64,000 nucleotides of DNA from Arthrobacter sp. OY3WO11 (GTDB taxonomy: Bacteria; Actinomycetota; Actinomycetes; Actinomycetales; Micrococcaceae): the NCBI RefSeq assembly GCF_001641125.1, contig NZ_LWLP01000001.1, positions 2,590,079 through 2,654,078 of the forward strand. Reading direction: 5' to 3'. Below the pieces are notes generated by a model that saw only the letters and a program-made list of their open reading frames with translations, had not been told where the DNA came from and made no database searches. The translations under genes and the position numbers were made by a program. Shown here piece by piece: positions 1 through 64,000 of the stretch (its first letter is position 1; each line of letters starts with the position of its first letter).

Positions 1-668
1 GGCTCGCGTCCTGCGGCACGCAATGCCCAGTAACCGCCCATCGAGATTCCCACCAGGGCAGCCTGGTCCAGCCGGAAGTTGTCCAACACCGCCCCAACCG
101 GCTTTTCCCAGTCGTGGTCGAAGGTGAGTCCGTTTAACGTCCGCGCACGGCCTTGGCCCGGCCCCTCGAAGGCAACCACGGTGAAACCTGCGGCCGCGAT
201 CCTTTGGCAGATGGGGAAGAACTCCTCGATCAGGGAGTCGAACCCGCCGTGCAGCAGCACCGTGCCGCCGTTTCGTGGGCCGGACGCCGGAAGCGAATAG
301 GCCGGCAGCGACGCCCCGCCGTAGGGGATGTTGTGACGTGTCAGTCCAGCACCGAATGCCGTGTCGAAGAGCTGCAGGTAGCGGCGGTAGCGGTCCGTTT
401 TCTCCACTGACCGTGGTGGTGTGAAGAACTCCGCGATCCTCGCGTAACCCGCCGCCTGCCGGTGCCGGTCCTCTGCTGCGGCCCGGTTGGACAAGGTCTC
501 GAACACGGCCGCGCAGTCATCCATCCCCCGCACGTGTGGTGCGGCGCTGAGCAGCTCATCCCGGTCGGCGAAGCCCAGCGCATGTGCGCGGTTGAGTTGG
601 TAGTGAATGAAGTCCCGCCGGTGGAACCGTTCGAATCCCACCGGCAGGGCAACAAGCGCTGGGCTCAT
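1..668 (-). CDS. alpha/beta hydrolase family protein (3' part cut by window edge)
   Basis: The minus-strand frame is open from an ATG at 668 to the window edge (222 codons), so the C-terminus is missing. The N-terminal ~120 residues are helical. The hydrolase fold follows, with LLHGGFDS (oxyanion region), a strand ending VVAFEGPGQG, and the nucleophile elbow GISMGGYWAL (G-x-S-x-G, Ser nucleophile). This layout resembles FrsA/dipeptidyl-peptidase-like esterases with an N-terminal cap. The catalytic Asp and His would lie beyond the edge. The start is coupled to the upstream gene: its TGA and this ATG share one base (TGATG). The substrate cannot be inferred. Confidence 0.8.
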   Translation of the reverse strand, partial: MSPALVALPVGFERFHRRDFIHYQLNRAHALGFADRDELLSAAPHVRGMDDCAAVFETLSNRAAAEDRHRQAAGYARIAEFFTPPRSVEKTDRYRRYLQLFDTAFGAGLTRHNIPYGGASLPAYSLPASGPRNGGTVLLHGGFDSLIEEFFPICQRIAAAGFTVVAFEGPGQGRARTLNGLTFDHDWEKPVGAVLDNFRLDQAALVGISMGGYWALRAAGRE

Positions 669-940
669 CACTGCCCAGCTTGTGTGGTTCCAAACATCAG
701 GGTCCGCCGCCGCACATCGTAGTAGACGGTGTCTGACCGTTTCAGGAGGCCATGGAGGACCTCGGCATCTTCGGCGTCGAGCGTGAGCACTTCTTCCCAG
801 GCCCCTTGGTCGAGGACCAGCTGAAGGGTCCACGTACCAGGCTTTCCTGCGTCTCCGGCCACCCAGCTGAACTGGTAATGGTTGACCTGCCGGACTTGGA
901 TGCTGTCATCTGTGATCGGTTGTTTTGGCGTGGGGCTCAT
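668..940 (-). CDS. small conserved-looking hypothetical protein (90 aa)
   Basis: A 90-residue protein beginning MSPTPKQPITDD. I do not recognise a named family. The body reads as a beta-rich domain (HYQFSWVAGDAG, GTWTLQLVLDQ, EEVLTLDAEDAEVLHGLLKRSD), with no Cys pairs, membrane segment or signal peptide. A longer in-frame ATG exists at 985, but the ATG at 940 has a GAGGAGGGG ribosome site six bases upstream, so I chose it. The TGA overlaps the ATG of the downstream hydrolase by one base, implying translational coupling and a shared role. Confidence 0.6.
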   Translation of the reverse strand: MSPTPKQPITDDSIQVRQVNHYQFSWVAGDAGKPGTWTLQLVLDQGAWEEVLTLDAEDAEVLHGLLKRSDTVYYDVRRRTLMFGTTQAGQ

Positions 941-1009
941 GGTCCCCTCCTCGTTTCGCTGTGGCGGGCCCGCTGCATAAGCCAAGCACCAATCTAGACC
1001 TGGTGTACC

Positions 1010-1624
1010 TCATGATCCAGAGCCGATTGATTCAGCCCGGTCGCGGAGGTTCAGCAGCATTTTGCGCATCATCCAGAAGTCGCCGAACTCAAGAAGAAGA
1101 GAGAAGGCGATGGTGGGTGAGAGCCACCGGTACCGAGAACGAACGCGGCTGATTAACCGCGTTGAACCGTCCGAACAAGGGTCGAGTTGCCACGTCCAGG
1201 TGGTGTCACCGGGCGTACCCCAGATCATGGACCTAGGCGCGTCGATCGCCTGTACTGGCATGCCGTGCTTGCCGTCGGGACTCATTGGCACGATGTCGCC
1301 CACGGCGAGGTTCTGGAGTTCCGGAATGATTCGCCGGGCGCTGGGGCGGCCCAGGTTGTCGAGGATGTCGTAGCTGTACCAGCCGGCCCGGGTGAGTCCG
1401 GCCTGGACCAGCCACGGCCAGATCCGCTCCGGTGGCGCGCCAACCGTGATGACCCGCGTGGCGTTGAACGTTGGCCTCGGCACGAGGTCGTCGCCGGGCA
1501 AAGACCGCGCGACCTCTTCCGGCATGGCGCCCCAGTGGAGCTGCCAAGGACGCACGTACCGGGCATACGTTGTGATCGCAACGGACGCTGCGATCACTAT
1601 GCTCCAACGCAGGTGGGCTTGCAT
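1010..1624 (-). CDS. SRPBCC (START-like) family protein with N-terminal membrane anchor
   Basis: A 204-residue protein. Residues 8-20 form a short hydrophobic segment (IVIAASVAITTYA), then a START/polyketide-cyclase-like ligand-binding domain follows: APPERIWPWLVQAG, the middle block NLAVGDIVPMSP, and a C-terminal amphipathic helix. It is clearly paralogous to the protein at 3903-4631: both share LPGDxLxPxP, APPxxxWPWLVQ, RAGxYSY and LAVGDI. SRPBCC proteins bind hydrophobic ligands; nothing here identifies one. A GTG directly precedes the chosen ATG and could be the start instead; neither has a strong ribosome site. Confidence 0.72.
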   Translation of the reverse strand: MQAHLRWSIVIAASVAITTYARYVRPWQLHWGAMPEEVARSLPGDDLVPRPTFNATRVITVGAPPERIWPWLVQAGLTRAGWYSYDILDNLGRPSARRIIPELQNLAVGDIVPMSPDGKHGMPVQAIDAPRSMIWGTPGDTTWTWQLDPCSDGSTRLISRVRSRYRWLSPTIAFSLLLEFGDFWMMRKMLLNLRDRAESIGSGS

Positions 1625-1682
1625 CACCCAAGTATGTCCGTCACTCCCCTGCCGGTTCCAGAGGCCAAACGTCCCGGCCAGT

Positions 1683-2504
1683 TCAGCGACCGCCGAGCCC
1701 CTGAAGGATTGCTGCGCCCCATTGCGCGCTGTTAGCCAGGATCACGAACCCGACTGCCGGAACGCTCAACGCCCAGGCTGCCTGCCGCCGTCGTGCCTGG
1801 TCCACAAGCAGCCGGAGGGAAGTAAAGCTGCGTTGAAGGGCCGGCAGATCGGTCATGGCAGGAGGCTGCCGGCACCAGGTCCCCGGCTGAACGGCCGCCT
1901 GCGCGATCTGTGCCACCTGCTCCGTACCCAGCACGGGCTGCAACTGGCGCAGCCAGGCAAGGAGCCGCGCCTCCCTCACCACAGCCACGCGCTCGGGCCG
2001 CGCTTTGATGGTTAACTTCTTCGGGTTGACGATGACGACGACGCCGGTCACCTCGACATGGAAGCCAGCCGCGGTGCTCAGAAGCTTTGCTGCCCGGGCG
2101 GCTTCGTGCGCAGAGCAAAGAAGGTGCCGCGTCCTCTTTCCCGCAACCAGGAGTGCCCGCCCGGCCACCCAGACAGGCTGGCCGGAGTGGTTCTTGGTGT
2201 TCAAAGTAAAAACTCCCGCCGGCCCTACCAGCACGTGGTCTATATCCGCGGAGCCTGTGCCCACCGGTACTGCATGCAAGACCAGCCACTCGGGGCCGAG
2301 CCCCTCAAGGATTCGCCCGACGGCGATCTCGCCGAGCGCCCCCTTGTACCACGTTATGGTTTCCGGTCTGAGCGGGCTGGCACCAAACACCCGCTGCAGC
2401 CATTTACGGGGCGGAACGCGGCTTTGGAGCGCCATCAACTCTTCGATCACTGCCTGCCCGGGAACCCGCTCGCCCAACTGCAGTGGTGTGGCATCAGCGC
2501 TCAT
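1683..2504 (-). CDS. NERD-domain (nuclease-related) protein with C-terminal membrane segment
   Basis: A 273-residue protein. Roughly residues 50-150 match a NERD domain: the opening GALGEIAVGRIL helix, then a strand with DIDHVLVGPAGVFTLNTKNH carrying the acidic/lysine positions (D-x-D...K) expected for restriction-endonuclease-like folds. The C-terminus has a hydrophobic segment (AWALSVPAVGFVILAN) that may anchor it. NERD is often described as a predicted nuclease domain, but most members are untested. The start at 2504 has GGGAGA six bases upstream; the frame continues to 2708 but the extra N-terminus looks non-coding. It lies between two SRPBCC paralogues, a context that gives no direct role. 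Confidence 0.78.
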   Translation of the reverse strand: MSADATPLQLGERVPGQAVIEELMALQSRVPPRKWLQRVFGASPLRPETITWYKGALGEIAVGRILEGLGPEWLVLHAVPVGTGSADIDHVLVGPAGVFTLNTKNHSGQPVWVAGRALLVAGKRTRHLLCSAHEAARAAKLLSTAAGFHVEVTGVVVIVNPKKLTIKARPERVAVVREARLLAWLRQLQPVLGTEQVAQIAQAAVQPGTWCRQPPAMTDLPALQRSFTSLRLLVDQARRRQAAWALSVPAVGFVILANSAQWGAAILQGLGGR

Positions 2505-2682
2505 GGCCGTCTCCCAAACTTTCGGATGCTGGACAGCGTAGATCGGGAAGAGATCGAAAAACAGCCGCAAAGGGCCCTGATCCTGAATGCTTCCCGAATA
2601 TTTGCCCAACGTTGAGCCCTTCTTGCGGGAGCGTGAATTTGGTGCCTTAGCCAAGACCTCGCAGCCTCCTGCTACGTCCCTT

Positions 2683-3549
2683 CTAGGGCAGCCCGTCCGC
2701 TGCGCCAAGTCCGCGCCGGGCGACGACGTACCCCCAGAGCAACAGCGCGTGTGGACGCGTTCCCCGCCAGCTCAGGGGGACAGAAAAGCCGTCCCGCTCC
2801 ACAACAGTGGCTGACCACCGGCGGCGTACCAGCCCGGGCCGGCGGAGTCGGACATTGTCGAGGTAGGCGTACGGGATCCATCGCCCTGCGTGTTGCTTTG
2901 CAAGCCTGACTGCACGCGCCGACGTCACGGTGGCGCGCTGAAAGCGGGGGTTTTCGCCCTGGTCCAACGGACCATGCGGAATGGTTCCGGCGGGCAGGAT
3001 AAGGATGCCGTTCATGTTGACCCACACTTGAACCCGCCTGCCATCGCTGGCGGCGTCCCCGGAAACCAGCCGGCACAGGTCATCGTCCTCTTCAGGTTCC
3101 ACTGACTGCGGCGGATGGGACGCAGTGGCTGAGGTGTCCGGCTGGTCCGCGAAATAGGGGTCATGCGCCCTCACGTTGGCAGCTGCGACAGCCTGCATCA
3201 CGGCTGCGCGCAATCCATCAGCGCACAACCGGGGCGCGGCAACGGCGAACACCTCCCGGTCGAGCTGTACAACCGAGCGGACGCCGGCCTGCCCACCCAA
3301 GAGTTCGGCCAGATCGTCATGGTCGGGGCGGACAAGCAGGCCAACTTCATCGCCCAGTCCCACCTGCCAGCTATGGCCGGCAATCTCGGGTTCGGTCTCG
3401 AGCTCCACATCGATCCAGTCCGCCAACTCCACCGCACCAACCGGTCTGAGATCCTCCCCTGCAATGCACGGCCTGAGGAGTCCCAGACGGTGCAAAAGAT
3501 CAGTGGTGTGGACAGTACAGTCATGCTTGTGCGGTCGGTGCTGCACCAT
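2683..3549 (-). CDS. hypothetical protein (288 aa)
   Basis: I do not recognise this protein. The first half looks like a secretion-chaperone-like alpha/beta domain (EIAGHSWQVGLGDEVGLLVR, ELLGGQAGVRSVVQLDREVF, GLRAAVMQAVAAANVR). A short acidic linker (EPEEDDD) follows, then a second domain with several strands and many Arg (VQVWVNMNGILILPAG, RWIPYAYLDNVRLRRPG). There is no signal peptide. The start has GGGGGAG five bases upstream. It is followed, 178 bp on, by the NERD gene on the same strand, so the two may be co-transcribed. The domain impression of the first half is weak. Confidence 0.6.
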   Translation of the reverse strand: MVQHRPHKHDCTVHTTDLLHRLGLLRPCIAGEDLRPVGAVELADWIDVELETEPEIAGHSWQVGLGDEVGLLVRPDHDDLAELLGGQAGVRSVVQLDREVFAVAAPRLCADGLRAAVMQAVAAANVRAHDPYFADQPDTSATASHPPQSVEPEEDDDLCRLVSGDAASDGRRVQVWVNMNGILILPAGTIPHGPLDQGENPRFQRATVTSARAVRLAKQHAGRWIPYAYLDNVRLRRPGLVRRRWSATVVERDGFSVPLSWRGTRPHALLLWGYVVARRGLGAADGLP

Positions 3550-3902
3550 CAGGCTCCCCCAGGATTAGTGCGGGCCAGGACCTGGACGCCCCAAACGGCA
3601 GGCGCCCCGGTTCGCTTCCTGGGTCCACATCGAGATGACATCGAATAAGCCGGTTTCGAAGTGAGTTCGATACTAAGTCATCCCACCTGGGGAGATGCAG
3701 GTCCCAGACCAAAACTTTTGATCCGGCACGTGGGGATGTTGCCGTGCTGCATCTGCACCGCTGGCAGCCGTGTCAGTTCCAAGGGACCTTGGGCTCTGGG
3801 GGCCGGGCCGGCCGGGCCGTAATGTCATGGCATCCAGGATTTCCGTGGCGGTGTGCACAGGTTCCGTAGGATGCCCGGACACTTACCTCAGGAGACAGGA
3901 AG
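3550..3902. other. 353-bp intergenic region between divergent genes
   Basis: No convincing coding frame. It must hold promoters for the minus-strand gene starting at 3549 and the plus-strand SRPBCC gene starting at 3903. A -10-like TAGGAT sits at 3867-3872 on the plus strand, but I found no good -35. Around 3630-3670 the motif TTCGA/ATCGAA recurs at least four times, which could be a repeated operator or chance. Confidence 0.4.
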
Positions 3903-4631
3903 ATGCTTTCACTTCGAACCGCGGACCACCGCAGAACGGCCCGCATTCCGGGGCGTTGGGTTCCGGGAGCCATCGGGACCGCAATGGCTGTCGGTGTCCT
4001 TACCCACGTCGTGCTGCCCCGTCTTTTAGGTAGGTGGGGTGCTGCCGGGTCAGAGGCGGGTATGCCGCTTCCAGGGGATCACCTGATCCCTGAACCCGAC
4101 TCCGTGCAGACAATGGCAGTGACCATCTCCGCGCCGCCAGCGCAGGTATGGCCCTGGCTGGTGCAGATGGGGGTTGACCGGGCCGGACTGTACTCGTACA
4201 CGTGGGTTGAGAACGGACTGCTCCATTTGGGCGTAACCAACGCAGATAGGATCCACCCGGAGTGGCAGGACCTCGCAGTAGGCGACATTATTGCCTTCAC
4301 GCCCGCCCGTTACCCCGGAGGGCGCATGGGGCCCCGGGTAGTGGAGCTGGAGAGCGGCCGGCACCTCGTTCTCGACGCAAGCCCTGGCGCGCCGCCGGGC
4401 ACGGTCACCGGAACGTGGCAGTTCATCCTCCACGAAGCGGACGACGGCGGGACGCGGCTGCTGCTGCGGACACGCAGCGGCCCGGGCCGGCCCGCAGCGC
4501 TGCGCTTCATGGACTTCCTGCTGCAGCCGGCTTACCTGGTCATGGATCGCGCGATGCTGTTGGGCATCAAACAGCGCGCTGAGCGGGAGGCGCAGAAGGA
4601 CTATGGCTATGCGGAAAGCCCGCTCAGCTAA
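3903..4631 (+). CDS. SRPBCC (START-like) family protein, paralogue of 1010-1624
   Basis: A 242-residue protein with an N-terminal hydrophobic anchor (GAIGTAMAVGVLTHVVLPRLLG, residues 22-43 approx.) and a START-like domain. Shared blocks with the first paralogue are LPGDHLIPEPD, APPAQVWPWLVQMG, RAGLYSYTWVEN and LAVGDIIAFTPA. A strong AGGAGACAGG ribosome site precedes the ATG. Its last eight bases overlap the 3' end of the convergent membrane-protein gene (4624-4631). It probably binds a hydrophobic small molecule near the membrane; the ligand is unknown. Confidence 0.75.
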   Translation: MLSLRTADHRRTARIPGRWVPGAIGTAMAVGVLTHVVLPRLLGRWGAAGSEAGMPLPGDHLIPEPDSVQTMAVTISAPPAQVWPWLVQMGVDRAGLYSYTWVENGLLHLGVTNADRIHPEWQDLAVGDIIAFTPARYPGGRMGPRVVELESGRHLVLDASPGAPPGTVTGTWQFILHEADDGGTRLLLRTRSGPGRPAALRFMDFLLQPAYLVMDRAMLLGIKQRAEREAQKDYGYAESPLS

Positions 4632-5490
4632 CTCCGGTTCGGGCGCCTGGCGATCGGGATAAGGCGAGCGCCCATCCACCTGCGATTCCAATGGCAAGCA
4701 GTACGGTGATGAAGCCGATCACCGGTGCGCTTGGCCATGTCAGGGCACCTCCATACCGCAGCAGGGCGAGCGCCTGCAGAATGACAAAGGCAATGGAGGT
4801 CAGGGCCACGGGGCGGACGGCGCGGAGATCGGCGCTGGACTGGCCCTGCGCAGCGGACCATCCCAGGCCGACCAGCCACGCTCCGATGGCCCTCGCCGTC
4901 AGCTCGGACAGCGTCCACGGCCACCACGTCGCGGCGTAAGTAGGCACCGCCAAAAGCGCCACGCCGTATAACAGCAGTACCCCGGCGATTCCCACCATAA
5001 GCAGCCGGAGCGCAGGGGGCAGCACCGGCCGTCGCGGCGTCACGGACGTTAGAGCAGGACGCCGGGAGCGGTTCTGCAACCAGCTGATCACGAGCATCGC
5101 CACGGGCACGGTGGCATAAATTGCCAACCAAGCCCAGGTGGCCACCTGGGCAAGTGCGCCAGTGTCCGGCGACAAGTGAAAACGATCGAGATGAAGCAGC
5201 GTGACTCCGAGAGTCAGCGTGGTGAAGACGAACACGGGCCAGACTGCCAGCCTCGCTGACTCCCAACTCGCTGAGCGGGCGCCCGCTATCTCCAAGCCGG
5301 CGGCCGACCAGTATGCGGCCCCGAGGAAGACGGCGGTCATGGGCGGATTGACTGTCCACGCGAACCATTCCGCAGTCCGTAGCGGAAACACGAACAGCAC
5401 CAGCCCGGCAAGGAACACGAGGAATGCAGCGACGTAGAGCAGCAGCCGCATCGCCGGAATCAACGGTGTGACCTCAGCTGAAGCGGGCAT
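4624..5490 (-). CDS. integral membrane protein, about 8 transmembrane segments
   Basis: A 288-residue highly hydrophobic protein with repeated membrane stretches (LLLYVAAFLVFLAGLVLFVF, VWPVFVFTTLTLGVTLL, AWLAIYATVPVAMLVISWL, LLMVGIAGVLLLYGVALLA, PVIGFITVLLAIGIAGGWAL). WFAWTVNPPMTAVFLGAAYW near the N-terminus recurs weakly in the second half as YAATWWPWTLSELTARAIGAWL, suggesting an internal duplication. I chose the ATG at 5490 because GAGGAG lies ten bases upstream; it overlaps the upstream fusion gene by 17 bp. A second candidate start is at 5451. Function unknown. Confidence 0.7.
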   Translation of the reverse strand: MPASAEVTPLIPAMRLLLYVAAFLVFLAGLVLFVFPLRTAEWFAWTVNPPMTAVFLGAAYWSAAGLEIAGARSASWESARLAVWPVFVFTTLTLGVTLLHLDRFHLSPDTGALAQVATWAWLAIYATVPVAMLVISWLQNRSRRPALTSVTPRRPVLPPALRLLMVGIAGVLLLYGVALLAVPTYAATWWPWTLSELTARAIGAWLVGLGWSAAQGQSSADLRAVRPVALTSIAFVILQALALLRYGGALTWPSAPVIGFITVLLAIGIAGGWALALSRSPGARTGVS

Positions 5491-7234
5491 CACCGGGCAG
5501 CTCCTCGGGTACTGCCACCCCACCCGGGGGAAAGGCGGGCAGGGGGTGCTCGGCCAGGTAGGTGTGGAGCATCGAGACCACGGTGGCCCCGTCCCCGACG
5601 GCAGTAGCCACCCTTTTGATCGAACCGGCCCGCACGTCGCCGATCGCGAAGATGCCGGGCATGCTGGTTTCCAGGGCCAGTGGATGCCTGCCGGGCCTGA
5701 TGGACCCGGCGTCATTCACCTCCCGGTTGGCGCCGGTGCGGAGGAAACCGGCCTGGTCACGCTCTACGGTGTCGGGCAGCCAGGAGGTCCGCGGCACCGA
5801 ACCGATGAGCACGAATAAACCGCCGGCTTCGATCTCCTCGCTCGGCGTTGAGTCGGGGGCTCCGGGTGCGGCGACCTTGACCGCGGCAAGGAATCCGTCC
5901 CGGTCGCGGGCACCCATGATCACGGTGCCATAGCGGATCGCAACGTTCCTGGTGGCCTCCAGTTGGGAGATGAGGTATTCCGACATGCTCACCGACAGAG
6001 TGGGTCCACGCACCAGCAGCGTCACCTTCTTCGCAAATTTCGCAAGGTGCAGGACAGCCTGTCCGGCCGAGTTGCCGCCGCCCACAACACAGACGTACTT
6101 TCCGGCCATCGACGGTGCCTCGGAGACAGTGGCCCCGTAGAAGACGCCCCTGCCCACCAGATCCTCTACTTGGGGTATGCCTATGCGGCGGTAGTCCACG
6201 CCGGTGGCCACCACCACTGTGCGGCACCGCACCACGCTGCCATCGGAAATCGACACAGAATACAGTGCTCCGTCCGCGCCGAGGCCCTCCACCTTCCGCA
6301 AGAACAGGAAGTCCGTGCCCAAAGTCCAGGCCTGGTGAAACGAGCGGTAGGCCAGGTGGGCGCCGCTGACACCGCGGGAGAAGCCAGGGTAGTTGCGGAT
6401 CAAGGAACTGGTGCCGGCCTGGCCCCCAACAGCTTCTCCCTCCACCACCATGGTGGCGAGGCCCTCCGAGGAGGCGTATACAGCGGCCGCAAGACCGGAG
6501 GGACCGGCTCCCACCACAACCACATCAAAGATCTTGTCCGCCGGTGGCGGTCGCGTCACGCCCATCGCTTCGGCGATCTCCAGGTCACTGGGGTTCTGGA
6601 GGACAATTGGTGAAGTGGTGAACTCCAGCACCAGAACCGGCAGCCTGGGGTCGCGCAGGCCCAGGCTCTCCAGCGTCCTTTCCGCGGTCTCGGACCCGGC
6701 AGCGTGGAAGCCCACCGGGATGTGGTTTCGGCTCAAGGAATCGCGCAGCCAATGGGTCCTCTCGTCGCCAACCTCCCCGATCAGCCGGACCGCCTCGAAC
6801 CCGACGCCCTGTGCCAGGTGCCAGTCGTCAAGGGCGTCAGTGATCGCCCCGTGGAATTCTTCGTCGCGCGCTCGTTCGGGTCGTATGATCAGCAGCTCCG
6901 CGTACCCCTGCCCGATCGCCCGGAATACAGTGGGGGCGCTGGCGAAGTCACCCCAAGTCACCACAACTGCACGTTTTGCGGCCGGGTGAAAGCCATAGGC
7001 ACGACGCAGGAAATCAAGGCCACCGCGATCCGCCGGTCCGTAGCATCCGAGTATGAGCGCGACCGGGCGATTCCAGCGCCGGAGTCCCTCAAGCACCGCC
7101 CGCCCGTGGGCGTGTCCCTCGCAGGCCACTACCTCGTAATCGGCACCGTAGCGTCGGCGTAACTCATCTCCGAGAATGCGCCGTGAGTCCGAGTCTGTGG
7201 TGGCAATCAGCATGATCGGAACCGAGTGCTCCAT
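5474..7234 (-). CDS. fused response-regulator/thioredoxin-reductase-like flavoprotein lacking redox cysteines
   Basis: A 586-residue, three-part protein. Residues 1-140 are a degenerate receiver domain: the strand that normally ends in the phospho-acceptor Asp reads ALILGCYGP (residues 59-67). Residues ~150-225 resemble a thioredoxin/glutaredoxin fold without a CxxC. Residues ~235-570 are a pyridine nucleotide-disulfide reductase core with FAD motif GAGPSG (242-247), NADPH motif GGGNSAG (385-391) and C-terminal AIGDVRAGS. Where thioredoxin reductase has CATC the sequence is FYGATVSEA (365-373), so no dithiol is present. It probably still binds FAD and NAD(P)H; electron acceptor unknown. The family is known as an actinobacterial fusion; this member looks doubly degenerate. 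Confidence 0.85.
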   Translation of the reverse strand: MEHSVPIMLIATTDSDSRRILGDELRRRYGADYEVVACEGHAHGRAVLEGLRRWNRPVALILGCYGPADRGGLDFLRRAYGFHPAAKRAVVVTWGDFASAPTVFRAIGQGYAELLIIRPERARDEEFHGAITDALDDWHLAQGVGFEAVRLIGEVGDERTHWLRDSLSRNHIPVGFHAAGSETAERTLESLGLRDPRLPVLVLEFTTSPIVLQNPSDLEIAEAMGVTRPPPADKIFDVVVVGAGPSGLAAAVYASSEGLATMVVEGEAVGGQAGTSSLIRNYPGFSRGVSGAHLAYRSFHQAWTLGTDFLFLRKVEGLGADGALYSVSISDGSVVRCRTVVVATGVDYRRIGIPQVEDLVGRGVFYGATVSEAPSMAGKYVCVVGGGNSAGQAVLHLAKFAKKVTLLVRGPTLSVSMSEYLISQLEATRNVAIRYGTVIMGARDRDGFLAAVKVAAPGAPDSTPSEEIEAGGLFVLIGSVPRTSWLPDTVERDQAGFLRTGANREVNDAGSIRPGRHPLALETSMPGIFAIGDVRAGSIKRVATAVGDGATVVSMLHTYLAEHPLPAFPPGGVAVPEELPGDARFS

Positions 7235-7469
7235 GGCCGCCGTCTTTCCGGTTCAATGGTTCGGTGGCGCTCACGATACTCGCGGTAGGACACAAGCGAC
7301 AAGGGGTGCTGTTTTGGTCCTTCTTTACCGGGGCCGGGGTTATATCGAACCCCGCTGGCCGCCTGGATTCCGCCATTCCAAAGATGCAGAGATTCTGCCA
7401 GAATGGCTCCCGACGGAGGGCTGGCAGGACGACTTGAACGGGACCGGAGCGATGGAAGTGGAGGACCCC

Positions 7470-7832
7470 ATGGAGGACCGCCCTATCCCGGGAATCAGCC
7501 TTACCGCCACACCCAGTGGAACGGGGTGTCTGGAGTGCCTCAGCGGTGACGGCCCGGGATGGTGGCTGCATCTTCGTCGCTGCGCCCAGTGCGGCCACAT
7601 CGGATGCTGCGATTCATCACCCTCCCAGCACGCCAGTGCCCACGCGCGCACCGCCGGACACCCGGTCATGAGGTCCTTTGAACCCGGGGAGGACTGGTTC
7701 TACAACCACACCACAAAGAAGTTCTTCCGTGGTCCGCGGCTTCCGGATCCTGAGTCCAGGCCACCGGAGCAGCCCTCACCTGCACCGCCAGACAAGGTAC
7801 CGGCAGACTGGCGGGAGCGCATCCACCGGTAA
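7470..7832 (+). CDS. UBP-type zinc-finger domain protein
   Basis: A 120-residue protein consisting almost entirely of a ubiquitin-specific-protease-type zinc finger. Ligands visible are Cys20, Cys23, Cys38, Cys41, Cys46/47 and a His-rich stretch (His54, His58, His64), followed by the aromatic strand EDWFYNH. The C-terminus is proline-rich and disordered. In eukaryotes this fold binds the free C-terminus of ubiquitin; bacteria have no canonical ubiquitin, so the partner here is unknown. The start at 7470 has GGAGG five bases upstream; an in-frame ATG at 7452 is also possible. It is divergent from the receiver/reductase fusion, with about 235 bp between starts. Confidence 0.82.
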   Translation: MEDRPIPGISLTATPSGTGCLECLSGDGPGWWLHLRRCAQCGHIGCCDSSPSQHASAHARTAGHPVMRSFEPGEDWFYNHTTKKFFRGPRLPDPESRPPEQPSPAPPDKVPADWRERIHR

Positions 7833-7945
7833 CAGCGGATCCAGAACCAACCGCGGCCGCCTGCTAGTGACCCGGGAGCACGCACTGGCTAAAATCAGGG
7901 TTCAGCGCTCAATCGGCAGAGCCCGGGCGAGCAGAGAGGCCAGCC

Positions 7946-9112
7946 ATGGATTTCAGTGCGTCCCCTGAATATCAGCTCGACCCTTTCCCCTACTACGCAC
8001 GAATGCGCGAAACAGCCCCTGTCTATTACGACGAACAATCTGGCAGTTGGCACGTCTTCCGGCACGACGACGTTCAGCGGGCTTTGTCCGAATATTCAAC
8101 CTTCTCGTCGCACATGGGAGGTGACGATGCATCGGGGACCGGCCAACTGTTTTCCTCGAGCCTGATCGCCACCGATCCTCCAAGGCACCGGCAGCTACGC
8201 TCCCTGGTCACCCAGGCTTTTACGCCCAAAGCCGTGGATGCGCTGGCGCCCCGCATCGCCGGGCTCACGGACGAGCTACTGGAGGGAATCGCGGACCGCG
8301 GCAGCGCAGACCTGATTAAGGAACTGGCGTACCCGTTGCCTGTCATAGTGATCTCCGAACTCATGGGGATCCCCGCGCAGGACCGTGAGCGCTTCAAACA
8401 GTGGTCCGATGTGATCGTCAGCCAAACACGGACCGGGTCGGCCAGCGAGAATCACATCGCCGCAAACATGGAGATGACGCAGTACTTCCTGGCCCTGATC
8501 GACCAACGCAGGAGCCAGCCGGGACATGACCTGATCAGCACCCTGCTGGCAGCGGAGATTGACGGCCAAAAACTGACGGTGCCGGAACTGCTCGGTTTTT
8601 GCGCTTTGCTGCTCGTCGCAGGCAATGAGACCACCACCAATCTGATCGGCAACGCTGTTTTGTGCCTGGCTGAGAACCCCGGCACCATGGACCGCCTGCT
8701 GAGGGAACCCGCCCTGCTGCCCCAGACCATCGAAGAGGTGCTGCGTTTTCGATCGCCGGTCCAGTCCATGTATCGAATGACTGTCGCGGAGGCAGCCTTG
8801 GGAGACGAAGTGATTCCCGCCGGCGCACCGGTCGTGGCTTGGATAGGCTCCGCCAACCGCGACGAGCGGCAGTTTCAGCGGCCTGCCGAGTTCGACATAG
8901 ACCGCGGCCAGAACAGGCACCTGGCATTCGGCCACGGCGTTCACTTTTGCCTTGGCGCGCCCCTTGCCCGGCTCGAAGCCAGGATTGCGCTGGGTGCCCT
9001 GCTGTCCCGTTTTCCCGGGCTTTCCCTGGTTCCAGGAGCGCATCTGGAACGAATGGACAGCACTATCGTCTACGGGGTGAAGGCACTCCCGGTGAGTTGG
9101 CAGCCAGCCTGA
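7946..9112 (+). CDS. cytochrome P450
   Basis: A 388-residue soluble bacterial P450. Visible signatures are the I-helix oxygen-activation motif AGNETT (225-230), the K-helix ExxR (Glu264-Arg267) and the heme loop FGHGVHFCLG with proximal Cys335. It would insert one oxygen atom into an organic substrate using electrons from ferredoxin and ferredoxin reductase. No ferredoxin or reductase gene adjoins it, so it must use partners encoded elsewhere. AGAGG precedes the ATG. Length and motif spacing are normal; the substrate cannot be predicted. Confidence 0.93.
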   Translation: MDFSASPEYQLDPFPYYARMRETAPVYYDEQSGSWHVFRHDDVQRALSEYSTFSSHMGGDDASGTGQLFSSSLIATDPPRHRQLRSLVTQAFTPKAVDALAPRIAGLTDELLEGIADRGSADLIKELAYPLPVIVISELMGIPAQDRERFKQWSDVIVSQTRTGSASENHIAANMEMTQYFLALIDQRRSQPGHDLISTLLAAEIDGQKLTVPELLGFCALLLVAGNETTTNLIGNAVLCLAENPGTMDRLLREPALLPQTIEEVLRFRSPVQSMYRMTVAEAALGDEVIPAGAPVVAWIGSANRDERQFQRPAEFDIDRGQNRHLAFGHGVHFCLGAPLARLEARIALGALLSRFPGLSLVPGAHLERMDSTIVYGVKALPVSWQPA

Positions 9113-9236
9113 CCGGCAAGAGTTGGCGCGCCCATGGGAGCGACGGATAGGCGGCAGGTGGTTGTACTTTTTTGTTGGCCAGCAACAGCTGGCCTGTCCC
9201 TGCAGCAGATGAAGGCGGACGGTAACGTCCCACTGC

Positions 9237-9548
9237 TCACTCCGGCCGGTCCTCAAGGGACGAGATGATACTGCCGCAGCCTTGGAAGAACATTCGCCGG
9301 CCAAGACCGCCGTCAGCCCAGATCCAGACAATGGAGTAGTCGCCCGTCATGGCATCCACGACGCCCGTGCCGGAAAGGCCGGCGTCCAGAAAGCTCACCC
9401 TCTCCCCTATTGTGAACCGCGGATGCCGGATCCTCTTCCGACGCAGCTTCGAGTGGGAGGTTCCGGTTACCACTGGAAGATGCCTGTCGGCTGGAAGGTG
9501 AACACGTTCATGAAATTCCTTGGGTCGCGGGCGGTTCTGCCAGCTCAT
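9237..9548 (-). CDS. hypothetical protein with small beta-barrel-like C-terminal domain
   Basis: A 103-residue product in the chosen frame. The C-terminal ~65 residues (IGERVSFLDAGLSGTGVVDA, DYSIVWIWADGGLGRRMFF) look like a compact SH3-like beta domain and have strong G/C at third codon positions. The stretch before it is less coding-like. The frame is open up to 9812, but codon use weakens beyond ~9480, so the true start is uncertain; 9548 is an ATG without a clear ribosome site. It overlaps a competing plus-strand frame. No function recognised. Confidence 0.45.
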   Translation of the reverse strand: MSWQNRPRPKEFHERVHLPADRHLPVVTGTSHSKLRRKRIRHPRFTIGERVSFLDAGLSGTGVVDAMTGDYSIVWIWADGGLGRRMFFQGCGSIISSLEDRPE

Positions 9549-9611
9549 TACAACCCTGCCCGCTGCTCCCAGGTCACGCATACACGTGGTGAAATCACAG
9601 TATCCGTATTG

Positions 9612-9851
9612 ATGGGACGCTGCACCGAGAACGCTTGTTTTTCGAATGTGACCGGCCAACGCCTTCCAGCCATAGGCTGCCGCTACATCGGCAGCAGGAA
9701 GGGCGAGGACACCTGGCGGTTCACCTTCATCCTTGGTCCGGTACCAAGCCATATCACTCTGCGCGCCCTCGCTGAGGACGGCTCGGTGCTCGCCGAGCAG
9801 GTGAACGATCACCGTGAGTGGCCTGTGACCGGCAGATTTTCATGGGCCTAG
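9612..9851 (+). CDS. possible small hypothetical protein (weak)
   Basis: The plus-strand frame (open from 9282) shows coding-like third positions in its last ~240 bp, ending WRFTFILG...ITLRALAEDGSVLAEQ, which resembles a beta-sandwich edge. It lies opposite the extended part of the minus-strand frame, where codon bias is poor. There is no ribosome site at the 9612 ATG and I do not recognise the protein. It may be a remnant. Confidence 0.22.
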   Translation: MGRCTENACFSNVTGQRLPAIGCRYIGSRKGEDTWRFTFILGPVPSHITLRALAEDGSVLAEQVNDHREWPVTGRFSWA

Positions 9852-9889
9852 GTGGCCACTGCCATCGAGCGGGTGGATAGGCTGGGTGG

Positions 9890-10582
9890 ATGGCGACAGT
9901 TATCCTCGTGCGGCACGGCCGCACCACAGCCAATGCCACTGGACTGCTGGCCGGCCGGGCTGCCGGTGTCAGCCTGGACCAGGTTGGGCGCGAGCAGGCG
10001 GCTCTGACCGGAGAGCGTCTCGCGGCAGTGCCCGTAGTTGGGGTGGTATCGAGCCCTCTCGAGCGTTGTCAGCAAACCGCCCAGCTCATCCTCGATCGCC
10101 AGGCCGGCACTCCGTACGCGCCGTTGGAACCCGATCTTACGGAGTGCGATTACGGCCAATGGCAGGGCCGTACGCTCAGTGATCTCGCAACCGAAGATCT
10201 GTGGTCGGCTGTGCAATCGCAGCCGTCCGCCGTCATCTTTCCCGGCGGTGAATCCATGGCCGGGATGCAGGCTCGAGCGGTAGCAGCTATTCGACGCCAC
10301 GATGCAGCCTTCGAAGCCGAGTACGGGCCAGGAGCCGTATGGGTGGCGGTGAGTCACGGTGACGTCATCAAATCAATCGTTGCCGACGCGCTGGGCATGC
10401 ACCTTGACCTGTTCCAGCGCATTAACGTGGGCCCTGCCTCGGTATCGATCGTGCACTACAGCGCCACTCGGCCCAGCGTTTACGCAACCAACACCGATGC
10501 CGGGGACCTGTCGTGGCTGTCGAACAGCATCCTCCCTGCCGACGCGCCGGTGGGCGGCGGTGCAGGGCAACAGGCGCCATGA
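9890..10582 (+). CDS. histidine phosphatase family protein (MSMEG_4193-like)
   Basis: A 230-residue protein of the phosphoglycerate-mutase-like histidine phosphatase superfamily. LVRHGRTTAN near the N-terminus carries the catalytic RHG (phospho-accepting His). The second-half AVSHGDVIKSIVADALG supplies the second catalytic His, and SSPLERCQQTAQ the conserved Arg. The order phosphatase, DUF3090, SCO1664 is conserved in many actinobacteria; in mycobacteria it lies near cysQ and mshC of mycothiol synthesis (from memory of Rv2130c-Rv2135c), which are not in this window. The substrate is not established. It is the first gene of the operon, 24 bp before the next. Confidence 0.9.
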   Translation: MATVILVRHGRTTANATGLLAGRAAGVSLDQVGREQAALTGERLAAVPVVGVVSSPLERCQQTAQLILDRQAGTPYAPLEPDLTECDYGQWQGRTLSDLATEDLWSAVQSQPSAVIFPGGESMAGMQARAVAAIRRHDAAFEAEYGPGAVWVAVSHGDVIKSIVADALGMHLDLFQRINVGPASVSIVHYSATRPSVYATNTDAGDLSWLSNSILPADAPVGGGAGQQAP

Positions 10583-10606
10583 GGCGCCTGTGCCTAAAAT
10601 GCTCTT

Positions 10607-11161
10607 ATGCCTACACGTGTTCATGAGTTCGACTGGCCTGATCGGGTCGTCGTCGGCACCATTGGCCTTCCGGGGGCACGGACGTTCTACCTGCAGGTGC
10701 GGGCAGGGAACCAGATCGTCAGTATCGCCATGGAGAAGCAGCAGTCGGCCCTGCTCGCGGAGAAGATCGACGAAATCCTCGACCAGCTTCTCACCGTCGA
10801 GGGCAACCCTCACAGCGTTCCCACCAGCACTCCCATTGAACTGGTTGACAATGACGAGCTTGAGGCCGTTGAGGAGCAGTTTCGGACCGGCGCCATGGGC
10901 TTAGGGTGGGACCCGACGACGGCGCAGGTCGTGATCGAGGCCTACCCGATCACCGATGTCGACGCTGATAGTGACGACGAAGCACCAGATGAGGATGACG
11001 CCGAGGTGCCCGAAATGCTGCTGGTGCGGATGCCCGTTGGCACCGCCCGCGCATTTGCTAAGCGCACGCGGGAGGTTGTGGGCGCCGGGCGTCCCGCGTG
11101 CCCGGTCTGCGGTTACCCCGTAGACGCCGACGGGCACGTCTGCACTTTGCCCGAGGCGTGA
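10607..11161 (+). CDS. DUF3090 family protein with C-terminal zinc ribbon
   Basis: A 184-residue member of DUF3090. The N-terminal alpha/beta region (VHEFDWPDRVVVGTIG, GARTFYLQVRAG) is followed by an acidic linker (DADSDDEAPDEDD) and a C-terminal CPVCGYPVDADGHVC. Cys165, Cys168, Cys179 and possibly His177 could bind zinc. No biochemical role is established for the family. It lies between a phosphatase and a kinase-like gene and shares the TGATG junction with the latter, so the three proteins are probably made together. No clear ribosome site precedes the ATG. Confidence 0.9.
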   Translation: MPTRVHEFDWPDRVVVGTIGLPGARTFYLQVRAGNQIVSIAMEKQQSALLAEKIDEILDQLLTVEGNPHSVPTSTPIELVDNDELEAVEEQFRTGAMGLGWDPTTAQVVIEAYPITDVDADSDDEAPDEDDAEVPEMLLVRMPVGTARAFAKRTREVVGAGRPACPVCGYPVDADGHVCTLPEA

Positions 11162-11928
11162 TGCCGGCGCCGGACCTGGTGACGGCCGAGCTGACGCTCA
11201 CCGGGCGCATTACGACGGCGTCGAACGCAACCTTCGTGGGCAGCATCGGCGACACCACGGTTGTCTACAAGCCGATAGCCGGCGAGAAACCGCTGTGGGA
11301 TTTTCCCGACGGCGTCCTTGCCCACCGGGAGGTTGCCGCCTACCTGGTCTCGGAGGTCCTCGGCTGGAACGTGGTGCCCCGCACCTGGCTGCGCGACGGT
11401 CCGTTAGGCGAAGGGATGGTGCAGCTGTGGCAGGAGAGAGACCCCGACCAGAACGCGGTGGACCTCATTGCGTCGGATGACGTACCGGAGATCGGGTGGA
11501 AACACGTCCTCGAAGGTCAGGATGAGACCGGACGAATGGTCGCGCTCATACACGAGGACTCTCCGGCGCTCAGACGCATGGCGGTATTCGACGTCGTCGT
11601 GAACAACGCAGACCGCAAAGGCGACCACATCCTTGCCATGACGGACGGACACCGGCACGGCGTGGACCACGGGCTTACCTTTCACCGCGACCACAAGCTG
11701 CGCACGGTGCTGTGGGGGTGGCTGGGAGACGCCCTGACGGGCGACGAACTTGAGGGCATCGACCGCGTCAGCGCAGGACTGGACGGTGAGCTGGGCCGAA
11801 ACCTTGCTGACCTGCTCAGCGCCGAAGAAATTGCGTCGCTCGCTGCGCGCTGTGCCCGGTTGCGCTCGGCGGGTCGGTTCCCCGCTCCAAGCGGTCAGAT
11901 GTCGGCGGTGCCCTGGCCGCTGTTCTGA
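11161..11928 (+). CDS. SCO1664 family protein (PI3/4-kinase-like fold)
   Basis: A 255-residue protein. Features consistent with a lipid-kinase-like ATP-grasping fold are VVYKPIAGEKP (Lys37), HREVAAYLVSEVLG (helix with Glu57), a catalytic-loop-like DVVVNNADRKGDH (144-156), and a metal-binding-like GVDHGLTFH (Asp169). The family is described as PI3/4-kinase-related, but I know of no demonstrated substrate. It is the last gene of the phosphatase/DUF3090/SCO1664 trio. The ATG overlaps the DUF3090 stop by one base, so I rejected the frame's longer start at 11098. A terminator follows. Confidence 0.88.
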   Translation: MPAPDLVTAELTLTGRITTASNATFVGSIGDTTVVYKPIAGEKPLWDFPDGVLAHREVAAYLVSEVLGWNVVPRTWLRDGPLGEGMVQLWQERDPDQNAVDLIASDDVPEIGWKHVLEGQDETGRMVALIHEDSPALRRMAVFDVVVNNADRKGDHILAMTDGHRHGVDHGLTFHRDHKLRTVLWGWLGDALTGDELEGIDRVSAGLDGELGRNLADLLSAEEIASLAARCARLRSAGRFPAPSGQMSAVPWPLF

Positions 11929-11965
11929 GCAGGAACCGCAGCTTCTGCAAAACAGGGCACGAAAG

Positions 11966-12000
11966 AGGCCCGAACCCGCGGATCACGCGGGTCCGGGCCT
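11966..12000. terminator. bidirectional intrinsic terminator
   Basis: 15-bp arms (AGGCCCGAACCCGCG and its near-perfect complement, one mismatch) around a 5-base GATCA loop. It lies between the convergent ends of the SCO1664 gene and nrdF, so it probably serves both strands. There is only a short A/T run on either side. Confidence 0.75.
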
Positions 12001-12040
12001 TGACCAGCCCTTCGGTCGGGCGGGACTCAGACGGAAACTC

Positions 12041-13096
<1,056 letters not shown>

Positions 13097-13107
13097 TTAG
13101 TTGAAGA

Positions 13108-15279
13108 CTAAAGCATGCAGGAAACGCAGCCCTCAACCTCCGTCCCTTCCAGCGCGAGCTGGCGGAGACGGATGTAGTAGATGGTCTTGATGCCCTTCTT
13201 CCAGGCGTAGATCTGGGCCTTGTTGATGTCGCGCGTGGTGGCGGTGTCCTTGAAGAACAGCGTCAGGGACAGGCCCTGGTCCACGTGCTGCGTTGCAGCA
13301 GCGTAGGTGTCGATAACCTTCTCGTAACCGATCTCGTACGCGTCCTGGTAGTACTCCAGGTTGTCGTTGGTGAGGTACGGCGCCGGGTAGTACACGCGGC
13401 CCAGCTTGCCTTCCTTGCGGATCTCAATCTTGGACGCCACCGGGTGGATCGAGGAGGTGGAGTTGTTGATGTAGGAGATCGAACCGGTGGGCGGGACAGC
13501 CTGCAGGTTCTGGTTGTAGATGCCGTGCTCCATGACGGAAGCCTTCAGCGCCAGCCAGTCAGCCTGCGTGGGGATGTGCACGTTCTTGAACAGCTCCGCA
13601 ACCTTTTCAGTCTGCGGCAGCCATTCCTGCTCCGTGTACTTGTCGAAGAACTCGCCGGAGGCGTACTTGGACTTCTCGAAGCCGCCGAAGGTCTGGCCGG
13701 TCTCGATGGCCAGCAGGTTGGAGGCGCGGACCGCGTGGTACACCACCGAGTAGAAGTAGATGTTGGTGAAGTCCAGGCCCTCTTCGGAACCGTAGTGGAC
13801 CCGCTCACGCGCCAGGTAGCCGTGCAGGTTCATCTGGCCCAGGCCGATGGCGTGGCTCTGGTCGTTGCCCTTGGCGATGGACGGCACCGAGGTGATGTTG
13901 GACATGTCGGACACTGCCGAGAGCGAGCGGATGGCCGTCTCGATGGTCAGCCCGAAGTCCGGCGAGTCCATGGTCTTCGCGATGTTCAGCGAGCCCAGGT
14001 TGCAGGAGATGTCCTTGCCGGTGTCGTCGTAGGACAGGTCATCGTTGTACGTGGTGGGCTGGGAGACCTGGAGGATTTCCGAGCACAGGTTGGACATGAT
14101 GATCTTGCCGTCGATCGGGTTGGCCCGGTTCACGGTGTCCTCGAACATGATGTACGGGTACCCGGATTCGAACTGGATCTCGGCGAGGGTCTGGAAGAAC
14201 TCTCGCGCCTTGATCTTGGTCTTCTTGATCCGGGAATCGTCCACCATCTCGTAGTACTTCTCGGTGACCGAGACGTCGGAGAACGGCATGCCGTAGACGC
14301 GTTCGACGTCGTACGGGGAGAACAGGTACATGTCCTCGTCCCGCTTGGCCAGCTCGAACGTGATGTCCGGAATCACGACGCCGAGCGAGAGGGTCTTGAT
14401 GCGGATCTTCTCGTCCGCGTTCTCGCGCTTGGTATCCAGGAACCGGTAGATGTCCGGGTGGTGCGCATGCAGGTACACCGCACCGGCACCCTGGCGGGCA
14501 CCAAGCTGGTTGGCGTAGGAGAAGCTGTCTTCGAGGAGCTTCATCACGGGGATGACGCCGGAGGACTGGTTCTCGATCTGCTTGATGGGCGCGCCCACCT
14601 CGCGGATGTTGGTCAGCGCGAAGGCCACGCCGCCGCCGCGCTTGGACAGCTGCAGGGCGGAGTTGATGGAGCGGCCGATCGACTCCATGTTGTCTTCGAT
14701 GCGGAGCAGGAAGCAGGAGACCAGCTCACCGCGCTGCTTCTTGCCGGCGTTCAGGAACGTGGGGGTGGCCGGCTGGAAACGGCCTTCGATGATCTCATCC
14801 ACCATCTGCAGGGCAAGCTGCTCGTTGCCGCGGGCCAGGTGCAGGGCAACCATGCAGACGCGGTCCTCATAGCGCTCCAGGAAACGCTTGCCGTCGAACG
14901 TCTTCAACGTGTAGGACGTGTAGAACTTGAACGCGCCCAGGAAGGTCTCGAAGCGGAACTTCTTCTTGTATGCGCGGTTGAACAGCTCACGGATGAAGTT
15001 CATCGTGTACTGGTCCAGCGTTTCGCGCTCGTAGTAGTCGTTCTTGACCAGGTACTCGAGCTTCTCTTCCAGGTCGTGGAAGAACACGGTGTTGTTGTTG
15101 ACGTGCTGCAGGAAGTACTGGTGCGCAGCCTCACGGTCGGCCTCGAACTGGATCTCGCCATTGGGGCCGTACAGGTTCAGCATCGCGTTGAGCTCGTGGT
15201 AGCCCAGGCCCTTGTACGCTGCGGGCATCTCGGGCTTCTCGGCCCTGGTTACTTCTGTGTCTGCGACAGTCGTGTCCAA
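13108..15279 (-). CDS. nrdE: class Ib ribonucleotide reductase, catalytic large subunit
   Basis: NrdE reduces ribonucleoside diphosphates to deoxy forms. Hallmarks are [13 protein letters not shown] (first active-site Cys), the mid-chain NLCSEILQ and [12 protein letters not shown] loop, [22 protein letters not shown], and the C-terminal CVSCML pair that takes electrons from NrdH. I placed the start at a TTG (15279) giving an N-terminus [21 protein letters not shown], about 723 residues; the alternative is the ATG at 15228 ([10 protein letters not shown]). Either way it begins at or inside the 3' end of nrdI, indicating coupling. Confidence 0.96.
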
Positions 15280-15752
15280 AACGTGTCCAATCCATTGTTT
15301 ACGCGGGCCACGTCTTCTGGCGTGCCCATTAATTCGAAGCGGTAGAGGTGCGGTACCCCGCACTTGGCGGCGATGATGTCCCCCGCCATGCAGTAGTTGT
15401 CCCCGAAGTTGGTGTTGCCGGCCCCAATAACACCGCGCAGAAGCTCCCTGTTCTGCGGGTTGTTCAGGAACCGGATGACCTGCTTGGGAACGGACCCCTC
15501 TCCCCCGGTGCCTCCGTAGGTGGGCACCACCAGCACGAACGGCCGGGTGGCGAGGAGGGGTGCGTCCTTGGCTAAGAGCGGGATCCGGGCCACCTCACGG
15601 CCAAGCTTCGAGACAAAGCGGCTGGTGTTCTCGGATGCCGAGGAAAAGTAGATGAGCCGGCTGCCTGTGGCTACCGGCGGGACCGGCCCGGAAGAATCCA
15701 CACGCTGAGCCGCGTAGAAATCCTGGACTGCTGGCGCTGCCGTTGAAGTCAC
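15249..15752 (-). CDS. nrdI: flavodoxin-like NrdI, activator of class Ib reductase
   Basis: A 167-residue flavodoxin-like protein that supplies oxidant for assembling the manganese-tyrosyl cofactor of NrdF. FMN-loop motifs are [24 protein letters not shown] and [15 protein letters not shown]. The GTG at 15752 follows nrdH directly; no later in-frame ATG would leave the FMN site intact. The frame upstream of this (to 15878) overlaps nrdH and is not coding-like. Its 3' end overlaps the nrdE start region. Confidence 0.95.
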
Positions 15753-15789
15753 CTCGGCTGGTTGTTGGTTCCCGGCAGGGAAAGGGTAC

Positions 15790-16035
15790 TTATGCCACGG
15801 AGGAAACGGCGGAGAGAGCCAGTTCCTCGATCTTGTCCGGACGGAAACCTGACCAGTGGTCCTGGTCCGTGACCACAACGGGAGCCTGCATGTAGCCCAG
15901 TGACTTCAGGCGCTCGAGGGCCTCGGCGTCCTGGGAGATGTCAACGCTCTGGTAGGTGATGCCCTTTTTGTCGAGCGCCCGGTAGGTGGCGTTGCACTGA
16001 ACACAAGCAGGCTTTGTGTAAACCGTTACGGTCAT
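15790..16035 (-). CDS. nrdH: glutaredoxin-like NrdH redoxin
   Basis: An 81-residue NrdH, the dithiol donor for NrdE. The redox motif is CVQC (Cys11, Cys14) after VTVYTKPA, and the C-terminal half has the [12 protein letters not shown] signature that binds thioredoxin reductase. AGGGGACAGG lies just before the ATG. It is the first gene of the nrdHIEF operon, with a NrdR-like box about 60-80 bp upstream. Confidence 0.96.
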
Positions 16036-16097
16036 GGTTCCTGTCCCCTTTTCTGGAAAACTTGCTGGTCCGGTGTCCCCGCCCAAGCTGTACCTAG

Positions 16098-16113
16098 ATA
16101 CTACATCTAGTGC
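16098..16113 (-). promoter_or_regulatory. NrdR-box-like operator upstream of nrdH
   Basis: Read on the minus strand the 16 bases are GCACTAGATGTAGTAT, matching 12 of 16 positions of the ACACTATATATAGTGT-type NrdR consensus. It lies about 63 bp upstream of the nrdH ATG, where NrdR represses class Ib nrd operons. NrdR boxes usually come in pairs; a second candidate at 16141-16156 is a poor match. Confidence 0.6.
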
Positions 16114-16171
16114 AGACGCCTCTTTGGAACCCCAAGATGATGTATTACAAGTATGTCATTTAATGCACTTT

Positions 16172-16247
16172 TAATCCACAGGCAGGTGCCTCCAAAATGT
16201 CCGGAATCCCGCTGTTTTTGTGGACGAAGTCCACACCCTGTGGAGTA
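16172..16247. promoter_or_regulatory. cluster of four DnaA-box-like motifs / TGTGGA inverted repeats
   Basis: Four sites resemble TT(A/G)TCCACA: TAATCCACA (16172-16180), TGTGGACGA (16219-16227), AAGTCCACA (16227-16235) and TGTGGAGTA (16239-16247). The middle pair forms a TGTGGAC-GAA-GTCCACA palindrome, with a third arm three bases on. The cluster sits in the 465-bp region upstream of nrdH; apart from these sites and the NrdR-like box the region shows no coding frame. Confidence 0.4.
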
Positions 16248-16500
16248 CTTAGCCACATTTTTCACCCAGCGTGTCGGGGAAAAGACGGCGTGTCGGATAG
16301 TGCCGGCTCCCGCCAAAGAAGAGTCAAGAATCACTGCATGTAGTGATCCATTCGGCCCAGGACGGCTGGCTGCCGGAGCCGTAGCATCAAAGGGTGCAGG
16401 AGCAGCTTTCCCGGGTAGCGCACGGGCCGGGACGGCCCCAGCGGCGGGAACCGCAATAAGGACTGGTAGGGCAATCAGGACCGATAGAGAGGGCACGACG

Positions 16501-17049
16501 ATGAAACTCACCACACTGGCATGGTCCACGGCCGCAACCGTAGCGACTGCTGCTGCGGGCGGAGCAGCGACCGACCCGAACAGCAGCTGGTACCTTCGGC
16601 TGCGGAAGCCCGGGTGGCAGCCGCCGGCGATTGCCTTCCCTGTCGTGTGGACGGCCTTGTACGCGGACCTTGCAGTGAGTTCCGCCGTCGCCCTGGACAG
16701 CGCCGCCACAAAAGATGTTGCGGCCGGGCGGGACAGCACCGCAGCCGGGACTACCTCGACAAACAGCAAGGGCAACCGACCGGAGGTCCGCGCCTACCAG
16801 GGCGCCCTCGCGGCAAACCTTGTCCTCAATGCCACCTGGAGCTGGCTGTTCTGGCGCTCCCGCCGGCCCTGGCTCGCAGCAGCGGAAGCGGCATTGCTGG
16901 CGGCCAGCAGCGCGGACCTGGTGCGGCGCACATACCGCTTGAACCCCCCCGCCGGAGCAGCCCTCGGCCCCTACGCCGCATGGTGCGGGTTTGCCACCGT
17001 GCTGTCCGCGTCAATTGCCCGGCTCAATTCCGGCAGCGGCAGGCGTTGA
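16501..17049 (+). CDS. TspO/MBR family tryptophan-rich membrane protein
   Basis: A 182-residue TspO-family protein, expected to have five transmembrane helices and to bind porphyrin-like or other hydrophobic ligands. Family landmarks are WYLRLRKPGWQPP, VVWTALYADLAVS and NLVLNATWSWLFWRSRRPW. An unusual hydrophilic insert of ~25 residues (DSAATKDVAAGRDSTAAGTTSTNSKG region) separates helices 2 and 3. The ATG at 16501 has GAGAGGG nearby; the frame runs upstream to 16153 but is not coding-like. It converges on the acyl-CoA ligase gene. Confidence 0.88.
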   Translation: MKLTTLAWSTAATVATAAAGGAATDPNSSWYLRLRKPGWQPPAIAFPVVWTALYADLAVSSAVALDSAATKDVAAGRDSTAAGTTSTNSKGNRPEVRAYQGALAANLVLNATWSWLFWRSRRPWLAAAEAALLAASSADLVRRTYRLNPPAGAALGPYAAWCGFATVLSASIARLNSGSGRR

Positions 17050-17064
17050 CAGGAGTGCGCCAGT

Positions 17065-18849
17065 TCAGCCCCGCGCCAGGAGGTTGTCCCGGATCTCCCG
17101 GCGCAGGACCTTGCCAATGAGTGAGCGTGGCAGCGAGTCCAGAATGACCACCCGGCGCGGCACCTTGTAGGCGGTGAGGTGTTCCCGTGCAAAAGACAGG
17201 AGTGCGTCGGGATCGACGGTGGTGCCCGGAACCGGGACCACCGCGGCCACCACATCCTCGCCGCCTCCGCCGCGCGGCAGCCCCACCACCGAGACCTCCG
17301 CAACATCCGCAAAGGTGGCGAGAACCTCCTCCACCTCGCTCGGCGAAACGTTGAAGCCGCCGGTGATGATCAGTTCCTTGATCCGGTCCCGGATGGTGAC
17401 GAAGTGGTCATCGTCCACGGAGACGATGTCGCCGGTACGGAACCAGCCGCCGTCGAGCAGGGCGTCCTCGGTCTCCTCTGGCCGGTTCCAGTATCCGTTG
17501 AACACCTGGGGGCCGCGGATCAGGAGCTCCCCCTCCTCACCCGGGGCCCGGTCCAGCGCCACGTTGCGGGGGTCCACCACCCGGATGTCGGTCAGCGGAA
17601 ACGGTACTCCCACGGTGCCTGGTTTGCGGGTGGGACCGAACGGGTTGCCGATGGCGATGGGAGAGGTTTCGGTCAGCCCGTAGCCCTCGATCAGGTAGCC
17701 GCCGGTGGCTTTCTCCCACGTCTCTACCGTCGCCGCCGGCAGGTTCATGGCCCCGGAGATCGAAAAACGAATGCTTTCCAGCCCAATGCCCCGTTCCGCC
17801 GCCGCGGCGGCAATCCGGTCGTAGATCGGCGGCACCGCCGGCAGGAACGTCGCCGGGGACTTCCTGAACGCCTTGAGTACAAGGTCGACGTCGAATTTGG
17901 GGAACAGGACCAGCTTCGCCCCGATACTCAGCGCGAAGGTCATGCACAGCGTCAGTCCGTACGCGTGGAACAGCGGCAGCACTGCGTAGACGGTTTCCCG
18001 GCCATCCTTGAGCCCGGGCACCCAGGCCCGGCCCTGCGCAGCGTTGGCCTGCAGGTTGGCGTGACTCAGCATGGCGCCCTTGGGTGAGCCGGTGGTCCCG
18101 GAGGTGTACTGCACGACGGCGAGGTCCGCCGCCGCCGGGCGGGGATGCTTCTTCCGGAGAGCGCCGTTTTCCAGGAGCTGCCGCCATGACAACACGGGCC
18201 GCAGGGCAGGAGCGGCGCTGCCTTTCGCGTGGTCCTTGCCAACGGTCAGGGCGGCACGGGCTTTGCGGGCCGCGGGAACCGGGAACCGCAGCGCCACCCG
18301 CTGCAGCAACGGCATAGCGGGGATTAGCTCCACGGAAACGATAGTGCGGAGCCCGACGTCCGCCGGCAGCTGGCGGACCCGCTCCACGGCCTTGTCCCAT
18401 ACGATTGCGACGACGGCCGCGTGGTCCTCAAACAGGTGACGCAGTTCGCGGTCCGTGTAGAGGGGGTTGTGCTCGACCACCACGGCACCGAGGCGCAGCA
18501 CCGCATGGAACGCTATGACGTGCTGGGGGCAGTTCGGCATGACCAGGGCAACCCTGTCACCGGGTTTGACACCCAGCTTCTTCAGGCCCGCCGCTGCCCG
18601 GCTGATGAGTGTTCCGAGCTCGCGGTAGCTGGTCCGGGCTCCAAAGAATTCCAGGGCGGTCTTGTTCCCGTACCTGCGCACCGACTGATCCACGAGGTCC
18701 ACCAGCGAATCCTCCGGGAGCACCGGGGCGGCGGGCACCCCTGGCCCGTACGAAGCAGTCCAGGGGCGTTCACCCCAGTGCATCCCTGGCTGGGGAGCCG
18801 CTGCGTTTCCGGCGGCGCCGGACGCCTTACGCGTGGCCTTCATCGTCAT
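17065..18849 (-). CDS. long-chain fatty acid-CoA ligase (AMP-binding)
   Basis: A 594-residue ANL-superfamily ligase that activates a fatty acid with ATP and CoA. Motifs are YTSGTTGSPKGAMLSH (P-loop-like A3), GYGLTETSP (A5), GELLIRGPQVFNGYW, WFRTGDIV with the core Asp, and the C-terminal VPRRVVILDSLPRSLIGKVLRRE carrying the acyl-adenylating Lys. AAGGACGG precedes the ATG. It is downstream of the flavoprotein-DUF1365-cyclopropane-synthase cluster on the same strand (99-bp gap), so it may supply activated acyl chains to the same lipid pathway. Confidence 0.93.
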   Translation of the reverse strand: MTMKATRKASGAAGNAAAPQPGMHWGERPWTASYGPGVPAAPVLPEDSLVDLVDQSVRRYGNKTALEFFGARTSYRELGTLISRAAAGLKKLGVKPGDRVALVMPNCPQHVIAFHAVLRLGAVVVEHNPLYTDRELRHLFEDHAAVVAIVWDKAVERVRQLPADVGLRTIVSVELIPAMPLLQRVALRFPVPAARKARAALTVGKDHAKGSAAPALRPVLSWRQLLENGALRKKHPRPAAADLAVVQYTSGTTGSPKGAMLSHANLQANAAQGRAWVPGLKDGRETVYAVLPLFHAYGLTLCMTFALSIGAKLVLFPKFDVDLVLKAFRKSPATFLPAVPPIYDRIAAAAAERGIGLESIRFSISGAMNLPAATVETWEKATGGYLIEGYGLTETSPIAIGNPFGPTRKPGTVGVPFPLTDIRVVDPRNVALDRAPGEEGELLIRGPQVFNGYWNRPEETEDALLDGGWFRTGDIVSVDDDHFVTIRDRIKELIITGGFNVSPSEVEEVLATFADVAEVSVVGLPRGGGGEDVVAAVVPVPGTTVDPDALLSFAREHLTAYKVPRRVVILDSLPRSLIGKVLRREIRDNLLARG

Positions 18850-18948
18850 AACCGTCCTTGCCGCTGGAACCGCCAGTTAGCGGGCCTGGCGGCACGCCGC
18901 AAAGAATCCTACCCGTGCAGGTGCGGCGGGCAACACGCGGCACCGCTG

Positions 18949-20334
18949 TTACAGCTGCGCCTCCCGGCGGTCCAGCACCACCTGCTGCACGTCCAGGTAG
19001 CCGGACTGGAACCCTGCCCGCGAGTAGCACAGGTAGAACAGCCACATCCGCTGGAACACCGCGTCAAAGCCCAGCTCCCCCACCTCCCGGGACCGCTCAA
19101 GGAACCGTTCCTCCCAGAGCCGCAGGGTGGCGGCGTAATGGTCCCCCATGCCCATCCTCTCGCGCACCCGCAGCGTGGTGTGCTGCTGGGTGATGCTCTC
19201 GATGGCGCGGACGGAGGGCAGGAAGCCGCCGGGGAAAATGTACTTGTGGACCCAGGTGTAGGCGTTCCGGGTGGCGAGCATGCGGCCGTGCGGCATGGTG
19301 ATGGCCTGGATGGCCACCTTGCCGCCGGGTGCCAGCACCCGGTCGATGGTCTGGAAGTAAATGGGCCAGTACTCGTAGCCCACAGCCTCGATCATCTCCA
19401 CCGAGACAACGGCGTCGTACTCCCCCTCAACAGCCCGGTAATCCTGCAGGGCCACGGTGACCTTGTCCGCGTAGCCGGCAGCCGCAATGCGTTCCTGCGC
19501 GAGGGCCTGCTGTTCGCTGGACAGGGTGACGCTGTAGACGGTGGCGCCGCGGGCTGCTGCCCGCAGTGCCAGTTCACCCCAGCCGGTGCCGATTTCCAAG
19601 AGCCGGGTGCCGGCACCGACGCCGGCCTTGTCCAGCAGCCTGTCGATCTTCGCCTGCTGCGCTTCCGCCAGCGCCTCCCAGCCAACAGAAGCCAGGGGTT
19701 CAGCGGTAAGCGGAAACAGGGCCGACGAGTAACTCATGGTGGAGTCGAGGAAGTTGGAGAACAGGTCGTTGGACAGGTCGTAGTGCCGGGAGATGTTGCT
19801 GCGGGTGTTCTGCTCGGCGTTCCGTTCCTGCCGGGGCGTGCGCGGCAGGTACAGCGCGCGCAGCTTCTGCAGCGGCGTGGGAATGAGCGTGTCCACCGAG
19901 GCGGCGAAGACCTCCAGCACTCCTGCGAGGTCGCTGGCTTCCCAGTCCCCGGCCATGAAGGACTCGCCCAGCCCGATCAGCCCGTTGTCGCCGATCCGGG
20001 CTTCAAATGCGTGCGGCCGGACCATAGTCATCACCGGCGCGTCCGGGCCGCCCGTGCCAAGCACGGTGCCGTCGGGGTACTCCACGCGCAGGGGCAACCG
20101 CTTCACGGCCCCCCTAAAGAGGAGGCCGGCAGCTTTTCCGGCCACCGCTGCTTTGGCTCCCGACGGCGGCTGCGCAACTTCCGGCCACAGGTCCGGATCG
20201 ATGGTTGCGGGCGACGCCGGCACCCCGGTTGCCGTCCACGTTGCGGCATACGGCGTGGCAGCATCCTCCAGCGTCTTGCGCTGCGCCTTGCCTCCGGTGG
20301 ATGCAGTTGCCTGGTTGTCGTCCGTCATTGTCAT
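18949..20334 (-). CDS. cyclopropane-fatty-acyl-phospholipid synthase family methyltransferase
   Basis: A 461-residue CfaS-type enzyme that transfers the SAM methyl group to a double bond of a phospholipid acyl chain. The N-terminal domain (GLGESFMAGDWEASDLAGVL, 121-140) is the lipid-binding module. NISRHYDLSNDLF (180-192) and the SAM loop LLEIGTGWGELALRA (245-259) follow, then SVEMIEAVG. The product may be a cyclopropane, a methyl branch or an intermediate; the sequence cannot tell. The start has GGAGG seven bases upstream and overlaps the DUF1365 stop by four bases (ATGA). Confidence 0.92.
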   Translation of the reverse strand: MTMTDDNQATASTGGKAQRKTLEDAATPYAATWTATGVPASPATIDPDLWPEVAQPPSGAKAAVAGKAAGLLFRGAVKRLPLRVEYPDGTVLGTGGPDAPVMTMVRPHAFEARIGDNGLIGLGESFMAGDWEASDLAGVLEVFAASVDTLIPTPLQKLRALYLPRTPRQERNAEQNTRSNISRHYDLSNDLFSNFLDSTMSYSSALFPLTAEPLASVGWEALAEAQQAKIDRLLDKAGVGAGTRLLEIGTGWGELALRAAARGATVYSVTLSSEQQALAQERIAAAGYADKVTVALQDYRAVEGEYDAVVSVEMIEAVGYEYWPIYFQTIDRVLAPGGKVAIQAITMPHGRMLATRNAYTWVHKYIFPGGFLPSVRAIESITQQHTTLRVRERMGMGDHYAATLRLWEERFLERSREVGELGFDAVFQRMWLFYLCYSRAGFQSGYLDVQQVVLDRREAQL

Positions 20335-21062
20335 TGAACTGCCTCCTGTGAGGGGTGGTGTGGTCGGGCGACAACCGGCAGGCGTCTTGCCCAGAGTGTA
20401 ATGCCCTGCACCCTGATGAGTGCGGAAACCAGCAGTGGCGCGGCAGGTACGGCAACCGCCGCCGCCAGGATGTTCCGGAGCGTGGCGGACCGGCGCGTGC
20501 CGTCCATGGACGCCACGAAAGGCCGGTGGCCCTCGCGCTCCAGCACGATGGACACCCCGAGCCGCTCCCCCGGCGCGGGCAGCTTCATGCGGTACTGCCC
20601 GTCCACATCGTTGAACGGCGAAACGTAGAACGCCTTCGGCACCGAGGCGCGGCCCGCCGCATCCGTCTGCAGCAGGTAACAGTGCCGCTCCCCGTACGTG
20701 TTGTGGACTTCGGCCACCACGCACTCAAGTTCGCCGTTGGTCCGGTAGCACCAGAACAGCGTCAGGGGGTTGAAAACGTAGCCGAAAACCCTGGCGCTGG
20801 TCAGCATGTGGATCGCGCCGCCGTCGGGCTCTATGCCCTGGGTGCGCAGGAACCGCTCCACGTTGCTCCTGATGCTGGCGCCGGGGTCCCCCAGGTGGTC
20901 ACCGGACCGGAACACGGCCAGCGGGCGGAGCAGGAACGGGAGGCGGGGCAGCTGGTCCACGTCAACAAACCACGAGTAGCTGCGGTAGGTGAAGGCGTTC
21001 TTCAGCGGCGTGCGGCGCACATGCGAAATGGCCGTGCGGTAGATCGCTGCCTCAATGGTCAT
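20331..21062 (-). CDS. DUF1365 domain protein
   Basis: A 243-residue DUF1365 protein. Typical pieces are IYRTAISHVRRTPLKNAFTY, the central ARVFGYVFNPLTLFWCYR, EVHNTYGERHCYLL and FYVSPFNDVDGQYRMKL. DUF1365 is widely found between a FAD-dependent amine-oxidase-like protein and a CfaS, as here. It has been linked to fatty-acid modification clusters, but its own reaction is not settled. It overlaps both neighbours by four bases, so all three are translationally coupled. Confidence 0.92.
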   Translation of the reverse strand: MTIEAAIYRTAISHVRRTPLKNAFTYRSYSWFVDVDQLPRLPFLLRPLAVFRSGDHLGDPGASIRSNVERFLRTQGIEPDGGAIHMLTSARVFGYVFNPLTLFWCYRTNGELECVVAEVHNTYGERHCYLLQTDAAGRASVPKAFYVSPFNDVDGQYRMKLPAPGERLGVSIVLEREGHRPFVASMDGTRRSATLRNILAAAVAVPAAPLLVSALIRVQGITLWARRLPVVARPHHPSQEAVQ

Positions 21063-22459
21063 GCCGGCTCAGCCGCGGAAAGCAGCTCCCGTTCCCCGCC
21101 GTCCCCGGACTCAACCTGGTCAGCAGGCTCGGCGGCCAGCCAAGAGCGGCCAAGCGCCTCGGCCGCCCGCACCCCGGAGAGTGCGCCGTCCTCATGGAAA
21201 CCCCAGCCCAGGTAGGCGCCGGCGTACGCGATCCTGTTGTCACTGAGACCGGCGATCGACTGCTGGGCCCGCAGCGATTCGGGCGTGTACTGCGGGTGCT
21301 CGTACACCATCCGCTCCAGGACCCGATCATCCGCGATCAGTTCAGACTCCCCCAGGCTCACCAGGTACGGCTTGCCGTCCGCCGGGCTGAGCCGCTGCAG
21401 CCGGGTGAGGTCATAGCTGACAAGGACTTTGTCCGGCCGGGCTTCGCAGGAGGGAAGGCGGTAGTTCCAGGACGCCCTGGCGTTGTCCGCGGAGGGCAGG
21501 ACGGCCGGATCCTGGTGGAACACAGTGTGGTTGACCGAGTACGGCATGCCGCCCAGCGCCTCCTTCTCGGCCGGGGTGGCGTCGGCGAGGAAGCCCAGTG
21601 CCTGGGCCGGGTGGGTGGCGATGACGACGGCGGCGAAGCCTTCCGTCCCGCGTTCAGTGGTGATCTCCACGCCGTCGGGATGGCGCCGGATGGCGGTCAC
21701 GGGCGTTTCCAGCCGGACGTCCGCCAACGTGGCTGTCAGTTTCTCGACGTACCTAGCGGAACCGCCGGTGACGGTACGCCACTGCGGGGAGCCCTTGACG
21801 CCAAGCAGGCCGTGATGGCCCAGGAAGGTGAAGAGGTACCGCGCCGGGTAGGCCAGCGCGGTAGTGGGGTCGCAGGACCACACGGCGCTGACTACCGGGG
21901 TCATGAAGTGCGAAACGAAGTAGGGACTGAACTTTTCGCGTTCCAGGAACTCGCCAAGGGTGGGTTCGGGAACCTCGGGATCCGGGGTGACCGAGGAAAC
22001 CGGTGCCGTCTCCAGCAGCGCCCGCGCCTTGCGGTAGAAGCGTGTCACTTCCAGCAGCATCAGCAGGTAGCGGCCGCGCAGCAGGCTTGACGGCCGGGCA
22101 ATGATGCCGCGTCCGCCCTCGCGGGCCCCTGCATACTCCAGCCCGCAGCCGTCACACCGGACGGACATGCTCATCTCGGAGTCCTGCGTCTCCACCTCGA
22201 GTTCCGCGAAGAGCCGCAGCAGCGTGGGATAGGTCCGTGTGTTGTGGACAATGAAGCCGGTGTCAACACCGATGGTGGAGCCGTCCGCCTGCGGCAAGTC
22301 ATGCGTGTGGGCGTGCCCTCCCAGCCGCGAATCGGCTTCGAACAGCGTGACGTCGTCCTGCCTGTTAAGGACGTAGGCCGCGGTCAGGCCGGCCACGCCG
22401 CTGCCGATGACGGCCACCCGCCGTCGCCCGCCTCCGGTTACTGCTGGGTCAGGTGACAA
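21059..22459 (-). CDS. FAD-dependent oxidoreductase (amine-oxidase-like), lipid-modification cluster
   Basis: A 466-residue flavoprotein with the N-terminal dinucleotide fold VAVIGSGVAGLTAAYVL, then FEADSRLGGHAHTHD, VDTGFIVHNTRTYPTLLRLF and a C-terminal GAYLGWGFHEDGALSG that closes over FAD. It belongs to the family always seen with DUF1365 and CfaS, and probably oxidises an acyl chain or the CfaS product (inference). The start is TTG at 22459: AGAGGAG lies a few bases upstream, while the frame's upstream extension (to 22597) runs into the divergent LysR gene. Confidence 0.88.
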   Translation of the reverse strand: MSPDPAVTGGGRRRVAVIGSGVAGLTAAYVLNRQDDVTLFEADSRLGGHAHTHDLPQADGSTIGVDTGFIVHNTRTYPTLLRLFAELEVETQDSEMSMSVRCDGCGLEYAGAREGGRGIIARPSSLLRGRYLLMLLEVTRFYRKARALLETAPVSSVTPDPEVPEPTLGEFLEREKFSPYFVSHFMTPVVSAVWSCDPTTALAYPARYLFTFLGHHGLLGVKGSPQWRTVTGGSARYVEKLTATLADVRLETPVTAIRRHPDGVEITTERGTEGFAAVVIATHPAQALGFLADATPAEKEALGGMPYSVNHTVFHQDPAVLPSADNARASWNYRLPSCEARPDKVLVSYDLTRLQRLSPADGKPYLVSLGESELIADDRVLERMVYEHPQYTPESLRAQQSIAGLSDNRIAYAGAYLGWGFHEDGALSGVRAAEALGRSWLAAEPADQVESGDGGERELLSAAEPA

Positions 22460-22579
22460 TGCATGCTCCTCTGCTGGACATTTGCCAATGCTAGAGGGCA
22501 ATTCGGCGCCGCCGTGCCAGCGGATGGGTGCCGCGCCGGGCAACTTCTTCAGCGCCGGGCGGCGGAGTACTGTGGGCAG

Positions 22580-23497
22580 GTGGTAAACCCGGTACACCTG
22601 AAGACCCTTCTGGAGGTCACCCGGCTCGGCTCCTTTGCGGCCGCGGCCGCCACGTTGGGCTATACGGCCTCAGCCGTCTCCCAACAGATGTCCGCCCTGG
22701 AACGGGACACCGGCGTCGTGCTGTTCCAGCGCTCGGCACGCAGCGTGGTGCCCACGGAAGCCGCCGTCGTCATGACCCGGCACGCCGCCAAGGTGCTGAC
22801 AGACATCGAGGCACTGATGGCTGCCGCCTCCAAAACACAGGATTCGGCCAACCAGGAACTCCGGCTGGGGATCTTCCCCAGCCTGGCCACGTACGTCCTG
22901 CCGAGGATCCTGAAGAACCCGGCGTGGAAGAAGCTGGGAATCGACCTCAAAGTGTCTGTCGCTGAACCCGGGCAGACCATCCAGGGGCTGCGCACCGGCG
23001 GCGAACTGGACCTCGCCGTGGTTTTCCAGGTGGGGCAGACGGGTTTCGCGTGGCCCAACACGATTAACCGGCAATGGATTGGCGACGACGACTTCCGGGT
23101 GGTGCTGCCCGCCGGCTGGGGCTTCCGCAGTGACGCAAAGGTCGCCGCCGACCACCTCTCCGAAATGCCGTGGATCATGCACCATCCGGGAACCAGCGAC
23201 GCCATGGTGATCGAGCGGCTCTTCGCCGGCTGCAACCTCCATCCGCGCGTAGTGGCCCACAGCGACGACTTCCACGCCAGCCTGGAGATGGCGGCCGCAG
23301 GACTGGGAGCGGCCCTGGTTCCGGAACTCGCGCTGCGGAACAAACCGGCCGGTGTTGTGGTGCTGGATGTTCCGGAGATCCGGCTGGCCAGGAACGTCTT
23401 TGCCCTCATTATCAATGACAGGAAAACCGCACGGGTCCAGCTCTTCGTGGACCTCCTGGCCGAGACACTCGCCGGAATGCGCACGGCCGTGAATTAG
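22580..23497 (+). CDS. LysR family transcriptional regulator
   Basis: A 305-residue LysR-type regulator. The winged-helix N-terminus is LKTLLEVTRLGSFAAAAATL with recognition helix TASAVSQQMSALE. The rest is a periplasmic-binding-protein-like effector domain (ELRLGIFPSLATYVLPRIL, GELDLAVVFQVGQ). I chose the GTG at 22580 because it begins directly before the HTH; the frame's ATG at 22463 overlaps the flavoprotein promoter region. It is divergent from the flavoprotein-DUF1365-CfaS operon with 120 bp between starts, so it probably controls that operon. Confidence 0.9.
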   Translation: MVNPVHLKTLLEVTRLGSFAAAAATLGYTASAVSQQMSALERDTGVVLFQRSARSVVPTEAAVVMTRHAAKVLTDIEALMAAASKTQDSANQELRLGIFPSLATYVLPRILKNPAWKKLGIDLKVSVAEPGQTIQGLRTGGELDLAVVFQVGQTGFAWPNTINRQWIGDDDFRVVLPAGWGFRSDAKVAADHLSEMPWIMHHPGTSDAMVIERLFAGCNLHPRVVAHSDDFHASLEMAAAGLGAALVPELALRNKPAGVVVLDVPEIRLARNVFALIINDRKTARVQLFVDLLAETLAGMRTAVN

Positions 23498-23542
23498 GCC
23501 TGAATGCTGGAATGCGCCGCTGTTCGGGTCTATGTTGAAACT

Positions 23543-24049
23543 ATGAGCAAGGTAGCGAGCCGGCACTTCGGAGAGATCGAACTCAACCACGGCAAAGATC
23601 ACTTAGTGGCCGCGAAGCACGAACTTCGCGGGCATCCGCTGGAACTCGACCTCAACATCACGGCGCACGACCACTTCGATGAAGCCGCTATCCGGAAAGT
23701 GGACTACCGCCTGCGGTTCCTGCCCGAACTCGTTGACGAGGTCCGGGACATGATCGCCGAGGAGCTGGAGCAGGAAGGCACCAGCCCCCAGGAATACCTG
23801 CACTTCCACTGCAACGCCCTCAAGGACGAACACCTGCAAAAGGTCTTCGGCGTCACCGACCGCAGCCAGCTCACCAACGAAGTCTTCCTCAAAGCCCTGA
23901 AGCTGGGCCACGTGGGCATCTATCCCGGCCAGCCCGAGCGCTACTTCGTCCTCGACTTCACCCTGGGCGAGCACTTCACCGATGAGGTCCTCGTGGCGTC
24001 AGCCGACGAGGACGGCGTGGTGGACGACGAGATCGTCTGGGAGTCCTGA
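23543..24049 (+). CDS. DUF2004 domain protein
   Basis: A 168-residue acidic protein (SRHFGEIELNH, LDLNITAHDHFDEAAIRKVD, EYLHFHCNAL, YPGQPERYFVLDFTLGEHFTDEVL) of the DUF2004 type. No catalytic motif, signal peptide or membrane segment is visible. The start is the ATG at 23543; the frame begins upstream at 23504 within the LysR 3' flank. Its stop codon abuts a long inverted repeat. No function is established for the family. Confidence 0.75.
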   Translation: MSKVASRHFGEIELNHGKDHLVAAKHELRGHPLELDLNITAHDHFDEAAIRKVDYRLRFLPELVDEVRDMIAEELEQEGTSPQEYLHFHCNALKDEHLQKVFGVTDRSQLTNEVFLKALKLGHVGIYPGQPERYFVLDFTLGEHFTDEVLVASADEDGVVDDEIVWES

Positions 24050-24109
24050 ATCGAGTGCTCCGTACCTGCCGTTTTGAGCGTCCATAACGGCAGGTACGGA
24101 GCACTCGAT
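24050..24109. repeat. perfect 24-bp inverted repeat with 12-base loop
   Basis: Arms 24050-24073 and 24086-24109 are exact reverse complements (ATCGAGTGCTCCGTACC... and its complement), separated by 12 bases (TTGAGCGTCCAT). It begins on the first base after the DUF2004 stop codon. The stem is much longer than a normal terminator, lacks a following U-run and is less GC-rich than its surroundings. It could terminate transcription, stabilise the mRNA 3' end or be a dispersed palindromic element. Confidence 0.85.
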
Positions 24110-24121
24110 GGTTATTTGCGA

Positions 24122-24154
24122 CGGCGGCTGCCCACCTAAGGTGAGCAGCCGCCG
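24122..24154 (-). terminator. metE terminator hairpin
   Basis: GGCGGCTGC-CACC arms (one mismatch) around a three-base TAA loop, 18 bp beyond the metE stop. It probably ends the metF-metE transcript. Confidence 0.65.
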
Positions 24155-24172
24155 CTTCTGCCTAATGCGCTG

Positions 24173-26518
24173 CTACTGCTTGGCCGCCTGCAGCAGGTCG
24201 GCGCGGACCGCCTGGGTTGCCTTGACCAGGTTCCGCAGGGAATCCTCGGTCTCGGCATAGCCGCGGGTCTTCAGGCCGCAGTCCGGGTTCACCCAGAGCT
24301 GGCGGGACGGAACGTGCTTGACGGCGGTGGCCAGGAGTTCGGTCACCTCTGCCTCGCCCGGCACACGCGGTGAGTGGATGTCGTAGACGCCCGGGCCAAC
24401 GCCGCGGCCGAAGCCGTGGGACTCGAGGTCGTGGACAACCTCCATGCGGGACCGTGCGGCCTCGATGGACGTGACGTCCGCATCCAGTCCGTCGATCGCA
24501 TCGATGATCACGCCGAACTCGGAGTAGCAGAGGTGGGTGTGGATCTGGGTGGCGTCGGCAGCGCCGGCGGTGGCCAGGCGGAAGGAGTCCACGGACCACT
24601 TCAGGTAATCGGCGTGGCTGGCCTTACGCAGCGGGAGGAGTTCGCGCAGTGCGGGCTCGTCCACCTGGATGACCTTGATGCCGGCAGCTTCGAGGTCTGC
24701 GATTTCGTCACGCAGTGCCAGGCCAACCTGGTTGGCGGTCTCGCCCAGGGGCTGGTCGTCACGGACGAAGGACCAGGCCAGGATAGTGACCGGGCCGGTG
24801 AGCATGCCCTTCATCGGCTTGCTGGTCAGGGACTGCGCGTACTTTGCCCACTCAACCGTGATCGGGGCACTGCGGGTGACGTCGCCCCACAGGATGGACG
24901 GACGGGTGCAGCGTGAGCCGTAGGACTGGACCCAGCCGTGGACCGTGACGTCGAAGCCTTCGAGGTTCTCGGCGAAGTACTGGACCATGTCGTTGCGCTC
25001 GGGCTCGCCGTGCACCAGGACGTCGTAGCCAAGCTCTTCCTGCAGCTCAACAACGCGCTTGATCTCGTCCTTCATGAGCTTTTCGTACTGCCCGCCGGTG
25101 AGGTCACCCTTGTTGTTGCGGGCGCGCGCCGACCTGATCTCGGAGGTCTGCGGGAAGGATCCGATGGTGGTGGTGGGCAGCGGCGGCAGGTGCAGCGCCT
25201 CTTCCTGTGCGGCTTCGCGGACTTCGTAGGGCGAGCGGGTGAAGTCGGCTGCGGTCAGCGCTTCGGTGCGTGCGCGGACGTCGGAGCGGCGCACGCCTTC
25301 TGCGGTGGCGCGGAAGGCGATCACGGCCGTTGCCTCGCCGATGGCCGCCTGGGCGGAGGCGGGATCGGCCAGGTAGGACGCGAGGGTCTTCACCTCGACG
25401 GCCTTCTGGTCCGAGAACGCCAGCCAGCTGCGGAGCTGCTCGGAGAGCTGGGTCTCCTCGGCAACATCGTGCGGGACGTGCTGGGTGGAGGTGGAGGTGG
25501 AGACGGCGACCCTGCCGGCTGCTGCCTTCAGGGCGTCCAGCTTGGCGGCCGACGCGGCGAGGTCGTTGCGCCAGATGTTGTGGCCGTCCACGACGCCGGC
25601 AACCAGGGTCTTGTTGCCCAGGCCGGCGAGTGCCGCGGCGGAGGGAACAGTGCCCTTGAAGACATCGATGTGGAGGGCGTCGATGTTGGTGGCAGCGAGG
25701 GTGCCGAGCTGGCCGTCCAGCGAACCGTACGGGGTTGAGACGAGGATCTGCGGGCGGTTAGCCGCGGCGGTGAGGACCTCGTAGGCACGGGCCACGGCGG
25801 CCTCCACCTCGCCGGCCGGGGTGTCCTGGTCCACCACCAGGGCGGGCTCGTCGAGCTGGACCCAGCTGGCGCCCGCGGCGGAGAGCTTCTCCAGGAGCTG
25901 GACGTAGACGGGCAGGATGTCCTCGAGGCGGGACAGCGGCGCGAACCCGGCGGGTGCGCCGTCGGAAGCCTTGGACAGGAGCAGGTACGTGACAGGGCCC
26001 ACGATGTAGGGGCGGGTCTCGATGCCGTTGGCCAGTGCGAACGCGAACTCGTCAACCTTGGCGGTGGAGGCGAGGGTGAACTCTGTTTCCGGTCCGATCT
26101 CCGGGACCAGGTAGTGGTAGTTGGTGTCGAACCACTTGGTCATTTCGAGCGGCTGCTGGTCCTTGGTGCCGCGGGCCAGGGTGAAGTAGCCGTCGAGGTC
26201 CAGCTGCCCCTGGCCGTTGAGGAGCTTGCCGAAACGGGCGGGGACGGCGCCGAGGTGGGCAGTGGTGTCCAGGACCTGGTCGTAGTAGGAGAAGGTGCCC
26301 GGCACTGCGGCGGGTTCAATGAGGCCGAGTTCCTGCAGGCGGTTGGCGATGGCCAGCTGGATGTCCTTGGCGGCGGCGTCCAGGGCGGCGGCGTCGATCT
26401 TTCCTGCCCAGTAGGCTTCGACAGCCTTTTTGAGCTCGCGGCGGCGACCGATGCGTGGGTAGCCCAAGATGGATGCAGCGGGGAACGGAGTGTGGTTGGG
26501 CGTGGTGTTTTTAGACAT
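24173..26518 (-). CDS. metE: cobalamin-independent methionine synthase
   Basis: A 781-residue MetE that methylates homocysteine with 5-methyltetrahydropteroyl-triglutamate. The N-terminal domain starts ASILGYPRIGRRRELKKAVE. The catalytic C-terminal barrel has TTTIGSFPQTSEIR, HGEPERNDMVQYFAE, GPVTILAWSFVRDD, the zinc ligands in THLCYSEF and WVNPDCGLKTR, and IQVDEPALRELLPLR. Length is normal. It is 66 bp downstream of metF on the same strand, so the methyl donor and its user are made together. No cobalamin riboswitch is visible upstream. Confidence 0.97.
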   Translation of the reverse strand: MSKNTTPNHTPFPAASILGYPRIGRRRELKKAVEAYWAGKIDAAALDAAAKDIQLAIANRLQELGLIEPAAVPGTFSYYDQVLDTTAHLGAVPARFGKLLNGQGQLDLDGYFTLARGTKDQQPLEMTKWFDTNYHYLVPEIGPETEFTLASTAKVDEFAFALANGIETRPYIVGPVTYLLLSKASDGAPAGFAPLSRLEDILPVYVQLLEKLSAAGASWVQLDEPALVVDQDTPAGEVEAAVARAYEVLTAAANRPQILVSTPYGSLDGQLGTLAATNIDALHIDVFKGTVPSAAALAGLGNKTLVAGVVDGHNIWRNDLAASAAKLDALKAAAGRVAVSTSTSTQHVPHDVAEETQLSEQLRSWLAFSDQKAVEVKTLASYLADPASAQAAIGEATAVIAFRATAEGVRRSDVRARTEALTAADFTRSPYEVREAAQEEALHLPPLPTTTIGSFPQTSEIRSARARNNKGDLTGGQYEKLMKDEIKRVVELQEELGYDVLVHGEPERNDMVQYFAENLEGFDVTVHGWVQSYGSRCTRPSILWGDVTRSAPITVEWAKYAQSLTSKPMKGMLTGPVTILAWSFVRDDQPLGETANQVGLALRDEIADLEAAGIKVIQVDEPALRELLPLRKASHADYLKWSVDSFRLATAGAADATQIHTHLCYSEFGVIIDAIDGLDADVTSIEAARSRMEVVHDLESHGFGRGVGPGVYDIHSPRVPGEAEVTELLATAVKHVPSRQLWVNPDCGLKTRGYAETEDSLRNLVKATQAVRADLLQAAKQ

Positions 26519-26584
26519 GGGAAATCCTAAGAGTTGGGTACAGGTCCGCTCTGAGGCGGAAGAAGCAATGGAGAAAGGAGTGCG

Positions 26585-27547
26585 TCAGCTGGCGAGCTGG
26601 CGGGCTGCTGCGTCCGGGCGGATGCCGGAATGGGTGCGCCGCGGAAGGGCCAGCTTGTCCAGCAACTCCAGGGCACTCTGGTGCTCATTGAAGGTGTAAA
26701 TGTGGATGCCGGGTGCGCCGGCCAGCAGGGCTGCGTTGGCAAGGTCCACCGTGGCATCGACACCAATGCGCAGCCGTTCAAGGTCGTTGTCCGCTGACGC
26801 CAGGCGTTCCAGCAGCTCAGGAGCGGGCTCCACACCGGTCAGTTCGCCGAGGCGCCTGACGCGCCGGAGGCTGGTGAGGGGCATGACCCCCGGAATGATC
26901 GGGATGGTGACCCCGGCACGGCGTGCCCTGGTGAGGAGGTCCGCATACTGATCCGTGTGGAAAAAGACCTGCGTGATGGCAAAATCCGCACCGGAACGCT
27001 GCTTGGCAAGCAGCACCTCGACGTCGTGCGCCTCGCTGGGCGACTCCGGGTGGCGGGTGGGATACGCCGCCACGCCAACCGCGATCTTGCCGGCGCAGAG
27101 CAGTGCCGAACGGCGCTGCTCAACGCGGCGGATCAGCTCGATCAGGTCCTGGGCGTACCGGAGCGAACCGGCAACCGGCGCCGCGCCGTCCTTGGGCAGG
27201 TCGCCGCGGAGCGCCAGGATCCCGCGCACCCCGGTGTCCAGCAGTTCACCGATGATCCCTGCCAGTTCCTGGGGCGTGTTGCCCACGCACGTCAGGTGCG
27301 CCAGCGGCCGGAGGGTGGTTTCCAGCAGGAGCCGGTTGATGAGTTCGACGGCGGTGTCCCGGTTTGAGCCGCTGGCACCATAGGTGACGGAAACGTAGTC
27401 CGGTGCGGTGGTTTCCAGTTCCCGGATGGTGGTCCAGAGGGTTTCCGCGGCAGCCGGCGAACGGGGCGGGAAAAGCTCGTAGGAGAGCGCCACCGGAGCG
27501 GTGTCGGAAAGATTCGGGTGTGTGTCAATAAGGCTTGGTGGAGACAT
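26585..27547 (-). CDS. metF: 5,10-methylenetetrahydrofolate reductase
   Basis: A 320-residue flavoprotein that makes 5-methyl-THF for MetE. Hallmarks are VALSYELFPPRSPAAAETLW (active-site Glu), DYVSVTYGASGSNRDT, HLTCVGNTPQELAG, ILALRGDLPKDG, ADFAITQVFFHTDQY and IPIIPGVMPL. The ATG at 27547 has AAGG six bases upstream; the frame runs to 27640 but looks non-coding there. It is the first gene of metF-metE. Confidence 0.95.
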   Translation of the reverse strand: MSPPSLIDTHPNLSDTAPVALSYELFPPRSPAAAETLWTTIRELETTAPDYVSVTYGASGSNRDTAVELINRLLLETTLRPLAHLTCVGNTPQELAGIIGELLDTGVRGILALRGDLPKDGAAPVAGSLRYAQDLIELIRRVEQRRSALLCAGKIAVGVAAYPTRHPESPSEAHDVEVLLAKQRSGADFAITQVFFHTDQYADLLTRARRAGVTIPIIPGVMPLTSLRRVRRLGELTGVEPAPELLERLASADNDLERLRIGVDATVDLANAALLAGAPGIHIYTFNEHQSALELLDKLALPRRTHSGIRPDAAARQLAS

Positions 27548-27867
27548 TTGCATCCTTGGCTTTGGGCCATTGGGGCTGGCGTCGTATGCGACGGCGGACC
27601 GGCAATGAATTTGAGTTTGGGGAACACGGAAGAACTCCACAGGACGCAGCCGCGACTGTTACGCCTGGATTGAAGTTCTCCGTGAGCAAATGTCAGGCCC
27701 ACATGGGGGCACCCACACCCTCCGCAAGGAGGATCGCTGACACGTTACCTCGGTAACTTGTATAAGACTCTATGGGCGGCAGGTACCGCTTTCAAGTTGG
27801 GCCCGAATTAAGACGCAGTTTTACGGCCTGCAGCTCGTCTCCACGGAATTTTGTTCGAGCCGGTGCC
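27548..27867 (-). promoter_or_regulatory. metF leader/promoter region
   Basis: 320 bp with no coding frame. A perfect 14-bp palindrome GTTACC-TC-GGTAAC lies at 27744-27757, next to a -10-like TATACA read on the minus strand, which would suit an operator for a methionine regulator. A CCTCC-TTGC-GGAGG hairpin sits at about 27716-27732. I see no SAM-riboswitch or cobalamin-riboswitch core. Confidence 0.4.
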
Positions 27868-28640
<773 letters not shown>

Positions 28641-28644
<4 letters not shown>

Positions 28645-29792
28645 CGGATCACCGCCTTGTTGCCGCTGGATTTTTGGTCGCTGGAGCGCCCGGCGGCCGC
28701 AGGAGCAGTGCGTGAAGGAGCTGTGCGTGAAGGAGGGGCCAACGGTATGCTGCGGAGTTCGCGGAGCTGGCGGAGGAGCAGGACCAGCTCCCCCAGGCCA
28801 AGGACAAAGGCCCCTGCTGCCGGAACCCAGTAAAGCTCGGTCCGTGCGGCCAGGGAGCCGTCCTGGCCGGCGTTCGTGAGGGCGCCGGCGTCCAGGGTGG
28901 CGGGGCGGCCGTCCTGCAGCATCGGGGCGGCGGGGTTCCCGGCTGACCGGTGCATGTATGGCACGCCCAGCTGCCCCGCGATCTGCTGGAGCCGGCCTTC
29001 ATCAATCCTGGAAAGAGCATACCCGGCGCCATCACCGCTGCTGTCCCGGAGATAGGGGGCGTCCCCACGTCCTGTGGAACCGTCGTCGTAATCCTCCCCG
29101 GTGTTCTCCCGCATCCTGCCGCCGCCGGCAGTGCCGTAGCCCAGCACCGCTCCCCCGGCCACCAGGCCATCATCAAGGTCCATCGGCTCCGGTGCTTTCG
29201 CGCTGGTCTGTTCGCCGTCGCCGAGGTAGAACACGAGCCGGGGCCGCCCGGGGTGGCTCTGCCGGGCAAGGGTAAGGCGTTCGGACAACACCTGGCGGGC
29301 CGCCGTGATGCTGCTTCCCTTGGCATAGGCGGTCACCTGCGGCTCGAGGACGGACGTGATGGTTTCGAGCGCCAGCGTATCGGTGGTCAGGGGCATCCTC
29401 ACATGGGCCGTGGTGTCGAAGGTGATCACGGAGAACCGGGCACCGGGCAGTTCTTGGGCAATGGCCGCGATGTCCTGCCGTACCCCCGCCATCCTTGGTT
29501 CCGCGTTGCCGTAGTCCTCCGCCACCATGCTGGTGGTGGTGTCCACTACGAAGAACACGTTCAGTTCGGCCGAGGCCGCCTGGGCGGTTCCTCCCGGCAG
29601 GCCTGGGCGCAGCGCAGCCCCCACCAGCAACAGGACCAGCAGGGCCTGCCGAACCCCGGCACGGCGGCTCGATCCCCCGCGCTGCTGCCGGCTGTTCCGC
29701 GGCCCGCGGTACAGCTGCCATCCCAGGAAGGCCAGGGCGGCAGCGGCGAGGGGAAGAAGCAGCCACCAGGGCAGCACCGGTTGGAGGGTCAT
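28641..29792 (-). CDS. von Willebrand factor A domain membrane protein (BatB-like)
   Basis: A 383-residue protein with two N-terminal membrane segments (WWLLLPLAAAALAFLGW, ALLVLLLVGAALRPGL), an extracytoplasmic vWA domain and a C-terminal segment (LYWVPAAGAFVLGLGELVLLL). The metal-ion-dependent adhesion site begins FVVDTTTSMVAEDYG, a DxTxS variant of the usual DxSxS. ARFSVITFDTTAHVRMPLTTD is a typical vWA strand and LGDGEQTS the second metal motif. It overlaps both neighbours by four bases. Confidence 0.85.
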
Positions 29793-30838
29793 GGCCGCAA
29801 CCGCCAGCCTGCAACCGCCAGGACCAGCCCGGACAGGAGGGCAGCGGCCAGCGGCAGGCCCGGCTCATCCGAGACAACTGCGCGCGGGGCGCCGCTGAGC
29901 GCTGTTTTTTCCGTTTCCTCAACGCCCCGCACCACGCCCGGCACGGCCTCGGGGCTGTCCAGCGCGTAGTAGGCCCCGCCGGTGGACTCTGCCGCGGCCC
30001 GCAGCTGCGCTCCTGGCTGGTCCGGGCCGGCGCCGTAGTCGAGGTCCCCGGGATTGAGCGCGTAGACGTGCACCGCTCTTTCCCGAGCCAGGGCTGCGGC
30101 TTCGTCAAGGGTCATGATGGGCTCCCCGGAGAGGAAGTTGTCCGTCGCCAGGATCACAGACCGCGAGCGCGGCGGCTGGGCGGAGTCCTGGGTGGCGGCA
30201 GGGTCCTGGGTACCGCCGGGATTCCGGTTCCCAGCCTGGCCGGCGGCGCGCGGGAAGCTGTTGAGGCAGGATGCCAGGCCGTCCCCGATCAGGGAGGAGC
30301 CCCGGCCGCTCCACGTTCCGTCCAGGAATCCGGAACTGCCGGGCTTGCCGTCGAACGCGTCCCGCGCCTGCTTCAGCTGCTCCCGGGCGTAGTGGTAGTC
30401 GTCGGTCAGCGGAAATACCTGGATGGCCGCGCTGTCAAAGATGGTGAGGCCGATCCGTTCGCCGTCGAACTCCGCCGCGAGTTCGGCGAAGACATCCACC
30501 ACCGCGGCGTCGGCGCTGCTCATGGACCCCGAGGTGTCCAGGCACAGCATGATGTCCCGGTTGTGCTGTTCGGGCCGCGTGGTTGTCACGCCGACGGGCC
30601 GGGCTGCTGCCACCGCCGTGGAGGCGAGCAGCGCGGCACAGGCGAGCAGAGCCGCCGCAAGCCAGCGGCGGTGCCGCCGCAGGGCAGCCTGGTATTCCTG
30701 GAGGAGGGTGAGCCGGTCCGCATGGGCCACCGGACGCCGTCGTGCGTTGGCTGTGCTGTCCGTCCGTTTGGCTGCCCACCAGGCTGCGCCTGCCGCCACC
30801 GCGGCGGGGGGAAGCAGCCACCACCACATCAGTTCCAT
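29789..30838 (-). CDS. von Willebrand factor A domain membrane protein (BatA-like)
   Basis: A 349-residue protein. It has an N-terminal membrane segment (WWWLLPPAAVAAGAAWW), a second at ~60-80 (LAAALLACAALLASTAVAAA), a vWA domain with canonical MIDAS CLDTSGSM and ILATDNFLSGEP, and a C-terminal segment (PLAAALLSGLVLAVAG). Such proteins pair with MoxR AAA+ ATPases and are thought to act as metal-dependent adaptors for complex assembly or envelope functions. It overlaps the preceding gene by ten bases. Confidence 0.87.
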   Translation of the reverse strand: MELMWWWLLPPAAVAAGAAWWAAKRTDSTANARRRPVAHADRLTLLQEYQAALRRHRRWLAAALLACAALLASTAVAAARPVGVTTTRPEQHNRDIMLCLDTSGSMSSADAAVVDVFAELAAEFDGERIGLTIFDSAAIQVFPLTDDYHYAREQLKQARDAFDGKPGSSGFLDGTWSGRGSSLIGDGLASCLNSFPRAAGQAGNRNPGGTQDPAATQDSAQPPRSRSVILATDNFLSGEPIMTLDEAAALARERAVHVYALNPGDLDYGAGPDQPGAQLRAAAESTGGAYYALDSPEAVPGVVRGVEETEKTALSGAPRAVVSDEPGLPLAAALLSGLVLAVAGWRLRP

Positions 30839-31299
30839 GCCTGCACCGCCGTTCGGGCTGCGGCAGCGGACGAGGCTACGGAGGGAACGGGGTCGGGGCC
30901 GAACGCGGCCGGGTACAGCGCGCCGACGGCGGCCGCGGCCGCTGGAAGGGGATGCCCGGCCAGGTCCGCCTGCGTCATGCGGGGCGCGTCCACTCCGGTG
31001 GCGTCGCGGACGAACTTCCTCAGCAGGAGGCTGATTTCCTGGTGGGAGTCGCGGGCGCTCCGCGTTCCGGCGGCAGCATCCCGTTCCACATCATCGATCC
31101 GCTGCAGGTACGCCGCCTTGAGGGCTGCCAGGTCCGTCAGCTGGGCAGGCCGCGGGATGCCGTGCGCCTCCCGCGGCCTGCGCGTGGCTGCAAGCACGAA
31201 GCCATACCAGGCGGCCACCAGGACCAGCAGCGCCACGCCGGACCACATCCATGCCGGGCCATACTGCAGGGGGCCGTAGAACCCGGGGTCAGCCTGCAC
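30829..31299 (-). CDS. membrane-anchored protein of the MoxR-vWA operon (DUF4381-like position)
   Basis: A 156-residue protein: a single membrane segment (WMWSGVALLVLVAAWYGFVL, ~16-35), then a cytoplasmic helical region (LAALKAAYLQRIDDVERD, SHQEISLLLRKFVRDATGVD). I chose the GTG at 31299, which has AAAGG upstream and overlaps the DUF58 stop by 11 bases; the frame continues to 31638 but there it is antiparallel codon noise inside DUF58. It occupies the place of DUF4381-type genes in such clusters; I do not see family-specific residues. Confidence 0.68.
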   Translation of the reverse strand: MQADPGFYGPLQYGPAWMWSGVALLVLVAAWYGFVLAATRRPREAHGIPRPAQLTDLAALKAAYLQRIDDVERDAAAGTRSARDSHQEISLLLRKFVRDATGVDAPRMTQADLAGHPLPAAAAAVGALYPAAFGPDPVPSVASSAAAARTAVQAWN

Positions 31300-32188
31300 G
31301 GCGGTGCCTTTCCAGGAGGGCGAACAGCGCGGTGACCACGTCCCGGCTGCCCGCCACCTCGCCCTCCGTGATACCGGCCTGGCGCAGCATGGCTTTCCGG
31401 CCGGCGTCGCGATCGGCGACGGCGGTGGCATAGGCAGAGGCGACCGCCGGGTCCCTGCCAAGGTGTGCAAGAAGCGGGTAGGAGCCGGAGACGCTGTAGG
31501 AGTCCGGAACCTGGTCCGGCGGCAGGAGGGGTGCGTCCGGGACCAGTCCGGCGTCCCTGACCGTAAGCCAGAGGATCTCGTGCTGGGCCTGAAGGCGGCG
31601 CAGCAGCTGGCTGGTGGCCGGGCTCGCCGCCACCTCATCGGCGACGACGAACAGCAGGTTGCGGCCTTTGATGGTCCGCGCCACGTGCTCCAGCTGGTCT
31701 TCGATCCTGCTGGGCGCGGCGTTCAGTGTTGCTGCAGAATCCACCCGCCGGAGGAGGCGTTCCAGGTGGGCCTCGCCGCCCTTGGCGGGCAACGCCGTCG
31801 TGCCCCCGGAATCGCCGGACACCAGTCCCACCACGTCACCGTGCCGGTGGGCAAGGTACCCCATGACGCCCAGTGCCATCACCGCGATGTCCTTTTTCGT
31901 TTCCCCGCTGCGGGCCGCCGCGGCCATGTTGCGGCCGGTGTCGGTGACCAGGAGCACTGTCTGCCGGCGGACCGCAACGTAACGCCTGATCAGCGGTGAA
32001 CCGTGCCGTGCCGATGCCTTCCAGTCAATGTCGCGGACCTCGTCCCCCGGGATGTAGGCGCGGAGGTCATCGAAGTCCAGGCTGCGGCCGCGGAACACCG
32101 AGCCGTATTCGCCGTCAAGCATGCCGCGGGCTTTGCGGTGGGCGAAGATGGCCATGTCCGACTTCACCCGCTGGAGGAGGCTGGTCAC
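31289..32188 (-). CDS. DUF58 domain protein
   Basis: A 299-residue DUF58 protein. Its family block is GEYGSVFRGRSLDFDDLRAY followed by PGDEVRDIDWKASARHG, then VRRQTVLLVTDTGRNM (a vWA-like strand with reduced MIDAS) and LLFVVADEVAASPATSQLLRRL. DUF58 genes nearly always follow moxR. The GTG at 32188 has TGAGG five bases upstream and begins eight bases after the moxR stop; an ATG at 32230 inside moxR is the alternative. Confidence 0.87.
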   Translation of the reverse strand: MTSLLQRVKSDMAIFAHRKARGMLDGEYGSVFRGRSLDFDDLRAYIPGDEVRDIDWKASARHGSPLIRRYVAVRRQTVLLVTDTGRNMAAAARSGETKKDIAVMALGVMGYLAHRHGDVVGLVSGDSGGTTALPAKGGEAHLERLLRRVDSAATLNAAPSRIEDQLEHVARTIKGRNLLFVVADEVAASPATSQLLRRLQAQHEILWLTVRDAGLVPDAPLLPPDQVPDSYSVSGSYPLLAHLGRDPAVASAYATAVADRDAGRKAMLRQAGITEGEVAGSRDVVTALFALLERHRRAG

Positions 32189-32195
32189 GCCGGCC

Positions 32196-33203
32196 TCAGG
32201 GCGTCTGGACGGCAGCGACGACGGCGTCAATCACCGTTTCCACCCGCACTTGTTCCGCCACTGCGTCGAAGTTCAGGATCAGGCGGTGGCGCAGTACCCG
32301 GTGGGCCAGCGTTTTGACGTCCTCGGGAATAACGTGGTCCCTGCCGTTCAGCAGTGCAACCGCGCGCGCGGCCTGGCTGAAGGCGATGCTGGCCCGGGGG
32401 CTGGCGCCGAACTCGATGAAGCCGGCCAGCCGGGAATCGATGTACTGGTGGGCGTTCCTGGTGACGAAGACCAGGCCCACGATGTAGTTGATCACGGCGG
32501 GATCGATGTACACACGCCGGACCAGTGCCTGGGCGGCGGTGACGGCCTCCAGGGAGGCGGCCGCGGCCGGCACCTGCTCCGGCGTGTACACCCCGGCATC
32601 GATGCGCCTGATGATCTCGGCTTCCTCCGCCGGGGACGGATAGTCCAGCACGTCCTTCAGCATGAACCGGTCCATCTGGGCTTCCGGCAGCTGGTAGGTG
32701 CCCTCCTGCTCGATGGGGTTCTGGGTGGCCAGGACCAGGAAGGGCGAGGGCAGCCGGTACTCCTGGCCGCCGATGGAGGTCTGGCGTTCCTGCATCGCTT
32801 CAAGCATGGCGCTCTGCGTTTTGGCGCTGGAACGGTTGATCTCGTCCAGGAGCACAATGTTGGCGTGGACCGGGCCCAGCTGCGTGACGAACGTGCCGTT
32901 GGCGGCGTCGTAGATCTGGGTTCCCACAATGTCGCTGGGCAGCAGGTCCGGGGTGCACTGGATCCGCCGGAAATCGGCGCTTACTGCCTCTGCAACGGCC
33001 TGGGCGGCCGTGGTCTTGGCAAGGCCCGGGACGCTTTCCAGGAGGATATGCCCGCCGGTCAGCAGTCCCACCAGCAGCGATTCCCGCAGCCGGGACTGCC
33101 CCACCACCTTCGCATCAAAGCTGGCGGCAATGTTCGCTGCCACCTGCTGTGCCCGGGCCAGTTCCGACGGTTCGATTCTCGCGGAAGCACTGGTCGAAAG
33201 CAC
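32196..33203 (-). CDS. MoxR family AAA+ ATPase
   Basis: A 335-residue MoxR ATPase. Walker A is LLESVPGLAKTT, Walker B IVLLDEINRSSAKTQ, sensor 1 LVLATQNPIEQEG and the arginine-finger region LPEAQMDRFML. The lid contains ASPRASIAFSQAARAVALL. MoxR proteins act as chaperone-like motors with vWA partners; the substrate complex is unknown here. The start is a GTG with AGGGGGA seven bases upstream. It is the first gene of the six-gene cluster. Confidence 0.94.
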   Translation of the reverse strand: MLSTSASARIEPSELARAQQVAANIAASFDAKVVGQSRLRESLLVGLLTGGHILLESVPGLAKTTAAQAVAEAVSADFRRIQCTPDLLPSDIVGTQIYDAANGTFVTQLGPVHANIVLLDEINRSSAKTQSAMLEAMQERQTSIGGQEYRLPSPFLVLATQNPIEQEGTYQLPEAQMDRFMLKDVLDYPSPAEEAEIIRRIDAGVYTPEQVPAAAASLEAVTAAQALVRRVYIDPAVINYIVGLVFVTRNAHQYIDSRLAGFIEFGASPRASIAFSQAARAVALLNGRDHVIPEDVKTLAHRVLRHRLILNFDAVAEQVRVETVIDAVVAAVQTP

Positions 33204-33343
33204 TGGATTTTCCCCCTGGTGGCTGAACTACGCGTGGCTGCCGGCCGGCTGCACTCCGCCCGCCATCCTATCCAAGACCGCCCCGGCATTGTGGACAATG
33301 GGGACCCCTCCCCATCAGCCGTTGCCAGGTCTATCCTTTTGGC

Positions 33344-33547
33344 ATGAGCGAGCTTCCAGCCAGTTACAAGGAGTTTCTCGCCGACAAAAGCGAGATGTTC
33401 ATCAGCACCGTCAAGCCCGTCCTGCAGCAGTCCGCGGCGGACAGGCTCCACGGCGTTCGGGTGGTCTACAACCCGGGCTCCACCGGCCACCAGGCCCACC
33501 TCGACGATTCCATTCCGTTCGGAGTGGTCGTGGAGGACATCGACTGA
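33344..33547 (+). CDS. small hypothetical protein (67 aa)
   Basis: A 67-residue acidic protein (MSELPASYKEFLADKSEMFI...SIPFGVVVEDID). Coding-like third positions and a compact helix-then-strand pattern suggest a real gene. No Cys, signal or membrane segment is present. It lies between the divergent moxR start and the end of the ABC transporter genes. No ribosome site is obvious and no family is recognised. Confidence 0.55.
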   Translation: MSELPASYKEFLADKSEMFISTVKPVLQQSAADRLHGVRVVYNPGSTGHQAHLDDSIPFGVVVEDID

Positions 33548-33589
33548 GACCGGTTCCCCTGCGCTTCCGGCGCCGGCCGCGGTGCCGGT

Positions 33590-34465
33590 TCATCCCCGCA
33601 CGGCTCCGGACAGGGCAAAGGACCCGCTGCCGCCCCTCGCCACGATGACGTAGAGAACCAGGACCGGCAGCGAATACAGAATGGAGAATGCGGCCAACTG
33701 GCCGTAAGCCACTGCACCGTGCTGTCCAAAGAAGCTGAAGATTGACACCGCGGCGGGTTGCCTTGCCTCCGAGAGGAGCAGCACGAACGGGACAAAGAAG
33801 TTGCCCCAGGCCTGGATGAACACAAAGATGAACACCACGCCCAGCCCCTGCTTCATCAGCGGCAGGACAATGGTCCGCAGGGCCGTCATCCGCGATGCAC
33901 CATCCACCCAGGCTGCTTCTTCCAGCGACACTGGCACGCCCTCCATGAAGTTCCGGGTCATCCAGATGGCCATGGGCAAGGTGGTGGTGGCCATAAAGAA
34001 GATGGTGGCCGCCATTGAATCGAGCAGTTCAAGCTGGACGAAGAGCCCATACACGGGGACCATGATCGCCGTGATGGGCAGGCAGGTCCCAAAAAGGACG
34101 GTGTACATGAAGGGCCGGTTGAACCTGGACCGGTAGCGGGACAGCGGGTAGGCCGCCAGTACCGCCGCCACAACCGTGACCGTGGCCGTCCCCCCGGAGA
34201 GCAGCACACTGTTCCACAGTGGCCGGAGCAGCAGCTCCGGCGTCAGCACTGCGGCGAAGTTGTCCAGGCCGGCCCGGTCCGGAAGCTTCAGCTCATGTCC
34301 GGCTTCGGCGTCCAGCGAAGCCAGGATGAGCCAGAGCAGGGGCAGCAGGAAGCAGGCGCCAATCAGCAGCAGCGCAAGGTCAGCCGGAGTGCTGCTGGCG
34401 CGGCGCCGCCCGGGTGCGGCAGGCCGGAGCGGAAGGCTGCCCAGCGTCCTGGCGGTGGCGGTCAT
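33590..34465 (-). CDS. carbohydrate ABC transporter permease (MalG-like)
   Basis: A 291-residue inner-membrane permease with six predicted helices. The EAA loop EEAAWVDGASRMTALRTIVL contacts the ATPase. N-terminal LALLLIGACFLLPLLWLILASL and the NSVLLSGGTATVTVVAAVLAAY block are typical of the CUT1 (MalG) type. It overlaps the partner permease by four bases. No ATPase gene is present, so a shared MsiK-like ATPase encoded elsewhere is likely. Confidence 0.92.
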   Translation of the reverse strand: MTATARTLGSLPLRPAAPGRRRASSTPADLALLLIGACFLLPLLWLILASLDAEAGHELKLPDRAGLDNFAAVLTPELLLRPLWNSVLLSGGTATVTVVAAVLAAYPLSRYRSRFNRPFMYTVLFGTCLPITAIMVPVYGLFVQLELLDSMAATIFFMATTTLPMAIWMTRNFMEGVPVSLEEAAWVDGASRMTALRTIVLPLMKQGLGVVFIFVFIQAWGNFFVPFVLLLSEARQPAAVSIFSFFGQHGAVAYGQLAAFSILYSLPVLVLYVIVARGGSGSFALSGAVRG

Positions 34466-35343
34466 GGCCGGGGCTCCCGGAGCAGCCGTACGTACCCCAG
34501 CCCAAAGGCGGCGCCGATCAGGATCAGCACCGAAGCCACGGCCGTCCCATAGCCGATATCTCCGAACTTGAAGGCCTCCTGGTAAGCAAGGACAGGCAAG
34601 GTGGTGCTGGCGTTGGCCGGGCCGCCCGCGGTCATCACCCAGACGAGGGTAAAGACGGCGAGGGTCTGCAGCGTAATCAGCATCAGGTTGGTGGTGATGC
34701 TCCCCCGGATCATCGGCAGCGTAATGAACGCGAACCGCTGCCAGCCGCGGGCGCCATCCATCTGGGCCGCCTCGGTCACCTCCGCCGGAACCTCATTCAA
34801 TGCGGCCCGGTACACCAGCATGGAAAAGGCTGTCCCCCGCCACATGTTGGCAAGCATCACGGCCACCATGGGAAAGGCGTACAACCAGTCCTGCCGGACA
34901 AGTCCCAGGCCGCCCAGCAGCTGGTTCAGGGTGCCGTCCCCGCTGAAGTAGGCGTAGGCGGCGAAGGCGGCCACGATTTCCGGCAGCACCCAGGCGGCCA
35001 CCACGGTGGTGCCCACGACGGCGGACACCAGCGGCCGTGCCCGTCGCATCAGCACGGCCAGCGTGAGGCCCAGCAGGTTCTGGCCCAGCACGGCCGACCC
35101 GGCCACGAACACCACCGTGAGGAGGACGGACAGCGGAAACACCGGGTCCGCCAGCAGCCGCTGGTAGTTCTCCAGCCCCACCCATGAAGGATTGCGGGCA
35201 CTGCGGCCGGTGAGGCCGGCGTCAGTGAGGGATGCGTGGAAGGCCCAGAGCACGGGGCCGGCCAGGAAGACAAGGAGGAGCAGGACAGCAGGAAGGACCG
35301 GAAGGTAACGGAGCAGTTGCCGTGCCGTGGCTGGAGAGCGCAC
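34462..35343 (-). CDS. sugar ABC transporter permease (MalF-like)
   Basis: A 293-residue permease of the CUT1 (MalF) type with LPVLPAVLLLLVFLAGPVLWAF at the N-terminus and the EAA loop VTEAAQMDGARGWQRFAFI. The start is a GTG at 35343, three bases after the binding-protein stop, so the three transporter genes form one operon. The sugar cannot be told from sequence. Confidence 0.91.
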   Translation of the reverse strand: MRSPATARQLLRYLPVLPAVLLLLVFLAGPVLWAFHASLTDAGLTGRSARNPSWVGLENYQRLLADPVFPLSVLLTVVFVAGSAVLGQNLLGLTLAVLMRRARPLVSAVVGTTVVAAWVLPEIVAAFAAYAYFSGDGTLNQLLGGLGLVRQDWLYAFPMVAVMLANMWRGTAFSMLVYRAALNEVPAEVTEAAQMDGARGWQRFAFITLPMIRGSITTNLMLITLQTLAVFTLVWVMTAGGPANASTTLPVLAYQEAFKFGDIGYGTAVASVLILIGAAFGLGYVRLLREPRP

Positions 35344-35346
35344 CCG

Positions 35347-36699
35347 CTACTTCCGGACGGTCTTGGCGGCACCCACGATGTCCGTCACCGCGGCATCATA
35401 GTCCGCAGCCGCCTCCTGGGGCGACCTGCTGCCGGTGATAACGGCCTCGGTGGCTTCCTGGACAGCCGCGGAAATCCGGGGGTAGTCGGCAGTTGCCGGG
35501 CGGTACTTCGTCACCGAAACGAGCGCGGAAACATCCCTGACGAACGGGTTGGCGTCGAGGTACCCTGGGTCGGCGGCCACGTCCTTCCGGACGGCAATCT
35601 GCGAGCTTTCCACGGTAAAGCTGAGGGAGTTCTCTTCGTTGAGCGCAGTGGTCAGGAAGCTGAACGCCAGCTCAGGCTCCTTGGACTCCGCCCCGAGTGC
35701 CAGCGTCCAGCCGCCGGACATGCTCACAGCCCCCGGGGCCTGGCCGTGCTGGGTGGGGAAAGGGGCAACGCCGATGTCCTGTTCGTAGCCCGGCCACTCA
35801 TAGCTTCCGCCGTCCTGCCAGAACGACGGCGCGTAGGAGCCTTCAACGGTGGCGCCCATCTTTGCGTTGGGGAGCCACTCACCGAACACTTTCTTCCACA
35901 CGTTGGCATCGAGGGCCTCGGCTGGAGAAACGGCCAGCTGTTCGTCATAAAGGGTCTTGAGGAAGGCCAGCGAGTCCTGGAAGCCGGCCGAACCCACCAC
36001 CCATTTCCCGGTCTCTTCGTCATAGAGCGAGGATCCCGTGCCGTACAGCAGCTCGTAGAAGCTTTGCATGACGGTTCCCTCGCCGGTTCCCTTGCCGGCG
36101 TACATGTTGAACGGGATGACGGTGGGATCGTTGGCCTTGATCTTCCTTGCCGTGTCCAGGATGTCCTGCCAGCTGCGCGGCTCCCAGGGAAGGGTGACCC
36201 CGGCAGCTTCCAGGACTTTCCGGTTGTACCAGATGGCGCGGGTGTCGGTGCCCAGGGGCACTGCGTACGTCCCGCCGTCGTCCGCCCGCCCTGCCGCCTT
36301 GGCGCCGTCGTCGAACGTGTCCCATTCCTCCCAGCCCTCAAGGTAGCTGTCCAGCTTCAGGAGGTAGCCGGCGTCCACGTCGGAGCGGACTTTGAACGTG
36401 TCCTCGTAAAAAATGTCAGGCGCCGTGGACGGCGAGCGCAGGGCAAGGGCCAGTTTTGTCCCGTAGTCGTCGTCGTTGGCCTGGATGGGCTGCAGGTCAA
36501 CGGTGACTCCCTGGTTTGCCGCCTCAAACTCCTGTTTGGCTGCCTGGAGCATGGTGTCCAGGGCGGTGAACGAGTCCGTCTTCTGGTAGGCGACTTTCAG
36601 GGTTTTGGACGAGGCGCCGGGGTCGCCCGGGCTGCAGGCCGCCAGGACAACCGTTGCCGCGGCAATCAGGGACATGGTCTTCAGGGCCCGGCGACGCAT
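35347..36699 (-). CDS. extracellular solute-binding lipoprotein (carbohydrate ABC importer)
   Basis: A 450-residue family-1 solute-binding protein. A lipoprotein signal with lipobox VLAAC puts the anchor Cys at 22. Ligand-cleft features include TVDLQPIQANDDDYGTKLAL, GTYAVPLGTDTRAIWYNR, ATVEGSYAPSFWQDGGSYEW and PGAVSMSGGWTLALGAES. It would capture a sugar outside the membrane for the two permeases downstream. It follows the ROK regulator gene after a 117-bp gap that probably holds the promoter. Confidence 0.93.
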   Translation of the reverse strand: MRRRALKTMSLIAAATVVLAACSPGDPGASSKTLKVAYQKTDSFTALDTMLQAAKQEFEAANQGVTVDLQPIQANDDDYGTKLALALRSPSTAPDIFYEDTFKVRSDVDAGYLLKLDSYLEGWEEWDTFDDGAKAAGRADDGGTYAVPLGTDTRAIWYNRKVLEAAGVTLPWEPRSWQDILDTARKIKANDPTVIPFNMYAGKGTGEGTVMQSFYELLYGTGSSLYDEETGKWVVGSAGFQDSLAFLKTLYDEQLAVSPAEALDANVWKKVFGEWLPNAKMGATVEGSYAPSFWQDGGSYEWPGYEQDIGVAPFPTQHGQAPGAVSMSGGWTLALGAESKEPELAFSFLTTALNEENSLSFTVESSQIAVRKDVAADPGYLDANPFVRDVSALVSVTKYRPATADYPRISAAVQEATEAVITGSRSPQEAAADYDAAVTDIVGAAKTVRK

Positions 36700-36816
36700 G
36701 GCGCTCCATTCGGTCGATGGCGGCGGCCCTGTTGTTGGCGGGCCCCAAACCGCACAGTATGCACATGCTAGATGGACGTACTGCGGCAGGCAAGGCGCTG
36801 CGCGCAGCCCGTTGGG

Positions 36817-38070
36817 TCAGCTCTCGAGGAGGAGGCGCTGGGCCCGCGGGGCCAGCGTATGTTCCAGGACCAGGGAAGCCGCCCCGATGGCGCCGACGTC
36901 ATCCCCCACCCCGGTGCCCACAACCTCGATGGGATGGATGAGCCGGGTGTCGCTGTGGGCATCCAGCAGCGCCGGGACCTTCTCGAGGTAGCGGTCTGCC
37001 AGGCGGCTCCAGAACGGCCCGCCAAACACCACCCGTTCAACGTCCAGCGTGTTGGTCACCACGGCTACCGCCCGGGCCACGCGCACCGCGGACCGATCGA
37101 TGATGGCAAGGGCCTGTTCGTTGCCCTGGTCCGCGAGGTCGCACAACCGGGAAAAGCTCTGCTGGATTTCCGCTCCGCTGTTGCCTGAACGGGAGCCGTC
37201 CAGGATGCCGGCATCTTCCGCTTCGGCTACCAGCACCTGCGGGATGCAGGTGGATTTCACGCAGCCGCGCAGGCCGCAGTCACAAGGGGCGCCGTCCGGG
37301 TCCACAATGATATGGCCGATCTCGCCGGCATTTCCGGAGGTTCCCCGGATCACCTCATCATTGAGGACAATGCCGCAGCCGATGCCGGTGCCCATGTACA
37401 TAAAGATGAAGCTGCCGGAGCCACTCGGGCCGCCGGCCCAGGTTTCCGCTACGGCCGCGCTGGTGACGTCCTTGTCCACCAGGACCGAATATCCGGTGGC
37501 TTCGGAAAGCGCGCTGCGCAGTTCCACCCTGTCCCAGCCGGGCAGCAGCGGCGGATCCACCACCGTGCCGTTGTCCAGGTCGATGGGCCCCGGCGCGGCG
37601 ACTCCGAGGCCGGCAATCCGCTCCCGGTCCACGCCGGATTCCTCCACCAGCTGGTCGATCTCGTCCGCAATGGTGGTGATGACCGCCGAGGGGTCGTTGC
37701 CCCCGGGGGTTTTGATCCGGGAATGCCGCACCACCGAGCCCACGAGGTCCAGCACCACGAATGTGGTCACCGCGGGATCGAGGTGGACTCCGAGGGCGAA
37801 CACACCGCCGGGGTTTAGCCGGAGGATGGTGCGCGGCTTGCCCGGGCCGCTGCCTTCCTTGCCGGCCTCCACGATCAGGTTCTGGTCCAGGAGGCGCCGT
37901 GAGATGTTGGAGATGGTCTGCGGCGACAGGCCCACAATCTGGGCAAGTTCCACGCGGCTGAGGCCTCCCGAGGACCTGCGGATGGCGTCCAGGATCACCG
38001 TGAGGTTGAAGTCCCCCATTTTGGGCAGGTTGGTTCCGCGCCTCGGTGAGGATTGGCGGATCTCAGTCAC
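36817..38070 (-). CDS. ROK family transcriptional repressor
   Basis: A 417-residue ROK regulator. An N-terminal winged helix (GLSRVELAQIVGLSPQTISNISRRL) precedes a sugar-kinase-like domain. The ROK zinc motif reads CDCGLRGCVKSTC, and TGIGCGIVLNDEVIRGTSGNAGEIGH is the ROK signature. The first ATP-binding position, usually DxGxT, reads ALGVHLDPAVTTF, so it should sense sugar without kinase activity. It lies directly upstream of the ABC importer genes and probably represses them until the sugar is present. Confidence 0.93.
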   Translation of the reverse strand: MTEIRQSSPRRGTNLPKMGDFNLTVILDAIRRSSGGLSRVELAQIVGLSPQTISNISRRLLDQNLIVEAGKEGSGPGKPRTILRLNPGGVFALGVHLDPAVTTFVVLDLVGSVVRHSRIKTPGGNDPSAVITTIADEIDQLVEESGVDRERIAGLGVAAPGPIDLDNGTVVDPPLLPGWDRVELRSALSEATGYSVLVDKDVTSAAVAETWAGGPSGSGSFIFMYMGTGIGCGIVLNDEVIRGTSGNAGEIGHIIVDPDGAPCDCGLRGCVKSTCIPQVLVAEAEDAGILDGSRSGNSGAEIQQSFSRLCDLADQGNEQALAIIDRSAVRVARAVAVVTNTLDVERVVFGGPFWSRLADRYLEKVPALLDAHSDTRLIHPIEVVGTGVGDDVGAIGAASLVLEHTLAPRAQRLLLES

Positions 38071-38230
38071 AGCGTCCCCTAAACGTCTTCGGCCACGTAC
38101 ATATGGTGATGCTTGAATCGTACGTTACGCGTGGTCACAGACCCATAGGACGGCGCGACGGCGCGGCGCGGCCACAGCGCGCTGGCTTGGCAGCGAAGGC
38201 GGGGCTGCCCGGCAGGCTGCAGGCCACGGC

Positions 38231-39436
38231 TCAGGCCCCTGCTGCGCCCGTGCCGCGGCGGGTGCTCAAGGTCACCGTGAACTTGGGGTTCCGGCCCTTC
38301 ACCACGGTTGCCCCGACGTGCCGCTCAAGGGCCGGCAGGTAGGGCAGGTGGCGATTGAAGACCGTCCACAGTTCTCCGTTCGGGGCGAGGACCCTGCCTG
38401 CGGCTTCAATCATTTTCAGGCCTGCTCCGGCATGGACGCCCGCACCAACGTGGAACGGCGGGTTGAGCAGGACCAGGTCCACGCTGCCGTCCGCCATGGT
38501 GCTCAGGGCGTCGTCCTGCAGGACCGTGATGCGCTCCGCCAGGCCGTTGGCCTCCGCCGTGGCCTGCGCGGAGGCCACGGCGGCGGCGGACTGGTCCGTG
38601 GCGGTAACCTGCGAACCGGGGTGCTGCCGGGCGTACATGGCGGCAAGGATCCCGGTGCCGCAGCCGAGGTCGACGGCGTGCCGGGCCGCCGTCATGGAGG
38701 GAAGGAACGTCAGCAGGAACCGGGTGCCAATGTCCAGTTTGGTGCCTGCGAACACGGCACCATGGGCGGCGACCTTGAGGTCCAGTTCAGCGAGGTGTTC
38801 GACAACGGGATAGCGTTCCTGCTCCCCGCTCCCCTGCGGCCCATCCGCCAGGATCACGCGGGACTTCTGCCGGGCAAGCTGGGGCCGGACCGTGCGGAAG
38901 TGCCGTTCCAGCACGGCGTTCATGCCGAGCGACATGTGCTTGACCCGCCCGCCCGCGAGCAGCGTGACGTCCGGTGCGGCATAGTGGGCCACGGCGGCAG
39001 CAACTTCATCCAGTTCCGCCAGGGTCTTGGGCAGCTGCAAAAGCACCGCTTGGGCGCCTGCGAGAAGCTCCGGCCCGAGCGGCACCTGCGTGAAGCCAGG
39101 CTGGTTCCCGGCGCCGCCGTCGGGCATTCCTGCTGTGGTGTCCGGCACCGGGGCGGCCTGGCGAAGTGCGGCCGCGTTGAGCTGCAGGGCGCGTTCTCCG
39201 GTGATCAGGTCCTGGTGCACGCGCACCGAAGCCGGGCTGAGTGTGGCCAGGGCGCCGAGGGTCAGGGCCCCGTACCGGTCCCCGATGACGGCAACCGCGC
39301 TTCCGCCAGGCACGAGTTCCGCAGCTGTCTCCAGCAGGAGCCGGTCCGTGGCGTCCCACGCCTGCAGGTTGGGCGCTTCCACATCCGGCCTCCGCCGAAG
39401 TGCGCTGAAGACGTCCTCAAGTGTGTCTGATGCCAA
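38231..39436 (-). CDS. class I SAM methyltransferase, RlmG/RsmC-like
   Basis: A 401-residue protein of two tandem Rossmann-like domains. The degenerate first has AVAVIGDRYGALTLG. The second is catalytic, with SAM loop AVDLGCGTGILAAMYA and the VLLNPPFH (NPPF) motif of N2-guanine and small-subunit methyltransferases. This resembles RlmG/RsmC, which methylate guanine N2 in rRNA. The exact rRNA position is not assignable. It is a lone gene between the ROK regulator and the flavin monooxygenase. Confidence 0.85.
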   Translation of the reverse strand: MASDTLEDVFSALRRRPDVEAPNLQAWDATDRLLLETAAELVPGGSAVAVIGDRYGALTLGALATLSPASVRVHQDLITGERALQLNAAALRQAAPVPDTTAGMPDGGAGNQPGFTQVPLGPELLAGAQAVLLQLPKTLAELDEVAAAVAHYAAPDVTLLAGGRVKHMSLGMNAVLERHFRTVRPQLARQKSRVILADGPQGSGEQERYPVVEHLAELDLKVAAHGAVFAGTKLDIGTRFLLTFLPSMTAARHAVDLGCGTGILAAMYARQHPGSQVTATDQSAAAVASAQATAEANGLAERITVLQDDALSTMADGSVDLVLLNPPFHVGAGVHAGAGLKMIEAAGRVLAPNGELWTVFNRHLPYLPALERHVGATVVKGRNPKFTVTLSTRRGTGAAGA

Positions 39437-39517
39437 GTGTTCCTGCCGCTTCCGTTGTGCGTTTGATGTGTGCGTTTGCTTCAGTGCCTGGACCGGGCAC
39501 GGACCATGCCCCGGCCG

Positions 39518-40600
39518 TCAGCCCCAACTTGCTGGTGTTGCCGCCGGACTGATCCCGGGGAGTTTCAGGATGGCCGCCACGGCGGCGCGGCCCGCCCGGT
39601 TGGCCCCGATAGTGGACGACGACGGCCCGTAACCTACCAGGTGTACGCGGGGTTCCGCGGCTACCTGGGTTCCGTCCATCGCTATTCCGCCGCCGGGTCC
39701 CCTCAGGTGCAGCGGCGCGAGATGCTCCAGCTCCGCACGGAAACCGGTGGCCCAGAGGATCGCGCCTGCCGGCTGGAAACCTCCGTCAGCGAGCCTGACG
39801 CCGCCGGGCTCGATGGAGGTGAACATCGGCTGCCGGTCCAGGGCGCCTCTGGCCGCCGCCGCTTTGAGTGCAGGCGTCCGGATCAGGCCGGTCACCGACA
39901 CCACGCTCTGCGGCGGCAGGCCCCTGCGGACCCGTTCCTCCACCAGGGCCACCGCGTCGTGTCCCGCCTTGGCGTCGAACTCCTCATCCCGCCACACCGG
40001 TTCCCTGCGGGTGAACCAGCTGGTGCTGGTGACGCGCGAAATCTCGTCAAGGAGGCCCACGGCCGAGATGCCGCCGCCCACCACGATCACATGCTGTCCG
40101 ACGAAAGCCTCCGCAGAAACGTAGTCCGCCACGAGGAGCTGGCGTCCGCGGAAGGTGGACTGCCCGGGGTAGATGGGCCAGAACGGGCGGGTCCAGGTGC
40201 CGGTGGCGTTGATGACGGCCCTGGCTGTCCAGTCGCCGTCCGACGTGGCGATCCCCAGCCGGCCGGCGGGGTCCGCGTCCTCCCGGCTGACCGAGTGGAC
40301 CTTCACGGGCCGGCGAACGGACAGCCCCAGTTCCTTTTCGTAGTCGCGGAAGTAGCGCGCCAGGAATTCCGAGCTGGGTTCCCGCGGATCCACGGCAGGC
40401 TTGGCTATGCCGGGCAGATCACTGATGCCGTTGACCGTTTCCATCCGCAGGCTCTTCCACCGGTGCCGCCAGGCACCTCCGGGACCGTCCTCGGCGTCGA
40501 GGATTACGTGGTCCACGCCGCGGCGTTGAAGGTGGTACGCGGCCGAGAGCCCCGCCTGGCCTGCGCCAATGACCACGACGTCGGCTCGGGCGGAATTCAC
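39518..40600 (-). CDS. flavin-containing monooxygenase-like FAD/NAD(P) oxidoreductase
   Basis: A 360-residue two-dinucleotide-fold enzyme. The FAD motif is VVVIGAGQAGLSAAYHL, then GPGGAWRHRWKSLRMET (FMO-like) and the NADPH fold VIVVGGGISAVGLLDEI, ending ILWATGFRAELEHLAPL. It would use NADPH and oxygen; the substrate is unknown. It is divergent from a CfaS-like methyltransferase (66 bp between starts), repeating the flavoprotein/CfaS pairing seen at 18.9-22.5 kb but with a different flavoprotein family. Confidence 0.85.
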   Translation of the reverse strand: MNSARADVVVIGAGQAGLSAAYHLQRRGVDHVILDAEDGPGGAWRHRWKSLRMETVNGISDLPGIAKPAVDPREPSSEFLARYFRDYEKELGLSVRRPVKVHSVSREDADPAGRLGIATSDGDWTARAVINATGTWTRPFWPIYPGQSTFRGRQLLVADYVSAEAFVGQHVIVVGGGISAVGLLDEISRVTSTSWFTRREPVWRDEEFDAKAGHDAVALVEERVRRGLPPQSVVSVTGLIRTPALKAAAARGALDRQPMFTSIEPGGVRLADGGFQPAGAILWATGFRAELEHLAPLHLRGPGGGIAMDGTQVAAEPRVHLVGYGPSSSTIGANRAGRAAVAAILKLPGISPAATPASWG

Positions 40601-40666
40601 TCCCCCATGATAGTCGCGGGGCGCGTCCCGGCCTTAGTCTTGGCCCATGGAGACGGGAGGACCACC

Positions 40667-41986
40667 ATGACCACAAGCAAAGGACATGCAGCGCGCCTGG
40701 CCCAGGCCCTGTCAGTTGTGCTGGGTACCGAAGAGATACCGTTGCGTCTGCGGGCCTGGGACGGATCAGAGGCAGGGCCGGAGGGTGCACCTGTGCTGGA
40801 GTTCCATTCCCGCCGCGCCCTCCGCCGGATCCTGTGGTCCCCGGGCCAGCTTGGCTTGAGCCGGGCCTACGTGGCGGGAGATATCGACTCCCCCGGGAAC
40901 ATCTTCGCTGCCTTCACTGCCTTGAGTTCAGCGGGGAAGTTCGCGGAGCCCGGTCCGTTCCGGCGGCCCACGGCCGGGGGAATGTGGACACTGCTGCGCA
41001 CGGCCGTCCGGCTGGGCGCGGTTGGCCCCCAGCCGGCGCCCCCGCCCGAGGAGGCAAAGGTGGGGAAAGGCAGGCTCCATTCGCGCCGGCGCGACTCGGC
41101 AGCCATCTCCCACCACTACGATGTGGGCAACGATTTCTACGCCCTGGTGCTGGGGCAGTCCATGGTCTACTCATGCGCGGTCTGGCCGGAGGGCAGCAGC
41201 GGCACGGAATCCGCGGAAACCGGGAACCGGCTCGCCGCCGGCCTCGACGAAGCCCAGGAGGAGAAACTCGACCTGGTGTGCCGGAAGCTGGGCCTGCGGC
41301 CGGGAATGCGGGTGCTGGACGTTGGCTGCGGCTGGGGAAGTTTCGCGCTCCATGCGGCCGGAAAGTACGGCGCAACAGTTGTGGGCATCACCCTGTCCAC
41401 CGAGCAGGCGAACCTTGCACGCAAGCGGGCCGCCGAGGCCGGCCTGACCGAGCGGGTGGACATCCGGGTCCAGGACTACCGGGATGTCGGGGACGGACCG
41501 TTCGATGCCATCAGCTCCATCGGGATGTCCGAACATGTGGGCAGGGAGCAGATGCCGGCCTATGCGGCCGCTTTGTTCAGCCTGCTCAGGCCTGGCGGGC
41601 GGCTGCTGAACCACGCGATTTCCTGGAACGCCGGGCGCACCAAGCCGGATCCTGATTCGTTTATTCCGCGCTACGTGTTTCCGGACGGGGAGATGATCAG
41701 CCTTGGCGAGATGGTGACCGCCCTGGAGGCCACCGGATTCGAGGTCCTGGATGTGCAGGCGCTGCGGCGGCACTATGCGTTGACCCTGCGTGCCTGGGTC
41801 AGCCGGCTGGAGGCTAACTGGGACCACGCCGCGAAGCTGACCAGCCTGGGCAGGGCGCGGGTCTGGCGGTTGTATATGGCTTCCAGCGCGCTTGGCTTTG
41901 AGGGCGGCCTGACGGGTGTCAACCAGGTCCTGGTTCAGCGGCCGGGTGGTGAACAGCCCCCGCTGCGGCGGACAGCCTGGCTCTGA
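40667..41986 (+). CDS. cyclopropane-fatty-acyl-phospholipid synthase family methyltransferase (second copy)
   Basis: A 439-residue CfaS-type enzyme: an N-terminal lipid-binding domain (LSRAYVAGDIDSPGNIFAAF), ISHHYDVGNDFYALVLG (148-164) and the SAM loop VLDVGCGWGSFALHAAG (216-232), with GITLSTEQANLARKRA. MSEHVGREQ holds the conserved acidic helix. GGGAGG precedes the ATG at 40667; the frame is open to 39470 but there it overlaps the divergent monooxygenase gene. It shares family with, but is clearly diverged from, the enzyme at 18949-20334. Confidence 0.9.
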   Translation: MTTSKGHAARLAQALSVVLGTEEIPLRLRAWDGSEAGPEGAPVLEFHSRRALRRILWSPGQLGLSRAYVAGDIDSPGNIFAAFTALSSAGKFAEPGPFRRPTAGGMWTLLRTAVRLGAVGPQPAPPPEEAKVGKGRLHSRRRDSAAISHHYDVGNDFYALVLGQSMVYSCAVWPEGSSGTESAETGNRLAAGLDEAQEEKLDLVCRKLGLRPGMRVLDVGCGWGSFALHAAGKYGATVVGITLSTEQANLARKRAAEAGLTERVDIRVQDYRDVGDGPFDAISSIGMSEHVGREQMPAYAAALFSLLRPGGRLLNHAISWNAGRTKPDPDSFIPRYVFPDGEMISLGEMVTALEATGFEVLDVQALRRHYALTLRAWVSRLEANWDHAAKLTSLGRARVWRLYMASSALGFEGGLTGVNQVLVQRPGGEQPPLRRTAWL

Positions 41987-42005
41987 AAGGAAACCGCTTA
42001 ACGCC

Positions 42006-42037
42006 GAAGGGACGGTCCCGATGGGGACCGTCCCTTC
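42006..42037. terminator. intrinsic terminator
   Basis: 14-bp arms (GAAGGGACGGTCCC and complement) around a 4-base loop, between the CfaS-like gene and the convergent tRNA-Ala genes. It could act for either strand. Confidence 0.7.
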
Positions 42038-42080
42038 CGATGTTCCTGTGCCTTCCGGCTTGTTGCAGGATGCTTACCGG

Positions 42081-42153
42081 TGGAGCTGAGGGGACTCGAA
42101 CCCCTGACCCCCTGCATGCCATGCAGGTGCGCTACCAGCTGCGCCACAGCCCC
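42081..42153 (-). tRNA. tRNA-Ala (GGC)
   Basis: 73 bases on the minus strand. Acceptor GGGGCTG pairs with CAGCTCC, discriminator A, D stem GCGC/GCGC, anticodon stem CCTGC/GCAGG, loop ATGGCAT (anticodon GGC), T-loop TTCGAGT. The CCA tail is not encoded. It is identical to the copy at 42336. Confidence 0.96.
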
Positions 42154-42291
42154 GGACGTGCCGCTTTAGGAGTAACTCCCGAAGCAACCCGTTCAGCTTA
42201 ATGCACTTTCGCCCCGCACGCCAATCGTGGTGGCGCGTCCCGGGCTGCGCTCCGTGTGGGTCTGCCGGCTGGGTCCGCGGGCACAACGAAC

Positions 42292-42328
42292 AAAAAAATC
42301 CGCCGGAATCACAGTGATTCCGGCGGAT
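42292..42328 (-). terminator. rho-independent terminator after the upstream tRNA-Ala copy
   Basis: 14-bp perfect arms (ATCCGCCGGAATCA and complement) with a three-base CAG loop at 42298-42328. On the minus strand the stem is followed by seven consecutive T residues (42298-42292). It would end the transcript of the tRNA at 42336 before the second copy, so each tRNA probably has its own promoter. Confidence 0.85.
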
Positions 42329-42335
42329 CATTCGG

Positions 42336-42408
42336 TGGAGCTGAGGGGACTCGAACCCCTGACCCCCTGCATGCCATGCAGGTGCGCTACCAGCTGCGCC
42401 ACAGCCCC
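42336..42408 (-). tRNA. tRNA-Ala (GGC), second identical copy
   Basis: 73 bases on the minus strand, identical to the copy at 42081-42153 including the flanking CGG/CCCG bases. Same stems, loop ATGGCAT and anticodon GGC. No encoded CCA. Confidence 0.96.
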
Positions 42409-42521
42409 GAACTATTGCTGCCCTTTCGAGCTTTTTCGGCTTTCCCCGAAGCAACTCAAATATCTTAGAACAGCAATTCCGAAAATTCCAAATCGGGCAT
42501 ATTCCGCGCGATTCCGCGGAT

Positions 42522-42923
42522 TTATTCGGTCTCGGACCCGGCGGTGGCTTTGGCCGACGCGTCGTCCCCGAGCTGCAGGTCCACCACGGGGCAGTCCTTC
42601 CAGAGGCGTTCCAGGGCATAGAACACCCGGTCCTCCTCATGCTGGACGTGGATGACAATGTCCGAGTAGTCGAGGAGCACCCAGCGGCCACCGGAGCGGC
42701 CTTCACGCCGGACGGGCCGCAGGTCCTGCTTGGCGAGTTCTTCCTCAATACCGTCAACAATGGCGTTGACCTGGCGTTCGCTGGGTGCCGAGGCGATGAG
42801 GAAAACGTCGGCCAGGGCCAGCCGCTCGCTGACGTCCAGGGCAACAATATCCTGGGCAATCTTGTCCGCGGCTGCCCGAGCGGCGGCGCGGGCTATGGTG
42901 ATGGACGATTCTGATGCAGTCAC
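42522..42923 (-). CDS. rsfS: ribosome silencing factor RsfS
   Basis: A 133-residue RsfS that binds ribosomal protein L14 and blocks subunit joining when nutrients are short. The core is DIVALDVSERLALADVFLIASAPSERQVNAIVDGIEEEL, then RWVLLDYSDIVIHVQHEEDRVFYALERLW. The acidic C-terminal tail is typical. It is downstream of nadD and the disordered membrane protein, a gene order common in actinobacteria. Confidence 0.96.
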   Translation of the reverse strand: MTASESSITIARAAARAAADKIAQDIVALDVSERLALADVFLIASAPSERQVNAIVDGIEEELAKQDLRPVRREGRSGGRWVLLDYSDIVIHVQHEEDRVFYALERLWKDCPVVDLQLGDDASAKATAGSETE

Positions 42924-42982
42924 GTGACTCCTTGTTAGTTAAATATGCGGGGGGCCGTCCGTTGCCGGCCGGCTGTTGGTGA

Positions 42983-44416
42983 TCAGCGGGACATGCCGTT
43001 GATCATCAGGATGGTGCCCGAGACCAGGGCCACGATGCCGAATGCCAGGACCAGGAACTGCAGGACCCTGGTCCTGTTCGCCCGGGCAAGTCCCGCCGTG
43101 GCTGCGTCCAAGGGATCCAGGCCGTGGGCGGACGAGGCGGGGATGCGCGGCAGGTCCTCGAAGAGGTCGTCTCCCTGGCGATCTTCAGTCACTGCCACCT
43201 GCGGGAGCTCCGCGGCCCGGGCAGCAGCTTCAGCCCTCGCGATCACCTGCGAGCGGCCGGGTCCGGCATCAGCAGGGGCAGTGCGCTGGGGGCCTGGCGA
43301 TCGCCGCTTCTTGGTACCGGAAGGCGTGACCTTGGTTCCCGGGCGTGTGGTGACCGGTACATGCGAGGTTGCGGGCGGCTTCATGACGGGCCGGTCGATG
43401 CCGGGGACCTGCACGAACTCCAGCGGCGTGACCATTGCCAGGTTGTTGGCAGTGGAGGGCGCAGGCCGCTGTCCGGCCGCCGGCTTTCCGGCCTGGTCCT
43501 TCTTGCCGGCGTCCCCGGGACGTTTTCCGGCATCCCGCGGAAGTCCCTGGGCGGGATTTGTTGGAGGGGCCGCCGGAACCGCGGGGGCCCCGGCCTGCTC
43601 GGCCAGCTTCTGCTTGGCCATGGCCCGGCGGTTCATGACCGCCGCACGCTCCGCCAGGGCAATTTGCTCAGCCAGGATTTCCGGATCAACCGCTTCGGGA
43701 TCCAGGGAAGCGATGTGCTCCATTTTGGCGATCTGGTTTTTGGCCTGCTCCGCGAGCAGGGATCGGGCTGCCAGCGCCTGTTCTACGGTCATGCCCTCGG
43801 CGGCCGGGGGGCCGGGCTTTACGCCGGGGGTGGCTGTCGCGCCCTGACGGGCCTGCTCCCCCGCGCCAGTGTTCTTCGCGCCGGCAGACGGGCCGCTGCC
43901 CTGGCTGCTGCCGCTGTGACTGTCTTTGTGGCCGCTGTCCTTTTGGCTGCCACCGTTCCGGGGCCCCTCCGCTGGACCCTGAGGAGTGGAAGCCTGCGAA
44001 GTGGAAGCCAGCGGAACGGAAACCGGCGGGACGGAAGACGGGGGCACAATAGGGTTGGCCGCAGTCAGCGCCTGTTCCTTGAGCTGCTGGAGGCGGAGCT
44101 GCCGCCGGGTGGGAGGACCACCCGCGGAGAGCTGGCCTTCTTTTTCCTCCAGTTCCTTGATGGCGCGAAGGGCTGCGCGGTCCCGCGCCCGGATCTGGGA
44201 TGACCGCTGGCTGTTGACCTGCCCTGCGGCCGTTCCGGCGGCACCAGATCCCGAGGGGGCACCAGGTCCCGAGGGGGCAGCAGCAACCGGCGCAGCACCA
44301 TCCGTCTTTAGGGCAGGCTGGAGCTGCTCCGTGCCCTTGGAAGCAGACTCCTGCTGGGCGTCCCTGGCCTTCCGGAGTTCCCGGCGGCTGCGGATGGGGG
44401 GCTGTTCCTGACTCAT
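42983..44416 (-). CDS. disordered protein with C-terminal membrane anchor
   Basis: A 477-residue protein that is mostly low complexity, rich in Ala, Pro, Gln, Gly and Ser, with charged helical stretches (RRELRKARDAQQ, RAALRAIKELEEKEG, LLAEQAKNQIAKMEHIASLDPEAVDPEILAEQIALAERAAVM in two pieces). It ends in one membrane segment (VLQFLVLAFGIVALVSGTILM). I chose the ATG at 44416, which begins eight bases after nadD ends. Proteins like this recur between nadD and rsfS in Micrococcaceae. No enzymatic motif is visible. Confidence 0.75.
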   Translation of the reverse strand: MSQEQPPIRSRRELRKARDAQQESASKGTEQLQPALKTDGAAPVAAAPSGPGAPSGSGAAGTAAGQVNSQRSSQIRARDRAALRAIKELEEKEGQLSAGGPPTRRQLRLQQLKEQALTAANPIVPPSSVPPVSVPLASTSQASTPQGPAEGPRNGGSQKDSGHKDSHSGSSQGSGPSAGAKNTGAGEQARQGATATPGVKPGPPAAEGMTVEQALAARSLLAEQAKNQIAKMEHIASLDPEAVDPEILAEQIALAERAAVMNRRAMAKQKLAEQAGAPAVPAAPPTNPAQGLPRDAGKRPGDAGKKDQAGKPAAGQRPAPSTANNLAMVTPLEFVQVPGIDRPVMKPPATSHVPVTTRPGTKVTPSGTKKRRSPGPQRTAPADAGPGRSQVIARAEAAARAAELPQVAVTEDRQGDDLFEDLPRIPASSAHGLDPLDAATAGLARANRTRVLQFLVLAFGIVALVSGTILMINGMSR

Positions 44417-44423
44417 TGAGAAC

Positions 44424-45077
44424 TCATTCAGTACTGGCTGGTTCACGTGCTAGGGACGGTGGGGCATCGGCTTCCGCGGCCTCTTCGTACAGGCCATACT
44501 TGGCGATGTACTGGACAACGCCGTCCGGTACCAGGTACCAGACCGGATGGTTCGCGGCCACGCGCGCACGGCAGTCCGTCGAGGAGATGGCCATTGCCGG
44601 CACCTCCAGGAGGCTGACGTCATCGCGTCCCATGCCGTCCAGGACATGCCCGGGCCGGGTGACCCCGACGAAATGGGCCAGGGACCACAGCTCGTCGATG
44701 TCCTTCCAGGAGAGGATCTGCGCCAGGGCGTCCGCCCCGGTGATGAAGAAGAGGTCGGCGTCAGGGCGCTGGGCCCGGAGGTCGCGGAGGGTATCGATGG
44801 TGTACGTGGGACCTGGCCGGTCGACGTCAACCCTGCTGACCGTAAAGCGCGGGTTGGACGCCGTGGCGATGACGGTCATCAGGTAGCGGTGCTCGGGCTC
44901 GCTGACGTGCTTGTGCGACTTCTGCCATGGCTGGCCGGTGGGGACGAAAACCACCTCGTCCAGATCAAACTCCGCCGCCACCTCGCTGGCAGCCACCAGG
45001 TGGCCGTGGTGGATGGGATCGAAGGTCCCGCCCATCACGCCCAGCCGCAGCCTGCCGCTGGCACCCGAGCGGTGCAA
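44424..45077 (-). CDS. nadD: nicotinate-nucleotide adenylyltransferase
   Basis: NadD adenylates nicotinate mononucleotide in NAD synthesis. The N-terminal nucleotidyltransferase loop [19 protein letters not shown] contains the HxGH site; [13 protein letters not shown] and the C-terminal [10 protein letters not shown] (ISST/R motif) complete it. The true start is unclear. I used a TTG at 45077, giving 217 residues; the frame continues to an ATG at 45146 inside the preceding small gene, and GTG/ATG codons at 45038/45035 would be the shortest forms. Confidence 0.93.
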
Positions 45078-45090
45078 AACGCGGGAAATG

Positions 45091-45321
45091 TTAGTGGCCC
45101 TGCCCGTGATCGTGCTTGTTCGGGTGCTGGCGGTGCGGATCCGCATGCTCCTCGGTGACCGTGTGGCGGTTGCCCAGGTTGGAGTAGGACAGCGTGATGA
45201 ACATCATGACCAGCAGGATGGCGAAGATGACCACACCGAAGACCCACGGCTCGGCCCACAGCGGCGCGAGTTCGTGTTCTTCGCCTTCGGCGATGGACGT
45301 TGCAATCTGCTGGAACAGCAT
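45091..45321 (-). CDS. small membrane protein (76 aa)
   Basis: A 76-residue single-pass protein: [20 protein letters not shown], then a membrane segment ([19 protein letters not shown]) and a His-rich tail ([20 protein letters not shown]), which could bind metal. It sits between proA and nadD. I do not recognise a named family, though position and reading frame support it. Confidence 0.72.
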
Positions 45322-45398
45322 GTTCTCCCCTTGGGCTCAAACGATTGTGGCAGCGGAAAGCTCCGCCGTTTTTGGCTTCTGGTCTATGTTACCGTGCG

Positions 45399-46766
45399 CT
45401 ACCCGCGCACCTGGCCCTCGCCCTGCACGATCCACTTCGTGGTGGTGAGTTCGGTCAGCCCCATGGGTCCGCGGGCGTGCAGTTTCTGGGTGGAAATGCC
45501 CACCTCGGCACCCAGCCCCAACTCCCCGCCGTCGGTAAACCGGGTGGACGCATTAACAATGACGGCCGCGGAATCCACCTCAGCGATGAAACGCTCGGCG
45601 TTGGACAGGTCATTGGTGAGGATGGCCTCGGTGTGGCCGGTGGACCACGTGCGGATGTGCCGGACTGCCTCGTCGAGGTTGTCCACCATGGCAACCGCAA
45701 GGTCGAGGTCCATGTACTCGGTGCCCCAGTCCTCGTCGGTGGCCGGTTCCGACTCGATGGAGGCAGGGAGGGCGGCACGGGTGCGCTCATCGGTGTGCAG
45801 CCTGACGCCGGCCTTCCGCAGGGCGGCCGCCACGGCCGGAAGCACGCGTGAACCGGAGTGGACCAGGAGCGTCTCCACCGTGTTGCAGACGCTGGGCCGT
45901 TGCGTCTTGGCGTTCAGGAGGATTTCCACCGCCATGTCCTCGCTGGCCGACTCGTCGATGAAGATGTGCACGTTCCCCTCCCCCGTCTCGATCACGGGAA
46001 CGGCGGAGTTGGTGACGACGGCCTGGATCAGCTCGCGCCCGCCGCGGGGAATAAGTACGTCCACCCTGCCGCGGGCCTTCATCAGGACGTTGGCACCGGC
46101 GCGCCCGTACTGGTCAACTGTTTGGACGGCGTCGGCAGGCAGACCCACGGACTCCAAGGCTTCGCGCAGCACCCGTACCAGCACCTCGTTAGTGGCCTGC
46201 GCGGCGCTGCCGCCGCGCAGGATCACGGCGTTGCCGCTCTTGAGAGCCAGGCCCGCAATATCCACCGTGACATTCGGGCGTGCCTCGTAGATGGCCGCCA
46301 CCACGCCCATGGGTACGTTCACCTGGCGGAGGCGCAGGCCGTTGGGCAGCGTCTGTCCGCGCACAACGTTGCCTACGGGATCAGGCAGGTTGGCCAGGTT
46401 TTCCAGAGCCGCCACGAGGCCCGCGATGCGGGTTTCCGTCAGGGTGAGGCGGTCCAGCATGGCAGCGGAGGTGCCGTTGGCCTTTCCTGCTGCCACGTCC
46501 ATGGCGTTGGCGGTGAGGATGGATTCCGTGCTCTCCTTCAGGGCCGTGCCTACTGCCCGGAGGGCACGGTCCTTCCATGCCCGGTTGGCCATGGCCATCC
46601 GCCGCGCCGCGTGGCGGGAACGGTCGGCGATGGCGTGCACTGCTGCCTCAACGTCGCCGGATGACAGCGGAACGTCAGCCGGGACTGCCGATGACTCAAC
46701 GGGCTGCGTGGCGGCAGCGGTGTCTCCGGAATTTTCGGCAGTCTTGTGGATCAGGGCCTCAGTCAT
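45399..46766 (-). CDS. proA: gamma-glutamyl phosphate reductase (glutamate-5-semialdehyde dehydrogenase)
   Basis: A 455-residue ProA, the second step of proline synthesis (gamma-glutamyl phosphate to glutamate semialdehyde with NADPH). The catalytic Cys is in KTQRPSVCNTVETLL. Other landmarks are GVVAAIYEARPNVT, LILRGG-type ALKSGNAVILRGGS and the C-terminal FTDGGELGLGAEVGISTQK. The extra N-terminal ~35 residues are Ala/Thr-rich. It follows proB after 26 bp. Confidence 0.97.
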   Translation of the reverse strand: MTEALIHKTAENSGDTAAATQPVESSAVPADVPLSSGDVEAAVHAIADRSRHAARRMAMANRAWKDRALRAVGTALKESTESILTANAMDVAAGKANGTSAAMLDRLTLTETRIAGLVAALENLANLPDPVGNVVRGQTLPNGLRLRQVNVPMGVVAAIYEARPNVTVDIAGLALKSGNAVILRGGSAAQATNEVLVRVLREALESVGLPADAVQTVDQYGRAGANVLMKARGRVDVLIPRGGRELIQAVVTNSAVPVIETGEGNVHIFIDESASEDMAVEILLNAKTQRPSVCNTVETLLVHSGSRVLPAVAAALRKAGVRLHTDERTRAALPASIESEPATDEDWGTEYMDLDLAVAMVDNLDEAVRHIRTWSTGHTEAILTNDLSNAERFIAEVDSAAVIVNASTRFTDGGELGLGAEVGISTQKLHARGPMGLTELTTTKWIVQGEGQVRG

Positions 46767-46792
46767 GTTCCAAGTTTAGGCGAGCCGGAAGC

Positions 46793-49625
<2,833 letters not shown>

Positions 49626-49638
49626 TCAGATCTGGTTG

Positions 49639-49902
49639 TTACTCTGCAGCTGCAGCAGCAACGATGTTGACGACGCGACGACCGCGGCGGGTACCGAATT
49701 CAACGGCGCCCGGGGTCAGTGCGAACAGGGTGTCGTCGCCGCCACGGCCAACGCCGGCGCCCGGGTGGAAGTGGGTGCCGCGCTGGCGGACGATGATCTC
49801 GCCGGCGGAAACTACCTGGCCACCGAAGCGCTTGACGCCAAGGTACTGTGCGTTGGAGTCACGACCGTTGCGAGTGGAGCTCGCGCCCTTTTTATGTGCC
49901 AT
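49639..49902 (-). CDS. rpmA: 50S ribosomal protein L27
   Basis: An 87-residue L27 ([20 protein letters not shown]...[19 protein letters not shown]). The N-terminus begins directly without a cleavable Firmicutes-type leader. It sits between rplU and obg in the standard order. Confidence 0.98.
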
Positions 49903-49963
49903 CTGAAATGCCTGCCTCTAAATTCTGGGGAATCTGCTGAAAAACCTGAACAGTAACGGAAGG

Positions 49964-50272
49964 TTACTTGATACCAGTGATCTTGACCTTGGTCAGTTCC
50001 TGGCGGTGACCCTGGCGCTTCTTGTAACCGGTCTTGTTCTTGAACTTCTGGATCACAATCTTAGGACCACGGAGGTCCTGGAGGATCTCAGCCGTAACAG
50101 TTACCTTGGCCAGGTCAGCAGCGGCGGAGGTGACCTTGTCACCGTCAACCAGGAGCAGTGCGGGCAGCTGAATGGTGCTGCCAGCTCCACCGGCGACGCG
50201 GTTCAGGGTAACGAAGTCTCCAACGGAAACCTTCTCTTGGCGGCCGCCTGCGCGGACAATCGCGTACACCAC
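49964..50272 (-). CDS. rplU: 50S ribosomal protein L21
   Basis: A 102-residue L21 ([42 protein letters not shown]). The frame has GTG codons at 50284, 50272 and 50269; I chose 50272 because it gives the usual M-V-Y-A-I-V N-terminus and leaves room for the GAGAGAAG ribosome site upstream. It is the first gene of the rplU-rpmA-obg-proB-proA run. Confidence 0.96.
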
Positions 50273-50404
50273 TTGGGAACTCACTTCTCTCGACGTTTAT
50301 TACAAATTTGCGTGCGGAACCCGGTTCCATAATTGGGTGGGCTCTCGCTGTGCCTCAACGCCGTGGGGTCATAACCCAAGTGTTGGCGTAAGCACCGAAG
50401 ATCT

Positions 50405-50434
50405 AGAATACGCTAGTTTTGGCTTCGGCCGCAA
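50405..50434 (-). promoter_or_regulatory. promoter of rplU operon
   Basis: On the minus strand a -35 TTGCGG (50434-50429), an 18-base spacer and -10 TATTCT (50410-50405). It would start about 125 bases upstream of the rplU start, leaving a leader with no recognised riboswitch. Confidence 0.5.
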
Positions 50435-50536
50435 ATGAGGCTGGTTCCGGCGGGTTGTCTGTGATAGGAACCACAGCCCAGGTCCGCACCCTTACCTGTG
50501 CCCCACCATAGTACCGGCGGTACGCTCCACCATGCG

Positions 50537-52096
50537 TCAGGAATGAAGGCGCGGCGCGTCGAAGAAGTCTACTTCGAGGCGGCAGGACTGCCTGAACGCC
50601 GTCACCATCGCAGCCCGGTCCCCTGCGGAGGCGCTGCGGCCGGCCCCGTCCACAGTGGCAACCGCCCTGCGGGTGGCGGCAGCGAAGTCCTCATCCGCGT
50701 ACGTGCGCAGCCACTCGGCGTAGGGGTGGCCGGCTGGTTCCCCGGCAGCCACGAACTCGGCGTGGAGCGTTTTGCCCACCTCGGCGTACAACCAGAAGCA
50801 GGGCAGGACCGCTGCCGCCAGCACGGCGTAACTGCCCGACGCCGATGCCGCGGCCAGGTGGTCCACGTATGACTTGGTCACGGGTCCCAGCTGCGGTTCA
50901 ACGGTCCGTGTACTGAGCCAGGAGCGGTGCAGTTCAGACTCCACTTCCAGGCATTGCGCCGCGGAACGTGCCCAGAAGAGCTGCTCCTCCTCTGAGGGGG
51001 CCAGGGCACTTGCCCGCGCGAGCACCCGCGAGTAACCGTTGAGGTAGATGGCGTCCTGGGCGAGGTAGTAGGCAAACTCCTCCTCCGGCAGGCTGCCGGA
51101 AACCAGGCCGCGGATGAAGTCCAGTGCGTAGATGTCCTCGAGGTCCTTTTCTGCGTCCGCCCAGAGCTGCGCCGCGAAGCTCCCCTCCCCGCGCACCGCC
51201 GGCACGTGGTGGAAGTGGTGCACAGGTCCGGCGCCCGTCCCCACCTCCAGGGTTCCCGAGGCCTCCAGCGCGCCGGCGAGCCAGGGCTTGACCTCACGCA
51301 GGGCTGCTTCCCAGTCCCCCAGCCGCGCCTGGACCGTGGCCATGGCCGCCGACAGGGAGCATCCGGTGCCGTGGCTGTTCACTGTTGACACCCGCTGTCC
51401 GGGAACCACCACCACGTCCCGGGACAACAGGCCGGCGGTGTTAATGAGGGCGTCGGGGCATTCGTCCCCTACGAGGTGCCCGCCCTTGACCAGCACCGTG
51501 GCTCCCGTGGCGGCGGAAAGGTTACGGCCCTGCTCCAGTGCACCTTCCCAGGTTTCCTGCACGTCGCCGCCCACGAGCATGGCGAGTTCAGCCAGGTTGG
51601 GCGTGATGAGGTGCGCCAGTGGCAGCAGGCCGCGAAGCGCGGCTTCGGCGGATTCCTGGAGGAGCCGGTCGCCGCTGGTGGCCACCATGACAGGGTCCAG
51701 GACCACGACGGCGGGACGCACCTTTTCGAGCCACGCACGGACGGCTTCGATCACCCCGGCATCGCCCAGCATTCCGATTTTCACGGCGTCGATGCTGATG
51801 TCGTCACTGAGGGCATCGAGCTGCTGGGTGAGGAAGGCGGCGGGGGGAACGTGGACGCCGCGCACGCCGCGGGTGTTCTGCGCGGTGAGGGCGGTGACGG
51901 CGGCCATTCCGTAACCGCCGTGGGCGGCGATGCTTTTCAGGTCCGCCTGGATGCCGGCCCCGCCGGAAGGATCGGATCCGGCAATGGAAAGGACCCGGGG
52001 CACGTCGCGGTACAGGCGGGCGGGGGCCGCAGGCGCAGAAGCAGTAGCAGGCCCGGAAGCGGGTGCAGGGGTGCCCTGGATGGTGGCAGTGGTCAT
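50537..52096 (-). CDS. thiD: bifunctional ThiD-TenA (HMP/HMP-P kinase fused to aminopyrimidine aminohydrolase/thiaminase II)
   Basis: A 519-residue fusion. Residues ~33-290 are ThiD: VLSIAGSDPSGGAGIQADLK, AVKIGMLGD, VLDPVMVATSGDRLL and the anion hole NSHGTGCSLSAAMA. It phosphorylates hydroxymethylpyrimidine for thiamine. Residues ~300-519 are a TenA domain (DFIRGLVSGSLPEEEFAYYLAQ, LPCFWLYAEVGK, with a Cys at a TenA-like position), which salvages degraded thiamine pyrimidines. The start at 52096 lies 20 bp after a TPP riboswitch; the frame's further extension covers the riboswitch and is not translated. Confidence 0.94.
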   Translation of the reverse strand: MTTATIQGTPAPASGPATASAPAAPARLYRDVPRVLSIAGSDPSGGAGIQADLKSIAAHGGYGMAAVTALTAQNTRGVRGVHVPPAAFLTQQLDALSDDISIDAVKIGMLGDAGVIEAVRAWLEKVRPAVVVLDPVMVATSGDRLLQESAEAALRGLLPLAHLITPNLAELAMLVGGDVQETWEGALEQGRNLSAATGATVLVKGGHLVGDECPDALINTAGLLSRDVVVVPGQRVSTVNSHGTGCSLSAAMATVQARLGDWEAALREVKPWLAGALEASGTLEVGTGAGPVHHFHHVPAVRGEGSFAAQLWADAEKDLEDIYALDFIRGLVSGSLPEEEFAYYLAQDAIYLNGYSRVLARASALAPSEEEQLFWARSAAQCLEVESELHRSWLSTRTVEPQLGPVTKSYVDHLAAASASGSYAVLAAAVLPCFWLYAEVGKTLHAEFVAAGEPAGHPYAEWLRTYADEDFAAATRRAVATVDGAGRSASAGDRAAMVTAFRQSCRLEVDFFDAPRLHS

Positions 52097-52116
52097 TGCA
52101 AGGGTGGAAGACAAGA

Positions 52117-52195
52117 GACATCCCTTCGCCGGTGCTAGCCGGACAGGTTCAACGGGTCTGGATCTCAGCCGGCTCTCTGCGCGGCACCCCGTGTC
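52117..52195 (-). ncRNA. TPP riboswitch (THI element)
   Basis: On the minus strand the element reads GGGGTGCC..., GGCTGAGATC, ACCCGTTGAACCTGTCCGGC and GCACCGGCGAAGGGA, the conserved TPP-binding core. A GACA/TGTC pair closes its P1 stem. It precedes the thiD-tenA start by 20 bases, so it probably shuts off translation or transcription when thiamine pyrophosphate is plentiful. A -10-like TAGGCT at 52209-52204 lies just upstream. Confidence 0.95.
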
Positions 52196-52322
52196 GGTTC
52201 CCCAGCCTAGCTTTTTTGCGGTGCACTGCGTGAAGGTGACACAGTGCGGCCGCAGCGGGATGGAAGGCGCGTGTTCAATGGGGGCATTCAATAGCGTCGC
52301 GGAACGCCCCTTAAATGACGGA

Positions 52323-52357
52323 TGCCCGGCCGGCCACTGACTGTGGCTGGCCGGGCA
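52323..52357 (-). terminator. terminator after RNase E/G gene
   Basis: 15-bp arms (TGCCCGGCCGGCCAC and complement, one mismatch) with a five-base loop, about 75 bp beyond the RNase E/G stop. There is no strong T-run. The remaining 52210-52322 holds the riboswitch promoter; no coding frame seen. Confidence 0.55.
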
Positions 52358-52433
52358 CCCGGTCAATGCTTGCCCTGGGCTCCGGATTCCTGGAGCTCAG
52401 GTCCCTGGAGATTCCGTTCCTGGAGTCCGGTTC

Positions 52434-55400
52434 CTAGAGCTCCGAGGCAGGGACCCCGACGCCGAGGATAATCGGCGCGTTCGACGGCTTGTCACCGGCC
52501 GGTTTTGAAGCACCCGCCTGGTCCGCTCCCGGGGCCTTGGCGGCGTGGGAATGCCCGGCCGCGGGGGCTGGAACCTTCTCGTGCTGCTGGACCGAGGTCT
52601 CGTTGGCTGCTCCCTGGGCGCGGCTGGCACTGCGGTTCCGGCGTGCCCTGCGCGGGCGTGACTGCTCCAGGGTGTGGTCGGAGTAGTCCTTCTCCGCTGC
52701 GGCAGCCACCGGCCGCTGCTGCGGCTGGACGGCTGCCGGTTCCCGCTGTTCCCGGGCCTGCTCCGGCTCGGGCGTCAGCTCAGGGGCTGGAGCCTGCCGG
52801 GGAGCCTCTTCCGCCCTGCGCTGTGCCGGCTGCCCTGCCGGCGTTTCGGCCGGCATGTCGGCTGCCGGAGCGGGCTCGCCCAGGTGGGCGAAGGCCGCGG
52901 CCAGGCGGTCCAGGGTGAGGGCAGGCTTTGGCTGCTGCTCCTCTGCTTGCTCCACGAAGGGCAGGACTACTTTTTCCCCGCCAAAGGTCAGGACGGCCGC
53001 GGGCCTGGACGCATCGCCGTCGTGCTTCTCCGTTTCTGCCAGCACTGCAGGCTGGGCCTGCGTTGCCTGCCTGGCGGCAGCCAACTCATCGTCATGCAGG
53101 TGGGCCGCATGGGCAGCCGCCGCGATGTTGGCAAGGGCCAGCCTGGTGGCCTCCGCTTTCGCATGCCGCTCGGCGTCCGTCGGATCAGGGTGGACCGTGT
53201 GGACGTGGACGGCAGCTGCCGGGGCGGCCTCCGGCTGCTGGCCGCCGCGGCCGCGGCGGCGCTTCCGGTCAGTAGTACGGGCACCGGGCTGGCTGCTGTC
53301 CGTGCGCTGCGCCTCGACGCGGTTGCCCTCGGCGCGTGCTTCCGGGCGGTGCTCGGCACGCTGCACGTGATGCTCGGCAGCCACAATGTTGGCGCGGCGG
53401 TGTTCCACCGGGTCATCGTGGGTGACCACGCCGCGGCCGGCGCAGGCCTCGCACTGCTCGCCGAACACCTCGAGGAGCCCCGTGCCCATCCGCTTACGGG
53501 TCATCTGCACCAGGCCCAGCGAGGTGACTTCCGCAACCTGGTGCTTGGTGCGGTCACGGCCCAGGCACTCCACCATGCGCCGCAGGACCAGGTCCCGGTT
53601 GGACTCGAGGACCATGTCGATGAAGTCGATGACGATGATGCCGCCGATGTCGCGGAGGCGGAGCTGCCGAACTACTTCCTCTGCAGCTTCCAGGTTGTTC
53701 TTGGTGACTGTTTCTTCCAGGTTGCCGCCGCTGCCGGTGAACTTGCCGGTGTTGACGTCCACCACGGTCATGGCTTCGGTCCGGTCGATCACCAGAGAGC
53801 CGCCGGAGGGCAGGAAGACCTTCCGCTCCAGGGCCTTGTGGATCTGCTCATCAATCCGCCAGGCACTGAAGATGTCCTGGTCCTTGGTCCACTTCTCAAG
53901 CCTGCCCACGAGGTCCGGGGCAACGTAGGTGACGTACGCCTCGATGGTGTCCCAGGCTTCCTCGCCGGAAACGATCAGCTTGGAGAAGTCCTCGTTGAAG
54001 ACGTCGCGGACCACCTTGATGGTGAGGTCCGGTTCGCCGTACAGGAGCTCCGGGGCAAGGATCTTAGTGGACTTCGACTGGCTTTCGATGCCCTCCCACT
54101 GGGCACGCAGCCGGTTGATGTCGTGCGTCAGCTCTTCCTCGGAAGCACCCTCCGCAGCCGTACGGACAATCACGCCGGCGTGCTCGGGAAGGCGGTCCTT
54201 GAGGATCCGCTTCAGGCGGTTGCGTTCGACGTCGGGCAGCTTCCGGGAGATGCCCGTCATGGAGCCGCCGGGGACGTAGACCAGGTAGCGGCCGGGCAGG
54301 GAGACCTGGCTGGTCAGGCGTGCGCCCTTGTGGCCCACCGGATCCTTGGTCACCTGGACCAGGACGGTGTCGCCGGACTTCAGTGCGTTCTCGATGCGGC
54401 GCTGCTTGCCCTCAAGGTTGACGGCCTCCCAGTTCACCTCACCGGCGTACAGCACGGCGTTGCGGCCGCGCCCGATGTCCACGAAGGCAGCTTCCATGGA
54501 CGGCAGGACGTTCTGGACCTTGCCCAGGTACACGTTGCCGATCAGGGAGTCCTGCTGGGTCTTGGACACGAAGTGCTCGGCCAGGACGCCGTCTTCGAGG
54601 ACAGCGATCTGGATTCTGTCGTCGCGCTGGCGGACGATCATCTGCCGGTCCACGGATTCCCGGCGTGCCAGGAACTCGGCTTCGGTAATGACGGTGCGGC
54701 GGCGGCCGGTATCGCGTGATTCGCGGCGGCGCTGCTTCTTGGCTTCCAGCCGGGTGGAGCCCTTGACGCTGGTGACGCGGTTGTTCACGGCCGGTTCGCT
54801 CACGGCGCGCGGGGCGCGGACCCGGGTGACCGTGTTGGGCGGATCGTCGTCTTCCCCGCCTGTCAGTTCGAGGTCCTGGTCGCCACGGCGGCGGCGACGG
54901 CGACGGCGGGAGGTCACGCCTTCTTCGGCCTGCCCGGCGGAGTCCTCATCAGCGTCCTCGGCGGCGTCACTGTCTGCGGCAGCGGCGCTGTCTGCATCTT
55001 CACCGTCGCGCTCGCCCGCCCTGCTGCGGCCACGGCGGCCGCGGCCGCGGCGCCTCCGGCGGTTGCCGGCATCGTCAGACTCGTCCTCGGCGTCGTCAGC
55101 CTCGGCATCCTCTGCGGGGACCGGGACCGGGACCGGGGCCGGCCGGACCACTGTGCTGAGGTCCGGGGCCTGGAAAAGCACCGAGGTGGGGGAACCCGGT
55201 TCCATGAACAGGGACCCGAACGGACTGGCGGGGGCTGAAGCCCCGGCCTCGGGCTCTGCAGAAGAGTTGGCCCCGCCTTCGCCGGAAGGCTCGACGGCGG
55301 ACGTGGGCTGCGCGGAACCGCTGGTGGCTTTGGCGGCGGGCGCCTGGGCTGCAGCCTTTGTTACGGGTTCAGTGCCGGCGGGCGCATCGGCAGCGGCCGG

Positions 55401-55934
55401 AGCAGCGGTGCCGGGCGCCGCGGGTACGGGCTCAGCTGAAGCGGGCTCGGCCGAAACGGTCTCGGTGGGTGCGGACTCGGCAGGTGCGGCCGTCCCTGCC
55501 GGCGGTTCCTCTGCTTCGACGACGGCCGGGGCGGACGTCTTGCGGGTGGCAACCCGGCGGCGCCGGACAGGCTTTGATTCTTCCGCGGCTACCGCTGAAG
55601 GCTCAGCTGCAGGCGCCTGCTGCGTGCCGTCGTCGTTGGCGTTGTTGGTGATCCCGGCTTCAGCGCCGGCCTCGGCAGCAAAGACCGGAAGAGGCTCGGC
55701 GGTCTCGACTTTCTTCCGCGAACGGCTCCGGCGGGCGGGCGCCTTGGCCTCGGCCACCCCGGCTTCTGCGGCCCCGGCCTCTGCGGTGACAGCATCGGGG
55801 GCAGCGTCAGCGGTCACGGCCTCGCCGGTTTTCGGAGCGGCTTTCCGCCGGGTCCTCGTGGCCTTCTTCGGCGCGGAGTCGGCATCCGTGGCCGCTGCTT
55901 CATCATTAACGGCTAAAACTTGTTCATTATCCAT
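52434..55934 (-). CDS. rne: ribonuclease E/G
   Basis: A 1166-residue RNase E/G that starts mRNA decay and processes stable RNAs. Residues 1-~400 are an Ala/Glu/Pro-rich disordered arm with basic patches (KKATRTRRKAAPK, RRRRGRGRRGRSRAG). The S1 domain starts near 440 (IQIAVLEDGVLAEHFVSKT). The catalytic DNase-I-like region has VIDFIDMVLESNRDLVLRR (~765), and FGEQCEACAGRGV (~828) is the zinc-link. A second disordered arm follows. This central placement of the catalytic part between two arms is typical of actinobacteria. The ATG at 55934 has AGGAG upstream. Confidence 0.95.
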   Translation of the reverse strand: MDNEQVLAVNDEAAATDADSAPKKATRTRRKAAPKTGEAVTADAAPDAVTAEAGAAEAGVAEAKAPARRSRSRKKVETAEPLPVFAAEAGAEAGITNNANDDGTQQAPAAEPSAVAAEESKPVRRRRVATRKTSAPAVVEAEEPPAGTAAPAESAPTETVSAEPASAEPVPAAPGTAAPAAADAPAGTEPVTKAAAQAPAAKATSGSAQPTSAVEPSGEGGANSSAEPEAGASAPASPFGSLFMEPGSPTSVLFQAPDLSTVVRPAPVPVPVPAEDAEADDAEDESDDAGNRRRRRGRGRRGRSRAGERDGEDADSAAAADSDAAEDADEDSAGQAEEGVTSRRRRRRRRGDQDLELTGGEDDDPPNTVTRVRAPRAVSEPAVNNRVTSVKGSTRLEAKKQRRRESRDTGRRRTVITEAEFLARRESVDRQMIVRQRDDRIQIAVLEDGVLAEHFVSKTQQDSLIGNVYLGKVQNVLPSMEAAFVDIGRGRNAVLYAGEVNWEAVNLEGKQRRIENALKSGDTVLVQVTKDPVGHKGARLTSQVSLPGRYLVYVPGGSMTGISRKLPDVERNRLKRILKDRLPEHAGVIVRTAAEGASEEELTHDINRLRAQWEGIESQSKSTKILAPELLYGEPDLTIKVVRDVFNEDFSKLIVSGEEAWDTIEAYVTYVAPDLVGRLEKWTKDQDIFSAWRIDEQIHKALERKVFLPSGGSLVIDRTEAMTVVDVNTGKFTGSGGNLEETVTKNNLEAAEEVVRQLRLRDIGGIIVIDFIDMVLESNRDLVLRRMVECLGRDRTKHQVAEVTSLGLVQMTRKRMGTGLLEVFGEQCEACAGRGVVTHDDPVEHRRANIVAAEHHVQRAEHRPEARAEGNRVEAQRTDSSQPGARTTDRKRRRGRGGQQPEAAPAAAVHVHTVHPDPTDAERHAKAEATRLALANIAAAAHAAHLHDDELAAARQATQAQPAVLAETEKHDGDASRPAAVLTFGGEKVVLPFVEQAEEQQPKPALTLDRLAAAFAHLGEPAPAADMPAETPAGQPAQRRAEEAPRQAPAPELTPEPEQAREQREPAAVQPQQRPVAAAAEKDYSDHTLEQSRPRRARRNRSASRAQGAANETSVQQHEKVPAPAAGHSHAAKAPGADQAGASKPAGDKPSNAPIILGVGVPASEL

Positions 55935-56373
55935 ATGTGGCAACACTCCTGCCCCTGACGTACCGCCACATCCGGCACCCATTGGGGCACATATTGTCAA
56001 AACCCGCAGGCGTTGACAGAAGTCACGTGGATACCCCCAGGTTCGCACCGGCAGTGGGGTGCGGCAGCCCGTGGGGGCCGGCAGGATGTTCTGAAACCCG
56101 TTGTTCAACGTGCCACAACCAGGTGCCGTCCAATGGAGTTGCGGAGTTCGGATCGAAGAATCCAAAGCCTGCGCTGCTCATCATTGGCGGTCTTGCGAAC
56201 AAGCTGCCGGACCGGAGTCCGAATGTGGATCGGGTTCCAGCCACGTTCATTCTCTCATACCCCGGCTATTCAACGGCGGAAGCAGGAGCACTTGTTCCCT
56301 TTCCTGGGAGGTCTTTCCAGCGTCCGGCGTTACAATCGGGCAAGGACCACCCGATGAAAAGGACGCCTTGCCA
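55935..56373. other. intergenic region between divergent rne and VKOR genes
   Basis: 439 bp without a convincing frame, carrying promoters for both genes. A TTGACA reading on the minus strand lies about 60 bp upstream of rne, with no good -10 at 17 bases. A -10-like TACAAT is at 56331-56336 on the plus strand. RNase E leaders often autoregulate; I see no specific known structure here. Confidence 0.4.
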
Positions 56374-57045
56374 ATGCCCAGCATCTCCCCCTTGAGCGGC
56401 ACCCACGCGCCGGAACGGACTGCGGATCCGGACAGCAGTGCAGCCGTATCCCGCCCGCCGATGACCCGTGACCGGCCGCTCGGCTGGCTGATGGTCATTA
56501 CCGGTGTGATCGGCTGGCTGGCCTCCGGAGCACTGGTGCTGGAGAAACTGGAGGTCCTCAAGGACCCCAACCACACCACGGTGTGCGACGTGAACCCGTG
56601 GATCTCCTGCGGCCAGGTGATGCAGACGTGGCAAAGCTCGCTGTTTGGTTTCCCGAATATGTTCATTGGCATCGTTGCCTTCGCCATTACCATCACCGTG
56701 GGTACGTCACTGCTGGCCGGCGCCAGTTTCGCCCGGTGGTACTGGCTGGGCCTGCAGGCCGGCGTCACGCTCGGTTTCGCGTTCGTGGTGTGGCTGTGGT
56801 CCCAGGCCCTCTACGCCATCCACATTCTGTGCCCGTTCTGCATGGTTGTCTGGGCGGCCATGATTCCGCTCTTTGTCTGGGTGACCATCCGCAACGTCAG
56901 CGCCGGGGTCATTCCCGCCCCTGCCAACGCCGCCCGCATCCTGGGTGACTCCGGCTGGATCATCACCGCCCTGCTGTATGTGGCCGTCATCGCCACCATC
57001 TTCTTCGCCTTCATCCAGGTGTTCGCCGGAACCTCAGGCTTCTAG
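56374..57045 (+). CDS. vitamin K epoxide reductase (VKOR) family membrane protein
   Basis: A 223-residue VKOR-family protein that would reoxidise a DsbA-like partner by passing electrons to menaquinone. Membrane helices include LGWLMVITGVIGWLASGAL and GLQAGVTLGFAFVVWLWS. The loop Cys pair is Cys71 and Cys79 (CDVNPWISCG); the quinone-site CxxC is CPFC (153-156). No DsbA-like gene adjoins it. The ATG at 56374 has AAGGA upstream; a TTG six bases earlier is possible. Confidence 0.9.
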   Translation: MPSISPLSGTHAPERTADPDSSAAVSRPPMTRDRPLGWLMVITGVIGWLASGALVLEKLEVLKDPNHTTVCDVNPWISCGQVMQTWQSSLFGFPNMFIGIVAFAITITVGTSLLAGASFARWYWLGLQAGVTLGFAFVVWLWSQALYAIHILCPFCMVVWAAMIPLFVWVTIRNVSAGVIPAPANAARILGDSGWIITALLYVAVIATIFFAFIQVFAGTSGF

Positions 57046-57057
57046 GCCTGCTGACAA

Positions 57058-57093
57058 AAAATGCCCCTGGTTCCGAAGAACCAGGGGCATTTT
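57058..57093. terminator. bidirectional intrinsic terminator
   Basis: 16-bp arms (AAATGCCCCTGGTTC... and complement) with a CGAA tetraloop between the convergent VKOR and ndk genes. T-runs flank it on both sides, so it works for either strand. Confidence 0.85.
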
Positions 57094-57108
57094 GCTGTCC
57101 CTGGGCGG

Positions 57109-57528
57109 TCAGCCCTGGAACCAGATCTTGATCTCGCGCCCGGCGGATTCGGCGGAGTCGGAGCCGTGGACCAGGTTCTGCTGGACCTTCAGGCCCCAGT
57201 CGCGGCCGAAGTCGCCGCGGATGGTGCCGGGGGCAGCAGTGGTGGGGTCGGTGGTGCCGGCCAGCGACCGGAAGCCCTCGATGACACGGTGGCCCTCGAA
57301 GATGGCCGCCACCACGGGTCCGGAAAGCATGAAGTCCACGAGGGGCTCGTAGAAGGGCTTGCCCACGTGCTCCTCGTAGTGCTGCTCCAGGAGTTCGCGT
57401 GAGGCGTCAACCTTCTTCAGTTCCGCCAGGGTGTAGCCCTTGGCTTCGATCCGGGCCAGGATGGCGCCGGTCAGGTTGCGGGCGACGCCGTCGGGCTTGA
57501 TCAGGACGAGGGTGCGCTCAGTAGTCAC
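57109..57528 (-). CDS. ndk: nucleoside diphosphate kinase
   Basis: A 139-residue Ndk that equilibrates nucleoside triphosphate pools via a phosphohistidine. Landmarks are [46 protein letters not shown] and the active-site His in QNLVHGSDS. The GTG at 57528 has TTGGAG upstream. It is the last gene of ileS-folC-DUF4233-ndk. Confidence 0.98.
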
Positions 57529-57568
57529 AACTGCTCCAATGCGTTGGTAAGGGGTTTCGGGGTCAAGT

Positions 57569-58033
57569 CTACGGGGACTGCGGCTGCTGGCCGGGCTCCG
57601 CCCCATCCGGATGGGCGGCTTCCCAGGCAGCCTGTTCGCGGGCCCGTTCCGCGGCCTCCCGGTCCAGCCGGATTCCGGTGCGGATGCCATACCACCACGC
57701 CGCCGCGAACAGGGCGCCCACCAGGAACATGGCCGGCTCGAAGATCCCGGTGAGGATCAGGACCAGCTGCAGGATCCAGCCCAGCCCGATGCCCCAGGGC
57801 TTGGTGAGGAAGGCGCACGCAACGATCATCACCACGCACAATGCAATCCCCACCCCCAGGATGACCGCCGGCGGGAACTCCCCCCGCCGCAGGCCGAACA
57901 CCGCCAGGGTGGCGAAGAACATCACGAAGGCTTCCAGCAGCAGGACCGTGGAAGCGAACATCACCTTGGTGGAACGGCGCTTCTTGGGCATGCCCGGCCG
58001 CCACTCGCGCTGCGCTTTGGTCAACTTGGCCAT
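57569..58033 (-). CDS. DUF4233 membrane protein
   Basis: A 154-residue integral membrane protein with four predicted helices ([82 protein letters not shown]) between a basic N-terminus and a charged tail. DUF4233 genes are often next to folC and ndk in actinobacteria. No function established. It begins five bases after folC ends. Confidence 0.88.
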
Positions 58034-58037
58034 GGAC

Positions 58038-59396
58038 TCAGGCCTCCGTCTTTCCGAGCAGGATCCGTGCCTCGGCCACGAGCGTGATGGAGCCTGTGAC
58101 CAGCACTCCGCCTGAGAGATCGTCATTGGCTTCGGCGCGTTCCACCGCCCATTCCAGGGCGTCGTCGAGCTTTTCGGCAATGTGCACGTTGTCTTCGCCG
58201 AAGCCAAGCTCAACCGCCAGTTCAGCCAGCTCAGCAGCCGGCACGGCGCGCGGGGAGTTCGACTGCGTGAAGCAGAACTCCTCCGCCATCCCGCCGAGGG
58301 ACTCCTTGAGCTGGCGGAGGATCTCTTCGGCGTCCTTCTCCTTGAGCACTCCGACCACCGGGACAAGCCGGGTGAAGGTGAAGGCTTCCTGCAGGGCGGC
58401 TGCGGAGGCCTTGATGCCGTCCGGGTTGTGGGCAGCGTCCACCACGATGGTGGGAGCTGTCCGCACCACCTCAAGGCGGCCCGGCGACGTGACATTCGAG
58501 AAGCCTTCCTGGAGCACCTCGAAGTCGAGTTCCTTTTCTCCTCCGAAGAAGGCTTCGAGAGCCGCCACTGCCACCGCCGCATTCTGCGCCTGGTGGGCGC
58601 CGTGCAGCGGGACCAGCAGTTCCGGGTAGCGGCCGGCAATGCCCTGGATGCTCACCACCTGTCCGCCCACTGCCACGGTCCGGGATTCGACGCCGAATTC
58701 CACACCTTCGAAGCGGAAGGGCACCCCCACGTCCTTGGCCTTGTCCAGCAGGACCTGCGCGGCGTCCAGCGGCTGGGCGGCACTGATGAGGTAGCCGCCG
58801 GGCTTGATGATGCCGGCCTTTTCGTACGCGATGTCCTCCGTGGTGTCTCCCAGCAGGTCCGTGTGGTCCAGCGAGATGGGGGTGATCACGGAAACCTGCC
58901 CGTCCCCCACGTTGGTGGCGTCCGTGATGCCGCCGAGGCCAACCTCGATCACGGCCACGTTGACAGGTTGGTCCGCGAAGATGGCGAAGCCCAGGATGGT
59001 GAGGCATTCGAAGTACGTGAGCCGCGGTTCGCCTGCAGCCTCGAGCTCGGAGTCGACGATCTGCAGGTAGGGGCGGATTTCGTCCCAGATGCGCACGAAG
59101 GTCTCGTCGGGGACCGGGTGCCCGTCGATACTGATCCGCTCCGTGACCGTGGACAGGTGCGGGCTCGTGTACCGTCCGGTGCTCAGGCCATGGGCCCGCA
59201 GGACGGATTCGATCATGCGGGCGGTGGAGGTCTTGCCGTTGGTCCCGGTGACGTGGATGATCGGGAACGCCTTGTTCGGCTCGCCCAGCACATCCATCGC
59301 CCGGAACAACGGGGCCAGCCGCGGCTCCATCTTGTTTTCCGGCGCCCGGCCCAGCAGCTCGGCGTAGACGCTCTCTACGGAAAATTCGTCAGTCAT
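58038..59396 (-). CDS. folC: folylpolyglutamate synthase / dihydrofolate synthase
   Basis: A 452-residue FolC adding glutamate to folates. The ATP P-loop is HVTGTNGKTSTARM, with VAVIEVGLGGITDATNV, ISLDHTDLLGDTTEDIAYEKAGI and VVDAAHNPDGIKASAAAL. AGI-KPG (EKAGIIKPGG) is a Mur-ligase family feature. It starts three bases after ileS ends and overlaps nothing. The product is needed for the metF/metE pathway, among others. Confidence 0.97.
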   Translation of the reverse strand: MTDEFSVESVYAELLGRAPENKMEPRLAPLFRAMDVLGEPNKAFPIIHVTGTNGKTSTARMIESVLRAHGLSTGRYTSPHLSTVTERISIDGHPVPDETFVRIWDEIRPYLQIVDSELEAAGEPRLTYFECLTILGFAIFADQPVNVAVIEVGLGGITDATNVGDGQVSVITPISLDHTDLLGDTTEDIAYEKAGIIKPGGYLISAAQPLDAAQVLLDKAKDVGVPFRFEGVEFGVESRTVAVGGQVVSIQGIAGRYPELLVPLHGAHQAQNAAVAVAALEAFFGGEKELDFEVLQEGFSNVTSPGRLEVVRTAPTIVVDAAHNPDGIKASAAALQEAFTFTRLVPVVGVLKEKDAEEILRQLKESLGGMAEEFCFTQSNSPRAVPAAELAELAVELGFGEDNVHIAEKLDDALEWAVERAEANDDLSGGVLVTGSITLVAEARILLGKTEA

Positions 59397-59399
59397 GGA

Positions 59400-62300
59400 T
59401 CAGGCCTCTACTTTTTCGACGGCGACGGCCGGCTCTGCGGCGTCCCCAAGTTCCGCCGTGAGTTCCACGGACAGGGTCTCGCCCTTCACCAGGCCGGCGT
59501 TGGCCAGCAGGGCGTCGACGACGTTCTGCTGTGCGGTCACGGTGGTCCGGATCCGGTCGCTGACATTGAGTCCGGCGTCCTTGCGCGCCTGCTGGATGGC
59601 ACGGACCATGTCGCGGGCCAGGCCTTCCGCCTCGAGCTCAGGAGTGACCTCGGTGTTGAGGACCACGAACCCGCCGCCGGGCAGGACCGCCACTGCCTTG
59701 GTGGCAGCGGCAGCACCGCCGTCCGACTCTGCCACGACGGTTTCCAGCGTGTACTCCTGCGGCTCCAGCTCCAGGCCGCCCGCGGTCACTACGCCTGCAT
59801 CGGACACCGACCAGTCGCCCGACTTGGAACCCTTGATGGCCTGCTGGACGTTCTTCCCCAGGCGCGGCCCGGCGGCCCGGGCGTTGACCACGAGCTTCTG
59901 CTGGATCCCGAACTCTTCCGGCGCGGCCGTGGCAGCATCCAGCAGCCTGACGGAGCGGAGGTTCAGCTCATCTGCGACGACGGCGGCAAAACCTTCCAGC
60001 GCATCGGCGCCGGGTGCCACGACCGTCAGTTCCTGCAGCGGGAGGCGGACGCGGAGGTTTGCAGCCTTGCGGAGCGAGGAGCCCGTGGAGCAGATCTGCT
60101 GGACCTTGTCCATCGCCTGGACCAGGTCCGGGTTGGCGGGGAACAGCGCAGCGTCCGGCCAGTCTGCCAGGTGCACGGAACGTCCGCCGGTGAGTCCGCG
60201 CCAGATCTCCTCGGACACCAGCGGCAGCAGGGAAGCCGCTGCGCGGGACACCGTCTCCAGTGCGGTGTACAGCGCATCAAAGGCGTCCTGGTCCTCGTCG
60301 AAGAACCGCTGGCGGCTCCGGCGGACGTACCAGTTGGTCAGCATGTCCAGGTAGCTGCGGAGGGCATCGCAGGCACCTGAGATGTCATAGTCGTCCAGCC
60401 GTTCGGTCATGGTGCCGACCAGTTCGCCGGTGTTGGCCAGCAGGTACTGGTCCAGCGTGTCGGCGTAGCCGTCGTAGCGCAGCCTGGCATCGTAGCCTGA
60501 GCCGCCGGCCGCGGCGTTGGTATACAGCGTAAAGAAGCTGTACACATTCCAGAGCGGCAGGATGACCTGGCGGACGCCGTCGCGGATTCCCTGCTCGGTG
60601 ACCACCAGGTTGCCGCCGCGCAGGATGGGGCTGGACATCAGGAACCACCGCATGGCATCCGAGCCGTCGCGGTCCAGCACCTCGGAGACGTCCGGGTAGT
60701 TCCGCAGGCTCTTGGACATCTTCTGCCCGTCCGAGCCCAGCACGATGCCGTGGCTGATGACGTTGCGGAACGCCGGCCGGTCGAACAGGGCCGTGGAGAG
60801 GATGTGGAGCATGTAGAACCAGCCGCGGGTCTGCCCGATGTACTCCACGATGAAGTCCGCAGGGTTGTGGGTATCGAACCAGGCTTCGTTCTGGAACGGG
60901 TAGTGCACCTGGCCGTAGGGCATGGAGCCGGAATCGAACCAGACGTCCAGGACATCCTCCACGCGCCGCATGACGGACTGGCCCTCTTCGGGGGTGCGGG
61001 GATCGTCCGGGTTGGGCCGGGTGAGTTCATCGATGAACGGACGGTGCAGGTCCACCTGGCCGTCCTTGTTCAGCGGCAGGCGACCGAAGTCCGCCTCGAT
61101 CTCGGCGAGCGAGCCGTAGACGTCGGTGCGGGGGTATTCGGGGTCGCTGGACTGCCACACCGGGATGGGGCTGCCCCAGTAGCGGTTGCGGCTGATGGAC
61201 CAGTCGCGGGCGTTCTCCAGCCACTTGCCGAACTGGCCGTCCTTGACGTTGCCGGGGATCCAGTTGATCTCCTGGTTCAGTTCGGACATCCGGTCCTTGA
61301 ACTTGGTGACTTCCACGTACCAGGAGGACACGGCGCGGTAGATCAGCGGGTTGCGGCAGCGCCAGCAGTGCGGGTAGCTGTGCTCGTAGCTGGCCTGGCG
61401 TACCAGGCGGCCCTGGGCGCGCAGAACCTGGGTGATGGGCTTGTTGGCCTCGAATACCTGCAGGCCCACGATGTCGTGCAGGTCGCCGTGCTTGAAGAGC
61501 GGGAGGAACTTGGCGCCCTCGTCCACGGAGAGGACCACCGGGATACCGGCTTCCTCGCAGACTTTCTGGTCGTCCTCGCCGTAGGCCGGAGCCTGGTGCA
61601 CGATGCCGGTGCCGTCCGTTGTAGTGACGTAATCGGCAACCAGGAAGCGCCAGGCGTTCTCCATGCCGTACTTTTCGTTGTCCGCGAAATCGCTCCACAG
61701 CGGCTGGTACGCCAGGCCTTCCAGCTCGGCGCCGGTGTGCGTGGAAACAACAGCGGCCTGGGCGGCCTCGAAATCGTCGTAGCCGAGGTCCTTCGCGTAG
61801 TTGCCCACGAGGTCCGCGGCCAGCAGGAAGCTGCCCGAGACGGGAGCGTCCGCGGCGGCGGCCTTGATTCCGTTGGGGCCGGCCGGCAGCACGGCGTACG
61901 TGATGGAAGGGCCGACGGCGAGCGCCGCGTTGGTGGGCAGCGTCCAGGGCGTCGTGGTCCAGGCGAGGGCCTGGACACCGGCAAGCTGCCGGGACAGGTC
62001 CGACTCCCCTGCCGTAATGGGGAAGGTCACCGTGACCGTCTGGTCCTGGCGGTTCTTGTAGACGTCGTCGTCCATGCGCAGCTCATGGTTGGACAGCGGC
62101 GTCTCGTCCTTCCAGCAGTACGGCAGGACCCGGTAGCCGTTGTAGGTCAGGCCCTTCTCGTGCAGCTGCTTGAACGCCCAGAGCACGGACTCCATGTACT
62201 CCACGTTGAGGGTCTTGTAGTCGTTGTCGAAGTCCACCCACCGCGCCTGTCGGGTGACGTAGCTCTTCCACTCGTCGGCGTACTTCATCACCGAGGCACG

Positions 62301-62732
62301 GCAGGCGTCGTTGAACTTGTCGATGCCCATGGCTTCGATCTGGGTCTTGTCCGTCATTCCCAGCTGCTTCATGGCTTCCAGCTCGGCGGGCAGGCCGTGG
62401 GTGTCCCAGCCGAACCGGCGCTCTACGCGCTTCCCGCGCTGGGTCTGGTAGCGGCCCACCAGGTCCTTGGCGTAGCCGGTGAGGAGGTGCCCGTAGTGGG
62501 GCAGGCCGTTGGCGAAGGGCGGGCCGTCGTAGAAGACGAACTCGTTACTTCCGGGCTCGCCGCCCGGGGCGTCCGCGCTCCGCTGGTCGATACTGGCCTG
62601 GAAGGTGCCGTCCTGGTCCCAATACTTCAGGATGCGCTCTTCGATCTCCGGGAACTTCACGGAGGCGGAAACGGCGGCACCGCCGGTGGACGAAGGGCCG
62701 GTGGAGGCTGAGGCCTTGGGGTAATACGACAT
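59400..62732 (-). CDS. ileS: isoleucyl-tRNA synthetase
   Basis: A 1110-residue class I synthetase charging tRNA-Ile. The HIGH motif is HYGH (79-82, in [16 protein letters not shown]), the signature KMSKS is in [12 protein letters not shown], and the editing CP1 domain lies between. The C-terminal anticodon-binding part is of the long, zinc-free (eukaryote-like) type. The ATG at 62732 is preceded by AGGA at seven bases. Expression is controlled by the T-box leader upstream. Confidence 0.97.
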
Positions 62733-62737
62733 GTCGA

Positions 62738-63010
62738 CATCCTGGGTTGAGCTTGGCGAACTGCCGGCTTGCGCCTTCTGTTCCGTTCAGGATGCGAGGA
62801 CGGATCCTGTGGTGTCCGTCCGGACTCCACGCTCACCGCGGTACCACCTCACTTACCGGCGTTGCACGCTTCCCGGGGGAACGTGTGCCGCGACGGCCAC
62901 TCATTACTGCTGTGACGGGCTTACCCGTCCGGTTCTACTGGCGCGTGCCCCCTGTCGTTAGACCGGGTCCGCGTGTTCTTCCGGAAGCTCACCGGTGATT
63001 GCCGGGTCAT
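62738..63010 (-). ncRNA. T-box leader of ileS (translational type)
   Basis: On the minus strand the core GGTGGTACCGCGG (62848-62836) is the T-box that pairs with uncharged tRNA acceptor ends. The short stem I region has GGCAATCACCGG with an Ile specifier ATC at 62999-62997, followed by GAGCTTCCGGAAGAAC. Between T-box and start, CATCCTG (62794-62788) is exactly complementary to CAGGATG (62744-62738), which contains the Shine-Dalgarno sequence. No U-rich terminator is present, so control of translation is likely. Confidence 0.92.
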
Positions 63011-63020
63011 AGCCTTTTTG

Positions 63021-63050
63021 AGTCTACTATTTCCGGGGCCGGGCCACCAA
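63021..63050 (-). promoter_or_regulatory. ileS promoter
   Basis: On the minus strand, -35 TTGGTG (63050-63045), an 18-base spacer and -10 TAGACT (63026-63021), placing the start near 63013, just ahead of the T-box stem I. It overlaps the promoter of the divergent phosphatase-type gene. Confidence 0.55.
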
Positions 63051-63061
63051 TAATAGAACCT

Positions 63062-64000
63062 ATGCGAGAGTACGGGGCCGGGGTGCGCGGCGGGGAACCT
63101 CGCCGGCCTCGGTCCCGGTGGTCGGCTGCCGCCGTTTTCCTGGCCGTGCCGGGTGCTGCGCTGGTGTTCCTGCGCATGGTTCCGTGGGATGTCGGCACCC
63201 CCTGGATCCAGTTGCTGGCCCTCTTTCCCGCGGGGCTGATATCAACGACGGCGGCGCTTGCTGCCGCCGTCGTCGCCCTCTTCCGGAACGCTGGACCCCT
63301 CAGGACCGTGTCCGCTGCCCTCGTGGCGGCGCTGCTCGCCGTCCAGCTCAACTGGGTGTTGGACCGGGTACTGCCTCCTGACACTCTGGCCGGGCCGCCG
63401 TCCGGAAACGTGCAGCCGGCAAACGTCCAGTCCCCTGCCCGGTCCGCGGACCAGGCCCGGGGGCCGGTGGTGACAGTCATGGCGGTGAACGTGGGCTACA
63501 CCGGAATCGACCCCGGTGCCCTGCTTGCAGAGATCAGGAGCCGCAACGTAGATGTTTTGGCCCTGCCGGAGCTTGCGCCCGCCGGCCTGAAGGCGCTCGA
63601 TAGGGCAGGGCTGGCATCCCTGCTGCCGTTCCGCGCCACAGATGTGGCCTGGGACAAGATAGGAAGCGCCCTTTTCTCGCGGTTCCCCCTCCAGCAGGTG
63701 GATCGTGTGCCAGGTTCGGCGTTCCACCAGAGCCGCGCCGTGGCCAGCTTTCCCAGCGCCGCCGGGCCAGTGCACCTGACCGCCGTCCACGTCGATTCAC
63801 CGCGCCGGGGACATATTGCGTCGTGGCGGGCCGAGCTCCGGCTGCTCGGCGAACTGTGGCAGGTACTGCCGGACAGCCAGCCTGCCATCCTGCTGGGCGA
63901 CTTCAACGCGAGCGCGGACCACGGTGAGTTCAGGAATCTCCTGTCCACGGGGCTTTCCGACGCCGCCGAGGTGACCGGGAAGGGCCTGGCCCCCACCTGG
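63062..64000 (+). CDS. endonuclease/exonuclease/phosphatase family protein, membrane-linked (3' part cut)
   Basis: 313 codons to the window edge, so incomplete. Three N-terminal membrane segments (AAVFLAVPGAALVFLRMV, WIQLLALFPAGLISTTAALA, VSAALVAALLAVQLNWVL) precede a DNase-I-like EEP domain: VTVMAVNVGYTGIDP, VLALPELAPAGLKAL (metal Glu), LTAVHVDSPRRGH and ILLGDFNASADH (D-x-N). Substrate may be a lipid, nucleic acid or phosphoester. A -10-like TAATAG at 63051-63056 lies so close to the ATG that the mRNA may be leaderless. Confidence 0.85.
   Translation, partial: MREYGAGVRGGEPRRPRSRWSAAAVFLAVPGAALVFLRMVPWDVGTPWIQLLALFPAGLISTTAALAAAVVALFRNAGPLRTVSAALVAALLAVQLNWVLDRVLPPDTLAGPPSGNVQPANVQSPARSADQARGPVVTVMAVNVGYTGIDPGALLAEIRSRNVDVLALPELAPAGLKALDRAGLASLLPFRATDVAWDKIGSALFSRFPLQQVDRVPGSAFHQSRAVASFPSAAGPVHLTAVHVDSPRRGHIASWRAELRLLGELWQVLPDSQPAILLGDFNASADHGEFRNLLSTGLSDAAEVTGKGLAPTW

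What the first reader, a model, noticed from the sequence alone, without database searches (positions are those of the whole stretch)
5474..7234. Receiver/thioredoxin-reductase fusion without redox cysteines or phospho-Asp
In the reductase domain the CATC-type dithiol position reads FYGATVSEA (365-373), while FAD and NADPH loops are intact. The N-terminal receiver has ALILGCYGP where the phospho-acceptor Asp should end its strand, and the middle thioredoxin-like part also lacks CxxC. If correct, the whole protein has lost disulfide chemistry and phosphorylation but kept nucleotide binding, suggesting an NAD(P)H/FAD-reading sensor or a reductase for a different acceptor.
Basis: partly seen in the sequence, partly recalled or inferred. 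Interest (0 to 1): 0.62.

Follow-up and report, generated by a model that had tools for sequence, protein, structure and literature searches.

The report
Dithiol-free flavoreductase with Cys pseudo-receiver
An Arthrobacter-like bacterium carries a thioredoxin-reductase-like protein whose whole family lacks the usual disulfide-reducing cysteines, and whose control domain has a conserved cysteine where its relatives have a phosphorylation site; it travels with a zinc-finger protein best known from ubiquitin biology, so it may belong to an unexplored signal-gated redox module.

Summary
In detail: window 5474-7234, minus strand, encodes a 586-aa receiver / Grx-like / thioredoxin-reductase-like fusion without CxxC or phospho-Asp, with FAD and NAD(P)H motifs intact. 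'Lost' needs splitting. Absence of CxxC belongs to the whole family (100/100), whose sister group is a Grx-TrxR fusion with both dithiols. Loss of the phospho-site is younger: 28 of 31 relatives with an intact receiver have a cNMP-domain histidine kinase next door, 1 of 52 without. A second branch carries the cNMP domain itself. In this protein's clade the phospho-Asp is a cysteine in 33 of 34 genes, with a second cysteine in 34 of 34. Genomes with the family usually hold a zf-UBP zinc finger: 123 of 128, against 29 of 118 others in one class; here it is the divergent neighbour and the only one in the genome. Best reading: a signal-gated NAD(P)H:flavin oxidoreductase with a non-disulfide acceptor and zf-UBP as partner, controlled without phosphorylation in this clade. 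Catalysis, acceptor, partnership and cysteine switch are inferred, not shown.

The parts
5474..7234 (-). Receiver / Grx-like / thioredoxin-reductase-like fusion (P0001, 586 aa)
6860..7219 (-). Pseudo-receiver, residues 6-125: Cys64 at the phospho-Asp position, Cys38, Thr12-Thr13 in place of the acid pair, Arg118 in place of Lys
   Evidence: strand/helix order of a receiver in the model; PF00072 does not hit P0001 but hits its relative L042 at 2.4e-14
6551..6799 (-). Degenerate Grx/Trx-like domain, residues 146-228, no CxxC
   Evidence: the sister group has CPDC or CSDC here
5549..6538 (-). FAD/NAD(P)H reductase domain, residues 233-562, with YGATVSEA where TrxR has CATC-DG
   Evidence: PF07992 2.3e-30; model fits TrxR 5mh4 with TMt 0.93, rmsd 2.2
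7470..7832 (+). Divergent zf-UBP protein, 120 aa, the only zf-UBP found in genome G000
   Evidence: PF02148 6.2e-11; start codon at 7470 (an ATG 18 nt upstream is possible); genome search
4624..5451 (-). Helical membrane-type protein, 275 aa, 22 nt downstream of the reductase stop, probably one operon; no Pfam or NCBIfam match
   Evidence: all helices, low confidence; the same gene was found behind the reductase in 27 of 34 genes of the clade

Best explanation
An enzyme-type response regulator that no longer uses phosphorylation. The C-terminal part binds FAD and NAD(P)H and most likely passes hydride equivalents from NAD(P)H to FAD and on to an acceptor that is not a disulfide, since the dithiol that would carry electrons is missing in the whole family. 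In many relatives this activity is probably set by a cyclic-nucleotide signal, through a fused cNMP domain or through a cNMP-domain histidine kinase that phosphorylates the receiver. In this clade the kinase and the phospho-site are gone, and the receiver is kept as a phosphorylation-independent control domain with a cysteine at the old phospho-site. The zf-UBP protein is the likely partner (acceptor or adaptor). SHOWN here: sequence features, phylogeny, kinase linkage and its absence, zf-UBP linkage and co-occurrence, purifying selection. INFERRED: FAD binding and catalysis, acceptor, cNMP as the ligand, phosphotransfer in relatives, role of the cysteines, partnership with zf-UBP.
For: FAD/NAD(P)H motifs invariant in 23 of 23 aligned rows. 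All three parts under purifying selection. The predicted model fits TrxR in the FR conformation (5mh4, TMt 0.93, rmsd 2.2) far better than the same enzyme in FO (5mjk, TMt 0.63, rmsd 8.0). Tree: canonical TrxR; Grx-TrxR with both CxxC (99/93); CxxC-less family (100/100, stem 0.68), split into cNMP-fused (99/92) and receiver-fused (92/95); within the latter a pseudo-receiver branch (100/97) holds this clade (100/100). Fused cNMP domain: over the Pfam cut-off in 10 of 10 proteins tested. Adjacent kinase: 28 of 31 intact receivers against 1 of 52 non-intact; two kinases tested carry cNMP_binding and HATPase_c; no ortholog in G000. zf-UBP co-occurrence: 123 of 128 family genomes against 29 of 118 others in the class of the window; 11 of 17 against 4 of 63 in Acidobacteriota. 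The ten class genomes whose best hit is a Grx-TrxR with CxxC have no zf-UBP. Three of seven annotated plasmid regions viewed show a UBP zinc finger next to or in line with the reductase.
Against: No biochemistry exists here, and a pure sensor would conserve the same motifs. The fit to the FR form is a property of a model made without ligands. The kinase/phospho-site correlation is close to a single event on the tree, so 52 rows are not 52 independent losses; flanks differ (about 1.4 to 6 kb as a rule, less at contig ends). Co-occurrence was not corrected for shared ancestry, membership in the class was by score (E below 1e-120), not by reading every sequence, and zf-UBP counts include fusions to antiporters. 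L108 and L109 have intact receivers and about 4 kb of downstream flank but no kinase nearby. In Acidobacteriota 6 of 17 family genomes lack zf-UBP, one of them (G334) scoring like a Grx-TrxR and not read; of the 11 with both, only G338 has them side by side. Five of the 127 family genomes in the class lack zf-UBP. Four of seven annotated plasmid regions (Nostoc, Deinococcus, Caballeronia, Gloeothece) list no UBP zinc finger within 4.5 kb. L034 of this very clade has none in its genome.
Confidence: 0.5

Rival explanations
1. Non-catalytic sensor: the reductase domain reads the NAD(P)H/FAD redox state by changing conformation and signals to zf-UBP or to the co-directional membrane protein, without net turnover.
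For: No dithiol and no family-wide conserved cysteine; linkage to zf-UBP and to a membrane protein; in two actinobacterial loci the neighbour is a Na+/H+ exchanger with a C-terminal zf-UBP (L041; L091), which would suit a signalling role.
Against: NAD(P)H and flavin-site residues are invariant, and the model has the hydride-transfer-like form; neither excludes a sensor.
Confidence: 0.27
2. A TrxR-like ferredoxin/flavodoxin (or ferric-iron) reductase.
For: TrxR-like FNRs also lack CxxC (PMC10294844, passages).
Against: PDB sequence matches are to chains named TrxR first (2.6e-41, against 4.5e-13 for the first chain named FNR); the tree places the family with Grx-TrxR, although no FNR was put into it.
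Confidence: 0.12
3. Still a thiol system: the two receiver cysteines, or the cysteines of zf-UBP, stand in for the lost dithiol.
For: C38 and C64 conserved in 34 and 33 of 34 clade genes; zf-UBP has several conserved cysteines.
Against: No other receiver row has a cysteine at either place, and the zf-UBP cysteines are expected zinc ligands (family knowledge).
Confidence: 0.08
4. A decaying pseudo-enzyme.
For: Patchy presence: 6 of 37 same-genus genomes carry the receiver type, 5 others the cNMP type.
Against: omega 0.02-0.37 in every part, and full-length genes in 34 distinct clade members.
Confidence: 0.03

Closest known systems
Low-Mr thioredoxin reductase (TIGR01292, TrxB)
   Same: Fold, FAD and NAD(P)H sites; best PDB matches
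   Different: No CxxC; 193.9 bits against a cut-off of 343.45; two extra N-terminal domains
Grx-TrxR fusion proteins (sister group found here)
   Same: Same order of Grx-like and reductase domains; sister in the tree
   Different: Eleven sequences read keep CPDC/CSDC and CATC and show no N-terminal signal domain; their ten genomes lack zf-UBP
REC-thioredoxin reductase response regulators ('Mycobacterium-like' in PMC5847659, passages)
   Same: Same architecture
   Different: The passages list the fusion only; they discuss neither CxxC, kinase, zf-UBP nor Asp loss
Aspartate-less receivers, Cys-ALR group (PMC4395418, passages)
   Same: Cys at the phospho-Asp position
   Different: The 26 Cys-ALRs there have other outputs (DsbA, HTH, GGDEF and others are named in the passages); words beginning 'thioredoxin' or 'reductase' do not occur in the main text
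TrxR-like ferredoxin/flavodoxin reductases (PMC10294844, passages)
   Same: TrxR-like fold without CxxC
   Different: Sequence closer to TrxR than to FNR; 'response regulator' does not occur in that paper
Bacterial zf-UBP mini-proteins (PMC2602986, passages)
   Same: The neighbour belongs here by PF02148; that survey lists zf-UBP as a conserved hypothetical group in Acidobacteria, Actinobacteria and others
   Different: The passages name no reductase partner

Membership tests
Low-Mr thioredoxin reductase | FAD/NAD(P)H two-domain fold | tested here: met
Low-Mr thioredoxin reductase | Redox-active CxxC in the NADPH domain | tested here: not met
Low-Mr thioredoxin reductase | TIGR01292 curated cut-off | tested here: not met
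   193.9 of 343.45 bits
Phosphorylatable response regulator | Phospho-Asp, acid pair and Lys of the receiver | tested here: not met
   Cys64, Thr12-Thr13, Arg118; Arg118 in 35 of 35 clade rows; the third acidic position, Asp14, is kept in 35 of 35
Phosphorylatable response regulator | Receiver fold | tested here: met
   five alternating strand-helix units over residues 7-142 of the model and alignment with PF00072-positive L042; PF00072 itself misses P0001
Cys-ALR (aspartate-less receiver) | Cys in place of phospho-Asp | tested here: met
   33 of 34 clade genes (its 35 rows count the window gene twice)
Cys-ALR (aspartate-less receiver) | Redox control through that Cys (suggested, not defining) | not testable with these tools
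   needs protein
TrxR-like FNR | TrxR-like fold without CxxC | tested here: met
TrxR-like FNR | Reduces ferredoxin or flavodoxin; FAD-stacking residue on the C-terminal helix | not tested
   activity needs protein; the stacking residue was not examined; sequence is nearer to TrxR
zf-UBP (neighbour) | PF02148 over its cut-off | tested here: met
   42.8 bits against 22.7; solved relative 2ida, E 2.3e-20

The most novel reading that the evidence does not exclude
A widespread bacterial signalling module: a dithiol-free flavoreductase with interchangeable input domains (cNMP domain, phospho-receiver driven by a cNMP-domain kinase, or Cys pseudo-receiver) that works together with a bacterial UBP zinc finger. 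In this clade, control of the flavoenzyme moved from a phospho-Asp to a cysteine switch at the very same residue.
Probability: 0.25. Interest if true: 0.78.

Novelty: new variant of a known kind. Interest (0 to 1): 0.52.

Why it matters
It turns proteins annotated as 'thioredoxin-disulfide reductase' or 'FAD-dependent oxidoreductase' into a testable non-disulfide family, gives bacterial zf-UBP proteins a candidate partner, and offers a natural series (intact receiver plus kinase, cNMP fusion, Cys pseudo-receiver) for asking how a receiver lives on after losing phosphorylation.

Tried and rejected
CxxC elsewhere in the protein: none, and no cysteine column is invariant in the 23-row alignment. 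Chance or decay: rejected by omega and by full-length homologues. A relocated cognate kinase in G000: ten matches, the best 44.9 bits, over the ATPase part. Structure of the neighbouring membrane-type protein: mean pLDDT 57.6, no use. Literature: searches gave 0 papers for their terms; one search listed 25 of 60 papers, none of those 25 with 'zf-UBP' or 'UBP-type zinc finger'; the 12 titles name no bacterial system; some searches gave the related papers cited. I found no paper on this fusion with its kinase or zf-UBP in that open-access library, which misses most subscription papers. Not run: a tree-corrected co-occurrence test, an FNR outgroup, a search of family genomes for an additional Grx-TrxR. 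The 41 adjacent pairs in 34 genomes come from a hand-copied part of two truncated lists and are a lower bound, not a rate.

Full report
CHECK. The ORF lies at 5474-7234 on the minus strand, 586 aa. Only four cysteines occur (38, 64, 337, 382). Pfam finds Pyr_redox_2 at 236-549 (2.3e-30) and nothing N-terminal of it. TIGR01292 scores 193.9 against a cut-off of 343.45 bits. AlphaFold (mean pLDDT 81.4) gives a receiver-like, a Trx-like and a TrxR-like part.

CxxC IS MISSING FROM THE WHOLE FAMILY. Relatives came from a scan of species genomes (72 loci, canonical TrxRs included), 59 genomes of genus and order, the own one included (20 positive at 1e-40), and 246 genomes of the class. In the 100 rows aligned, CxxC is absent from both the Grx-like and the reductase place in 99; the exception, L055, is a Grx-TrxR. 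The nine canonical reductases of the first alignment all have CxxC in the reductase place, as expected; two of them (L002, L003) are in the own genome. No cysteine is invariant in the 23-row alignment, while FAD and NAD(P)H residues are.

ANCESTRY. In 246 class genomes the best profile hits fall into three bands: 127 genomes below 1e-120, 11 between 1e-120 and 1e-80, the rest weaker or none. Ten of the eleven carry a Grx-TrxR fusion; all eleven sequences read from them have CPDC or CSDC in the Grx part and CATC in the reductase part. The eleventh, G244, is a split CxxC-less member. In a 72-row tree of Grx-like and reductase domains ten of these sequences with L055 form the sister (99/93) of the CxxC-less family (100/100, long stem 0.68). 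L145 was left out as a cut frame, and FNRs were not included. The family splits into a cNMP-fused branch (99/92) and a receiver-fused branch (92/95). The receiver branch splits into 19 rows with intact receivers (88/97) and a pseudo-receiver branch of 23 (100/97) that contains the clade of this protein (12 rows, 100/100; Micrococcaceae, Brevibacterium, Nocardioides). Of the cNMP-type proteins, 10 of 10 tested pass the Pfam cut-off for cNMP_binding.

THE RECEIVER. Of 83 full-length rows (L001 is the window gene itself), 31 have the acid pair and the Asp, and 28 of these have a histidine kinase within 1.5 kb. The three without are L108 and L109, with about 4 kb of downstream flank, and L044, whose contig ends 226 nt on. 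Of the 52 rows lacking the acid pair or the Asp, one has a kinase-like gene nearby (L049, 56.6 bits, opposite strand). The two kinases tested carry cNMP_binding and HATPase_c; G000 has no ortholog. On the tree this is close to one correlated event. A small side branch has a class III nucleotide cyclase next door (gene cluster shared by L083, L084, L131 and L133; PF00211 tested in L084). In the clade of this protein the phospho-Asp is Cys in 33 of 34 distinct genes (L027 has Gly) and position 38 is Cys in 34 of 34; none of the other rows has Cys at either place (whose 35 clade rows count the window gene twice). In the 49 other receiver rows the site is Asp 45, Gly 2, Glu 2. The Lys is Arg in 35 of 35 clade rows, and one acidic residue (Asp14) is kept in 35 of 35. 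Nine pairwise comparisons give omega 0.02-0.18 for the receiver, 0.10-0.37 for the Trx-like part and 0.07-0.22 for the reductase, so the changed receiver is maintained.

THE PARTNER. A zf-UBP gene (PF02148) starts at 7470 on the plus strand, divergent from the reductase, and is the only one found in G000. In the clade, 23 of 34 rows have it within the fetched flanks. Of the 11 without, ten genomes were searched: nine have it elsewhere, one (L034) has none; L011 was not searched. In 246 genomes of the class, with G244 moved to the family, 123 of 128 family genomes have zf-UBP against 29 of 118 others (Fisher 2e-34, not tree-corrected). In 80 genomes of the phylum of L042 (Acidobacteriota) it is 11 of 17 against 4 of 63 (1e-6), side by side only in G338. 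The ten genomes whose best hit is a Grx-TrxR have none. In L041 and L091 the reductase's neighbour is a Na+/H+ exchanger with a C-terminal zf-UBP. Annotated plasmids, seven regions viewed: reductase next to an 'ATP-binding protein' in Nostoc, Deinococcus, Caballeronia, Gloeothece and Streptomyces, followed in the last by a UBP zinc finger; a divergent UBP zinc finger beside the reductase in Burkholderia; J-domain protein, CbpM, ClpB, TrxA, UBP zinc finger, cNMP-TrxR in line in Rhodococcus. Thus 3 of 7 list a UBP zinc finger within 4.5 kb; the plasmid gene table is incomplete. Downstream of this reductase, 22 nt after its stop, lies a helical membrane-type protein of no known family that was found behind it in 27 of 34 clade genes.

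MECHANISM. The model matches the FR form of TrxR (5mh4, TMt 0.93, rmsd 2.2), not the FO form (5mjk, TMt 0.63, rmsd 8.0); that NADPH meets the flavin in FR and the dithiol does in FO is recalled. With invariant nucleotide sites and no dithiol, hydride transfer to FAD and delivery to a non-disulfide acceptor is the most economical reading; a pure conformational sensor is next. cNMP control in relatives follows from domain content, not from an assay. That the cysteine at the old phospho-site is a redox switch is a possibility, helped by the Cys-ALR group (PMC4395418, passages) and by redox-controlled pseudo-receivers such as RitR (PMC12632262, passages; there the active cysteine lies in the linker).

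KNOWN OR NEW. The receiver-TrxR fusion is in print as an architecture (PMC5847659, passages), as are Cys-ALRs, and zf-UBP mini-proteins in bacteria (PMC2602986, passages). The family-wide absence of CxxC, the Grx-TrxR sister, the cNMP-kinase pairing, the loss of kinase and Asp with Cys in its place, and the zf-UBP linkage were not found by the searches.

Noticed in passing
L155 (Rhodococcus pyridinivorans plasmid pA), locus 1-6313: The cNMP-type reductase and its UBP zinc finger sit in line with J-domain protein, CbpM, ClpB and TrxA, which hints at a link to protein quality control.
   Followed up: no
L041:3786-5627 (+) and L091:3150-4619 (-): CPA-type Na+/H+ exchangers with a C-terminal zf-UBP next to the reductase; several other zf-UBP hits lie in open frames of about 620-720 aa that may be the same fusion.
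   Followed up: partly
4624-5451 (-): Conserved helical membrane-type protein without a Pfam or NCBIfam match, behind the reductase in 27 of 34 clade genes.
   Followed up: partly
1010-1627 (-) and 3903-4631 (+): Two proteins that look alike by eye, the second a weak Polyketide_cyc2 match below its cut-off; they may be paralogues.
   Followed up: no
Genus of the window: Of 37 same-genus genomes 6 have the receiver type and 5 others the cNMP type of the reductase; none shows both at E below 1e-40.
   Followed up: no
L015:5728-6072 (-): The zf-UBP frame of this relative ends inside the finger, possibly a frameshift or sequencing error.
   Followed up: no
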